Assembly: GCA_005879585.1 (NCBI GenBank)
Contig: VBKG01000304.1
Location: forward strand, 1 to 41,772
Length of the DNA: 41,772 nucleotides
Direction: 5' to 3'
DNA from: Deltaproteobacteria bacterium
GTDB lineage: Bacteria > Desulfobacterota > Binatia > DP-6
Positions 1 to 41,772 of the stretch are shown here, one piece after another. The position numbers and the translations under genes were made by a program. Every line of letters starts with the position of its first letter. Within the stretch, counting starts at the first letter, position 1. The notes below the pieces were generated by a model. It ran no database searches. It was not told the origin of the DNA and saw only the letters and a program-made list of their open reading frames with translations.

Positions 1-113
1 AAGCACCGCTCGGCCGATCGGCGGGAGGTAGCCATGTCTGACGTGTCGTTGTGGTCGTCGCGCCTGTCGCGGATCACGAGGCGCTTCATCCAGGTAAGGG
101 TTGTGGGAATCAT
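1..113 (-). CDS. 5' end of an unidentified gene, cut by the window edge
   Basis: An open frame starts with ATG at 113, only two bases after the crotonase stop codon (TAA at 118-116), and runs without a stop to base 1. The first residues read MIPTTLTWMKRLVIRDRRDD; a later in-frame Met gives MATSRRSAER. The close spacing suggests a further gene in the leftward TetR-controlled operon. No family can be recognised from 37 codons. A rightward ATG at 34 preceded by GGGAGG is also present, but its frame runs antisense to the crotonase and looks non-coding. Confidence 0.35.
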   Translation of the reverse strand, partial: MIPTTLTWMKRLVIRDRRDDHNDTSDMATSRRSAERC

Positions 114-115
114 CG

Positions 116-1105
116 TTACGTTAACTGGGCCCTATTCGTTCCTATGCCCCGATCGCGGGTGGCGACATCCGGGGAGGGCCCCGTATCGAGCATCTTCTGC
201 CAGACGTCGAGGATCTGGCGGTCCGTCGGTGAATCGTGCCTGGCGAGCTCAGCCAGATATTTCTCCATGTCTTGCGTTGCGCGCGGCGTGGATATCGTCG
301 CGATCGTGCTCGCGTACTCCATTCGTGCGGCCCGAGCGAATGGTTTGCTTCCTGCGTCATAGATCATGCGCTTGATCTCCTGGTTGAGCACGGGTGACCG
401 GCCGGCAAGCCTGTGGGCGAGGGCGAGCGCCTCGGCTTGGAGATCGTCCCGGGGCACCACTCGATGCACGAGGCCGATGGCCGCCGCTTCGGTGGGCGAG
501 ATGAACCTCCCCTCCAGCAACAGCTCGGCGGCGCGCGATTGGCCGACCATGCGTGTCAGCCGCTGCGTACCGCCAGCGCCCGCCAGCATCGAGATTCCCG
601 ACTCGATGAGACCGAACGCCGTGGCTTGGTCGTCGGCCATCAGGCGCAGGTCGCAAGCCAGGGCGAGGATCGCCCCCATGCCGAGCGCCACGCCGTTGAT
701 GGCGGCGATGAAGACCTTCTCGCTGGCGTTCATCCGCCGGAATGTCCGGTAGGTCTGCGCTCCCGTCAGCGCATCCCGGAGCGGTGTTCTGCGGAGCAAC
801 CCGTCGAACCACCCCACCCGCTCCCAGAACCGGACGTAGGCAGCAAGAACGCGGGCCTGGCGGTAGGACATCTGGAACGGAGCGCTGCGGGCCCCGCGCA
901 AGAGATCGGGAACGCTGTAGTGGGTCACGAACAGGTCGTTGCCGGTGAAGATGACGGCTCCTAGTGACGAGTCCTTGTCGATCTCGCGCACCAAGGCACG
1001 TAATCCGCTGCCCATCTGCTCGTCGAAGAAGTTGCGCGGGGGATTGTTGAACCGCACCACCAGCACCCGCCCCTGCTGCTCGGTCAAGAGTCGCCTTCCG
1101 CTCAT
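116..1105 (-). CDS. Crotonase (enoyl-CoA hydratase/isomerase family) protein with an insertion
   Basis: A 329-residue crotonase-fold protein that probably acts on an acyl-CoA thioester in the cytoplasm. The family signature is clear: an AINGVALGMGAILALACD stretch, an IESGI stretch and a GAGGTQRL motif, followed by the usual C-terminal helices (SPTEAAAIGLVHRVV). Of the two catalytic Glu positions of classical enoyl-CoA hydratase, the second is kept (IESG) but the first, in the GGGCEL-type loop, aligns to Ile. The protein is about 60 residues longer than usual because of an insertion after TGNDLF. Hydration is therefore uncertain; isomerase, hydrolase or another crotonase chemistry is possible. 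ATG 1105 was chosen over ATG 1132 because a weak GGGG lies 6 bases upstream. It is downstream of the SnoaL genes and probably in their transcript. Confidence 0.85.
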   Translation of the reverse strand: MSGRRLLTEQQGRVLVVRFNNPPRNFFDEQMGSGLRALVREIDKDSSLGAVIFTGNDLFVTHYSVPDLLRGARSAPFQMSYRQARVLAAYVRFWERVGWFDGLLRRTPLRDALTGAQTYRTFRRMNASEKVFIAAINGVALGMGAILALACDLRLMADDQATAFGLIESGISMLAGAGGTQRLTRMVGQSRAAELLLEGRFISPTEAAAIGLVHRVVPRDDLQAEALALAHRLAGRSPVLNQEIKRMIYDAGSKPFARAARMEYASTIATISTPRATQDMEKYLAELARHDSPTDRQILDVWQKMLDTGPSPDVATRDRGIGTNRAQLT

Positions 1106-1114
1106 CGTTCGCCC

Positions 1115-1350
1115 CGTCAGCTGTGAGCCCATGGATGACGAGCTCGATCGCCTTGCTGCCGCGCACCCGGAACACGTCGACGGCGCGGATCTCGAACCCG
1201 GTGCCGCCGAGCGTCCCGTGAAGCTGGTCGTGCGATGCCGGGAGCCGTCAAGCGGATCTCCGGGCGGACGAGCTCGGGGAGCCGCTCCGGCGGCTTCCAG
1301 AAGTCGAGGAAGCGCCCGACGAACCGCCCGCGTCGGTCGCCGGCGCGGAA
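1115..1350 (-). pseudogene. Remnant of a second SnoaL-like (NTF2 fold) gene
   Basis: Two fragments of one SnoaL-like domain lie in different frames. The first (about 1350-1235) reads FVGRFLDFWKPPERLPELVR and then EIRLT, typical of the domain start. The second (about 1232-1115) reads HGTLGGTGFEIRAVDVFRV and then KAIELVIHG, typical of the domain end. The middle of the domain, roughly 35 residues in relatives, is absent between them. This fits an internal deletion that also shifted the frame, rather than a single sequencing error. The first fragment's frame ends at TGA 1119-1117. It sits between the intact SnoaL-like gene and the crotonase. Confidence 0.55.
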
Positions 1351-1865
1351 GACTCCGCGCCCTCGCCCGCCGCGCCGAAGGCGCGAAGCTCCGCGGCGAC
1401 CTTCTCGACCGGGAGACCGATTTCGTCGCACATCGACGCGAGGTCGAAGAAGAAGCGCTCCGAGGCGAGTCGGCCATCGCGGTGGACGAACACGCAGCTG
1501 AACGGGAGCGCGAAGGTCCGGCCGGTCGGCGCGAAGCTGCCGAAGGCGCCCCGCATCGTCGCACGGACCGTTCCCCAGCTGGCGACGACTCCGTCACCTT
1601 CGGCGACGCCGTCGGTGGTGACGCCGTAGTCGGGGAACGTCGCGAAGAACATGTGGAGCTGCGCGGAGACGACTTCCTTGCCGGCGCCCCGGATGCCGAA
1701 GGGCACGGCATCGAGCACGAAGTCCTCGTGACAGAGCGCGAGAGCCCCCTCGACGTCCTGTCGGCTCTTCGCCGCGGAATAGCGGGCCACCAGCTCTGGT
1801 CCCCTCGACGGAACTCGCGTATCCTCCATCACAGTGGCGTCGGGAGCGGTGCTTTCCAATCGCAT
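1248..1865 (-). CDS. SnoaL-like / NTF2-fold protein
   Basis: A 205-residue frame whose first ~145 residues form a complete SnoaL/ester-cyclase-like alpha+beta domain (GPELVARYSAAKSRQDVEGA, FFATFPDYGVT, FALPFSCVFVHRDGRL). Members bind small polyketide-, steroid- or terpenoid-like ligands and act as cyclases, isomerases or hydrolases; the substrate cannot be told here. The last ~45 residues are Ser/Gly/Ala-rich and come from reading through the decayed second SnoaL copy, so the native C-terminus may differ. ATG 1865 was chosen because GGAGAT sits 6-7 bases upstream; the upstream ATG at 1901 lies inside an operator. It is first in the leftward operon and divergent from the TetR gene. Confidence 0.7.
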   Translation of the reverse strand: MRLESTAPDATVMEDTRVPSRGPELVARYSAAKSRQDVEGALALCHEDFVLDAVPFGIRGAGKEVVSAQLHMFFATFPDYGVTTDGVAEGDGVVASWGTVRATMRGAFGSFAPTGRTFALPFSCVFVHRDGRLASERFFFDLASMCDEIGLPVEKVAAELRAFGAAGEGAESSAPATDAGGSSGASSTSGSRRSGSPSSSARRSA

Positions 1866-1895
1866 GGCGCGATCTCCTTTCCGGTGCGACGCGGC

Positions 1896-1924
1896 TTGCA
1901 TACCGTCGGTATGTCGCTTTACAT
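1896..1924 (+). promoter_or_regulatory. Candidate promoter of the TetR gene
   Basis: TTGCAT (1896-1901), a 17-bp spacer and TTACAT (1919-1924) face the TetR gene. The expected transcript start, about base 1931, falls at the TetR start codon, so the mRNA would be leaderless. Operator 1 lies in its spacer and operator 2 covers the start, which fits autoregulation. The -10 match is modest. Confidence 0.4.
1899..1913. promoter_or_regulatory. TetR operator 1
   Basis: A perfect palindrome, CATACC-GTC-GGTATG. Its centre lies 23 bp from operator 2. It covers the predicted transcript start region of the leftward promoter and lies in the spacer of the TetR promoter. Confidence 0.7.
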
Positions 1925-1944
1925 ACCATGGGTATGCCAGTCAA
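1916..1944 (-). promoter_or_regulatory. Promoter of the leftward SnoaL-crotonase arm
   Basis: Reading leftward: -35 TTGACT (1944-1939), a 17-bp spacer that contains operator 2, and -10 TAAAGC (1921-1916). The same layout and largely the same bases recur at 2679-2707 in front of the rightward arm. Confidence 0.6.
1922..1936. promoter_or_regulatory. TetR operator 2
   Basis: A perfect palindrome, CATACC-ATG-GGTATG. The central ATG (1928) is a possible start codon of the regulator gene, and a second in-frame ATG (1934) overlaps the right arm. It fills the spacer of the leftward promoter. Confidence 0.7.
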
Positions 1945-2560
1945 TAACCCGAGCGCGAAATCGACGGCGACGAACGAGGAGCGATCCGAAGCGACGCGAG
2001 CGCGGCTCTTGGCGGCGGCGCGTAGGCTCTTCGGCCGGAGCGGCTACGCGAAAACCTCAGTCGAGGAGCTGGTGGGCCGGGGCGGCGTCACCAAGGGCGC
2101 CTTCTACCACCACTTCGAGGACAAGAAGGCGATCTTCCTCGCCGTCCTCGAGGAGGCGCAGATGCGGCTCGCCGAGCGGTGCGCCGCCGCGGCGCAGGGC
2201 GACGACGCCTGGCAGCGCGCGGTCGCAGGCTGCCACGGGTTCCTTGAGGCCTGCACCGACCGCGAGATCCAGCAGATCATCCTGCGCGACGGCCCCGTCG
2301 TGCTCGGCTGGGAGACCTGGAGGGAGATCGACACCCGCTATGCGCTCGGCTTGCTGGAGGTGGGCCTGCGCGACGCGATGGCCGGAGGATTCATCCGCTC
2401 GCGGCCGACGAAGCCGCTCGTGCACCTCCTCTTCGGCGCGCTCTGCGAAGGGGCGATGGTGATCGCGCGCGCCAAGAAGCCGCGCGAGGCGCTCGCGACG
2501 GTCACCCGCGAAGTCGACGAGCTGCTGGAGGGGATGCGGGGGCAGAACCCGCCCCGCTAA
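1928..2560 (+). CDS. TetR/AcrR-family transcriptional regulator
   Basis: A 210-residue repressor. Residues ~20-66 form the TetR helix-turn-helix (RARLLAAARRLFGRSGYAKT through VTKGAFYHHFEDKKAIFLAV), followed by an all-helical ligand-binding region ending in LLFGALCEGAMVIARAKKPR. It probably binds the four CATACC-N3-GGTATG palindromes at 1899-1936 and 2687-2724, and so controls itself, the SnoaL-crotonase arm and the GFA-hydrolase-lactonase arm. The start may be ATG 1928 or ATG 1934. Neither has a ribosome binding site, and the predicted promoter would give a leaderless mRNA, which favours 1934. The inducer is unknown, probably a substrate of the flanking enzymes. Confidence 0.9.
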   Translation: MGMPVNNPSAKSTATNEERSEATRARLLAAARRLFGRSGYAKTSVEELVGRGGVTKGAFYHHFEDKKAIFLAVLEEAQMRLAERCAAAAQGDDAWQRAVAGCHGFLEACTDREIQQIILRDGPVVLGWETWREIDTRYALGLLEVGLRDAMAGGFIRSRPTKPLVHLLFGALCEGAMVIARAKKPREALATVTREVDELLEGMRGQNPPR

Positions 2561-2678
2561 CCGCTCCGGGGCTCCGCTCACCCTTCGTTCAGCCGCACGT
2601 TCTGAAGGCGACGGGGCGAACCGATGCGGCCTGGCGGACCGCTCCTCGTTCGTGGGCATGCCGTCTGGGGAAGGTGGG

Positions 2679-2707
2679 TTGACTCACATACCCGGGGTAT
2701 GTAGAGC
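2679..2707 (+). promoter_or_regulatory. Promoter of the rightward GFA-hydrolase-lactonase arm
   Basis: TTGACT (2679-2684), a 17-bp spacer containing operator 3, and TAGAGC (2702-2707) lie in the 212-bp gap after the TetR gene. The order, spacing and most bases match the leftward promoter at 1944-1916. The leader to the GFA start would be about 60 bases. Confidence 0.6.
2687..2701. promoter_or_regulatory. TetR operator 3
   Basis: A perfect palindrome, CATACC-CGG-GGTATG, placed between the -35 and -10 boxes. Confidence 0.7.
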
Positions 2708-2709
2708 TA

Positions 2710-2724
2710 CATACCGACGGTACG
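2710..2724. promoter_or_regulatory. TetR operator 4
   Basis: CATACC-GAC-GGTACG has one base off a perfect palindrome. Its centre is 23 bp from operator 3, the same spacing as operators 1 and 2. Confidence 0.65.
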
Positions 2725-2772
2725 TAAGCGAGGCACGGCGGCTGGCACGGCCGGCTGGATACGCGAGTTCCG

Positions 2773-3189
2773 ATGACGGAGCCAGATTCGGGGAGTCGCC
2801 TGTCGCAGACGTATGCGGGGGCCTGCCACTGTGGCCGCGTGCGCTTCGAGGTCACGACGGATCTCGTCCGCGCGAGCGAATGCAACTGCTCCATCTGCCG
2901 CAAGAAGGGCTACCTGCACCACATGGTCGCGCCCGAGGGGTTTCGCCTGTTGTCCGGCGCCGACGATCTCGAGACGTACCGCTTCGGGACGCGGACCGCC
3001 CGGCATCAGTTCTGCCGTCATTGCGGCGTCGCGTGCTTCTACCGGCCGCGAGCCGATCCACGGAAGTTCATGGTCAACGTCCGCTGCGTGGACGGCGTCG
3101 ATCTCGACCGGCTGCGCATCGAGAAGTTCGACGGGAGGAGCTGGGAGCTCCGCCCGGACGCGCCCTACACGGGCATCTGGAAGGACTGA
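2773..3189 (+). CDS. GFA/CENP-V-family zinc protein
   Basis: A 138-residue protein of the glutathione-dependent formaldehyde-activating enzyme (GFA/CENP-V) fold. All zinc-ligand clusters are visible: C18-H-C20, C37-N-C39-S-I-C42 and C81-R-H-C84. The family name comes from proposed S-hydroxymethylglutathione chemistry, but many members are encoded with unrelated catabolic enzymes and their roles are unknown. Length is normal. It is first in the three-gene rightward arm, 25 bases ahead of the alpha/beta hydrolase, under operators 3 and 4. The start has no clear ribosome binding site. Confidence 0.88.
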   Translation: MTEPDSGSRLSQTYAGACHCGRVRFEVTTDLVRASECNCSICRKKGYLHHMVAPEGFRLLSGADDLETYRFGTRTARHQFCRHCGVACFYRPRADPRKFMVNVRCVDGVDLDRLRIEKFDGRSWELRPDAPYTGIWKD

Positions 3190-3213
3190 ACGCCACCACG
3201 AAAGGAGGACCGG

Positions 3214-4122
3214 ATGAGCCAGCCTGCCGCATCGCTCGCAACGGATACCGCTCAGGCGTGGAGGTCGCCGCTCCTGGGCGAGCGGAGGGCGATCGACCTC
3301 CCCCAGGGGACGATCGAGTACTTCGAACGCGGTCGGGGACCGACGCTGGTGCTGGTTCACGGCTGGCTGGTCAACGCCAACCTCTGGCGGAAGGTGGTCG
3401 ACGCGCTCCACGAGGATTTTCGGTGCCTGACGCTCGATCTTCCCCTGGGCTCCCATCGGCTCGCGATGTCTGCGGCCGCCGACCTCGGCCCCGACGGGAT
3501 CGCCGCCCTCATCGCCTCCGTCCTGGAGCGGCTCGGACTCACGGGCGTGACGCTGGTCGGCAACGACTCCGGCGGTGCGTACTCGCAGATCGCCGTGGCG
3601 CGGCACACCGACCGCGTCGCGCGCCTCGTTCTCACCTCCTGCGAGACACCGTACGACGAGTGGCCACCCGCACAGTTCGCGTATCTCCGGACCGTCGCCC
3701 GCGACCCGCAGTCGCTGCGCCAGGCGGCCGAGGCGTTGCGCGCCCCCGAGTTCCGGCGGTCGTCGTATGGAGCTGGCGCCGGCATCGCGAAGCATCCCGT
3801 CGCCGACGAGGTGATCGACTCATACGCGCTACCCGGCGCGTGCGATCCGGAGGTCCTGCGGGACGTCGCCGGGGTGATGTCGAGCGCGTCGACGGCCGCC
3901 GTCCGGTCGGCGGCCCGACGTCTCATGGAGCGGCCGTCGGTTCCCGTCCTGCTGGTGTGGTCCCGCGAGGACTCGCTCTTCCCGCTCGCGCACGCGGAGC
4001 GCTATGCTCAGGCGCTCCCCGGGGGCGAGCTGACCATCATCGAGGACGCCTACACCTTCACGCCGGAGGACCAGCCGACGCGCGTCGCCGACGCGATCCG
4101 ATCTTTCGTGAAGTGCGGATGA
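3214..4122 (+). CDS. Alpha/beta hydrolase with Asp nucleophile and no usual catalytic His
   Basis: A 302-residue alpha/beta-hydrolase. It has an oxyanion-side HGW motif at 49-51 and a nucleophile elbow G116-N-D118-S-G-G. Asp, not Ser, is at the nucleophile position, as in haloalkane dehalogenases and epoxide hydrolases. A likely acid follows at WSREDSLFP (250-257). The expected His loop (normally A-G-H-F) reads A279-Y-T281-F, so the catalytic His seems replaced by Thr. Water activation must come from elsewhere, or the enzyme does non-hydrolytic chemistry. The start is firm: AAAGGAGG lies 5 bases before ATG 3214. It overlaps the next gene by ATGA. Confidence 0.85.
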   Translation: MSQPAASLATDTAQAWRSPLLGERRAIDLPQGTIEYFERGRGPTLVLVHGWLVNANLWRKVVDALHEDFRCLTLDLPLGSHRLAMSAAADLGPDGIAALIASVLERLGLTGVTLVGNDSGGAYSQIAVARHTDRVARLVLTSCETPYDEWPPAQFAYLRTVARDPQSLRQAAEALRAPEFRRSSYGAGAGIAKHPVADEVIDSYALPGACDPEVLRDVAGVMSSASTAAVRSAARRLMERPSVPVLLVWSREDSLFPLAHAERYAQALPGGELTIIEDAYTFTPEDQPTRVADAIRSFVKCG

Positions 4123-5000
4123 GTGAGATACGGGCCGGCATCGGGCGGATCGGCGACTTCGTGGTCCGATGGGGCGAGAGCCTGCGGTGGGACGACCTGC
4201 ACGAGCGACTGTACTTCGTCGACTGCGCGGAGCGGACCCTCCACTGGCTCGAGGGCGGCGAGCCGCCTCTCCACACGGTCCAGCTCGGCACCCTGCCGAC
4301 CGGCCTCGTCCTGACGCACGACCGCCGCGTGATCGTCTGCCTGAAGGACGGCCTCCATGTCGTCGATCCCGACGCCGGGACCTCCGAGCTTCTCGTCGGC
4401 TACCCCGACGGCATGCACGGGCGAGCGAACGACGCCAATGCCGACGGGTCGGGCAACCTCGTGACCGGCACGCTGAACCTCGCGCCCGGCCCGGGCGGGT
4501 TCTGGTGGTTCTCCGCCACGGACGGCTGGCGGCTGCTCGACGAGGGTATTGGGAACGCGAACGGCCCGGCGGTGATCGACGTCGACGGACAGTCGACGCT
4601 CGTCTTCGGAGACACGCTCGCCCGGGCCGTCTACGCGTACGCCTACGACGGCCGCACGGGGACCGTCGGTCCGCGACGCCTGTTCGCGGACCACCGCGCG
4701 CTCGGCGGCGCGCCCGATGGCGCGACGGCCGACGCCGACGGCGGCGTGTGGAGCTGCGTGCTGGGCAGCGGAAAGCTGGCGCGGTTCACCGCGGCGGGGC
4801 TCGACCGGGTGCTCGACCTTCCCATGCCGAACCCGAGCGACGTCGCCTTCGGCGGCCCGGCGCTCGATCGCCTCTTCGTGACATCGATCGCGTTCGATCT
4901 CGGCGAGGGCATCACGCCGCCGCCCGAGGCCGCCTGGCTGGTCGCGGTCGATGACGTCGGGGCGGTCGGACGACCCGAGTTTCGCTTCTCGCTCGGCTAG
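4119..5000 (+). CDS. SMP-30/gluconolactonase-family protein
   Basis: A 293-residue six-bladed beta-propeller of the SMP-30/gluconolactonase/LRE family. The metal-site residues can be placed: Glu20 in WGESLRWDD, Asn148 in GNANGPAVIDVDG and Asp200 in PDGATADADGGVW; the R-x-N-D turn (RANDANADGSG) is also present. Such proteins hydrolyse lactones or enol esters. Here it probably opens a cyclic ester made by the cluster. ATG 4119 overlaps the hydrolase stop as ATGA, showing translational coupling. It is the last gene of the rightward arm. Confidence 0.9.
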   Translation: MSEIRAGIGRIGDFVVRWGESLRWDDLHERLYFVDCAERTLHWLEGGEPPLHTVQLGTLPTGLVLTHDRRVIVCLKDGLHVVDPDAGTSELLVGYPDGMHGRANDANADGSGNLVTGTLNLAPGPGGFWWFSATDGWRLLDEGIGNANGPAVIDVDGQSTLVFGDTLARAVYAYAYDGRTGTVGPRRLFADHRALGGAPDGATADADGGVWSCVLGSGKLARFTAAGLDRVLDLPMPNPSDVAFGGPALDRLFVTSIAFDLGEGITPPPEAAWLVAVDDVGAVGRPEFRFSLG

Positions 5001-5017
5001 GGAGAACCCTTGCGCCG

Positions 5018-5034
5018 ATAGCCGACCTGGCTAT
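5018..5034. terminator. Small inverted repeat between converging genes
   Basis: ATAGCC-GACCT-GGCTAT lies in the 43-bp gap between the convergent lactonase-like gene and xerD. It could stop transcription from both sides, but the stem is short and there is no T-run. Confidence 0.25.
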
Positions 5035-5043
5035 TCCGCGACT

Positions 5044-5955
5044 TTAGGCACGTGGATGGTGGCGGCGGTGCACCTCGCGCAGCCGGACCGGCGTCACATG
5101 CGTGTAGATCTGGGTCGTCGCGACCTCGGCGTGGCCGAGGAGCGCCTGGACGACGCGCAGGTCGGCGCCGCCGGTCAGCAGATGGGTCGCGAACGTATGG
5201 CGGAGCATGTGCGGGAAGACGCGCGCGCCGAGACCCGCGGCGAGCGCACGCCGCCGGACGATCTTCCAGATCGCCTGGCGCGTCAGGGCGCGGCCGCCGC
5301 GGCCGACGAAGACGAAGGGGCTCACCCGGCCGCGAAGCTGCCGGCCGCGCGCCGTGCCGAGGTACGCCTCGAGCGCTTTCCTCGCCGCCCCGCCGACGGG
5401 GACGACGCGCTCCTTCCCGCCCTTCCCTGCCACGGTGACGAACCCCGCCTGCAGGTTCAGCTGCTCGCCGCGCAGCGCGGCGAGCTCCGACACGCGGAGG
5501 CCGCACGCATAGAGCAGCTCGAGCAGCGCGCGGTCGCGGAGCCCGGTCCGCTCCTCCTCGCCCGGTGACATGACGAGCGTCGCCGCTTCGCCCTTCCCGA
5601 GCGCGCGCGGCAGCCGCGGCGGGGGCCGCCGGAGGCGCAGCTTCGCCGCCGGGTCGTCCGCCAGCCGCCGCTCGCGGACGAGAAAGCGGACGAAGCCGCG
5701 CGTCGCGGCGAGCGCCCGTGCCTGGCTCCGCGCCGACAGGCCGCGCTCGGCGAGACGGGCGACGTGGCCGCGGACGTCCGCCGGCCCGATGCCGGCGACG
5801 GTCCGCACGCGGCGCGCCGCGAGGAAGGCGGCAAACCCGCCGAGGTCCCGCGCGTACGACTCCATCGTGTTGCGCGCGACGCCGCGCTCGCTCGTCAGGT
5901 GGTCGAGATAGCCGTCGATCGCCCGGTCGATGTCCCCCGCCCCGCCCCGCCGCAT
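5044..5955 (-). CDS. xerD: Tyrosine recombinase XerD
   Basis: A 303-residue site-specific tyrosine recombinase of Xer type, expected to resolve chromosome dimers at dif with a XerC partner. The N-terminal SAM-like core-binding domain covers ~8-95 and the catalytic domain ~115-300. The full active-site set is visible: R154 (GLRVSEL), K178 (AGKGGKERVVP), H249-x-x-R252 (HMLRHTFATHLL), H275 (LLGHAEV) and Y284 (TTQIYTHV). Wording such as LTRQAIWKI favours XerD over XerC. ATG 5955 lies 11 bases after the glnD stop, so the two are co-transcribed. No phage or integron genes flank it, which argues for a housekeeping role. Confidence 0.92.
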   Translation of the reverse strand: MRRGGAGDIDRAIDGYLDHLTSERGVARNTMESYARDLGGFAAFLAARRVRTVAGIGPADVRGHVARLAERGLSARSQARALAATRGFVRFLVRERRLADDPAAKLRLRRPPPRLPRALGKGEAATLVMSPGEEERTGLRDRALLELLYACGLRVSELAALRGEQLNLQAGFVTVAGKGGKERVVPVGGAARKALEAYLGTARGRQLRGRVSPFVFVGRGGRALTRQAIWKIVRRRALAAGLGARVFPHMLRHTFATHLLTGGADLRVVQALLGHAEVATTQIYTHVTPVRLREVHRRHHPRA

Positions 5956-5966
5956 CGGCCGTCCGC

Positions 5967-8696
5967 TCAGCCGCCGGCCGCCTGTGCCGAGGCCGCGGCG
6001 CCGTCGGCCTCGAGCGCTCGCGTGAGCTCCTCCCGGATCGCGTCGAGCCGGGCCGCATCCTCGATCTTCCGGCCCTGATGATCGGTGACGTAGAAGACGT
6101 CGAGCACCTGATCGACCATGGTCGTGATCTTGGCGAGATGGATCTCCAGCCAGAGGTGGTAGAGGCAGTTGGTGATGCTGAAGAGCAGCCCGACCCGGTC
6201 GGCGGTAAAGACGTCGAGCACCGTGTGCTCGCGCGACACCGTGTTGTCGATCTCCACCCGGGTGGGCACCGGCCGCCGGGGCCGCGCGAAGCGCGAGGGG
6301 CGCCGCGAGCTCTCGACCAGCGCCTCGACGTCGATCTCGCCGCGCAGCACGCCGCGCAGCGTATGCTCCACCCGTTCCCACCGCTCCGCGTCGAGGGCGA
6401 TGTCCGAGCCCTCGTGCGAGAGGCGGAAGACATCGAGCGCCACGCCGTCGCGGCTCGTCGTGATGCGCGCGGCGACGATGTTCAACCCATGCGCGGCGAG
6501 CACGCCCGACAGCATGGCGAAGAGACCCGGCCGGTCGCGCGTGCAGACGGCGAACTCGGTGTACTCACGCTCCGGGAAGTGCTCGAGCTGCGTCGCGACC
6601 GGCGGCTGCTCGCGCGCCGCTTCGCGCTCGCCGAACTGGCGGCGCAGCTCGGCGTGCGGCACGATGCTCTCCTCGCGGGTCGAGAGGAAGTAGCTGTCGG
6701 GCATGGTCCGGAAGAGCGCCTCGAGCGCCGGGATCGTGGCCGCCGGCGCCGCCTCGCGGACGCGCTGCTGGAGCCGCCCCGCCCGCGAGGCGGGCTCCTC
6801 CGCCTCGAACACGCCTCGCGCGAAGAACTCGCGCGCCCGCACGTAGAGCTCGGTGACGAGCGAGTCGCGCCACGTGGTCCACACCCCGGGCCCGACCGCG
6901 CGCATGTCGGCGTAGGTCAGGAGGTAGAGCCGATGGAGGTTCTCGAGCGTGCCGACGGTCCGGCAGAAGTCGATGACGAGCTGGTCGTCGTGCATGTCGC
7001 GCCGCTGCGCGAGGTGCGACATGAGCAGGTGGTGCTGTACCAGGAACTCGCAGGCCGCCGTCTCGTCCTCGTTGAGCCCGAGGCGGGTGGCGATGTCGCG
7101 CATCATGCGCGCGCCGCGGCCCGAATGATCGTGGCCCTGCCCCTTGCCGACGTCGTGGAACATCATGCCCAGAAACAGGAGCTCCGGGCGATCGACCTCG
7201 CGCATCACGTGGGTGACGTGCGGCAGGCTCGTGGCGAATTCGCCGGCCCGCAAGCGCTCGAGCTCGCGCACCCCCATCAGCGAGTGGTGGTCGACCGTGT
7301 AGATGTGGAACGGATCGTGGGCGATCAGGCAGTCGAGGTTCCCGAACTCCGGGATCACCGTCTTCAGGACGCCGAGCTTGTGCATCTCGAAGAGCGTCTC
7401 GTCGACGTGACCCTTCGCACGCAGGATGTCGAGGAAGGCGGCGGCGACCGCCGCCTGGTCGTGGTGCGCGGCGAGGAGCGCGAGGCAGTCGCGGATCAGC
7501 TCGCGCGTCGCGGGCGCGAGCGTCACGCCGTGGCGCTGCGCGTCGGCGAACACCTGCACGACGACCGACGGGTCGCGCTCGAAGATGGCGCGGTTCACGA
7601 CCGAGAGCGTACGGCCTTGCACGCGAACGCCCGGCCGGATCACGCGGACCCCCGGGGAGCGCCGATAAGGCTCGGCCTGCACGCAGCGCGCGATCACCGC
7701 CTCGCTGAAGCGGTTCACCACGGCCGCGCGGCCGTAGTACGCCCGCATGAAGGCTTCGACGCCGGGGCGCTCGGGCGGGAAGCCGAGCGCGGGGGCCAGA
7801 CGCTCCTGCTGCTCGAAGCCCAGGAAGTCCTGGTGGCGGTCGCTCGCGAGGTGCAGCGCGTTCCGGATGCGCCAGAGGAAATCGAGCGCCTCCTCGAGCT
7901 CGACGACGTCCCGCTCGGCCATCTGGCCGAGCGTCACGAGCTCGCGAAAGGACCGTACCTTGAACTTGACCTTCGCCATCCAGAGCGCGGTGTGGAGGTC
8001 GCGGAGCCCGCCCTGCCCCTCCTTCAGCTGCGGCTGGAGCAGGTAGACGGAGTCGCCGGCGCGCGCGTGCCGCTCGGTGTTCTCGGCCAGCTTCTCCTTG
8101 AAGAAGGCGGTCGGGTTGTGGCTCCAGACCTCCTCGAACATCTTCGTCTCGAACTCGGCGTAGAGCGCCTCGTCGCCGGCGAGGTAGCGCGCGTCGAGCA
8201 GTGCAGTCTTCACCTTCATGTCCCGCTGCGCCAGGCGGCCGCACTCGCGGATGTTGCGCAGCGCATGGCCGACCACGAGCCCCCCGTCCCACAGGCCGTA
8301 GAGGATCACCTCGCCGACGGTCTCGACGAACGGGTTCACCTTCCACGGAAAGAGGAAGAGGAGATCGATGTCGGACGACGGGTTCAGCTCGCCGCGCCCG
8401 TAGCCGCCCTGGCCGACCACGGCGCAGCGCTGGTTGATGCGCGCGTAGCGCGACGCATAATGCGCGGTCGCCTCCGCGGCCAGGAAGCGCACGAGATGAT
8501 CGACCGCGTCCGTGTACGCGGCGACCAGCGCGAGCCCGCCCTCGCCGGCCTCGTGGCGCGTCTGCAGCTCGGCGCGGACCCGGGCGAGGAAGTCGCGCGC
8601 GAGGTGGCCGGGGCGGCTCGCGTGCTCGCCGGTGACGGCCGGCAGCGTCGTCACCGCCGCGAGCGGCGTGAATGCCGGCGTCCGCGCGAGCACCAT
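5967..8696 (-). CDS. glnD: [Protein-PII] uridylyltransferase / uridylyl-removing enzyme
   Basis: A 909-residue GlnD, the nitrogen sensor that uridylylates PII under nitrogen limitation and removes UMP when glutamine is high. Domains in order: nucleotidyltransferase (GGYGRGELNPSSDIDLLFLF, near 95-115), the GlnD-type helical linker, an HD phosphohydrolase (FHDVGKGQGHDHSGRGA, ~495-510) and two C-terminal ACT domains (TEFAVCTRDRPGLFAMLSGV and HTVLDVFTADRVGLLFSITN) that sense glutamine. Length matches the family. ATG 8696 is preferred to an upstream in-frame TTG at 8708. No PII gene is in the window. Confidence 0.95.
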   Translation of the reverse strand: MVLARTPAFTPLAAVTTLPAVTGEHASRPGHLARDFLARVRAELQTRHEAGEGGLALVAAYTDAVDHLVRFLAAEATAHYASRYARINQRCAVVGQGGYGRGELNPSSDIDLLFLFPWKVNPFVETVGEVILYGLWDGGLVVGHALRNIRECGRLAQRDMKVKTALLDARYLAGDEALYAEFETKMFEEVWSHNPTAFFKEKLAENTERHARAGDSVYLLQPQLKEGQGGLRDLHTALWMAKVKFKVRSFRELVTLGQMAERDVVELEEALDFLWRIRNALHLASDRHQDFLGFEQQERLAPALGFPPERPGVEAFMRAYYGRAAVVNRFSEAVIARCVQAEPYRRSPGVRVIRPGVRVQGRTLSVVNRAIFERDPSVVVQVFADAQRHGVTLAPATRELIRDCLALLAAHHDQAAVAAAFLDILRAKGHVDETLFEMHKLGVLKTVIPEFGNLDCLIAHDPFHIYTVDHHSLMGVRELERLRAGEFATSLPHVTHVMREVDRPELLFLGMMFHDVGKGQGHDHSGRGARMMRDIATRLGLNEDETAACEFLVQHHLLMSHLAQRRDMHDDQLVIDFCRTVGTLENLHRLYLLTYADMRAVGPGVWTTWRDSLVTELYVRAREFFARGVFEAEEPASRAGRLQQRVREAAPAATIPALEALFRTMPDSYFLSTREESIVPHAELRRQFGEREAAREQPPVATQLEHFPEREYTEFAVCTRDRPGLFAMLSGVLAAHGLNIVAARITTSRDGVALDVFRLSHEGSDIALDAERWERVEHTLRGVLRGEIDVEALVESSRRPSRFARPRRPVPTRVEIDNTVSREHTVLDVFTADRVGLLFSITNCLYHLWLEIHLAKITTMVDQVLDVFYVTDHQGRKIEDAARLDAIREELTRALEADGAAASAQAAGG

Positions 8697-8748
8697 GGAG
8701 TGGCTCAACCTAGCCGCTTTGCGCGCGCAACTCTACCGGAACCCGGGA

Positions 8749-9891
8749 TCAGAGCGTCCGGGCGCGGCGCGCATCGGCGAGAAAGCGTGCGACCCCCGAG
8801 GCGATGCCCTCGGCGAGCGTCGCCTGGTACTCGTCCCGCGCGAGCCGCCGTCCCTCCATCGGATGCGTCAGGAAGGAGGTCTCGACGAGCACGCACGGCA
8901 TGTACGCGCCGACCAGCACGTAGAACGGCCCGCGCTTGACGCCGAGGTCGGTGACGTACGGATATCGCGAGCGCGTGGTCGCCACCACGGCGCGCTGCAC
9001 GGCGCGCGCAAGCGCGATCGACTCGTCCATCTTCCCGACCTGCACGAGATCGCTCAGGATGTAGCGGAGATCGCTCCCCTCGCCGCGCGGGCGCAGGAGG
9101 TCGAGGCCGTTCTCCATGGCGGCGAGCCGGCTCGTCGCGTGGTCCGCGGCGTTGTCGAGGTAGTAGGTCTCGATGCCGTGCAGCCGTCCGGTCGGGTTCG
9201 CGTTGGCGTGGATCGAGACGAAGAGGTCGGCCCCTTCGCTGTTTGCCCGCGCGGTGCGGTCCGAGAGCGACAGCGTCGTGTCGTCGGTGCGGGTGAGCAG
9301 CGTCTCGGCGCCGAGCCGCTCCTCGAGTAGCGCCGCGAGCCGCCGCGCGATGGCGAGCGTCACGTCCTTCTCGACGGCGTAGCCCTGCGCGCCGGGATCG
9401 TGTCCGCCGTGACCCGGGTCGATCACGACCTTCGGCCGATGGGGCTCCCCCGCGCGCGTCGCGACGCGGGCGGGCGGCTCGGCGCGCGGGACGTCGCGCG
9501 GTGGCGAAGCAACCGCGAGCAGGAGCTCGCGACCGCGCGCGGACCGCTGGACGCGATAGCCGGCCACGTCACCGAGGTCGACGACGATGCGCACGATCCC
9601 GCGCTCGCCGCGACCGATGCGAACGGTGGTGACCGGTCCGCCGACCGTCGCGACCCGCCGGACGCCGCGCCCGAGGGCGGTGCCGCGCGGCAGGTCGACG
9701 TAGATGCGCGCGACGGCCCCCGAAGCGAGCCCCACGTCGTGGACGGCCGCACGGACCGGTTGCGACAGGACCAGACGTACGGTGGTGCCGCCCGCTGTCG
9801 ATTCCGCCCGCAGCGCGGTCAGCTCGGCCCCGCCGGCGCTCCCGGCGAAGACCAGCCACGCGAGCGCGGCCCTCCGCCCCCACCCCTCCAC
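8749..9891 (-). CDS. N-acetylmuramoyl-L-alanine amidase (AmiC-like)
   Basis: A 380-residue cell-wall amidase that cuts the MurNAc-L-Ala bond during septum splitting. Order: a signal peptide (~1-22, ending AGSAGGAE), an AMIN domain (~25-130) that targets the periplasmic enzyme to the division site, a short linker, and an Amidase_3 zinc catalytic domain from ~152. Motifs are VVIDPGHGGHDPGA with the first zinc His, VEKDVTLAIA with the Glu ligand, SIHANANP and LVETSFLTHP with the catalytic Glu. The GTG start at 9891 gives the signal peptide. It lies between metK and glnD on the same strand. Confidence 0.93.
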   Translation of the reverse strand: MEGWGRRAALAWLVFAGSAGGAELTALRAESTAGGTTVRLVLSQPVRAAVHDVGLASGAVARIYVDLPRGTALGRGVRRVATVGGPVTTVRIGRGERGIVRIVVDLGDVAGYRVQRSARGRELLLAVASPPRDVPRAEPPARVATRAGEPHRPKVVIDPGHGGHDPGAQGYAVEKDVTLAIARRLAALLEERLGAETLLTRTDDTTLSLSDRTARANSEGADLFVSIHANANPTGRLHGIETYYLDNAADHATSRLAAMENGLDLLRPRGEGSDLRYILSDLVQVGKMDESIALARAVQRAVVATTRSRYPYVTDLGVKRGPFYVLVGAYMPCVLVETSFLTHPMEGRRLARDEYQATLAEGIASGVARFLADARRARTL

Positions 9892-9935
9892 GGGGCCGCA
9901 GGATAGGGAACGGCCGTGGGGGAATCAAGGCGGCG

Positions 9936-11122
9936 TCAGCCGCGCAAGGAATCCGCCTGGTCGACGGACTCCCAGGGCAGGTCGAGGTCGACCCTCCCGA
10001 CCTGTCCGTACGCCGCGAGCTGGCGATAGAAGATGCCCTGCCGTGCGGCAGGGAGACGCCGCAGGTCGAACCGCCGCACGATGCCACCGAGACGGAAATC
10101 GAAGCGATGCTCCAGACGGTGCGCGAGGGTCGCATCGTCGACGGTCCCGGTGCCGAAGGTCTCCACCTGGACGCTCACGGGGCGCGAGAGCCCGATCGAG
10201 TAGCTCAGCTGGACCTCGCACTCCGGGGCGAGTCCGGCGGCGACGACGTTCTTGGCCGCGTGGCGCGCCGCGTACGCGCCGACCCGGTCGATACGCAGCG
10301 GGTCCTTGCCGCTGAGCGCGTCGCCACTGTTGCGCGAGTACTCGCCGTAGGTGTCGACGGCGTTCTTTCGCCCCGTGAGACCGGCGTGCACCGCCGGGCC
10401 GCCGCCCACGAGCGTGCCCTCCGGGTTGACGAAGATGCGCGTCTGGGCGTCGGGCCGCACGGCTTCCTCGGCGAAAACGGGCGTGATGACCGAGTCGATC
10501 AGGTCGCGCCGGAGCTCCTCGGGACGAGGGCGGCCCGGTTCTCGCTGGCTCGCCATCAACGCGATGCTGTGGATACGCTGCGGCTTGCGGTCGCGATACT
10601 CGACGCCGACCTGCGTTTTTCCATCGGGCGAGAGGTAGACGAGCCCCCGGTCCTGGCGGACCTCGGCGAGCCGCCGCGCGACGCGGTGCGCGAGCCAGAT
10701 CGGCAGCGGCATCAAGGCTGGAGTCTGCCTGCAGGCGAAGCCGAAGGCCGTCGCCTGGTTGTCGACCGTGAAGGCCTCGATCTGGTCGTCGGTGAAGCGA
10801 CGCTCGTCCTGGCGATGCAACGGGTTCAGCGGGTACTCGCTCAGGCTCGTCATGATGGTGCAGCGGGTGGCATCGAACTCGCCCTGCTCGTACCCGACCT
10901 GGCGGATGATGCGCCGCGCGACGTCCGGAATGTCGACCTGCGCATCGCTCGCAAAGCGGGCGGCGATGAACACGACGCCCGTGGCGATGGCGCACTCGGC
11001 GCGGATCCGGGAGAGCGGATCGTGCTCCAGGAAGCGGTCGACGATCGCGTCGCTGATCTGATCGCAGAGCTTGTCGGGGTGTCCCTGCGTCACCGATTCC
11101 GACGTCAGCACGAAGTTCGACT

Positions 11123-11126
<4 letters not shown>
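9936..11126 (-). CDS. metK: Methionine adenosyltransferase, divergent type
   Basis: A 396-residue S-adenosylmethionine synthetase. Family motifs are clear: TSESVTQGHPDKLCDQISDA, GLTGRKNAVDTYG, LSGKDPLRIDR, AYAARHAAKNVVAAGLA and ETFGTGTVDD. It departs from textbook MetK in conserved stretches: the GGGAFSGKD loop reads SGDALSGKD, DTYGG reads DTYGE, and the N-terminal third is unusual (YPLNPLHRQDERRFTDDQIE). It therefore looks like a separate MetK subfamily. The start is firm: GGAGG lies 7 bases before ATG 11126, and ATGA overlaps the P-type ATPase stop. Whether it is the cell's only MetK cannot be seen. Confidence 0.9.
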
Positions 11127-14173
<3,047 letters not shown>

Positions 14174-14289
14174 CGGCCCTCACAATGGCTCAACCACGGG
14201 TGAACGCGAAGCACACCGGAAGGCAGTCAGCGGGAGTTCATCAAAAATTCAAAATCGCACCGCGGAGGGTCGCCGGTAGCTGGCCGGGG

Positions 14290-14391
14290 TCAGCGACGCT
14301 CACCCGGTCTCCGCTTACGTCCGGCCACTTTTGCACCCTGCTTCCCGAGCACCGTGCGGGTCCGTTTCGCAAGCTTGGTGATCGTCCTCAC
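14290..14391 (-). CDS. Possible 33-residue very basic peptide downstream of mutS
   Basis: A GTG at 14391 overlaps the mutS stop (GTGA) and opens 33 codons ending at 14290. The product is highly basic: VRTITKLAKRTRTVLGKQGA followed by KVAGRKRRPGERR. Overlap fits the stop-start coupling common in this window. The GGAGG directly before the GTG is too close for a normal ribosome binding site. It could be chance coding. Confidence 0.25.
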   Translation of the reverse strand: MRTITKLAKRTRTVLGKQGAKVAGRKRRPGERR

Positions 14392-16916
14392 CCTCCCTGC
14401 CGCGCCGCATCGACGAAGCGTGCCAGGACCGCCAGCGCCTCGAGGGGGGTGAGCCGCTCCGGGTCGATCGTCGCCAGCTCCCGCCTGAGGCGCGCCTCCG
14501 GTGCCGCGAACAGCGATAGCTGCGGCGTCGCCGCGTGCGGTTGCCGGGACGCCGGTCCCTCCCCGGCCTCGAGCTCGGCGAGCAGCGCGCGCGCCCGGGC
14601 GACGACCGCAGGCGGCACACCCGCGAGCCGCGCCACCTCGACGCCGTAGCTGCGCGACGCCGGCCCGGGAACGATCTGCCGGAGGAACACGATCTCGCCC
14701 TTCCACTCCGCCACCGCGACCGACAGGTTGCGTACCCGCGGATGCTCGGCGGCCAGCGCCGTCAGCTCGTGGTAGTGGGTGGCGAACAGCGTCCGCGGCC
14801 GCTCGGCCGTGTCGTGCAGGTGCTCGGCGACGGCCCACGCGATCGAGATGCCGTCGAAGGTGCTCGTTCCGCGCCCGATCTCGTCGAGCACGACCACGCT
14901 CCGCGGCGTGAGGTTCGCGAGGATGTAGGCCGTCTCGCGCATCTCGACCATGAACGTGGACTCGCCGCCGACGAGGTTGTCGCTCGCGCCGACGCGCGTG
15001 AAGAGGCGGTCCGCGAGCCCGACTTCGGCCTCGGTCGCCGGCACGAAGCTCCCCATCTGGGCGAGCAACGCGATCAGCGCGACCTGGCGGAGATACGTCG
15101 ACTTGCCGCCCATGTTGGGGCCGGTGACGACGAGGACCTGCTCGCTGTCGGGGTCGAGCGTCGTGTCGTTCGGAACGAAGCGCGTTCCGGCGACGGCCTC
15201 CACCACCGGATGCCGTCCGCCGCGGATGCGGAGCACGGGAGCCTCGGAGATCCGCGGCCGGACGTAGGCGCGCCGGTGCGCCACCTCGCCGAGTGCCGCG
15301 AGCGCGTCGACCTGCGCGAGCGCGCCGGCCGTGCGTGCCAGCGAGGGCTGATGGAGCGCGACCGTATCGAGAAGCGCTTCGAAAAGGTGGGCCTCGAGAC
15401 CGCGGAGACGCTCCTCCGCGCCGAGGACGCGCGCCTCGTGCTCCTTGAGCGCCGGCGTCACGAACCGCTCGGCCCCGACCAGCGTCTGCTTCCGCTCGTA
15501 GTCCAACGGCACGAGGGCCAGGTTCGGTCGCGTCACCTCGACGTAGTAGCCGAATACACGGTTGTGCCGGACCTTGAGCGACGTGATCCCGGTCCGCGCG
15601 CGCTCGGCCGCCTCGAACCGCGCGAGCCAGCCCTTGCCGTCGCGCGCGGCGTCGCGCAGGGCGTCGACCTCGGTCGAGCATCCCGCCCGGATGAAGCCCG
15701 GAAGCCGGGTGTGGGGCGGTGGCGCGTCGACGAGCGTCCGGACGATCTCGGCCGACACGTCGGGCAACGCGTCGAGTGCGGCGGTGATCGTCGCAAACGC
15801 CTCGGCGCGAGCGGCGCCGAGCGCCGTGCGCACGTCAGCCACGCGGTCGAGCGCGACCGCCAGATGCGCGAGGTCACGCGGCCCCGCGGTGCGCGCGCCG
15901 ATGCGGCCGGCAAGCCGCTCGAGGTCGCCGATGCCCGCCAGACCGGCGCGCACCGACGCGCGCAGCTCCACGGCGTCGACCAGCTCCTCGACCGCGTCGA
16001 GTCGCCGGCCGATCGCCGCTGCGTCGAGCAGCGGGTAGAGGAGCCAATCGCGCAGGCGGCGCGCGCCCATCGGCGACGCCGTCTGGTCGAGCACCCAGAG
16101 GAGGCTCCCGCGGCGGTCGCCGCCGAGCGTCTCGAGCAGCTCGAGGTTCCGGCGCGTGGCGCCGTCGAGCTGCAGGAACCCCGCGGGCGCGTAGGACTCC
16201 GGAGCGCGGAGGTGTGCGGGGCGGCGGCGGTAGACCGCATCGACGTACGCCAGCGCTCCACCGGCCGCCCGCGCCGCGAGCGGCGGCAGTACACCATCGA
16301 GCGCCGCGGGCTCGGGCAGCGCAGCGGTCGCCCACGGGCGGTCGGCACGACATGCGGCGCCGACGTCATCGGGAAGATCCCCCGCCAGGAGCAGCTCGCG
16401 CGGCGTGAGCCGCTCGAGCTCCTCGCGCGCCGCATCCCAGCTCTCCACCTCGGTCGCCCGGAAGGCACCCGTCGCGAAGTCGATCGCGGCGAGGCCATAA
16501 CGCGCGCCGTCCGTCGCGAGCGCCGCAAGCAGGCTCGGCGCCGCCGGATCGAGGCTCTCCTCCTCGAGGATCGTTCCCGGCGTGACGACGCGGACGACCT
16601 CGCGCTCGAGGAGCCCGCGTCCGCGCGCCTCTGCCTGCTCGCAGATCGCGACCGGATGGCCCGCCGCCAGCAGCCGGGCGACGTACGGCTGCGCGGCGTG
16701 CGCCGGGAAGCCGCAGAGCGGAACCTCGTCGGGATCGCCGCGGTTGCGCGCGGTGAGCGTCAGGTCGAGCACGGGCGCCGCCGTCTCGGCGTCCTCGAAG
16801 AACATCTCGTAGAAGTCGCCGAGCCGGAACAGCAGGATCGCGGCCTGGTGCTGCGCCTTGATGCGAAGGTACTGCGCGATCAGCGCGCTCGGCCGCCGCT
16901 CCACCTCCGCCGCCAT
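14388..16916 (-). CDS. mutS: DNA mismatch repair protein MutS
   Basis: An 842-residue MutS1. It binds mismatches as a clamp and recruits MutL. The mismatch probe is F35-Y-E37 (GDFYEMF). Connector, lever and clamp domains follow, then the ATPase with Walker A GPNMGGKST (599-607), Walker B VVLDEIGRGTSTFDG and the ATHYHELTAL signature. The C-terminus (ARALLAELE, LSLFA, LTPLEAL) matches the usual dimer/tetramer tail. Length is normal. It is the last large gene of the long leftward cluster; mutL lies 13 kb upstream in the same direction, so both core repair genes share this region. Confidence 0.97.
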   Translation of the reverse strand: MAAEVERRPSALIAQYLRIKAQHQAAILLFRLGDFYEMFFEDAETAAPVLDLTLTARNRGDPDEVPLCGFPAHAAQPYVARLLAAGHPVAICEQAEARGRGLLEREVVRVVTPGTILEEESLDPAAPSLLAALATDGARYGLAAIDFATGAFRATEVESWDAAREELERLTPRELLLAGDLPDDVGAACRADRPWATAALPEPAALDGVLPPLAARAAGGALAYVDAVYRRRPAHLRAPESYAPAGFLQLDGATRRNLELLETLGGDRRGSLLWVLDQTASPMGARRLRDWLLYPLLDAAAIGRRLDAVEELVDAVELRASVRAGLAGIGDLERLAGRIGARTAGPRDLAHLAVALDRVADVRTALGAARAEAFATITAALDALPDVSAEIVRTLVDAPPPHTRLPGFIRAGCSTEVDALRDAARDGKGWLARFEAAERARTGITSLKVRHNRVFGYYVEVTRPNLALVPLDYERKQTLVGAERFVTPALKEHEARVLGAEERLRGLEAHLFEALLDTVALHQPSLARTAGALAQVDALAALGEVAHRRAYVRPRISEAPVLRIRGGRHPVVEAVAGTRFVPNDTTLDPDSEQVLVVTGPNMGGKSTYLRQVALIALLAQMGSFVPATEAEVGLADRLFTRVGASDNLVGGESTFMVEMRETAYILANLTPRSVVVLDEIGRGTSTFDGISIAWAVAEHLHDTAERPRTLFATHYHELTALAAEHPRVRNLSVAVAEWKGEIVFLRQIVPGPASRSYGVEVARLAGVPPAVVARARALLAELEAGEGPASRQPHAATPQLSLFAAPEARLRRELATIDPERLTPLEALAVLARFVDAARQGG

Positions 16917-16968
16917 GGTCGAACGGCCTTCTTACCCGATCGGCCGTCCATCGCGCCAGGGCGCCACG

Positions 16969-18561
16969 TCAGACGCGCCGACGCTTCTTCGCCACGTAAT
17001 CGACGAGCAGGTACTCGCCGAGGCGGTCGGGCCGCGTGTACAGCGCGCGGCCCTTGTTGATCCGCGTCATGCCCTCGACGAACGCCCGGAGACTCGGGCT
17101 GTCGTCGAGCATGAAGGTGTTGATGGTGATGCCGCGGCGGGTGACGCGCTCGACCTCGCGGAGCGTCTCCTGGGCGGCACGCATGCTGATGCCGCCGAAG
17201 GACAGCGGCCACTCGCAGTACAGCCGGCCGCGGAGGAAGTAGGCGGTCGGCTGGCCATCGGTGATGACGATGATGTGCTGGTTGTTGCTCGGGTGACGCG
17301 CGAGCAGCTCCGCGGCGACCCGGAGGCCATCCTGCAGGTTCGTGAAGGGGTCGCCCATGTTCCAGCTCGCCTCGGGCAGGTCGCGGAGCTTCAGCTCGAC
17401 CGCGCGCGTGAAGAAGCCGACGATCGCGAAGTAGTCACGCGGGTAGCGTGCACGGATCAGACTCTCCATCGCCATCGCGACCTTCTTGGCAGCCGCAAAG
17501 CGCCCCTCCCACGACATCGACCAGCTCATGTCGAGGAGGAGCACGGTGGACGTCGTCGTGGTGTGCGACGCGGTGTAGACCTCGAAGTCGTCGGGCTGGA
17601 GATCGAGCGGCAGGCCCGGGCGGCGCGTGAGGGTCTTCTTCAGCGTCGCGACGAGGTCGATCTCGAGCGGCTCGCCATGGCGATAAGGCTTGGTCTCCTC
17701 GGGGCGGAGCTGCACGAGGCCGCGGTGATCCGTCTGATGGCCACCGGAGCGATCGCGCAGCAGGCCCTGGTAGATGTCGCGCAGCGCGAGCTGGCCGATC
17801 TTCCGGATGCCCTTCGGCGACAGACGCGCCCGCCCCTCCCGCTGGGTCAGGTAGCCCGCCTTCACCAGCAGCATCATGACGTCCTTCAGGAGCTGGAAGT
17901 TCTGTCCCGCTTCCAGCCCAAGGAGCTCGCGCAGGCTCTCGGGGTCGACGGCGTCGAGGTCGCCCGAGAGGAGCTGCTCTTCGAGGCGCTTCAAGCGCTC
18001 CATCTCGCGCATCAGCGCCAGCGCTTCCTCGTAGGAGAGCGACCGCGGCCCGTGGAAGAGGTCGCCGTAGCGACGCGTGAAGTCCTCGAGATCGCGGATG
18101 TCGTCGAGCTCGTCGAGCAGGCTCTCGAGCGCGTTGGCCGCGTCGCGCTCCTCGAAGTCGTAGTCGCGCAACCGGCCGAGCGCTTCCGACAGGCGATGCG
18201 GCAGCCGATCGAGGAGGTCGTGCTTGCGAGCCGCCTGCGCCCGGTCCTCGAGCCCGTCGAGGGTGTCGCGTTCGAGGTCGAGCAGTCCGCCGAGCTTCTC
18301 GCGGATCTCGGCGAGTGCATGGCGCAGGTTCACGTCGCGATAGCGAGACCGCATCTCCTCGCGCAGCTGCTCGAGGAAGTCGTCGAGCCCCATGACGCGC
18401 ATGCCCTGCTGCCACTCGAGGCCCTGGTGCAGCAGCCAATCGAGCGCCTGCTGCACGTCGTCGGTGAAGGAGAGGTACTCCGAGAGCTTCTCGAAGACGT
18501 CGTCCGCGGAGAGCCGGACCTGCTGCGTCCCGTCCCAGGCGGTGTAGCGGACGCCGTGCAT
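16969..18561 (-). CDS. VWA-domain protein paired with a MoxR-like ATPase
   Basis: A 530-residue cytoplasmic protein. The first ~330 residues are helical and charged. A von Willebrand A domain follows, with a complete metal-ion-dependent adhesion site: DMSWSMS as the DxSxS motif, then a conserved Thr region and TDGQPT. No signal peptide or membrane segment is seen. It starts 14 bases after the AAA gene, so the pair resembles MoxR-VWA and RavA-ViaA systems and the Mg-chelatase I/D arrangement, in which the AAA ring and VWA partner remodel or load a cofactor into a client. The client is unknown; no chelatase H subunit or dehydrogenase is nearby. Confidence 0.85.
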   Translation of the reverse strand: MHGVRYTAWDGTQQVRLSADDVFEKLSEYLSFTDDVQQALDWLLHQGLEWQQGMRVMGLDDFLEQLREEMRSRYRDVNLRHALAEIREKLGGLLDLERDTLDGLEDRAQAARKHDLLDRLPHRLSEALGRLRDYDFEERDAANALESLLDELDDIRDLEDFTRRYGDLFHGPRSLSYEEALALMREMERLKRLEEQLLSGDLDAVDPESLRELLGLEAGQNFQLLKDVMMLLVKAGYLTQREGRARLSPKGIRKIGQLALRDIYQGLLRDRSGGHQTDHRGLVQLRPEETKPYRHGEPLEIDLVATLKKTLTRRPGLPLDLQPDDFEVYTASHTTTTSTVLLLDMSWSMSWEGRFAAAKKVAMAMESLIRARYPRDYFAIVGFFTRAVELKLRDLPEASWNMGDPFTNLQDGLRVAAELLARHPSNNQHIIVITDGQPTAYFLRGRLYCEWPLSFGGISMRAAQETLREVERVTRRGITINTFMLDDSPSLRAFVEGMTRINKGRALYTRPDRLGEYLLVDYVAKKRRRV

Positions 18562-18575
18562 GCGGGGTGGAGAGG

Positions 18576-19994
18576 TCAGGCCCGGTAGGCGTACCGCCCG
18601 CCGGAGCGATCCTTGTTCAGCTTCTGGTGGAGGTGCAGCCCTTCGAGCACGAATTCGGTCGCGGTCGCCATCAGCGCCGGAGTCTCGAAGGCGCCGAGCA
18701 GACCCACACCCTCCCGGAGGCCGGGGATATGGCGGATCCCTTCGAGGTACTCGTGCGACGGCATCTCATCCGATACCTCGACGCCCCACCCCGCCTCGAA
18801 GTGGTCGGTCACCTTCTTCAGCGCCTCGACCTTCAGGTACTTGTCCCAGACCTTCAGGATGGCACGGTTGATCAGCCGGTCGATCAGGTCCCCGTCCTTC
18901 TTGTCCTCGCCGACGTACTCGAGCTCGATCTTGCCGGCCGTCGAGGCGAGGACCGAAGGGAGGTCGGTGATGCGCGGCACGATCTCGCGTTCCGTGGTGC
19001 GGACGGCGCGCTTCTCGGCATTCGAGAGGAGGCTCTCGTAGTTGTTGATGGTGACGCGCACGCTCACGCCCGAAGCCTGGTTGATCTCGTTCGAGCCGCG
19101 CGCCTCGAAGGTGATCTGCGCGACGATCTCCTTGATGAAGAATGGCACCCGCACTTCGCGCACGCCGCGATCGAGCACCGGCGTCTCCTGTTCCATGATC
19201 GTGATCTCGTCGTCGAGCGTGTGCGGATAGTGGGTGCGGATCTGGACGTCGAAGCGGTCCTTCAGTGGCGTGATGATCCGCCCGCGGCTCGTGTAGTCCT
19301 CCGGGTTGGCGCTCGCGACGATGATGATGTCCAGCGGCAGCCGGATCTTGTATCCCTTGATCTGGACATCCTTCTCCTCCATCAGGTTGAAGAGTCCCAC
19401 CTGCACCTTCTCGGTGAGGTCGGGCAGCTCGTTGATGGCGAAGAGGCCGCGGTTGGTCCGCGGCACGAGGCCGTAGTGGATCGTCTCTTCGTCAGCGAGA
19501 TAGCGGCCTTCGGCCACCTTGACCGGATCGATCTCGCCGATGAGGTCCGCCATCGACACGTCGGGCGTGGCGAGCTTCTCGCCGTAGCGGTCGTCGGGAC
19601 CGATCCACGCGATCGGCAGCGTGTCACCCTCGAGCGTCAGGCGCCGTCGGCACGTGCGGCAGATCGGGTCGAACGGCGAGTCGTTGATCGGGCAGCCCTC
19701 GACCGCCGGAACTGCGGGGTCGAGCAGCGACGTCAGCCCGCGGATGATCCGGCTCTTCGCCTGCCCGCGCTCCCCGAGGAAGACCATGTGGTGCCCGGCG
19801 AGCACGGCGTTCTCGATGTCCGGAATGACCGTGTCGTCGTAGCCGATGATGCCCGGCAGGATACGTTCCTTCCGGCCGAGTCGGGCGAGGAGGTTCCGGC
19901 GCATCTCCTCACGGACGGGCACTACTCGATATCCGGACGCCTTGAGCTCTCCAAGTGTGCGCGCTGTCTCCGAGCCCTGCACGACCGCCCCCAT
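18576..19994 (-). CDS. MoxR/ChlI-like AAA+ ATPase
   Basis: A 472-residue AAA+ ATPase. Walker A is G74-E-R-G-Q-A-K80-S81. A short cysteine cluster (C101, C112, C115 in CPINDSPFDP/ICRTC) sits between Walker A and B. The Walker B position reads LFAIN188-E189 rather than D-E, followed by LPDL. Sensor 1 is N220 (IIVASAN). The protein resembles the Mg-chelatase I subunit branch. ATG 19994 is chosen because a strong promoter lies just upstream. The same frame stays open upstream through the HIT gene, but that stretch is low-complexity. The VWA gene follows directly. Confidence 0.88.
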   Translation of the reverse strand: MGAVVQGSETARTLGELKASGYRVVPVREEMRRNLLARLGRKERILPGIIGYDDTVIPDIENAVLAGHHMVFLGERGQAKSRIIRGLTSLLDPAVPAVEGCPINDSPFDPICRTCRRRLTLEGDTLPIAWIGPDDRYGEKLATPDVSMADLIGEIDPVKVAEGRYLADEETIHYGLVPRTNRGLFAINELPDLTEKVQVGLFNLMEEKDVQIKGYKIRLPLDIIIVASANPEDYTSRGRIITPLKDRFDVQIRTHYPHTLDDEITIMEQETPVLDRGVREVRVPFFIKEIVAQITFEARGSNEINQASGVSVRVTINNYESLLSNAEKRAVRTTEREIVPRITDLPSVLASTAGKIELEYVGEDKKDGDLIDRLINRAILKVWDKYLKVEALKKVTDHFEAGWGVEVSDEMPSHEYLEGIRHIPGLREGVGLLGAFETPALMATATEFVLEGLHLHQKLNKDRSGGRYAYRA

Positions 19995-20012
19995 TCCACG
20001 CGTAGTCCGTCG

Positions 20013-20042
20013 ATTATACGCACCGCGCTCCAAGAGAAACAA
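20013..20042 (-). promoter_or_regulatory. Sigma-70-type promoter of the MoxR-VWA operon
   Basis: Reading leftward: TTGTTT (20042-20037), an 18-bp spacer, and a perfect TATAAT (20018-20013). The expected transcript start near 20006 leaves only about 12 bases before the AAA start codon. It is one of the few AT-rich spots in the region. Confidence 0.65.
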
Positions 20043-20051
20043 CCAAAAATC

Positions 20052-20115
20052 GCGGGGGCCCGTCCGCTGCTCGCGCGCGGCGGAGCCGCGCGCTGCGCTG
20101 CTCCGATGCCCCCGC
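20052..20115. repeat. Long outer stem enclosing a GC hairpin
   Basis: GCGGGGGC (20052-20059) pairs with GCCCCCGC (20108-20115). Inside lies a hairpin of GCGCGCGGC, loop GGA, GCCGCGCGC (20073-20093). It sits just upstream of the MoxR promoter, in the palindrome-rich HIT-MoxR gap. Confidence 0.55.
20068..20111. repeat. Palindromic direct repeat, copy 1
   Basis: This 44-bp unit, beginning TGCTCGCGCGCGGC and ending near CTCCGATGCCC, is repeated in the same orientation at 20179-20223 with about ten differences. Both copies carry a GC-rich palindrome in the middle. The gap from about 20420 to 20043 holds no recognisable gene; it contains these repeats and a third hairpin. Confidence 0.55.
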
Positions 20116-20131
20116 ACCCCGTCGGCCCGCT

Positions 20132-20149
20132 CGACACCTCTCGGTGTCG
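20132..20149. repeat. Hairpin between the two direct repeats
   Basis: CGACACC, loop TCTC, GGTGTCG: a perfect 7-bp stem. Confidence 0.5.
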
Positions 20150-20178
20150 GCCTCCCCTCCTTGCGCGCGCGCGTGCGG

Positions 20179-20223
20179 TGCTCGCGCGCGGCCGGCCGCG
20201 CGCCGCGTTCCTCCGACGTCCCG
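20179..20223. repeat. Palindromic direct repeat, copy 2
   Basis: A second copy of the unit at 20068-20111. Its core GCGCGCGGCC/GGCCGCGCGC (20184-20203) is a perfect 20-bp palindrome; copy 1 instead has a GGA loop. Confidence 0.55.
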
Positions 20224-20397
20224 GAGCACCCTGACCCGCAAGACTCGCCGAGACGCGCGAGGGCAGCAGTCTCGCGACGCTGCAGCACGCCGTTTCGTCC
20301 AGCGTGAGCGCGACGTGCGCGACGGCGGGCCGGGGGTGCCGCCGCGACAAGCCCGCAGCTCCCGCGCGCACCTGCAGCTTCGGGGGGACGCCTCGGC

Positions 20398-20795
20398 CTA
20401 CGAGTCGCGCGTGGAGCCGCCCAGCGCGGCACGATGTGCCAGTGGAGATGATCGACGACGCCGGCGCCCGCGGCGGCGCCGAGGTTCATCCCGAGGTTGA
20501 AGCCGTCGGGGTGGAACGTGGCGGCGACGGTGTCGATCGACCTGCGCAGCGTCTCGGCGAGGTCCCGGTGCTCCGCCTCGGGGAGCGCGGTGAGCGACGC
20601 CGTGTGGCGCCGCGGCGCGACCATCAGGTGGCCGTTCTGGTACGGAAAGCGGTTCAGGATGACGAGGCTCGCAGCGGTCGTGCCGAGGAGCAGGCGTTCG
20701 CGCCGGTCGCCCTCGAGCGCGATGCAGAAGATGCAGCCGCGCGCCGCCTTGTCGGCGACGTAGGCCATCCGCCACGGCGCCCACAGGACCTGCAC
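20398..20795 (-). pseudogene. HIT-family nucleotide hydrolase/phosphorylase with degenerate 3' end
   Basis: The first 125 residues are a good HIT protein of the Ap4A-phosphorylase-like type: a WAPWRM start, C21-I-F-C24 zinc pair, FPYQNGHLMVAP, GMNLGAAAGAG and the histidine triad D-H116-L-H-W-H120-IVPRW. Relatives continue for 35-40 more residues. Here homology stops at the Trp (about 20421). A one-base shift would give a few family-like residues (GGST) and a stop at 20400-20398. In the native frame the ORF stays open into the MoxR gene, but that linker is Arg/Ala/Gly-rich and unlike HIT. The catalytic triad is intact, so a shortened protein could still be made. GTG 20795 starts one base after the HU/IHF stop. 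Confidence 0.6.
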
Positions 20796-20796
20796 G

Positions 20797-21108
20797 TCAC
20801 GGCTCGTCGGAGTCCGCCGGCGTCCACGGCTTGCCGTCGACGCGCAGGCGCAGCTCCTTGCCGACTTTGAAGAAGGGAACGCGCTTGGCGTGGACGTCGA
20901 CGAGCGCGCCCGTCTTCGGGTTCCGACCCTCGCGCGCTTGGCGATTCTTCACGACGAAGCTGCCGAAGCCCCGGATCTCGATGCGCTCGCCGCGCGTGAG
21001 CGCCGACGTGAGACTGTCGAAGACGGCGTTCACCATCACTTCCGCCTCGCGGCGCGAGAAGCGAGGAAAGCGCTTCACCACTTCGTCGATGAGCCCGCGC
21101 TTCGTCAT
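20797..21108 (-). CDS. HU/IHF-family DNA-bending protein (IHF beta-like)
   Basis: A 103-residue histone-like protein: MTKRGLIDEVV at the start, dimerisation helices, and the beta-arm signature GFGSFVVKNRQAREGRNPKTG with the DNA-intercalating Pro in RNPKTG. The C-terminus (FFKVGKELRLRVDG) fits IHF/HU. Context (cmk-rpsA-sppA upstream) matches the classical placement of ihfB after rpsA, so IHF beta is the better guess. The start is 5 bases after the sppA stop. Confidence 0.9.
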   Translation of the reverse strand: MTKRGLIDEVVKRFPRFSRREAEVMVNAVFDSLTSALTRGERIEIRGFGSFVVKNRQAREGRNPKTGALVDVHAKRVPFFKVGKELRLRVDGKPWTPADSDEP

Positions 21109-21113
21109 CTCGC

Positions 21114-22004
21114 TCAGCCGAGCAGCGGGCCGCGGTAGAGGAAGAGGAGTCCACCGGGCGCCAAGAGGTCTGGCAACCGCGCCAGTCCGAGCAGGTCGAG
21201 CCACCACGGGCGCCCGCGCATACGTACGTGGGAGACGCGCGGCTCGCCGGTCTGGCCGGCGCGCGACCACGCGACGCGCGTTGCGTCCGCGAGGCCACCG
21301 AGCTCGTCGACCAGGCCGACGTCGCGCGCTTGCGCCCCGGAGTAGAGGCGACCGTCGGCCAGCGCACGCACCCGGCCTGCTTCCATGCCGCGGCCACGCG
21401 CCACCGCGTCGATGAACTGGCCGAGCACGTCGTCGACCATGCGCTGGAGGAGCACGCGCTCCTCGTCGGTCACGGCGCGCAGCGGCTGCCCGACGTCCTT
21501 GAAGCGCCCGCTCTTCACGACGGTCTGCGAAACGCCCACCTTCTCGGCGAGCGTCGCCACGTTCTGCACCTCCATGATGGCGCCGATCGATCCGGTCAGC
21601 GTGCCCGGATCGGCCACCACCACGTCGGCCGCCGAGGCCACGTAGTAGCCGCCCGAGGCCGCCACGTTCCCGAGCGACGCCACGACGGGTTTCCGCGCCC
21701 GCAGCCGCCACACGGCGTCGTAGATCTCCTGCGACGGTGCGACCGCGCCCCCCGGGGAGTCGATCCGCAGCACCACGCCGATCGTCGCGTCCTGCTGGCG
21801 CAGGTGGTCGAGGGCGTCCACCGTGTCCGCCGCGTCCGAGATGACGCCGCGCACGTCGACGACGGCGACGGTCTTGCCGAACGTGAACCGCTCGCCGAGC
21901 GGCGTGCCCGAGAGCGCGGCGACGCCGACCACGATCGCCACGAGTCCGGCGGCGACGACCACGAAGATCGCCATGCCCCGGAGGACCGGATGTCGGCGCG
22001 CCAT
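21114..22004 (-). CDS. sppA: Signal peptide peptidase SppA, single-domain form
   Basis: A 296-residue membrane serine protease that digests leftover signal peptides. One N-terminal membrane helix (~9-31) anchors it in the inner membrane. The S49 domain shows RIDSPGG, the nucleophile Ser in ASGGYYVAS, GSIGAI, and the general-base Lys in VKSGRFKDVG. It is the short, single-domain form that assembles as an octamer, not the double-length E. coli form. It lies 14 bases after rpsA. Confidence 0.93.
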   Translation of the reverse strand: MARRHPVLRGMAIFVVVAAGLVAIVVGVAALSGTPLGERFTFGKTVAVVDVRGVISDAADTVDALDHLRQQDATIGVVLRIDSPGGAVAPSQEIYDAVWRLRARKPVVASLGNVAASGGYYVASAADVVVADPGTLTGSIGAIMEVQNVATLAEKVGVSQTVVKSGRFKDVGQPLRAVTDEERVLLQRMVDDVLGQFIDAVARGRGMEAGRVRALADGRLYSGAQARDVGLVDELGGLADATRVAWSRAGQTGEPRVSHVRMRGRPWWLDLLGLARLPDLLAPGGLLFLYRGPLLG

Positions 22005-22018
22005 CCGTCCCCGGACCG

Positions 22019-23725
22019 CTACCCCTTGCTCTTCTGCGCCTCGGACATCAGGTCCGCGAAGTACGCCTTCCCGCTCTCGCGCTCGCGCCGCTGATAGGCG
22101 TCCATCTCGTCCCGCTCCTCACTCTTCAGCAGCGCCTTGATGGAGAGCTTGATGCGCTTTTCGCGGGGATCGACCTCCGTCACCTCCGCCTCGACCGCGT
22201 CGCCGGGCTTGAAGAGAGTGGACGGCTTGTCGACGCGCTCGGCGGAGAGCTGCGAGACGTGGATCAGTCCTTCGATCCCCTCCTCCAGCTCGACGAAGAC
22301 GCCGAAATCCGTGACGCTCGTGACCGCGCCCTTGACGCGCGTGCCGGGCGGGTACGTGCGCGGGATCGCCGCCCAGGGGTCCTCGGTCAGCTGCTTGATG
22401 CCGAGCGAGATCCGCTCGTTGTCGACGTCGATGCCGAGCACGACCGCCTCGACCTCGTCGCCCTTTCGATAGAGCTCGCTCGGATGCTTCACCTTCTTGG
22501 TCCAGTGCAGGTCGGAGACGTGGACGAGCCCGTCGATGTTCTCCTCCACCTCGACGAAGAGCCCGAAGTCCGTGATGCTCTTGATCTTGCCCTTGATGTG
22601 CGAGCCGATGGGATGATTGATGCGGACCATCTCCCAGGGGTTCGGCTCGGTCTGCTTCAAGCCGAGCGAGATGCGCCGGTTCACCGTGTCGACGTCGAGG
22701 ATCTGGACCTCGACCTCCTGCCCCGCCTCAAGCAGCTTCGAGGGGTGGGTCACGCGCTTGGTCCAGGACATCTCGGAGACGTGGATCAACCCCTCGAGCC
22801 CGCGCTCGATCTCGACGAAGGCGCCGTAGTCCGTGAGGCTCACGACCTTGCCCCGGATCCGCATGCCGATCGGCAACCGCTCGGACACCGTGGACCACGG
22901 GTCCGGGAGGATCTGCTTCATGCCGAGCGAGACCCGCTCGCGCTCGGGATCGTACTTGAGGACGACGACCTTCACCCGATCGCCGACGTTCAGGACCTCC
23001 GACGGATGCGCCACGCGGCCCCACGACATGTCCGTCACGTGGAGCAACCCGTCGATGCCGCCAAGGTCGACGAACGCGCCGTAGTCGGTGATGTTCTTGA
23101 CCGTCCCTTCGAGGATGACGCCCTCTTCGAGGACCTTGAGCGTCTCCGACTTGAGCGCGGTGCGCTCGCGCTCGAGCACCGCGCGTCGGGAGACGACGAC
23201 GTTGCCGCGGGACCGGTTGAACTTGAGGATCGCGAAGCGGCCGCGCTGGCCGAGGTAGCGATCGAGGTTGCGCGTCGGCCGGATGTCGGCGTGCGAGCCG
23301 GGCAAGAAGGCCGCCACGCCGATGTCGACGCGGAGCCCGCCCTTCACCTTGCCGACGATCGTGCCCTCGACGGCGCCATCGCGCTCGAACGCCTTCTCGA
23401 TTTCGTGCCAGACCTTGAACTGCTCCGCCTTCTGCCGGGAGAGGAAGATCTCGCCGGACTCCGTGTCCGTCGACTCGAAGTACACGTCGACCGGATCGCC
23501 CTCCTGCACCGTGACCCCGCCGCCGCGTTCCATGAACTCGGCGACCGGGATCTGCCCCTCGGACTTGTACCCGATGTCGACCGTGACGGTATCGCGCCCG
23601 ATGCGGACCACGCGCCCGGTCACCACGTCGCCTGGCTTCGGACTCTTCAGGCTCTGCTCGAACAGCGAGCCGAAGTCGTCCTCGGCACCGACCCCGCGAT
23701 CGGGCTTTTCGGTCCTCTCGGGCAT
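22019..23725 (-). CDS. rpsA: 30S ribosomal protein S1
   Basis: A 568-residue S1 with six S1 RNA-binding repeats, each about 70 residues, from ~31 to ~531. Repeats 3-6 are the most alike and carry the ITDYGAFVDL/GLLHVTDMSW pattern. S1 helps the ribosome bind mRNA, especially structured or weak-leader messages. ATG 23725 is chosen; AGGGGG lies 10 bases upstream. An in-frame GTG at 23755 would add ten residues. Its own promoter lies at 23805-23777. Confidence 0.95.
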   Translation of the reverse strand: MPERTEKPDRGVGAEDDFGSLFEQSLKSPKPGDVVTGRVVRIGRDTVTVDIGYKSEGQIPVAEFMERGGGVTVQEGDPVDVYFESTDTESGEIFLSRQKAEQFKVWHEIEKAFERDGAVEGTIVGKVKGGLRVDIGVAAFLPGSHADIRPTRNLDRYLGQRGRFAILKFNRSRGNVVVSRRAVLERERTALKSETLKVLEEGVILEGTVKNITDYGAFVDLGGIDGLLHVTDMSWGRVAHPSEVLNVGDRVKVVVLKYDPERERVSLGMKQILPDPWSTVSERLPIGMRIRGKVVSLTDYGAFVEIERGLEGLIHVSEMSWTKRVTHPSKLLEAGQEVEVQILDVDTVNRRISLGLKQTEPNPWEMVRINHPIGSHIKGKIKSITDFGLFVEVEENIDGLVHVSDLHWTKKVKHPSELYRKGDEVEAVVLGIDVDNERISLGIKQLTEDPWAAIPRTYPPGTRVKGAVTSVTDFGVFVELEEGIEGLIHVSQLSAERVDKPSTLFKPGDAVEAEVTEVDPREKRIKLSIKALLKSEERDEMDAYQRRERESGKAYFADLMSEAQKSKG

Positions 23726-23776
23726 CAAGCCGGTACCCCCTGGTGGGATTCGCACGGATGGCGGCGCAACCGTTCC

Positions 23777-23805
23777 TCCATAGCGCTGTGCTGATTGGGT
23801 TTCAA
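23777..23805 (-). promoter_or_regulatory. Sigma-70-type promoter of rpsA
   Basis: Reading leftward: TTGAAA (23805-23800), a 17-bp spacer and TATGGA (23782-23777), followed by a leader of about 45 bases. It lies in the AT-richer gap between cmk and rpsA, so rpsA can be transcribed apart from the aromatic amino acid genes. Confidence 0.55.
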
Positions 23806-23831
23806 GGCCAAATACAAAACGCTTCGCAGGC

Positions 23832-24509
23832 TTACGGCCGTGACGCGCCGAGCCGTGCGCGTGCGATCCGTTCCATCTCGTCGACCACCGTTTCGAGCGT
23901 CAGCGTGGTCGTGTCGAGCACGACGGCGTCGGCGGCAGGCCGCAGCGGCGAGTGCGCGCGCTCGCTGTCGCGACGGTCGCGCGCGGCGATGTCGCGCGCG
24001 AGCGCGGCCTCGTCGATCGTCTCGCCGCGCGCGCGCAGCTCGACGGCCCGCCGCCGCGCACGCTCGCCGGGCGCGGCGGTCAGGTAGAGCTTCACGGGCG
24101 CGTCCGGGAAGACGACCGTCCCGATGTCCCGTCCCTCCATCACGACGCCCGCTGGCGCGGCGAGCGCGCGCTGCAGCGGCACGAGGCGCGTGCGTACCAC
24201 CGGGCGGGCCGCCACCCGCGACGCCAGCTCGCCGGCGTCGGCGCGGCGGATGGCGTCGGTGAGGTCGCGACCGTCGGCCAGCAGCCGCTCACCTTCCCCG
24301 ATTGCGAACGAGAGCCCGCCGACCAGCAGGCCGAGGGCCTCGTCGTCGTCGAGCACGATCGCGCGCTCGCGCGCCAGCACGCCGACCACCCGGTACATCG
24401 CCCCGGTGTCGACGTGGCTGAAGCCGAGGCGGCGCGCGAGGGCGCGGCTGGCGGTCGACTTCCCGGCGCCCGCCGGCCCGTCTACGGCGACGACGAGCGG
24501 CTGCGTCAC
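23832..24509 (-). CDS. cmk: Cytidylate kinase
   Basis: A 225-residue CMP/dCMP kinase. P-loop GPAGAGKST near 11-19, DTGAMYR for the nucleotide site, EGRDIGTVVFPDAPVKLYLTA, and a closing RDRRDSERAHSPLRPA lid region. Length is normal. The GTG start overlaps the aroA stop as GTGA. Confidence 0.95.
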   Translation of the reverse strand: MTQPLVVAVDGPAGAGKSTASRALARRLGFSHVDTGAMYRVVGVLARERAIVLDDDEALGLLVGGLSFAIGEGERLLADGRDLTDAIRRADAGELASRVAARPVVRTRLVPLQRALAAPAGVVMEGRDIGTVVFPDAPVKLYLTAAPGERARRRAVELRARGETIDEAALARDIAARDRRDSERAHSPLRPAADAVVLDTTTLTLETVVDEMERIARARLGASRP

Positions 24510-25807
24510 GCGCCCACCTTTCCGCCGAGCGCCGCGAGGCGGTCGAAGAAGCCCGGGAACGAGACCGCAACACAGTCCGGGTCCGCGATCGCAACACCGC
24601 CGGTGGCGACGAGCCCGGCCACCGCGAACGCCATCGCGATGCGATGGTCTCCGCCCGACGCCACCTGGCCACCCGACAGCGGACGCCCGCCGCTTCCGCG
24701 GATCACGAGGCCATCGGGACTCGTCCGGACGTCGACGCCGAGTCGGGTGAGCTGCCCGAGGGCGGCGAGACGATCGCTCTCCTTCACCCGAAGCTCTCCC
24801 GCGCCCGCGATGCGCGTCTCGCCCTCGGACAGCGCCGCCGCGACGGCGAGCACGGGCAGCTCGTCGATCGTGGCCGGCACCTCCGGCGGCTCGATCGACG
24901 TCGCGCGGAGCGGTGTTGCCCGGACGACGAGCGTCGCGCGCGGCTCGCCGGCGTCCTCGCGCTCGTCGACCACCTCGATCGCCGCGCCCATGCGGCGCAG
25001 CACGCGGAGATATCCGGTGCGAGTCGGGTTCACGCCGACGTCCGTCAGCCGGAGCTCGGAGCCCGGCACCAGCAGCGCGGCCACGACGAGGAACGCGGCG
25101 GACGACGCGTCGCCCGGGAGCGGCACCGTGGTCGCGCGGAGCCGCGCGCCGCCGACCAGCGCGACCCCGCCCGGCTCTCGGGTCACCGACACACCGAAGC
25201 TCGGGAGAAGCCGCTCGGTGTGGTCGCGGCTCGCGACCGCTTCCCGCACACGGGTCGTCCCGCGGGCGCGGAGCGCCGCCAGGAGGATCGCCGACTTCAC
25301 CTGCGCGCTCGACACCGGCATCGTCCAGTCGATCGCCGTGAGCGCGCCGCCCCGGATGGTCACCGGCGGGCGGCCGTCGGCCGTCGCGACGTCGGCGCCC
25401 ATGCGCCGGAGGGGCTCGGCGACGCGCTCCATCGGCCGGCGGCGCAGCGACGCGTCGCCGTCGAGGACGACGGTGCCGTGCGCTCCGGCGGCGAGGCCCG
25501 CCCCGAGTCGCATCGTGGTCCCGGAGTTGCCGCAGTCGATCGTGCCGCGCGCGCCGTCGCCGAGCGCCGGCCCCGCGCCGTCGACGACGACCACGTCACT
25601 CGCGTGGTCGGCCCGTGCGCCGAGCGCGCGTACGGCCCCGAGCGTCGACAGCGTGTCGGCGCCCGCCGGGAAGTTTTCGACGCGCGTCATGCCCTCCGCG
25701 AGCGCCCCGAGGAGCAACGCGCGGTGCGCGATCGACTTGTCGCCCGGCACCGTCGCGGTGCCGCGCAGGCCCTGCGCCGGCGGGCCCACGGACACGACAC
25801 CGCTCAC
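24506..25807 (-). CDS. aroA: 3-phosphoshikimate 1-carboxyvinyltransferase (EPSP synthase), class II-like
   Basis: A 433-residue EPSP synthase, sixth step of the shikimate pathway. Motifs: PGDKSIAHRALLLGA, CGNSGTTMRL, PVSSAQVKSA, VASRDHTERLLPSFG, NPTRTG, RVKESDRLAA and SGGDHRIAMA. The four signatures used to define class II enzymes (RxHxE, GDKx, SAQxK, NxTxR) are all present as RDHTE, GDKS, SAQVK and NPTR. The residue after GNS is Gly, not the Ala found in the strongly glyphosate-tolerant CP4 enzyme, so tolerance cannot be assumed. GTG start overlaps the tyrA stop. Confidence 0.95.
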   Translation of the reverse strand: MSGVVSVGPPAQGLRGTATVPGDKSIAHRALLLGALAEGMTRVENFPAGADTLSTLGAVRALGARADHASDVVVVDGAGPALGDGARGTIDCGNSGTTMRLGAGLAAGAHGTVVLDGDASLRRRPMERVAEPLRRMGADVATADGRPPVTIRGGALTAIDWTMPVSSAQVKSAILLAALRARGTTRVREAVASRDHTERLLPSFGVSVTREPGGVALVGGARLRATTVPLPGDASSAAFLVVAALLVPGSELRLTDVGVNPTRTGYLRVLRRMGAAIEVVDEREDAGEPRATLVVRATPLRATSIEPPEVPATIDELPVLAVAAALSEGETRIAGAGELRVKESDRLAALGQLTRLGVDVRTSPDGLVIRGSGGRPLSGGQVASGGDHRIAMAFAVAGLVATGGVAIADPDCVAVSFPGFFDRLAALGGKVGA

Positions 25808-26676
25808 CGCTCGCCTCCGAGCCGCCGCCGCGCCGCCGCCGCTTCGCCGAGCACCGCCTCGAGCGCGTCACCCGAGCCCGGCACGAGCAGACCCTCGAGC
25901 CGGTCGAGTGCGGCCCGGAACTCGGCGAGCGCGGCTCGCAGCGCAGAGCCGTTGGCGAGCGCGATGTCGCGCCAGAGCTCGGGCCGGCTGGCTGCGATGC
26001 GGGTCACGTCCCGATAGCCGCTCCCGGCGTAGTCGAGGACGCGGCGTCCGGCCACGCGCGCGTCGACGAACGCGCCGACGAGCGCGTACGCGACCAGATG
26101 CGGCAGATGCGAGACGCGCGCGAGGATCTCGTCGTGCGCCGGCGGCGGCATCTCCTCGACGACCGCGCCCACGCCCTCCCAGAGCGCGCGCACGCGACCG
26201 AGCGCCTCGCGGTCGGTCACGGGGGTGGGCGTCAGGATGCACCGCCGCTCTCGGAAGAGGTCGGCCCGGGCCGCCGCCGCGCCCGACGTCTCGCTGCCCG
26301 CGATCGGATGCGCACCGACGACGAGCTCCCGCGCCGGCCAGCGGGCTTCGAGCGCCTCGACCAGGCCCGCCTTCACGCTGCCGACGTCGGTCAGGATCGC
26401 GCCGGCCCGAGCATGCGGCCGGAACGCCTCGGCGAGCGCCGCCGCCGCGCCGACGGGCACACCGAGCAGGATCACGTCCGCCCCGGCCACCGCCGCCGCG
26501 GGGTCGCGCGCGACGTGATCGACGATCCCGCGTTCGCGGGCGAGGCGAAGGTTGGCCTCGCTCCGGCCGTAGCCCGTGACCTCGCCGACGAGCCCCGCCG
26601 CCCGCGCCGCCAGTGCCAGCGAGCCGCCGATCAGGCCGACGCCGGCGACCGTCATGCGCGGGAAGAGCGGCGTCAT
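25804..26676 (-). CDS. tyrA: Prephenate/arogenate dehydrogenase
   Basis: A 290-residue TyrA of the tyrosine branch. The N-terminal Rossmann domain begins GVGLIGGSLALAARA; the catalytic GAHPIAGSETSGA and the helical dimerisation region with SHLPHLVAYAL and SGYRDVTRIA follow. There is no C-terminal ACT domain, so feedback by tyrosine would have to act at the active site or elsewhere. Whether it uses prephenate or arogenate is not visible. AAGGA lies 5 bases before ATG 26676. Confidence 0.93.
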   Translation of the reverse strand: MTPLFPRMTVAGVGLIGGSLALAARAAGLVGEVTGYGRSEANLRLARERGIVDHVARDPAAAVAGADVILLGVPVGAAAALAEAFRPHARAGAILTDVGSVKAGLVEALEARWPARELVVGAHPIAGSETSGAAAARADLFRERRCILTPTPVTDREALGRVRALWEGVGAVVEEMPPPAHDEILARVSHLPHLVAYALVGAFVDARVAGRRVLDYAGSGYRDVTRIAASRPELWRDIALANGSALRAALAEFRAALDRLEGLLVPGSGDALEAVLGEAAAARRRLGGER

Positions 26677-26695
26677 CGATATCCTTCGCTCGCGC

Positions 26696-27805
26696 TCATC
26701 GGCGTGTGTCGGCGAGCACCTGGCCGAGCGCGTCGACGAAGCGCGCGTTCTCTTCCGGGAGACCGACCGTCACCCGGACGTGCGCCGGAAAGCCGTAAAC
26801 GTCCATCGGGCGGACGATCACACCACGGCGGAGGAGCGCCTGGTAGACGGCCCCGCCGTCGCCGACGTGGACGAGGATGAAGTTCGCGGCGCTCGGCACG
26901 TGGGCGAGGCCGAGCCGGTCGAATGCCGCCGTGAGATACGCCATGCCGGCACGGTTCGTCGCGAGCGTCCGCCGGACGTGGTCGTCGTCGTCGAGCGCGG
27001 CACACGCTGCCACCTGCGCCAGCGAGTTCACGCTGAAGGGCTGCCGCACCCGGCCGAGGACGTCGATCACCGCGGGCGGCGCCACCGCATAACCGACCCG
27101 GAGCCCGGCGAGACCGTAGAGCTTGGAGAACGTCCGCAGCGTCACGACCGGCACCTTGCCGTCGCCGCGCACGCGGATCGTGTCCGGGTAGTCGTCGTCG
27201 GCGACGTACTCCGCATAAGCGTCGTCGGCCACGACCACCACGTGGTCCGGCATCGCGGCGAGGAATGCCTCCCACGCCGGCCGCCGGAAGATCGTGCCCG
27301 TCGGGTTGTTCGGATTGCCGAGGAAGACGACGCGCGTCCGCGCACCGACGGCCCTGACCATCGCCGGGAGATCGTGCGTGAAGTCGCGCAGCGGCACGCT
27401 GCGCGGCACGCCGCCCGCCGCCTGGACGATCAGGCGGTAGATGACGAACGCCTGGTCCGCCATCACCGCCTCGTCGCCGGCGCGGAGAAAGCTCCGCACG
27501 ACGAGTTCCAGGAGCTCGTTCGAGCCGTTGCCGACGAGGATATCCTCCGGCGCGACGCCGTGGCGCGCGGCGAGCCGCTGCGTCAAATGGAACGAGGACC
27601 CGTCGGGGTAGCGATGAACGTCCGCCAGCGCGGCGGCCAGCGCGGCGAGCGCGCGCGGCGAGGGCCCGAGCGGATTCTCGTTGGACGCGAGCTTGATGGA
27701 GCCGCGGATGCCGAGCTCGCGCTCGAGCTCCTCGATGGGCTTCCCCGGCGAGTACGGGGTCAAGCTCCGCACCCACTCGGGGACGAAGCTCCGGACGTCG
27801 CTCAC
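26696..27805 (-). CDS. HisC-type aminotransferase, probably aromatic
   Basis: A 369-residue fold-type I PLP enzyme of the histidinol-phosphate aminotransferase family. Motifs: LASNENPLGPSP, GNGSNELLELV, FLGNPNNPTGT, DDAYAEYV, the PLP Lys in TFSKLYGLAGLRVGY, and RVTVGLPEEN near the end. It lies between pheA and tyrA with no histidine genes nearby, so it probably makes phenylalanine and tyrosine from their keto acids (a HisC2/AroJ role), though a histidine role cannot be excluded. GTG 27805 overlaps the pheA stop as GTGA. Confidence 0.9.
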   Translation of the reverse strand: MSDVRSFVPEWVRSLTPYSPGKPIEELERELGIRGSIKLASNENPLGPSPRALAALAAALADVHRYPDGSSFHLTQRLAARHGVAPEDILVGNGSNELLELVVRSFLRAGDEAVMADQAFVIYRLIVQAAGGVPRSVPLRDFTHDLPAMVRAVGARTRVVFLGNPNNPTGTIFRRPAWEAFLAAMPDHVVVVADDAYAEYVADDDYPDTIRVRGDGKVPVVTLRTFSKLYGLAGLRVGYAVAPPAVIDVLGRVRQPFSVNSLAQVAACAALDDDDHVRRTLATNRAGMAYLTAAFDRLGLAHVPSAANFILVHVGDGGAVYQALLRRGVIVRPMDVYGFPAHVRVTVGLPEENARFVDALGQVLADTRR

Positions 27806-28896
27806 GGCGCGGGCTCGGGCGCCGCGGGGTACGAGCCGAGCACCTTGAGCCGCAGCGCCGTCCGGTCGACGGCGGCGAGCGCCCGCTGCACGCGTCGCTC
27901 GCGCCGATGACCCTTGAGGTCGAGGAAGAAGAAGTACTCCCACGGCCGCTCGCGCAGCGGGCGCGACTCGATCTTGATGAGATCGATCCCGTGCGCCGCG
28001 AACGGGCGCAGCATGCGCGCGAGGATGCCGACCTCGTCGCGCACGCTCATCACGAGCGACGTCTTGTCGTCGCCGCTCGGCTGCTCGGCGTCGTGCTGGC
28101 CGAGGACGAGGAAGCGGGTCAGGTTCCCGGGCTCGTCCTGGATCGCCTGCGCGATCACCGCGAGCCCGTAGGTCTCGGCCGCCGCCTCGGCGGCGATCGC
28201 CGCCGTGCCCGATTCCTTGCCGGCACGCTCCGCCGCGGCGGCGTTGCTCGCCTCCTGTTCGGTCCGCGCATTCGGCAGCTCGCGCCCGAGCCAGCGCCGA
28301 CACTGCGCGAGCGCCTGCGGATGCGCGACGACGCGCTTGATCGTTGCGAGCGTCGCCCCGGCGTGCGCGAGGAGACAGTGACGGACCGGCAACGACACCT
28401 CGGCGCAGATGCGCAGCGGCGATTCCACGAGGAGGTCGAGGGTGTGCGCAACCATGCCCTCGGTGGAGTTCTCGACCGGCACGACGCCGAGGTCGGCGCG
28501 TCCGCTCTCGACGTCGTGGAAGACGTCGGCGACGGTGGCGGCGGGCCGGTAATCCGCCGCCGCGCCGAACTGCCGGCGCGCGGCGAGGTGCGTGTACGTC
28601 GCCGCCGGCCCGAGATACGCGACGCCGAGACGCTGCTCGAGGCTCCGCGAGGCCGAGATGATCTCGCGGAAGATTGCGCGCACGGACTGCTCCGGGAGCG
28701 GACCGCGATTCGTGCGCGCGACACGCCCGAGGACACCGCGCTCGCGGCCCGGCGCATAGACGCTGGAGTTCGTGCGCGCCTTCTGCTCCGCGATCGCGAC
28801 GGCGAGCGCGGCGCGCTCGTTCAACAGGCGGAGGATCCGGTCGTCGATCCGGTCGATGTGCCGCCGGAGCGCGGGAATCGAAGCCTTGCGCGGCAT
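27802..28896 (-). CDS. pheA: Chorismate mutase / prephenate dehydratase
   Basis: A 364-residue bifunctional P-protein committing chorismate to phenylalanine. An AroQ-type mutase helix bundle covers 1-~90 (RIDDRILRLLNERAALAVAI). The dehydratase domain from ~92 (GVAYLGPAATYTHLAA, VVPVENSTEGMV) ends near 270. An ACT domain (~280-355, with ESRPLRERPWEYFFFLD) is the usual phenylalanine feedback site. The neighbours hisC, tyrA and aroA complete the aromatic branch. Confidence 0.96.
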   Translation of the reverse strand: MPRKASIPALRRHIDRIDDRILRLLNERAALAVAIAEQKARTNSSVYAPGRERGVLGRVARTNRGPLPEQSVRAIFREIISASRSLEQRLGVAYLGPAATYTHLAARRQFGAAADYRPAATVADVFHDVESGRADLGVVPVENSTEGMVAHTLDLLVESPLRICAEVSLPVRHCLLAHAGATLATIKRVVAHPQALAQCRRWLGRELPNARTEQEASNAAAAERAGKESGTAAIAAEAAAETYGLAVIAQAIQDEPGNLTRFLVLGQHDAEQPSGDDKTSLVMSVRDEVGILARMLRPFAAHGIDLIKIESRPLRERPWEYFFFLDLKGHRRERRVQRALAAVDRTALRLKVLGSYPAAPEPAP

Positions 28897-28926
28897 GCGG
28901 CGCTCGGCGCGAGGTCTACCGCGGGC

Positions 28927-29862
28927 CTAGTGCTTTTGCAAACTTGCACCGTCGAGAAACGCGGCCACCTCCGCCACGATGCGCGCGTCGTCGCCGGGAT
29001 GACGCCAGACCACGGCGGACTCGGCGCGGAACCACGTCCGCTGCCGCTTCGCGAAGCGCCGCGTGGCGCGCACCATGGCATCGAGCGCGACGTCGAAGTC
29101 CACGTCGCCCGCGACGCAGTCGAGCATCTCGCGATAGCCGACGGCGCGGAACGCCGGCGTGTCGAGGGAAACCCGCGCGCGGAGCGTGCGGACCTCCTCG
29201 AGGAATCCCCCAGCCACCATGGCGCGCGCGCGCGCCTCGATGCGGCCCGCGAGCTCGGCCGCCGGCCGCGCGAGTCCGATCACGAGCGCGTCGTAGGGCG
29301 TCTCGCGGAACCGGTGCGCGTCTTGCCACTCCGAGAGCCGGCGGCCCGTCGTGAGCGCGACTTCGAGCGCACGCACGCTGCGCACGACGTCGTGTGGCGC
29401 AATGCGTGCCGCCGCGGTGGGATCGACGGCGACGAGACGCCGGTGCAGCGCCGGCGCGCCGTCGACGTGCGCCAGCTGCGCGAGCACCGCGCGCACCGCG
29501 GGGACGCGCGGCGGCGCCGGACAGAGGCCGCCGAGCAGCGCGCGCACGTAGAGGCCCGTGCCGCCGACGACGATCGCCGCCCGGCCACGGCGCGTGATGT
29601 CCGCGATCGCCGCTGCGGCGGCGGCGCGGAAGCGCGCGACGTCGAACGTGTCGTCGGGCTCGACGAGATCGACGCAGTGGTGCCGGGCGCGCGCCCGCTC
29701 GGCTGCGCTCGGCTTGGCCGTGCCGATGTCGAAACCGCGGTACACCTGGCGCGAGTCTGCAGACACGATCTCGCCACCCACCGCCTCCGCGATCGCGACG
29801 CCGATTTCCGTCTTGCCGCTCGCCGTGGGGCCGACGACGCAGACGATGCGCGGACGGCTCAT
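28927..29862 (-). CDS. miaA: tRNA dimethylallyltransferase MiaA
   Basis: A 311-residue enzyme that prenylates A37 of tRNAs reading UNN codons. P-loop GPTASGKT at 11-18, SADSRQVYRGFDIGTAKP, VGGTGLYVRALLGG, and the C-terminal AKRQRTWFRAE segment that contacts tRNA. ATG overlaps the mutL stop as ATGA, a pairing seen in many bacteria. Confidence 0.96.
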   Translation of the reverse strand: MSRPRIVCVVGPTASGKTEIGVAIAEAVGGEIVSADSRQVYRGFDIGTAKPSAAERARARHHCVDLVEPDDTFDVARFRAAAAAAIADITRRGRAAIVVGGTGLYVRALLGGLCPAPPRVPAVRAVLAQLAHVDGAPALHRRLVAVDPTAAARIAPHDVVRSVRALEVALTTGRRLSEWQDAHRFRETPYDALVIGLARPAAELAGRIEARARAMVAGGFLEEVRTLRARVSLDTPAFRAVGYREMLDCVAGDVDFDVALDAMVRATRRFAKRQRTWFRAESAVVWRHPGDDARIVAEVAAFLDGASLQKH

Positions 29863-31574
29863 CGCTTGAAGAGCGCCTCGAGCTGTCCGCGCTCGAGCGT
29901 CACCGCGACGGGGCGCCCGTGCGGACAGTGCGCGGCGACGTCCACCCCGTCCATCGCCGCGAGGAGCGCGTGCACCTCGGCCGGATCGAGCCGCTCACCG
30001 ACCCGCACGACGCTGTGGCAGGCGAGCGTCGCGAGCGCGTCCTCGGCGGCGCGCTCCGCGGCACCGCTCGCCCCTTCCTCGGCGAGCTCGCGCGCCACCG
30101 CGCGGACAAGGGCGCCGGCGTCGCGGCCGCGGAGCAGATGCGGCACGGTCCGGAGGAGAAATGTGCCGTCGCCAAATGGCTCTCCCTCGAGGCCGGCCGC
30201 GGCCAGCACCTCCGCATGCTCGCCGAGCGCGGCGGCGTGCGCCGCGGGCAGCTCGATGGCCTCGGGGATGAGCAGGGGGTCGCGCGCGACGCCACCGCGC
30301 GCGCGCTCGGCGCGAAGCCGCTCGAAGGCGACGCGCTCGTGCGCCGCGTGCTGGTCGATGAGCACCACCCGACCGTCTCCCTCGCACACGAGGTAGCCGT
30401 CGAAGATCTGGCCGATGAAGCGGAGCGACGCAAACCCGCCCGGCGCCGCGCTCCAGAGCGCCGACGGCGCACTCGCTGCGAGAGCCTCCAGCGCGAAGCC
30501 CCCGCCGTCCAGCGGCCGATCGTACGACGTCGGCGCGCCAACGGGTGACGCCGGTGGCACTACCGCGGGGCGCAGTGCCGCCGCGAGCTGCGACCGCAGC
30601 GTCGGCACGATGAGCTGGTGGACCGCGGCCGGATGCCGGAAGCGCACCTCGAGCTTCGCCGGATGCACGTTCACGTCGGCCTCCCCCGCCGGGAAGCGCA
30701 CGAGCACCACCGCGATGGGATAGCGCCCGTGCATGAGCAGCGACTCGTAGCCGTCGAGCACCGCGCGGAGGAGGAGGCGATCACGTGTCCAGCGGTACGC
30801 GCCGCCAAGACCAACGTACGTCCAGACCAGCCGCGCGCTCCCGACGGTCTCGCGCGGCGGGGCGAGCCAGGCGCGAAGCGCGAGACCACCACGTTCCGCC
30901 TCGACGTCCACCAGCGACGCCGCGCGCTCGCGGCCGAGCACCTGCCCCAGCCGCTGGCGGTCGTCGCGGACGGCCGGCCACGCGAGCACCTCCCGGCCGT
31001 CGTGCTCGAGGCGGAAGCCGACCAACGGGCACGGTGCGGCGAGCCGCGTCACCGCGTCGACGACGTGCGCGAGCTCCGTCGCCGGCGTGCGGAGGAACTT
31101 CCGCCGGGCCGGCGTGGCACCGAAGAGCTCCTCGACGTCGACCGACGTGCCCGCCGGCGCGCCGGCCATCCCGGCCGCGCGCGCACCCGCGGCGTCCGCC
31201 TCGACGACGCTCGCGGCCGGCTCCGCGGCACGGCGGGTGGTGACGCGGACGCGCGCCACCGCGGCGATGCTCGGCAGCGCCTCGCCACGGAACCCGAGGG
31301 TCGCCACGCCGGCGAGCTCTTCGGCGCGCACGAGCTTGCTGGTCGCGTGGCGCGCGAACGCGAGCAGCGCATCCGCGGCCGACATCCCTTCGCCGTCGTC
31401 GCGTACGGAGATGCGCTCGAGCCCGCCGCCTGCCAGGCGGACGTCGACGGTACGCGCGCCGGCGTCGAGCGCGTTCTCGACGAGCTCCTTCACGACGGAC
31501 GCCGGTCGCTCGATGACCTCGCCGGCGGCGATCTGCGCCTGGACGTCGGGCGGAAGGACCGCGATCCTGCCCAC
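29859..31574 (-). CDS. mutL: DNA mismatch repair endonuclease MutL
   Basis: A 571-residue MutL. GHKL ATPase motifs: [27 protein letters not shown]. The C-terminal half carries the endonuclease motif [12 protein letters not shown] (the DQHA-x2-E-x4-E signature), plus ACH, CPHGRP and FKR elements. So this MutL should nick the strand itself and needs no MutH. GTG 31574 is chosen because it gives the conserved [20 protein letters not shown] start. An in-frame GTG at 31643 would translate through a 12-bp hairpin stem and add 23 residues unlike the family. Confidence 0.95.
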
Positions 31575-31584
31575 GGCTACGTCG

Positions 31585-31846
31585 CCGACCCGAGACTCCG
31601 TCTCGGGTCGGATCTCGAAAGCGAGCGTGTAGCGTGCTGCCACGCGCGACCGCCGTGTCGCGGCCGGCGAAGCCGGCGCGACAAAACGAGCACGTCCGAC
31701 TCGGAGAGCGCTAGTGCGACTGCACGCTGCACTCGTCGTTCCGTAAAGTTTGCGGCGCCGGCTTCGCCGGCCGCCGCACGGCGTTCGCGCCGTTCACCGG
31801 GCGACATTCTCGCTGTCCGACCGACCCGAGACGCAGTCTCGGGTCG
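31585..31846. repeat. Large imperfect inverted repeat made of nested hairpins
   Basis: The mutL-pgi gap is symmetrical about base ~31717. Outer hairpin A (stem 31585-31596/31600-31611, CCGACCCGAGAC) is matched by outer hairpin B (31822-31832/31836-31846) with the same stem. Inner hairpin C (31658-31681, core GCCGGC-GAA-GCCGGC, one bulged G) is matched by inverted copy D (31751-31778, core GCCGGC-TTC-GCCGGC, one bulged C). A further TTCG-loop hairpin lies at 31778-31793 (ACGGCG/CGCCGT). Apart from this the gap holds no gene. Confidence 0.65.
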
Positions 31847-31847
31847 T

Positions 31848-33257
31848 TTAAAGTATGAAGCGCGTGTCCTTCTGCGCGAGCCAGGCCTCCACCTCGTCGT
31901 GCGACGTCTCGAACCCCGGCCGGCCGAGGAGCCCGTAGGCAAATCGCCGGCTCTCCTCCACCCCCGGTTGTCCGAACGGATCGACCGCCGCCAGCGTCGC
32001 GAGATCGACCGCCGTCATCTGAAGGAGGAAGAGCAGCTGGCCGAGGGTGAAGGCCGTGACACCGGGCAAGGTGAGCGTCGCGCTCGGCCGCCCGCGCTTG
32101 GCGAGCGCCAGCTCCGTGGCGCGCTGCTCGGCATTCAGCAGCGCACCGAGCGAATGGCCGCCGAGGTATCCCACACCTTCGAGGTCCTGGTACGTGGCGG
32201 GCACGTCGACCGCCACGCCGTGGTCGTCGACGCGGAGGAAGATCACGACCTTGTCGCACGGTCCGTCGACGAAGAGCTGCAGCTGCGAGTGCTGGTCGGC
32301 GGGCCCGAGGCGGATCGGCGTCTGCCCCCAGTCGGCGGCGCGATCGCGGGCCTCCGGGCTCTTGCCGAGGCTCTCGGCCCAGAGCTGGCAGAACCAGTCG
32401 CCCGCCGCCGCGAGGCGCTCGCAGTACGCCATCAGCACGACTATCCGCTTCTGCCGTCGCGTCGCGAGGAGCCAGAGCGCCGCGGCGAGCGCGAGCGCGG
32501 GGTCCCGGAGCGGCGTCGGCGCCGCCCGTCCACGCTCGTCCATGCTGGCCGCGCCGGCGAGGAGCTCCTCGATGTCGATTCCCGCCGCCGCGGCCGGGAA
32601 GAGCCCGACTGCCGTCAGCACGGAGAAGCGACCGTCGATGCCCTCGGGAATGACCAGCTCCTGGAATCCCTCGTCGTTGACGATCTGCCGCAGCGACCCC
32701 TGCCGCGCGTCGGTGGTGACGACGAGATGGCGCTTGTAGTCGACGGCCCCGAGCGCGTGCATCAGCCGGTCGCGGACGATCATGAACTGCGCGATCGTCT
32801 CCGCGGTTTCGCCCGACTTGCTGACGACGTTGAACAGAGTTCGCCGGAGATCGAGTCGCCCGAGCAGCGGGCCGAAGGTGTCGGGGTCGATGGAGTCGGC
32901 GACCACGATACGGAGCGCGCTGCCCTCGATCGCGAGCGCGCCGGCGAGCGCGCGGATGCCGAGCGCCGACCCACCGATGCCGAGCACAACGAGCGCATCG
33001 AACTGTCCCTGCACCGTCGCGGCCACCTCGAGCACGCGTCGGACGGCCTCCCGGTCGTGCGGCAGCGCCGTGAACGGCAGCGCACCGGCCGCGCGCCGCG
33101 CGGCCACGTCGTCGCGCACGCGCAGGAGCTCGGGCTCGAAGGCCGCGAGATCTTCCGCGGTGAGCCCGTCGCCCCCCGTCCCCGCCGCGAGCAGCCCGTT
33201 CAGGTCCAGCCGCAGGGCCATCGCGTCGCGCCAGCGGCGGCGCCGGTACTGCGGCAT
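31848..33257 (-). CDS. pgi: Glucose-6-phosphate isomerase
   Basis: A 469-residue phosphoglucose isomerase. The SIS-domain stretch [19 protein letters not shown], the sugar-phosphate loop [12 protein letters not shown], the catalytic region [15 protein letters not shown], and [12 protein letters not shown] are clear. It is shorter than the E. coli enzyme and closer to the compact bacterial type. ATG 33257 fits the promoter immediately upstream and would give a nearly leaderless mRNA; ATG 33221 is the alternative and loses 12 residues. It is divergent from rfaE2. Confidence 0.92.
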
Positions 33258-33264
33258 CGGCCGC

Positions 33265-33293
33265 CGTGTAGCCTGCGTCCGGAGGGCGGTCAA
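33265..33293 (-). promoter_or_regulatory. Candidate promoter of pgi
   Basis: Reading leftward: TTGACC (33293-33288), a 17-bp spacer and TACACG (33270-33265). The expected transcript start (about 33258) is one base from ATG 33257. Confidence 0.45.
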
Positions 33294-33338
33294 GGCGCAC
33301 GTTCCCGGGCCCGCCGCCATGCGCTATGCTCGGCGTCC

Positions 33339-33818
33339 GTGCCGATCGCCAAGCTCGCTGCGGATGTCGAGGCACTCACCGCGCGCCTCGCGCCGCTGCG
33401 CGCCGCGGGCAAGCGCGTGGTCTTCACCAACGGCTGCTTCGACCTTCTCCACCCGGGCCATGTTCGCTATCTCGCCGCCGCGCGCGACCGCGGCGACGTG
33501 CTGGTCGTCGGCCTGAACAGCGACGCGTCGGTGCGACGCTTGAAGGGTCCCGGCCGCCCGGTCCTGACCATTGACGAGCGGGCGGAGGTGCTGGCGGGTC
33601 TCGCGGCCGTCGACCATCTCGTCGTGTTCGACGAGGATACCCCGCGCCGCCTGATCGCCGCCCTCGCCCCCGATGTGCTCGTGAAGGGCGCCGACTGGGA
33701 CGAGGAGAAGATCGTCGGCCGCGACGAAGTGCTGGCGCGTGGCGGGCGCGTCGAGCGCATCGATGTCGTCCCCGGCTTGTCGACGAGCGAGCTGATCCGC
33801 CGCATCCGGTCGGGGTAG
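33339..33818 (+). CDS. rfaE2: D-glycero-beta-D-manno-heptose 1-phosphate adenylyltransferase
   Basis: A 159-residue nucleotidyltransferase that makes ADP-heptose for the lipopolysaccharide inner core. The cytidylyltransferase-fold motif is [20 protein letters not shown] with the HxGH element; [18 protein letters not shown] and the C-terminal [11 protein letters not shown] are typical. Only the E2 half is present, without the kinase domain, as in many Gram-negatives. The GTG start lies about 9 bases after a TATGCT box (33325-33330), so the mRNA may be leaderless. Confidence 0.93.
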
Positions 33819-33822
33819 CCCC

Positions 33823-34245
33823 GTGCTCGGGCAGCTGGCGGCGCTCCTCCTCGGGCTCCTCGCCGGCGCGATGCTGTTCATCGGCGTCGTCCTCGTCCCG
33901 TTCTGGCATGCGCTCCCGCCGGCCGAGCTGCGCGGCTGGTTCGCGCGCCACGCGGGCCGCACGGGCGCCCTCATGTTCCCGCTCGGCGCCGCGGGGTTCG
34001 CTGCCGCGCTGGCGACGTGCCTCGTGACGCGGACCACGTCCGCCGTGCTGGCGGCGATCGCGTCGGCCGGCGTCGTCGGCGTCACGGTGCTCGTCAACGA
34101 GCCGGCCAACCGGCGCTTTGCGGGGCCGGTCTACCTATCGGACGCGGACACCGTCGCGCTCCTCGGTCGGTGGCGGCGATGGCATTGGCTGCGTGTCGGG
34201 CTCGGGTTGCTCGCGTTTGTCGCGGCGGTCGTGGCGGGAGGGTGA
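33823..34245 (+). CDS. DUF1772-like integral membrane protein
   Basis: A 140-residue protein with four predicted membrane helices (~5-25, ~48-68, ~72-90, ~120-138). The loop NEPANRRFAGP and the tryptophan-rich RWRRWHWLRV before the last helix match the DUF1772/anthrone-oxygenase-like membrane family. The function in bacteria is unknown. GTG 33823 follows the rfaE2 stop by four bases. Its TGA directly abuts the ATG of the transposase remnant. Confidence 0.7.
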   Translation: MLGQLAALLLGLLAGAMLFIGVVLVPFWHALPPAELRGWFARHAGRTGALMFPLGAAGFAAALATCLVTRTTSAVLAAIASAGVVGVTVLVNEPANRRFAGPVYLSDADTVALLGRWRRWHWLRVGLGLLAFVAAVVAGG

Positions 34246-34656
34246 ATGGTTTTCAGTGTTCAGGACGATCACATCCATCTCATCGCGGAAGCGGAGGACA
34301 GAGCTGCACTGTCCCGCGGACTCCGGGGCCTCACCATTCGCGTCGCACGCACGGTAAACCGCGCCCTTGCCCGGCACGGTGTCGTGTGGGCCGATCGCTG
34401 CCATTTCCGTGCGCTCACGAGTCCACGTGCCGTCCGCCACGCCCTGGTTTATGTGCTGATGAATCGCCGGAAGCACTGCGCGGGAGAACACGGGCTGGAT
34501 CCCTGTTCGTCGGCGGGATGGTTTAGTGGTTGGCAGGACGCGGTCGCGACGCCGCCGGGCGCGCCACCGGTCGTCGCACCGCGCACGTGGCTTGCTGCTG
34601 TCGGATGGCGGCGGCACGGCCTCATAGACGTCGACGAACGGCCACGCCGCTGTTGA
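34246..34656 (+). pseudogene. 5'-truncated Y1 (HUH) transposase, REP-associated type
   Basis: A 136-residue frame starting FSVQDDHIHLIAEAEDRAAL, the middle of a Y1_Tnp/REP-associated tyrosine transposase. The HUH metal motif (HIH) is present, as is the region of the catalytic Tyr (ALVYVLMNRRKH), followed by the family C-terminus (GLDPCSSAGWF, PVVAPRTWL, GWRRHGLI). Full-length relatives carry another 70-80 residues upstream, here replaced by the DUF1772 gene. The ATG immediately after that gene could still be used. No intact flanking ends were found; a 12-bp palindrome GACGCCGGCGTC lies at 34658-34669, just past the stop. Confidence 0.65.
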
Positions 34657-34734
34657 AGACGCCGGCGTCCGTCGCGGTCCCATGATTCGCCGCGCGTTGC
34701 ACGCCCTGCCCTCGCATGTTAAGCGCCTTCTCCC

Positions 34735-34926
34735 ATGGCACGCGCCTGTGATGTCTGCGGCAAGCAGCGGTCCGTCGGCCACAACGTCAGCCACGCGAAC
34801 AACAAGTCCAAGCGCGTGTGGCGGCCGAACCTCCAGCGCGTGCACGCGCGCGTCGGGGCGGGGGCCAAGCGGCTGCTCGTCTGCACGCGCTGCCTGCGCT
34901 CGGGCCGGGTCAGGAAGACCGCGTAG
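34735..34926 (+). CDS. rpmB: 50S ribosomal protein L28
   Basis: A 63-residue L28. The start [20 protein letters not shown] and the end [17 protein letters not shown] are diagnostic. Both CxxC pairs are kept, so this is the zinc-binding form. It stands alone, without rpmG. No strong ribosome binding site is visible; a weak TTGCAC/TTAAGC promoter lies at 34698-34725. Confidence 0.95.
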
Positions 34927-34933
34927 CGCCGCT

Positions 34934-34967
34934 CAGCTTGTGCAACAAATTCTGTTGCGTTAAGCTG
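34934..34967. promoter_or_regulatory. Operator of the Xre-RES toxin-antitoxin operon
   Basis: A two-tier inverted repeat: inner GCAACA-AATTC-TGTTGC (34942-34958) and outer CAGCTT (34934-34939) with AAGCTG (34962-34967). It ends six bases before the antitoxin GTG, the usual place for autoregulation by antitoxin and complex. Confidence 0.6.
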
Positions 34968-34972
34968 TTGCC

Positions 34973-35305
34973 GTGCCCCTGGCGACTGCATCGAAGATCC
35001 GCGCGCTGCGCCGTGACTTCAAAACGGGGGCGGCGATCGCCGATCTGCTCGGGGTGAATCGCTCACAGGTCACGCGCTGGCTGCGCGGGGCCGGCATCGA
35101 CCCGCTCAACGCCGAGCGGATCGACCTGCTCGAGCTCGTGTGGGCCAGCCTCCTGCGGCAGTACGAGCCGGCGGCCGCGCGCGCCTGGCTCTTCGGGTTG
35201 AATCCGCATCTTGGCGACCGCAGGCCGATCGATCTCGTCCGTGCCGGCCGCGCCGAGGAGCTGCTGCGAGCGATCCGCGCGGAGCGGGCCGAGTCCTTCG
35301 CCTGA
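34973..35305 (+). CDS. Xre/MbcA/ParS-type antitoxin
   Basis: A 110-residue antitoxin. The N-terminal half holds a helix-turn-helix (GAAIADLLGVNRSQVTRWLR). The C-terminal half is the MbcA/ParS toxin-binding domain (WLFGLNPHLGDRRPIDLVRA, then EELLRAI). It should bind the RES toxin and the inverted repeat at 34934-34967. GTG 34973 is the start. Confidence 0.85.
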   Translation: MPLATASKIRALRRDFKTGAAIADLLGVNRSQVTRWLRGAGIDPLNAERIDLLELVWASLLRQYEPAAARAWLFGLNPHLGDRRPIDLVRAGRAEELLRAIRAERAESFA

Positions 35306-35850
35306 CGCTGCACCGCTGCTTCGCCTGGGACCGCCGTGTGGGCGCGCGGGCCGAGGGCGGCGCGCTCTGGTTCCCGCGCCGCTACCAGGGCGATGGACGA
35401 CACGACAACCCCGACGTCTACGGGTGCCTCTACGTCGCGACGGAGCCGGTGGCGGCGATCGTCGAGCAGCTGGCGCGCTTTCGCGGGAGCGTGATGGTAC
35501 CGCAGATCCTGCGGCGGCGCGGCTTGCCCCTGGCGCTCGCCACGGTCGAGCTCGATGACCGGACCAACCTGGCGGACCTCGACGACCCTCGCCTGCTCGC
35601 CACCCGCCGGCTGCGGCCGTCGCGTATCGCCACCCGGGAGCGCGGTGTGACGCAGCCGCAGGCCCTCGCTTTCTATCGCCGCCGGGCGAACGGGCTGCGT
35701 TGGTGGTCGACCTTCGAGTCGCTGTGGACGAACGTCACGCTCTTCGACCGGGTGGCACCACGCCTGCGCCTCGCCGGCGTAACGGCGTTGACCGCCGAGG
35801 GGGCAACGCTGCGCGAGGCGGCGGAACTCCTCGGCATCGCTCCCGCCTGA
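35302..35850 (+). CDS. RES-domain toxin (NAD+ phosphorylase family)
   Basis: About 182 residues of RES domain: LHRCF at the start, GALWFPRRYQGDGRHDNPDV and YGCLYVATEPVAAIVEQLAR, the ATRRLRPSRIATRERGVTQP region and WWSTFESLW near the end. RES toxins degrade NAD+. No ATG, GTG or TTG exists in frame near the domain start. The best start is CTG 35302, which overlaps the antitoxin stop as CTGA, copying the ATGA layout. A GTG at 35338 would remove the conserved first strand. Weak coupled initiation would keep toxin below antitoxin. Confidence 0.8.
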   Translation: MTLHRCFAWDRRVGARAEGGALWFPRRYQGDGRHDNPDVYGCLYVATEPVAAIVEQLARFRGSVMVPQILRRRGLPLALATVELDDRTNLADLDDPRLLATRRLRPSRIATRERGVTQPQALAFYRRRANGLRWWSTFESLWTNVTLFDRVAPRLRLAGVTALTAEGATLREAAELLGIAPA

Positions 35851-35970
35851 TACCTCGTGGTACAACCAACCCCATGGGGCCGCTTGACGGCGACGCGCGC
35901 ATCCTTTCGCGCGGCAGCGCGCAACTCCGGTTGCTCGTCGCCGTGAGGATCGCGGGGTAACTCCGGCTCG

Positions 35971-36789
35971 GTGCGCGGAGCGCTACTCGCCGTCCTCTTC
36001 CCGCTCATCGCCGAGGCGACCGAGATCCGCTTCGCGCGCGAGGGATCGCTCGTCAAGCAAGCCGACGTCGCCGCGATCATGGCGGCGTGCACGCCCGTGC
36101 CGGTCGACGTCGTCGACCCGAACTACGGCACGTCGAAACGCTACGTCGCGTGTCCGCTCGCCGACGTGCTGCGGTTCGGGTTCGGCACGCCGCCCGATGC
36201 GCTCGGCAGCGCGGACGTCTTCATCCGTGCCTGGGACGGGTACGACAAGCCGGCGAGCGCGGCGCGGCTCGCCGAGGATGGGGCGTTTCTGGCGTTCGGG
36301 GATGCCGATTTGTCGCACGGCGGCGACCTCCGCTGGGCGCCGCTCGGTCCCCGGGGCATCGATCCGGGGCCGCTCTATCTCGTCTGGACGAAGCCCGCGC
36401 AGCGCGACCGGCGCACCTACCCCTGGCCATGGCAGATCGCGGAGTTCGAGATCGTCGAGTTCCAGAAGAAGTATCCCCACGTCATGCCGACCACCGTCCC
36501 ACGCACCGCGCCCGCGTGGCAGGGCTTCGAGATCTTCCGCGGCGAGTGCATCGCGTGCCACGCGATCAACGGTGAGGGCGGCGACGTGGGCCCGGATCTG
36601 AACGTGCCCCGCAGCATCGTCGAGTACCGGCCCGTCGCGCAGATCAAAGCCTACATTCGCGATCCCACGAGCTTCCGGTACGGCAAGATGCCCGCGCACC
36701 CCGATCTCTCCGCTGCCGACCTCGATGCGCTCATCGCCTACTTCCGCGCGATGAGCGCCCAGAAGCACGACCCGCACCACGCACGCTGA
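35971..36789 (+). CDS. Exported monohaem c-type cytochrome with an extra N-terminal domain
   Basis: A 272-residue protein with a signal peptide (~1-17). The C-terminal third is a class I cytochrome c: haem site C193-I-A-C196-H197, with Met240 in KMPAHPDLS as the likely sixth ligand. Residues ~18-170 form a separate domain (KRYVACPLADVLRFGFG, IRAWDGYDKPAS, PLYLVWTKP, WQIAEFEIVEF). It loosely recalls the small oxidoreductase/molybdopterin-domain fold but shows no cofactor Cys motif I can name. Probably a periplasmic electron carrier for a neighbouring dehydrogenase not seen here. GTG 35971 is the start. The 120 bases before it hold nothing clear. Confidence 0.8.
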   Translation: MRGALLAVLFPLIAEATEIRFAREGSLVKQADVAAIMAACTPVPVDVVDPNYGTSKRYVACPLADVLRFGFGTPPDALGSADVFIRAWDGYDKPASAARLAEDGAFLAFGDADLSHGGDLRWAPLGPRGIDPGPLYLVWTKPAQRDRRTYPWPWQIAEFEIVEFQKKYPHVMPTTVPRTAPAWQGFEIFRGECIACHAINGEGGDVGPDLNVPRSIVEYRPVAQIKAYIRDPTSFRYGKMPAHPDLSAADLDALIAYFRAMSAQKHDPHHAR

Positions 36790-36839
36790 TCGCGGCGCGG
36801 GCGGGGGGCAACCCACCCATCTGGGGGCCAGCGCGCATC

Positions 36840-36851
36840 CGGGACATCCCG
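36840..36851. promoter_or_regulatory. Palindromic site 1 upstream of the secreted-protein gene
   Basis: CGGGA-CA-TCCCG, followed by CA. It is a near copy of site 2 at 36911-36926, 73 bp away. Confidence 0.35.
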
Positions 36852-36910
36852 CATCGCACGTCGGGTTTCCCCGAACCCTTGCCCGTCTGCCGGCTGGAAA
36901 ACCGTCCGAT

Positions 36911-36926
36911 TGCGGGACGTCCCGCA
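36911..36926. promoter_or_regulatory. Palindromic site 2 upstream of the secreted-protein gene
   Basis: TGCGGGAC/GTCCCGCA is a perfect 16-bp palindrome. It shares GGGAC-R-TCCCGCA with site 1. The 229-bp gap between the cytochrome and secreted-protein genes otherwise shows no gene. Confidence 0.45.
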
Positions 36927-37018
36927 GACGATTCGGGGCAAGCCACAGGCCCCGACCGCGCTGGTGTCTCGCTTGCAAGTGAGAGGCGAGGCGACGGAGG
37001 GGAGCCGAGGAGACGCAC

Positions 37019-38308
37019 ATGACGACCCCGAGGAGCACCAGCAAAATGGTCACGACAGAGATGACGGCGATACGGCGATTCAGTCATCTTGGCGCTTCCT
37101 TCGCGGCGCTGGCGATCGTTCTGGGTCCGGCGCTCGCCGCGGAGGCCGGAAGCGCGTTCAAGTTCCACGGGCGCTTCGCCAACCGCGACGGCACGCCGGC
37201 CGCGGGTGAGCTGCACGCGCGGATGGCGCAGAGCAGCTCGTGGATGATCGTGCACGCCAAGAGACTCGGTGGCTCGCAGACCCTGTCCATCGTCCTCCGC
37301 GGCACGGGCACGGACGACGCGTCCGTCGCCAGCTTCACGACCGATACGCGCGGGCGCGCGAACCTGCGCTTCATGACCGTCCCGCGGAGGACGACGGACC
37401 TTCGTCTCGGCTTCGATCCACGCGGGAAGCACATCGTGATCATCGGCAGCGGCGCCGATCGGCTCGATGTCTCCGTGCCCGGCGCCGACGATCCACCGCC
37501 GAGCGGCAACCCGCCGCCCGATGACAATCCTCCCCCGTCCTGCACCGCGGTCGACACGGGAGATCGTTCGCTGGAGATCGAAGAGGGCACCGGAGCCGTC
37601 AGCGCGCACTTCCACCGCGACAGCGCCTGCCACCGCGGGCTCGAGCTCCACGCCGCCGGCATGGCACGCGGCGTCTACGAGCTCTGCGTCGGCGGCACCT
37701 CCTTCGGCACCTTCGAGATCGACGACGACGCCACGGAGATGGAAAACGAGATGGAGCTCGAGGACGAGCCAACTGACGTGAACCAGCGGCCCTACGGGGA
37801 CGACCTGCCGGACCCGCTCGACTCTCGCCTCGAGGTTCGCGACGCGACCGCGACGCCGTGCTCCGGCACGCTCCGGTTCTCGTACGCTTCCTTCCCCGAC
37901 GACGCCGGACAGCCAGAACCGCTACCTCCGCCGCCGCCACCGCCACCGGCCAGCTGTTCGGCCGTCGACACGACGGACGTGAGTCTCGTCGCCGAGACCG
38001 GCAGCGGGAAGGCGAAGGCTCGCTTCCGCCGCGATGCGCAGTGCCACCGCGACTTCCGCGTGGAGGTCGAGGACGTCACGACAGGATCGTACGAGCTCTG
38101 CGTCGGCGGCATGAGCTTCGGCAGCTTCGACGTCGTGAACGACGGCGTCGAGGTTCAGGGCGAGATCGAGCTCGAGGACCAGATGGAGGACGTCGGCGCC
38201 CGCCCCTACCCGACGACGCTGCCCGACGCGCTCGGAGAGCGGATCGAGGTGCGGCGTGCGGGTTCCACGGCGTGCTCAGGGACCCTGATGTTCTCGCTGG
38301 ACTTCTGA
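37019..38308 (+). CDS. Secreted protein with two copies of an unrecognised four-Cys domain
   Basis: A 429-residue exported protein; no family recognised. A signal peptide ends near AAEA (residue 43). Residues ~45-155 form a beta-rich domain. Two copies of one ~110-residue domain follow (175-293 and 313-429), joined by proline-rich linkers, one an uninterrupted run of eight prolines. Each copy starts C-x-AVDT and has cysteines with identical spacing: C175, C204, C223, C281 and C313, C342, C361, C419. Shared wording includes YELCVGG-x-SFG and CSGTL. Likely disulphide-bonded outside the cytoplasm. GAGGAG lies 6 bases before ATG 37019. The next gene carries a third copy. Confidence 0.8.
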   Translation: MTTPRSTSKMVTTEMTAIRRFSHLGASFAALAIVLGPALAAEAGSAFKFHGRFANRDGTPAAGELHARMAQSSSWMIVHAKRLGGSQTLSIVLRGTGTDDASVASFTTDTRGRANLRFMTVPRRTTDLRLGFDPRGKHIVIIGSGADRLDVSVPGADDPPPSGNPPPDDNPPPSCTAVDTGDRSLEIEEGTGAVSAHFHRDSACHRGLELHAAGMARGVYELCVGGTSFGTFEIDDDATEMENEMELEDEPTDVNQRPYGDDLPDPLDSRLEVRDATATPCSGTLRFSYASFPDDAGQPEPLPPPPPPPPASCSAVDTTDVSLVAETGSGKAKARFRRDAQCHRDFRVEVEDVTTGSYELCVGGMSFGSFDVVNDGVEVQGEIELEDQMEDVGARPYPTTLPDALGERIEVRRAGSTACSGTLMFSLDF

Positions 38309-38416
38309 GCAAGCTCGGTCGCCCGACACACACACACACTAGTGACTCGCCCGGGGAAGGTTAATCGACGTGCGTTTCGCACGCCGCCCACCGGGCCGAA
38401 AAGGGAGGAACAGCAG

Positions 38417-38911
38417 ATGGAAGTCGGTCATGGATGGAAGCACCTCGGGGCGCTCGCGCTGATTGCGGCGATTGGCGCGGCGGCACCCGGCACCGCGGGG
38501 GCGCAGTGCCTCTCGGTGGACACAGGCGACGTCTATCTCGTGGCCGAGGGCGGCGGCGCCTGCAAGGCGCGGTTCAGGCGACGGGACGACTGCCGCCGCG
38601 ACCTCCGCGTCGAGGAGGACAACGTCGAGCTCCACTACTACGACCTCTGCGTCGACGGGGTGTTCTTCGGCTCCTTCCAGGCCGTCAAGGTCGCGGGCGG
38701 GACCCACGGCGAGGTCGAGTTCGACGACGTGCCCGATAAGCCGGGCGAGCGCCAGTATGCGGCGGGGTGGCCGGAGGCGCTGGGCGCGCAGATCGAGGTC
38801 CGGGACTCGGCCAAGGTAGCGGTGAAGAACCGGAAGACCGCGACCACGACGGCACCCCCGTGCACCGGAGCGCTCCGCTTCTCGTACACCTCGTTCCCGT
38901 ACGAGCCGTAG
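38417..38911 (+). CDS. Secreted protein with one copy of the same four-Cys domain
   Basis: A 164-residue exported protein. Signal peptide 1-29 (cleavage near TAGA-Q), then one copy of the domain found twice in the preceding gene: CLSVDTGDVYLVAEGG, ARFRRRDDCRRDLRVE, YDLCVDGVFFGSF, IEVRD and CTGALRFSYTSFP. Cys positions are C31, C59, C78 and C149; the last gap has a ~13-residue insertion, and C49 is extra. ATG 38417 is chosen over upstream starts because GGGAGG lies 8-9 bases before it. The 108-bp gap from the previous gene has an (AC)n tract and a CGTGCG-TTT-CGCACG hairpin (38369-38383). It may be co-expressed with its neighbour. Function unknown. Confidence 0.8.
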   Translation: MEVGHGWKHLGALALIAAIGAAAPGTAGAQCLSVDTGDVYLVAEGGGACKARFRRRDDCRRDLRVEEDNVELHYYDLCVDGVFFGSFQAVKVAGGTHGEVEFDDVPDKPGERQYAAGWPEALGAQIEVRDSAKVAVKNRKTATTTAPPCTGALRFSYTSFPYEP

Positions 38912-38914
38912 GAA

Positions 38915-40174
38915 TCAGCGGTAGAGGCGGACCGCCAGTGACTCCTTGCGGAACGCGTCGATCTCCCGGCGCCACGAACGCTCGAGGCGCCGGAGATCGA
39001 CGCCGCTCTCGACCCCCTCGCGCACGGCAGGGTCACCGATCAGGACGTCGATCGGCAGGCGGTCCGTGACGTATTCGTAGGGCGGCTGCTTCCACGCGAA
39101 CTGGTCGCGGTGCTCGGCCATGATGTCCTGCAGGAGCGCGAGCGTCGTCGCGTAGGGACGGAACGCGGCCCGGTCCGTCACGTGCAGCTGGAAGCCGCGG
39201 CAGACCCGGCCGGCCCACTTGTGGAAGGTCGGCTCGAAGGCGTGGTCGCGCAGCACGACGCCCGGCAGCCGGCGGCGCGCGAACCGCGCGCGGACCCTCG
39301 CGAGGTCGATCCAGGGCGCGCCGAAGATCTCGAACGGGCGCGTCGTCCCGCGTCCTTCCGACACGTTCGTGCCTTCGAGCAGCACCTGGCCGGGATAGAC
39401 GACGGCCGTCTCGAACGTCGGCATGTTCGGTGACGGCAGGACCCACGGAAGGCCCGTGTCCGGAAAGAGCATCCGCCGCCGCCAGCCCTCCATCGGCACG
39501 ACCCGGAGCGCGCAGCGTCCGGGGCACCGGACGGCGACGCCGTCGCTGCGCTCGACCGCCCCGCCGTCTCCGCCGGCCATGCGCAGGTTCACCAGCGCCG
39601 CGAGCTCGCCGAGCGTCAGTCCGTGCCGCATCGGCACCGGATAGAGCCCCACGAACGAGGTGTAGCCCTCCCGGATGAGGTTCCCCTCGAGCGCCTCGCC
39701 GCCGAGCGGATTCGGGCGGTCGAGGACCACCACCTCCTTCCCGGCGGCCGCGCAGGCCTCGAGCGCGAGCGCCGTCGTCCACTCGAAGGTGTAGACCCGC
39801 GTCCCGACGTCCTGCAGGTCGACGAGGAGCACGTCGATGTCCTCGAGCATCTCCGGCGTCGGCGAGCGGGTTTCCGAGTAGAGACTGTGGACGGGGATGC
39901 CGAGCTCCGGATCCACGCCGTGTCCGGATTCGATCATGTTGTCCTGCTTCTCGCCGGCGAACCCATGCTGCGGGCCGAAGAGCGCGCGGAGCGCGTCGCC
40001 GCAGACGCGCCGTACGACGTCGCGTGCCGAGACGAGATCCGCCGTGACCGACGCCGGGTGCATGAGGAGTCCGATGCGGCGTCCGCGGAGCCACCGCGGC
40101 CGCTCGCGGGCCAGCACTTCGAGCCCCGTCCGCACGCGCGGCCGATTGCCGCTTCGGGTCGAGCGCACGCTCAC
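38915..40174 (-). CDS. NamZ-like exo-beta-N-acetylmuramidase (DUF1343)
   Basis: A 419-residue DUF1343 protein, the family of NamZ, which removes terminal N-acetylmuramic acid from peptidoglycan fragments. Family features are GLLMHPASV, FGPQHGFAGEKQDNM, SLYSETRSPTPEML, VLLVDLQDVGTRVYTFEWT, DRPNPLGG, RHGLTLGELA, SPNMPT and SEGRGTTRPFEIFGAPW. No signal peptide is visible from GTG 40174, so it may act on recycled fragments in the cytoplasm, or the true start lies elsewhere. It converges on the secreted-protein gene with a three-base gap. Confidence 0.88.
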   Translation of the reverse strand: MSVRSTRSGNRPRVRTGLEVLARERPRWLRGRRIGLLMHPASVTADLVSARDVVRRVCGDALRALFGPQHGFAGEKQDNMIESGHGVDPELGIPVHSLYSETRSPTPEMLEDIDVLLVDLQDVGTRVYTFEWTTALALEACAAAGKEVVVLDRPNPLGGEALEGNLIREGYTSFVGLYPVPMRHGLTLGELAALVNLRMAGGDGGAVERSDGVAVRCPGRCALRVVPMEGWRRRMLFPDTGLPWVLPSPNMPTFETAVVYPGQVLLEGTNVSEGRGTTRPFEIFGAPWIDLARVRARFARRRLPGVVLRDHAFEPTFHKWAGRVCRGFQLHVTDRAAFRPYATTLALLQDIMAEHRDQFAWKQPPYEYVTDRLPIDVLIGDPAVREGVESGVDLRRLERSWRREIDAFRKESLAVRLYR

Positions 40175-40300
40175 GGTCGGATCTGGACGGAGGAGACGAG
40201 GAGCGTCGTCAGCGGCAACCGCCAGCGCATGGGGCGCGCATCGTAGGCGCTCACCCCTCAGAAGGCCAGTGCCCTTAGTGAGCCCCGCTTGATTGACCAG

Positions 40301-40318
40301 GTAGCTTCCAGAAGCTAC
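40301..40318. promoter_or_regulatory. Operator of the Phd-VapC operon
   Basis: GTAGCTT-CCAG-AAGCTAC is a perfect 7-bp inverted repeat ending nine bases before the antitoxin ATG. This is the usual autoregulation site for such pairs. The rest of the 153-bp gap from the NamZ-like gene shows nothing clear. Confidence 0.65.
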
Positions 40319-40327
40319 TAGCGCGGC

Positions 40328-40618
40328 ATGCGCGCGGTGGGGCTCAAGACGCTCAAGAACAAGCTGAGCGAGTACGTCCGGCTCGCCGCCGGAGGCGAGA
40401 CGGTCCTCGTAACCGACCGGGATCGCGTCGTCGCCGAGCTGGTGCCACCGCGCTCCGGTCGCGCGGCGCTTCTCGCCGATGCGCAGCTCGCAGACGCCGT
40501 TCGAAAAGGCTGGCTCACGCCGCCCGCCCTGCCCGGCACCGATGCCCCGCCGCGCCGGCCCGTCGCTCGGCTCGAGATGCTACTCAGTGAGCTTGCCACC
40601 GATCGAGCCGAACGGTGA
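40328..40618 (+). CDS. Phd/YefM-family antitoxin
   Basis: A 96-residue antitoxin. The N-terminal Phd/YefM DNA-binding fold reads AVGLKTLKNKLSEYVRLAAG followed by ETVLVTDRDRVVAELVP. The C-terminal tail, with ARLEMLLSELATDRAER, is the likely toxin-neutralising segment. The gene starts just after an inverted repeat and overlaps the toxin start as GTGA. Confidence 0.88.
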   Translation: MRAVGLKTLKNKLSEYVRLAAGGETVLVTDRDRVVAELVPPRSGRAALLADAQLADAVRKGWLTPPALPGTDAPPRRPVARLEMLLSELATDRAER

Positions 40619-41001
40619 TCTACCTCGATACGTCCGTGGCGCTGGCGCAGCTCCTGGCGGAGGACCGCACGCCGCCGGCGTCACTTTGGAGGGAGCCGCT
40701 CGTCTCGAGTCGGCTCCTCGAGTACGAGCTGTGGACCCGCGTGCACGCGCGTGGGCTCGGTCGGTCGCATGGCGAGGATGTCCGTCAGCTCCTCGGCCGG
40801 ATCGCGCTGCTCGAGCTGACGACTCCGGTGCTCGCACGGGCTCTCGAGCCGTTCCCGGCCCCTGTCCGGCCACTGGACGCGCTGCACCTCGCCTCGGTCG
40901 ACTTCCTCCGCCAGCAGGGACAGAACGTGCGCCTCGCGACGTACGACGCGCGCATGATCGAAGTGGCGCGGCGCCTCGGCATCCCAGCCTACGCGATATG
41001 A
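40615..41001 (+). CDS. VapC-like PIN-domain ribonuclease toxin
   Basis: A 128-residue PIN-domain toxin. The acidic metal site is complete: D5 (IYLDTS), E38 (EYELWTR), D88 (PLDALHLA) and D111 (ATYDARM). VapC toxins cut tRNA or rRNA. GTG 40615 overlaps the antitoxin stop, so translation is coupled. The pairing of a PIN toxin with a Phd-type antitoxin is common. Confidence 0.9.
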   Translation: MIYLDTSVALAQLLAEDRTPPASLWREPLVSSRLLEYELWTRVHARGLGRSHGEDVRQLLGRIALLELTTPVLARALEPFPAPVRPLDALHLASVDFLRQQGQNVRLATYDARMIEVARRLGIPAYAI

Positions 41002-41099
41002 ACCGCAAGGCAACGAAAAGATCGGTGCGCCCGGGACACGCCGCACGGGCGATGTGATCGTCGTCTCTCCCGTCCTTGCCGTGAGCCCGTGAGAGCGGA

Positions 41100-41772
41100 A
41101 TGATCTCCGCGATGCCGGCGGTCTTCGTCGGTCGACACCACGAGCTCGTCGAGTTGCGCGCGGGTCTGGAAGACGCCGCCACCGGCCGCGGACGCTTCTT
41201 CCTCGTCGTCGGGGAGGCGGGCATCGGGAAGACCCGACTCGTGGAGGAGCTGGCGCGTGAGGCCGCGGAGCGGGGTCACCTCGTGCTCTGGGGGCGGTGC
41301 TGGGAGGGCGAGGGGGCTCCGCCCTACTGGCCGTGGATTCAGGTGATCCGGGCCTGCTTGCCACAGGTTGCGGACGGGGCCGGCGCGCCATACCTCGCGC
41401 AGCTCGTGCCGGAGCTGGGGGGGCTGCAGTCGCCAGCGCCGCCCGTCCCGCCACAGTCGGAGCACGCGCGCTTCTACCTCTTCGATGCGGTGGCGACGTT
41501 CCTCCGGAGTCGTCCCGACCACACACCGTTGGTGCTCGTCTTCGACGACCTGCAGTGGGCCGACACGCCGTCGCTGCTCCTGCTGCAGTTCCTCGTTCAC
41601 GAGCTGCGCGACACGGCGATGCTCGTCGTGGCGACGTACCGAGCAATGGAGGCGCGCCAGAACCCTCACGTCGCCGAGATCCTGGGAGCGCTGGCGCGTG
41701 ACGGACGCCACCTACCGCTCTCCGGTTTCGGGGAAGGGGAGGTGGCGCTCTTCATCGAGGGGAAGACGGGCC
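41100..41772 (+). CDS. Start of an AAA_16-type ATPase (regulator or cyclase family), cut by the window edge
   Basis: An open frame from ATG 41100 (or ATG 41112) runs to the window end. It reads FVGRHHELVELRAGLEDAAT, Walker A G-E-A-G-I-G-K44-T (VVGEAGIGKTRLVEELA), the ALWGRCWEGEG-like segment (LVLWGRCWEGEGAPPYWPWI) and Walker B LVLVFDDLQWAD. This N-terminal ATPase module is typical of large LuxR-type or BTAD-type regulators and of class III adenylate cyclases; the C-terminal output lies outside the window. The 98 bases before it show nothing clear. Confidence 0.85.
   Translation, partial: MISAMPAVFVGRHHELVELRAGLEDAATGRGRFFLVVGEAGIGKTRLVEELAREAAERGHLVLWGRCWEGEGAPPYWPWIQVIRACLPQVADGAGAPYLAQLVPELGGLQSPAPPVPPQSEHARFYLFDAVATFLRSRPDHTPLVLVFDDLQWADTPSLLLLQFLVHELRDTAMLVVATYRAMEARQNPHVAEILGALARDGRHLPLSGFGEGEVALFIEGKTG

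Follow-up and report, generated by a model that had tools for sequence, protein, structure and literature searches.

Gene organization of the locus

We analyzed a contig of a Deltaproteobacteria bacterium (VBKG01000304.1) in which a TetR-family regulator lies between two groups of enzyme genes, a leftward arm and a rightward arm. The whole stretch of 41,772 nucleotides is called the window here. Its relevant features are listed below; G002 is a sister species, in which relatives of the right arm lie on contig C127.

116..1105, minus strand: crotonase-family gene (PF00378, 2.7e-36), a possible left-arm member judging by gene order
1248..1865, minus strand: SnoaL-like gene of the left arm (PF07366, 1.2e-16)
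1896..1901, plus strand: possible -35 element of the TetR promoter, TTGCAT, proposed from the sequence
1899-1913, no strand: operator with CATACCGTCGGTATG, at the predicted leftward start site and within the spacer of the likely TetR promoter
1919..1924, plus strand: possible -10 element of the TetR promoter, TTACAT, proposed likewise
1921-1916, minus strand: -10 element of the leftward promoter, TAAAGC, weak, assigned from the sequence and the aligned -10 elements
1922-1936, no strand: operator with CATACCATGGGTATG, filling the 17-bp spacer of the leftward promoter and overlapping the TetR start codon
1928..2560, plus strand: TetR_C_41 family regulator, ATG at 1928 or 1934 (Pfam PF21351, 8.7e-33; TetR_N, 1.5e-15)
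1944-1939, minus strand: -35 element of the leftward (SnoaL) promoter, TTGACT, with an exact 2-bp gap to the operator that recurs in relatives
2679-2684, plus strand: -35 element of the rightward promoter, TTGACT, also present at G002 contig C127 and included in the promoter alignment
2687-2701, no strand: operator with CATACCCGGGGTATG, filling the 17-bp spacer of the rightward promoter, 15/15 bases the same at G002 contig C127
2702-2707, plus strand: -10 element of the rightward promoter, TAGAGC, weak, assigned from the promoter alignment
2710-2724, no strand: operator with CATACCGACGGTACG, one mismatch, at the predicted rightward start site, absent at G002 contig C127
2773..3189, plus strand: GFA-family gene, first of the right arm (PF04828, 2.2e-15)
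3214..4122, plus strand: alpha/beta hydrolase with a GNDSGG elbow and a presumed Asp nucleophile (PF00561, 9.6e-22), with a 79% identical relative at G002 contig C127
4119..5000, plus strand: SMP-30/gluconolactonase-like gene overlapping the hydrolase stop (PF08450, 4.2e-48), with a 79% identical relative at G002 contig C127

The right arm is packed like an operon: 24 bp separate the GFA-family and hydrolase genes, and the hydrolase stop overlaps the lactonase start. Downstream of the lactonase gene, an open frame resembling a XerC-type tyrosine recombinase was noted by eye (about 5040-5960, minus strand). Sister species G001 (locus L104) has an intact second NTF2-like domain in its SnoaL gene, whereas the one in the window (1248-1340, minus strand) lies out of frame or is in part absent; the damage may reflect decay or an assembly error.

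The regulator scored 57.2 bits against TetR_N (curated cut-off 24) and 113.3 bits against PF21351 (curated cut-off 27), which places it in the TetR_C_41 branch of the TetR family. Its best solved relatives were the EthR2/Rv0078 entries (phmmer E 7e-38, residues 12-201).

Twin promoter-operator modules and a probable promoter of the regulator

A preliminary description of this DNA had proposed that four CATACC-N3-GGTATG palindromes form two near-identical modules facing left and right. This held: the palindromes lie in two pairs, each 23 bp apart, one of them with a mismatch, and both modules have the proposed order of TTGACT, a 17-bp spacer filled by a palindrome, a -10 element and, after 2 bp, the second palindrome. 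In a gap-free alignment the two modules share 43 of 51 bases. Their length, given earlier as 38 bp, is 46 bp from TTGACT through the second palindrome; 38 bp is the palindrome pair alone. Agreement at 11 of 18 positions that we ourselves chose as unneeded for the -35 element, the operators or the TA of the -10 element (p ~0.003 vs 28%) lends modest support to a shared origin of the two modules. A strict sigma-70 scan of positions 1800-2800 returned no promoter, a consequence of the weak -10 hexamers.

The preliminary description had overlooked the kinship with EthR2 and two features at the start of the regulator gene. TTGCAT and TTACAT, separated by 17 bp (1896-1924), are likely to form a TetR promoter that overlaps the left module and points the other way, and the candidate TetR start codons sit inside or at the end of the palindrome at 1922-1936. 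Operators are found at the regulator's own start, the palindromes beginning at -35 and -12 from the ATG at 1934.

At two or fewer mismatches the window contained four palindromes, against a mean of 0.15 and a maximum of 1 in 100 shuffles. A genome-wide search for the palindrome returned these four alone in the whole genome (5.28 Mb, 625 contigs) at one or fewer mismatches, with 0 for a reversed control pattern, so that none is scattered elsewhere at that threshold. The looser pattern CATACN5GTATG with one mismatch occurred at 5 further places; the reversed control occurred at 7, and we therefore claim no additional genomic targets.

The operator accompanies TetR homologues

Homologues of the regulator were collected with tblastn from one genome-collection scan and from searches at genus, family, class and phylum level. 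Matches under about 120 query residues, the copies L001-L004, identical upstream regions and one split match (L037) were left out. The resulting set comprised 77 upstream regions without the window and 78 with it, and one locus could give several matches. Exact CATAC-N5-GTATG was present in 35 of the 77 upstream regions (shuffle mean 0.04), and a site matching CATACN5GTATG at 9 or more of 10 bases in 45 (shuffle mean 0.37), while the other 32 had no site at that level; these counts include related genomes, many of them Bradyrhizobium, and are not independent events. By comparison, 17 loci around other TetR genes of the genus yielded no exact site and a single 9/10 site.

Homologues on plasmids of named organisms gave a similar picture. 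We picked 12 loci for taxonomic spread (218 plasmid records matched, of which 40 were listed), and 9 of the 12 had a site of at least 9/10 at the TetR start. Of the misses, Tsukamurella has two 8/10 sites in the same TTGACT layout, the Mycolicibacterium regulator carries a YYHF helix, and TetR and its neighbor are not divergently arranged in Streptomyces anthocyanicus.

Sister species G001 and G002 encode TetR proteins 60% identical to that of the window. Upstream of both, TTGACT is followed after 2 bp by an operator-like palindrome; a -10 element beginning TAG comes next, and another palindrome lies 21 bp further along. These operators match 9/10 bases rather than all. In G003, TTGACA directly abuts CATACCGACCGACGGTACG; this site departs from the N5 motif and was scored as a miss. 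Spacing between neighboring sites ranged from 18 to about 30 bp among the homologues, which argues against a fixed contact between adjacent dimers. The accompaniment of TetR_C_41-like homologues across phyla by the operator supports the earlier prediction of the binding site of the local TetR.

The promoter layout also recurred. TTGACW stood exactly 2 bp ahead of an operator filling a 17-bp spacer in 12 of the 78 upstream regions; of the alternative gaps between 0 and 11, gap 5 occurred once and the rest never, and 200 rounds of shuffling never placed TTGACW at gap 2. We aligned 15 promoters (these 12, Tsukamurella, the right module of the window and G002 contig C127). All had a 17-bp spacer, and the -10 element began with T in 15/15 and with TA in 12/15. 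At the Chloroflexi locus L006, a TTGACA-17-TATAAT promoter holds an operator-like palindrome in its spacer. Since the layout recurs with exact spacing in relatives, the earlier promoter reading is sound despite the weak -10 hexamers of the window.

The exact pattern TTGACWNNCATACN5GTATG was found at 6 sites in 5 of the 143 genomes in the class (reversed control 0), and each of these 5 contains a match to the window TetR with an E value of 1e-25 or better. In G011 and G013 the sites (L140 at about 6220 and L141 at about 6596) have the form TTGACA-N2-CATACN5GTATG and precede a TPR-like gene; the TetR homologue is 2.6 and 3.2 kb off, and the neighbors include a MauG-like peroxidase and a histidine kinase, all these genes being named by eye. 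These two of the six sites stand before other kinds of gene; we kept them as pattern matches and rejected them as members of the same regulon.

Operator base 6 tracks the recognition helix

Sites were distributed unevenly among helix types: 44 of 54 regulators with YH[HQ] had a site of at least 9/10, compared with 1 of 20 with YY[QH] and 0 of 3 others. Base 6 of the operator also tracks the recognition helix. In half-site counts that tally overlapping registers of one site separately and are uncorrected for kinship, TKGA helices went with C 10, T 7, G 1 and A 0 times (18 half-sites), LTRGAL helices with G in 20/22, and V/I/G-TRGA helices with A in 78/124. In the members from Rhizobium, Vibrio, Pantoea and Phyllobacterium (L147-L150), an LTRGAL helix goes with two or three CATAC-type palindromes, most of them CATACGC.

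Some relatives in a different family of the class have tandem same-strand arrays of TetR homologues: six in G007 (C46, 85067-88756), four in G009 (C20, 98228-100651) and three in G008 (C221, 4485-6303). These have YYQF recognition helices and are without the CATAC operator.

The right arm is unlinked from TetR in G002

On contig C127 of G002, the hydrolase and lactonase relatives follow TTGACT-CG-CATACCCGGGGTATG-TAG, with the whole palindrome as in the right module of the window. The module lies at 25 kb of this 54.6-kb contig; the TetR gene of G002 is on contig C214, and no TetR homologue was found within the 15 kb fetched around the module. The spacer operator and TTGACT are kept while the surroundings have diverged, and the second, downstream operator is absent. 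Between the conserved promoter and the hydrolase, the GFA gene of this locus (L130) is a remnant of about 23 codons that retains the CHCGRVRF motif. Hydrolase loci L134 and L135 (G004 and G005) had no site of at least 8/10, and neither genome had a TetR match at E 1e-20.

These comparisons bear on what had been proposed for the two arms. They support the view that the leftward and rightward modules drive the SnoaL arm and the GFA-hydrolase-lactonase arm; as to the crotonase, which had been placed in the left arm, no such gene adjoins the regulator in the sister-species loci, and gene order makes it a possible member. The unlinked right arm keeps its promoter-operator, which speaks for shared control of the two arms; of the earlier proposal that they form one pathway, shared control is the part indicated. 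Elsewhere, 20 of 22 Bradyrhizobium loci have a SnoaL-like gene divergent from the TetR homologue, and in G001, G002, G003 and others an alpha/beta hydrolase is divergent from the regulator.

Comparison with known TetR systems

The classical tetR/tetA system combines autoregulation, divergent overlapping promoters and an efflux-pump target. The window resembles it in its 15-bp palindrome, its divergent overlapping promoters and its proposed autoregulation. It differs from tetR/tetA and from QacR in sequence, ligand-domain family, enzyme targets and the module at a second promoter. The tetO operator is 15 bp long and the QacR site 28 bp (PMC4482099).

The nearest characterized system is EthR2/EthA2, with a repressor beside an alpha/beta-hydrolase gene; the window TetR is a close relative of Rv0078. 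Rv0078 is reported to repress the divergent alpha/beta-hydrolase gene Rv0077c in Mycobacterium tuberculosis, and two dimers staggered by 7 bp occupy a 21-bp operator, Arg48 contacting guanine (PMC6016246). The names EthR2 (Rv0078) and EthA2 (Rv0077c) are used in PMC8634040. Of the contact residues named in PMC6016246, Thr47 and Tyr52 are kept in the window TetR and Arg48 is replaced by Lys; EthR2 Trp100 and Glu70 align with Phe and Gln. A 5' RACE primer given in that paper translates to LVGNDTG, and the window hydrolase has LVGNDSG. The operators differ: in place of the 21-bp site with staggered dimers described there, the window has a different sequence in two separate 15-bp palindromes 23 bp apart. 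When the EthR2 probe was compared with five operators of the family, the best 15-bp match was 10/15, for CATACAGACTGTATG and CATACCGACGGTATG, and the probe shares a CAGACTG core with CATACAGACTGTATG. Gene order differs as well, since the window hydrolase is downstream of TetR rather than divergent from it, SnoaL takes the divergent position, and a second arm is present.

Among the plasmid homologues, the TetRs of Streptomyces sp. NBC_01727 and Rhodococcus sp. BH4 have a divergent gene of the NTF2 or limonene-1,2-epoxide-hydrolase family and CATAC-type operator pairs, and differ from the window in pair spacing and gene content. In Rhizobium, Phyllobacterium and Vibrio members, TetR faces an MFS transporter.

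Searches of the open-licence literature returned no match to the exact operator strings, no paper on a TetR-SnoaL divergent operator or palindrome, nothing on PF21351 or TetR_C_41, no divergent TetR with a CATAC/GTATG inverted repeat, and no TetR/EmrR Sinorhizobium palindrome.

Discussion

We conclude that an EthR2-like repressor of the TetR_C_41 branch very probably controls itself and two operons through the twin modules and would be released by a ligand. One TetR dimer would bind each 15-bp CATACC-N3-GGTATG operator, and occupancy of the spacer and start-site operators would exclude RNA polymerase at both modules. The left operator pair covers the likely TetR promoter, which would provide negative feedback on tetR. 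Release of the repressor would come from a small ligand that perhaps resembles an ester, epoxide, lactone or fatty acid, and both the SnoaL-like arm and the GFA-hydrolase-lactonase arm would then be induced. Comparison among relatives shows the site and its layout, that both go with the regulator, and that they are conserved at the unlinked arm; repression rather than activation we infer from the layout and from Rv0078. The folds of the hydrolase, the lactonase and SnoaL suggest that the substrate may be an ester-, epoxide- or lactone-bearing compound that is degraded. The circuit is of an ordinary type, an autoregulated TetR system related to EthR2 with a different operator.

Control confined to the left divergent module, that is, to TetR itself and SnoaL, with the right module a roleless copy or relic, appears very unlikely. 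The sites in the examined homologue upstream regions do lie beside TetR, the identity between the two modules is consistent with copying, and one base of the last operator has changed; against this, G002 keeps TTGACT and all 15 bases of the spacer operator at a right-arm promoter whose TetR is on another contig. We regard it as highly improbable that TetR is an activator, or a regulator with both roles, that bends the promoter while bound inside the spacer. The operator position and the weak -10 hexamers of the window would suit such a mode. A consensus promoter lies beneath the operator at the Chloroflexi locus, however, the 17-bp spacer of all 15 listed promoters needs no MerR-like correction, and the relative Rv0078 is described as a repressor (PMC6016246).

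That the palindromes instead serve some other DNA-binding protein, or are a mobile repeat, is scarcely probable. Binding by TetR is deduced from sequence comparison, which leaves room for another protein; yet the genome holds just four copies, the 17 other TetR loci of the genus have no exact site and one 9/10 site, and the operator covaries with the TetR recognition helix. Repression by the EthR2-like regulator at both modules remains our preferred reading.

A broader reading is more tentative. It is possible, if somewhat doubtful, that TetR_C_41-type regulators share a CATAC-x-N3-x'-GTATG code in which the helix sets x, and that the TTGACW-operator cassette can be copied to unlinked operons, which would be the source of the second arm. 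Such a code might extend over Chloroflexi, Actinobacteria, Deinococcus, Proteobacteria, cyanobacteria and the lineage of the window. Its rule, offered provisionally, would assign C or T to TK, mostly A to V/I-TR and G to LTR. If true, it would allow targets of this TetR branch to be assigned from sequence alone.

The circuit is a textbook one, so what is gained is generality and testability, not a new mechanism. The results provide a precise candidate binding site and a target list for the branch that contains the tuberculosis drug-booster target EthR2. The relation of helix residues to operator base 6 is a simple rule that could predict the targets of many uncharacterized relatives. For the host organism, two enzyme operons would be tied to one signal.

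Follow-up and report, generated by a model that had tools for sequence, protein, structure and literature searches.

Copies of a predicted superoxide dismutase-type barrel without metal loops in two adjoining, putatively secreted proteins of a deltaproteobacterium

Few proteins with the fold of Cu,Zn superoxide dismutase (SOD) are without metal and catalysis, and they comprise domain II of CCS, dominin, CHRD and the arthropod CSRP. The CHRD domain (PF07452), which is present in chordin and in many bacterial proteins, is an extracellular SOD-like barrel that has no catalytic activity and lacks loops 4-5 and 7-8. In chordin, where the domain is repeated, the CHRD region consists of four SOD-like barrels lacking the metal loops and binds glycosaminoglycans, and heparin and heparan sulfate are ligands of the human CHRDs (PMC13382577). 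The CSRP proteins of animals are secreted tandem arrays of SOD barrels in which the copper sites are partly lost, so that some repeats have none (PMC13017621); they retain the intramolecular disulphide of SOD, many of their repeats also keep the copper site, and their linkers are very short. Here, we compare these systems with a bacterial repeat domain encoded by two adjoining genes of a deltaproteobacterium. The bacterial family was not described in the literature searched (most subscription journals lay outside the scope of the search).

The two genes, P0001 and P0002, are arranged head to tail on the plus strand of the window, by which we mean the whole 41,772-nt stretch of DNA analyzed. 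P0001 (positions 37019-38308; an open reading frame of 429 aa) encodes a putatively secreted protein with one cysteine-free and two four-cysteine SOD-like barrels. Its first ATG is preceded by gaggag, two further ATGs, at 37046 and 37061, are possible alternative starts, and the N-terminus is a hydrophobic, signal-like stretch ending in ALAAEA. The cysteine-free domain copy (37148-37489, aa 44-157), recognized by an HMM match of 25.4 bits and by its AlphaFold2 (AF2) fold, is followed by a proline-rich linker (37490-37537, DPPPSGNPPPDDNPPP), four-cysteine copy 1 (37538-37900, cysteine codons at 37541, 37628, 37685 and 37859), a second proline-rich linker (37901-37951, GQPEPLPPPPPPPPA) and four-cysteine copy 2 (37952-38305, cysteine codons at 37955, 38042, 38099 and 38273). 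The open reading frame of P0002 (38342-38911) opens at a GTG at position 38342; however, since gggagga is located ahead of the ATG at 38417, the latter is the likelier start, and the resulting single-domain, putatively secreted protein (38417-38911) begins with the signal-like MEVGHGWKHLGALALIAAIGAAAPGTAGA. It carries four-cysteine copy 3 (38504-38902, cysteine codons at 38507, 38591, 38648 and 38861), with an extra cysteine codon at 38561 and a 13-residue insertion ahead of the fourth cysteine (C4). Judged by eye, both proteins have hydrophobic N-termini resembling signal peptides (ALAIVLGPALAAEA in P0001 and GALALIAAIGAAAPGTAGA in P0002), whereas no C-terminal anchor is visible in either, and both are probably exported out of the cytoplasm.

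An earlier note on this DNA, made from the sequence alone, had described an unrecognized secreted four-cysteine domain in three copies across two genes. The three four-cysteine copies in adjoining genes, the secreted character (by the signal-peptide-like N-termini) and the proline-rich linkers of P0001 were all borne out by our analysis, as were the conserved motifs, every one of which was found in the copies. The spacing of 29, 19 and 58 is identical in the two P0001 copies, the 8 cysteines being located at residues 175, 204, 223 and 281 and at residues 313, 342, 361 and 419. P0002 keeps the pattern (Cys56, Cys84, Cys103 and Cys174) with inexact spacing (28, 19 and 71) and carries an additional Cys74. 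The count of three holds for the four-cysteine copies, but the total is four, the cysteine-free copy at the N-terminus of P0001 having been missed. Pairwise identity among the four-cysteine copies is 44-52%. By sequence comparison, the similarity among the copies is far beyond chance, because an HMM trained without any of the four-cysteine sequences of the window and of G001, a second genome of the same genus, still detected copy 1 (24.7 bits), copy 2 (57.9 bits) and P0002 (53.1 bits). Because the same HMM also found the N-terminal copy, P0001 consists of three domains, the first of which is cysteine-free.

No named family could be assigned to these domains. Pfam and NCBIfam scans of P0001, P0002 and 15 relatives, as well as searches of PDB sequences with single sequences and profiles, yielded chance matches only, and the plasmid and phage collections contained no relative. 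Thus, as the earlier note had supposed, the domain has no curated match in Pfam, NCBIfam or PDB sequences, and no profile match to a known family was found. Among the matches discarded were those of copy 2 to GroEL (NCBIfam and PDB sequences; E about 0.001-0.1), which span about 30 residues and were judged to be due to chance, and weak matches to a Pfam plant cysteine-rich domain and to laterosporulin, far under the cut-off. Searches of PDB sequences with broad profiles retrieved designed beta-trefoils and other chance matches only.

The domain is not, however, confined to its four-cysteine form. A search of the same genome and its relatives retrieved proteins with the same domain that have no cysteines or only the first two (C1 and C2), and profile comparison of the four-cysteine with the 0/2-cysteine domains (hhalign) gave a probability of 99.5% and an E-value of 1e-22. 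On this sequence evidence, all four copies in the window are members of a wider unnamed, presumably secreted repeat domain with 0, 2 or 4 cysteines, and what had been noted as an unrecognized domain is, although indeed unnamed, the four-cysteine branch of this wider group. The signature of the wider domain is YxLxVGG...GExEF...LxFDPRG. The LxFDPRG loop, located between strands 6 and 7 of the predicted fold, is kept as GFDPRGK in the N-terminal cysteine-free copy of P0001 but is absent from the four-cysteine copies, which have a longer loop instead (RPYPTTLPDALGERIEV). Because the loop is absent, we filed the four-cysteine copies as a divergent branch and not as typical members: homology to the FDPRG-type domain is clear, whereas the loop is missing and the second cysteine pair (C3 and C4) has been added. 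In a tree, the five four-cysteine domains form a single branch with support of 100/100, and among the 148 genomes of the class this form is present only in the window genome and in G001.

The wide family was found in 22 of the 148 genomes of the class. Its members, most of which are cysteine-free or carry C1-C2 only, occur in deltaproteobacterial MAGs, in Lysobacterales (Dokdonella and Chiayiivirga), in Wenzhouxiangella and Marinicella, and also in Planctomycetota, Verrucomicrobia and Acidobacteria, mostly as proteins with 2-5 domain copies each. A scan of genome contigs with a nine-row alignment detected 37 loci; the corresponding scan with the four-cysteine alignment produced no match. Some relatives have more complex architectures. 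Four large proteins (L072, L074, L075 and L108; open frames of 772-1786 aa) contain one or a few domain copies among other regions, and in L004 (G000:C358) and L025 (G009:C30) a cysteine-free domain precedes several copies of a different, cysteine-rich repeat, CCVPDD..CE.RT..EC...GG.......C...PC, after which come threonine-rich or other regions. The gammaproteobacterial relatives L089, L093, L099 and L101 open with a different domain (FTGAWFEPATNGQGIQLQV..FWFTFDANGNQIWALG), for which a Pfam scan of L089 gave no match, and some of them terminate in glycine/aspartate-rich repeats (GGDDDGPGDDN).

The fold was recognizable, the prediction being a barrel of the Cu,Zn-SOD type that lacks the metal loops. 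AF2 modeled four-cysteine copy 2 (69 sequences; pLDDT 93.3, pTM 0.85) and the N-terminal cysteine-free copy (pLDDT 95.4, pTM 0.86) with eight strands each. SODs dominated the Foldseek search against the PDB, with a loop-deleted SOD1 as the top match (E 3.5e-3, probability 1.00), and among the matches listed by VIA-align for both copies there were only SODs or SOD-family proteins. The best match of copy 2 was 4bd4, a human SOD1 from which loops IV and VII were deleted (Z 10.7; 99 residues aligned at an rmsd of 2.5 A), and the cysteine-free copy matched 6flh and 4bd4 (Z 11.6 and 11.5, respectively; rmsd 2.6 A over 100 residues for the SOD1 at Z 11.6). A search of viral structures returned weak matches only, inactive poxvirus SOD-like proteins among them. 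Thus, the domains share with Cu,Zn SOD (Sod_Cu, PF00080) the predicted eight-stranded Greek-key barrel (rmsd 2.2-2.6 A over 95-100 residues) but are only 14-15% identical to it in sequence, occur as tandem repeats, have their disulphides elsewhere and lack the metal loops, the HxH motif and a Pfam Sod_Cu match, none being found even at E 10. Profile comparison with 30 SodC sequences of the same class agreed with this fold and gave a score of 26.4 and a probability of 28% over 32 columns covering strands 2-4, compared with a maximum of 17.9 for 200 column-shuffled profiles and a score of 13.8 for the reversed profile; since this sequence link is weak, shared descent with SOD is not proven.

The register of the SodC alignment sets YELCVGG on HGFHVHE of SodC. 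The histidine pair of strand 4 that provides copper ligands (HxH) is accordingly replaced in the four-cysteine copies by cysteine and glycine (or aspartate), as in C-V-G, and across the family the His46-like position is mostly V, F, R or L and the His48-like position G or D. In the model, all that remains of loop IV is a turn of two residues (between strands 4 and 5, residues 45-51 and 54-63), and the short loop VII leaves nine residues to join strands 7 and 8. The loss of both metal loops and of the metal-binding histidines suggests that the barrel lacks catalysis and serves as a non-enzymatic scaffold. Active or metal-binding dismutases, copper-only or degenerate as in fungal SOD5 or the animal CSRPs, that detoxify extracellular superoxide would have the same predicted fold, and animals provide a precedent in tandem SOD repeats whose copper sites are partly lost (PMC13017621), but the vestigial loops and the replaced histidines, together with a separate Sod_Cu gene in the same genome (122.6 bits), make such an activity highly improbable.

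The predicted fold also agrees with the published description of CHRD as a SOD-like barrel without metal loops (PMC13382577); no CHRD structure was among the matches listed. CHRD is present in the same genome and class, and the window domains could in principle be divergent members of that family. We consider this unlikely, however, because a sequence relation was undetectable: comparison by hhalign with 25 CHRD domains from the class gave a score of 18.4 and a probability of 3%, and the Pfam scans contained no CHRD match. By the tests made, the window domains are outside both Sod_Cu and CHRD.

The distribution of cysteines among the relatives bears on the pairing of C1 with C2 and of C3 with C4 that the earlier note had guessed. 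Of 127 distinct domains, 22 carry both C1 and C2 and none carries C1 by itself; the only cases of C2 without C1 are two matches truncated at the N-terminus. Each of the five four-cysteine domains has C3 as well as C4. This co-occurrence supports the guess, and the disulphides C1-C2 and C3-C4 probably form. The model places C1 ahead of strand 1, C2 at the turn that joins strands 2 and 3, C3 within strand 4, and C4 in the connection from strand 7 to strand 8. In the hhalign register, C3 takes the copper-ligand place of SOD1 His46. An exact equivalence of C4 with SOD1 Cys146 was dropped, because the end-points of the alignment of structures put C4 about 7 residues earlier. The best reading is that C1-C2 is ancestral and C3-C4 lineage-specific. 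A differing set of four cysteines (C1, a cysteine after strand 1, C2 and a C-terminal cysteine) was observed in the single-domain secreted relatives L059 (G000:C440) and L060 (G001:C123) and is conserved between the two genomes; because C1 and C2 are kept there with a different second pair, a second disulphide was apparently added independently.

G001 has an ortholog of P0001 in the same neighborhood with 8 of 8 cysteines kept, and in G002, the third genome of the genus, an ortholog at the same place matches residues 15-109, its four-cysteine part being unjudgeable because the contig ends inside the gene. There is no counterpart of P0002 in G001, where the corresponding place (L122:5890-6800) contains an unrelated open reading frame with a signal-like start (MKPHSQTELRRVALLLALATILVSPLPASS). 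Between the window and G001, dN/dS (NG86) was 0.85 (CI 0.49-1.30) for copy 1 and 0.61 (CI 0.40-0.87) for copy 2, as opposed to 0.16 for the neighboring NamZ and 0.19 for the neighboring cytochrome c at similar dS (0.49-0.60); because NG86 ignores codon bias and the genome is GC-rich, only the contrast is usable and not the absolute dN/dS. Two further family members gave 0.33-0.39. The four-cysteine form thus evolves fast, with all cysteines nonetheless retained.

This rate contrast, the restriction of the four-cysteine form to the genus and the lack of P0002 in G001 would also be expected if the proteins were small secreted effectors or antibacterial factors, rich in disulphides, that act on competitors or partners and are under diversifying selection. 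Such a function is very unlikely, given that dN/dS is not confidently above 1, that no immunity gene or secretion cassette adjoins the genes (the immediate neighbors are a cytochrome c, a RES/Xre pair and a convergent NamZ) and that in environmental bacteria the family occurs as a secreted, multi-copy repeat domain. Relaxed constraint on dispensable surface decorations, of which only the folded core and the disulphides are kept, would likewise account for a high dN/dS with every cysteine retained and for the missing P0002. Yet the reading frames are intact, whole-protein dN/dS of P0001 is below 1 (CI 0.48-0.80) and P0001 is kept at the same place in the window genome, G001 and G002 (in the last of these it is cut off by the contig end), so that we regard relaxed constraint as doubtful.

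Taken with the predicted fold, these observations make it likely that the domains are non-catalytic, extracytoplasmic SOD-fold scaffolds carried on proline-rich linkers, held by two disulphides and most likely engaged in binding a partner. A Greek-key barrel of the Cu,Zn-SOD type would have lost its metal-binding histidines together with loops IV and VII and would be displayed outside the cytoplasm, three times on the proline-rich linkers of P0001 and once in P0002. Two disulphides would harden it: C1-C2, common to the two-cysteine relatives, would join the N-terminal tail to the strand 2/3 turn, and C3-C4, specific to this branch, would join strand 4, where SOD has a copper-ligand histidine, to the short strand 7-8 connection. 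The partner would most likely be a protein or a polysaccharide of the envelope or matrix. Both the ligand and the binding or structural role are proposed from the architecture and by analogy, the window domains likely working like the CHRD region and other SOD-derived repeats. A broader reading, which we put forward as tentative and somewhat less probable than not, is that a large unnamed bacterial family of secreted tandem repeats was built on an enzyme-less SOD barrel as a counterpart of CHRD and CSRP, and that this genus placed a disulphide at the copper site (C3 at SOD1 His46) of a fast-evolving surface binder. If correct, the assignment would provide a fold, and hence a testable role, for a multi-phylum secreted repeat domain missing from Pfam and NCBIfam, and would make a bacterial addition to the few SOD-fold proteins devoid of metal and catalysis. 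The 0/2/4-cysteine series would then represent a natural experiment in disulphide gain by an envelope barrel.

Apart from these two genes, the contig contains ordinary chromosomal genes, including aroA, hisC, pheA, miaA, mutL and pgi (identified by eye). A functional link of the domains to the neighboring NamZ was rejected, because G004 has a NamZ (87% identity) without an adjoining four-cysteine gene. Two putative toxin-antitoxin pairs were also observed in the window: an Xre/MbcA/ParS-like antitoxin with a RES-domain toxin at 34973-35850, which is kept in G001 and G002, and a Phd/YefM antitoxin with a PIN toxin at 40328-41001.
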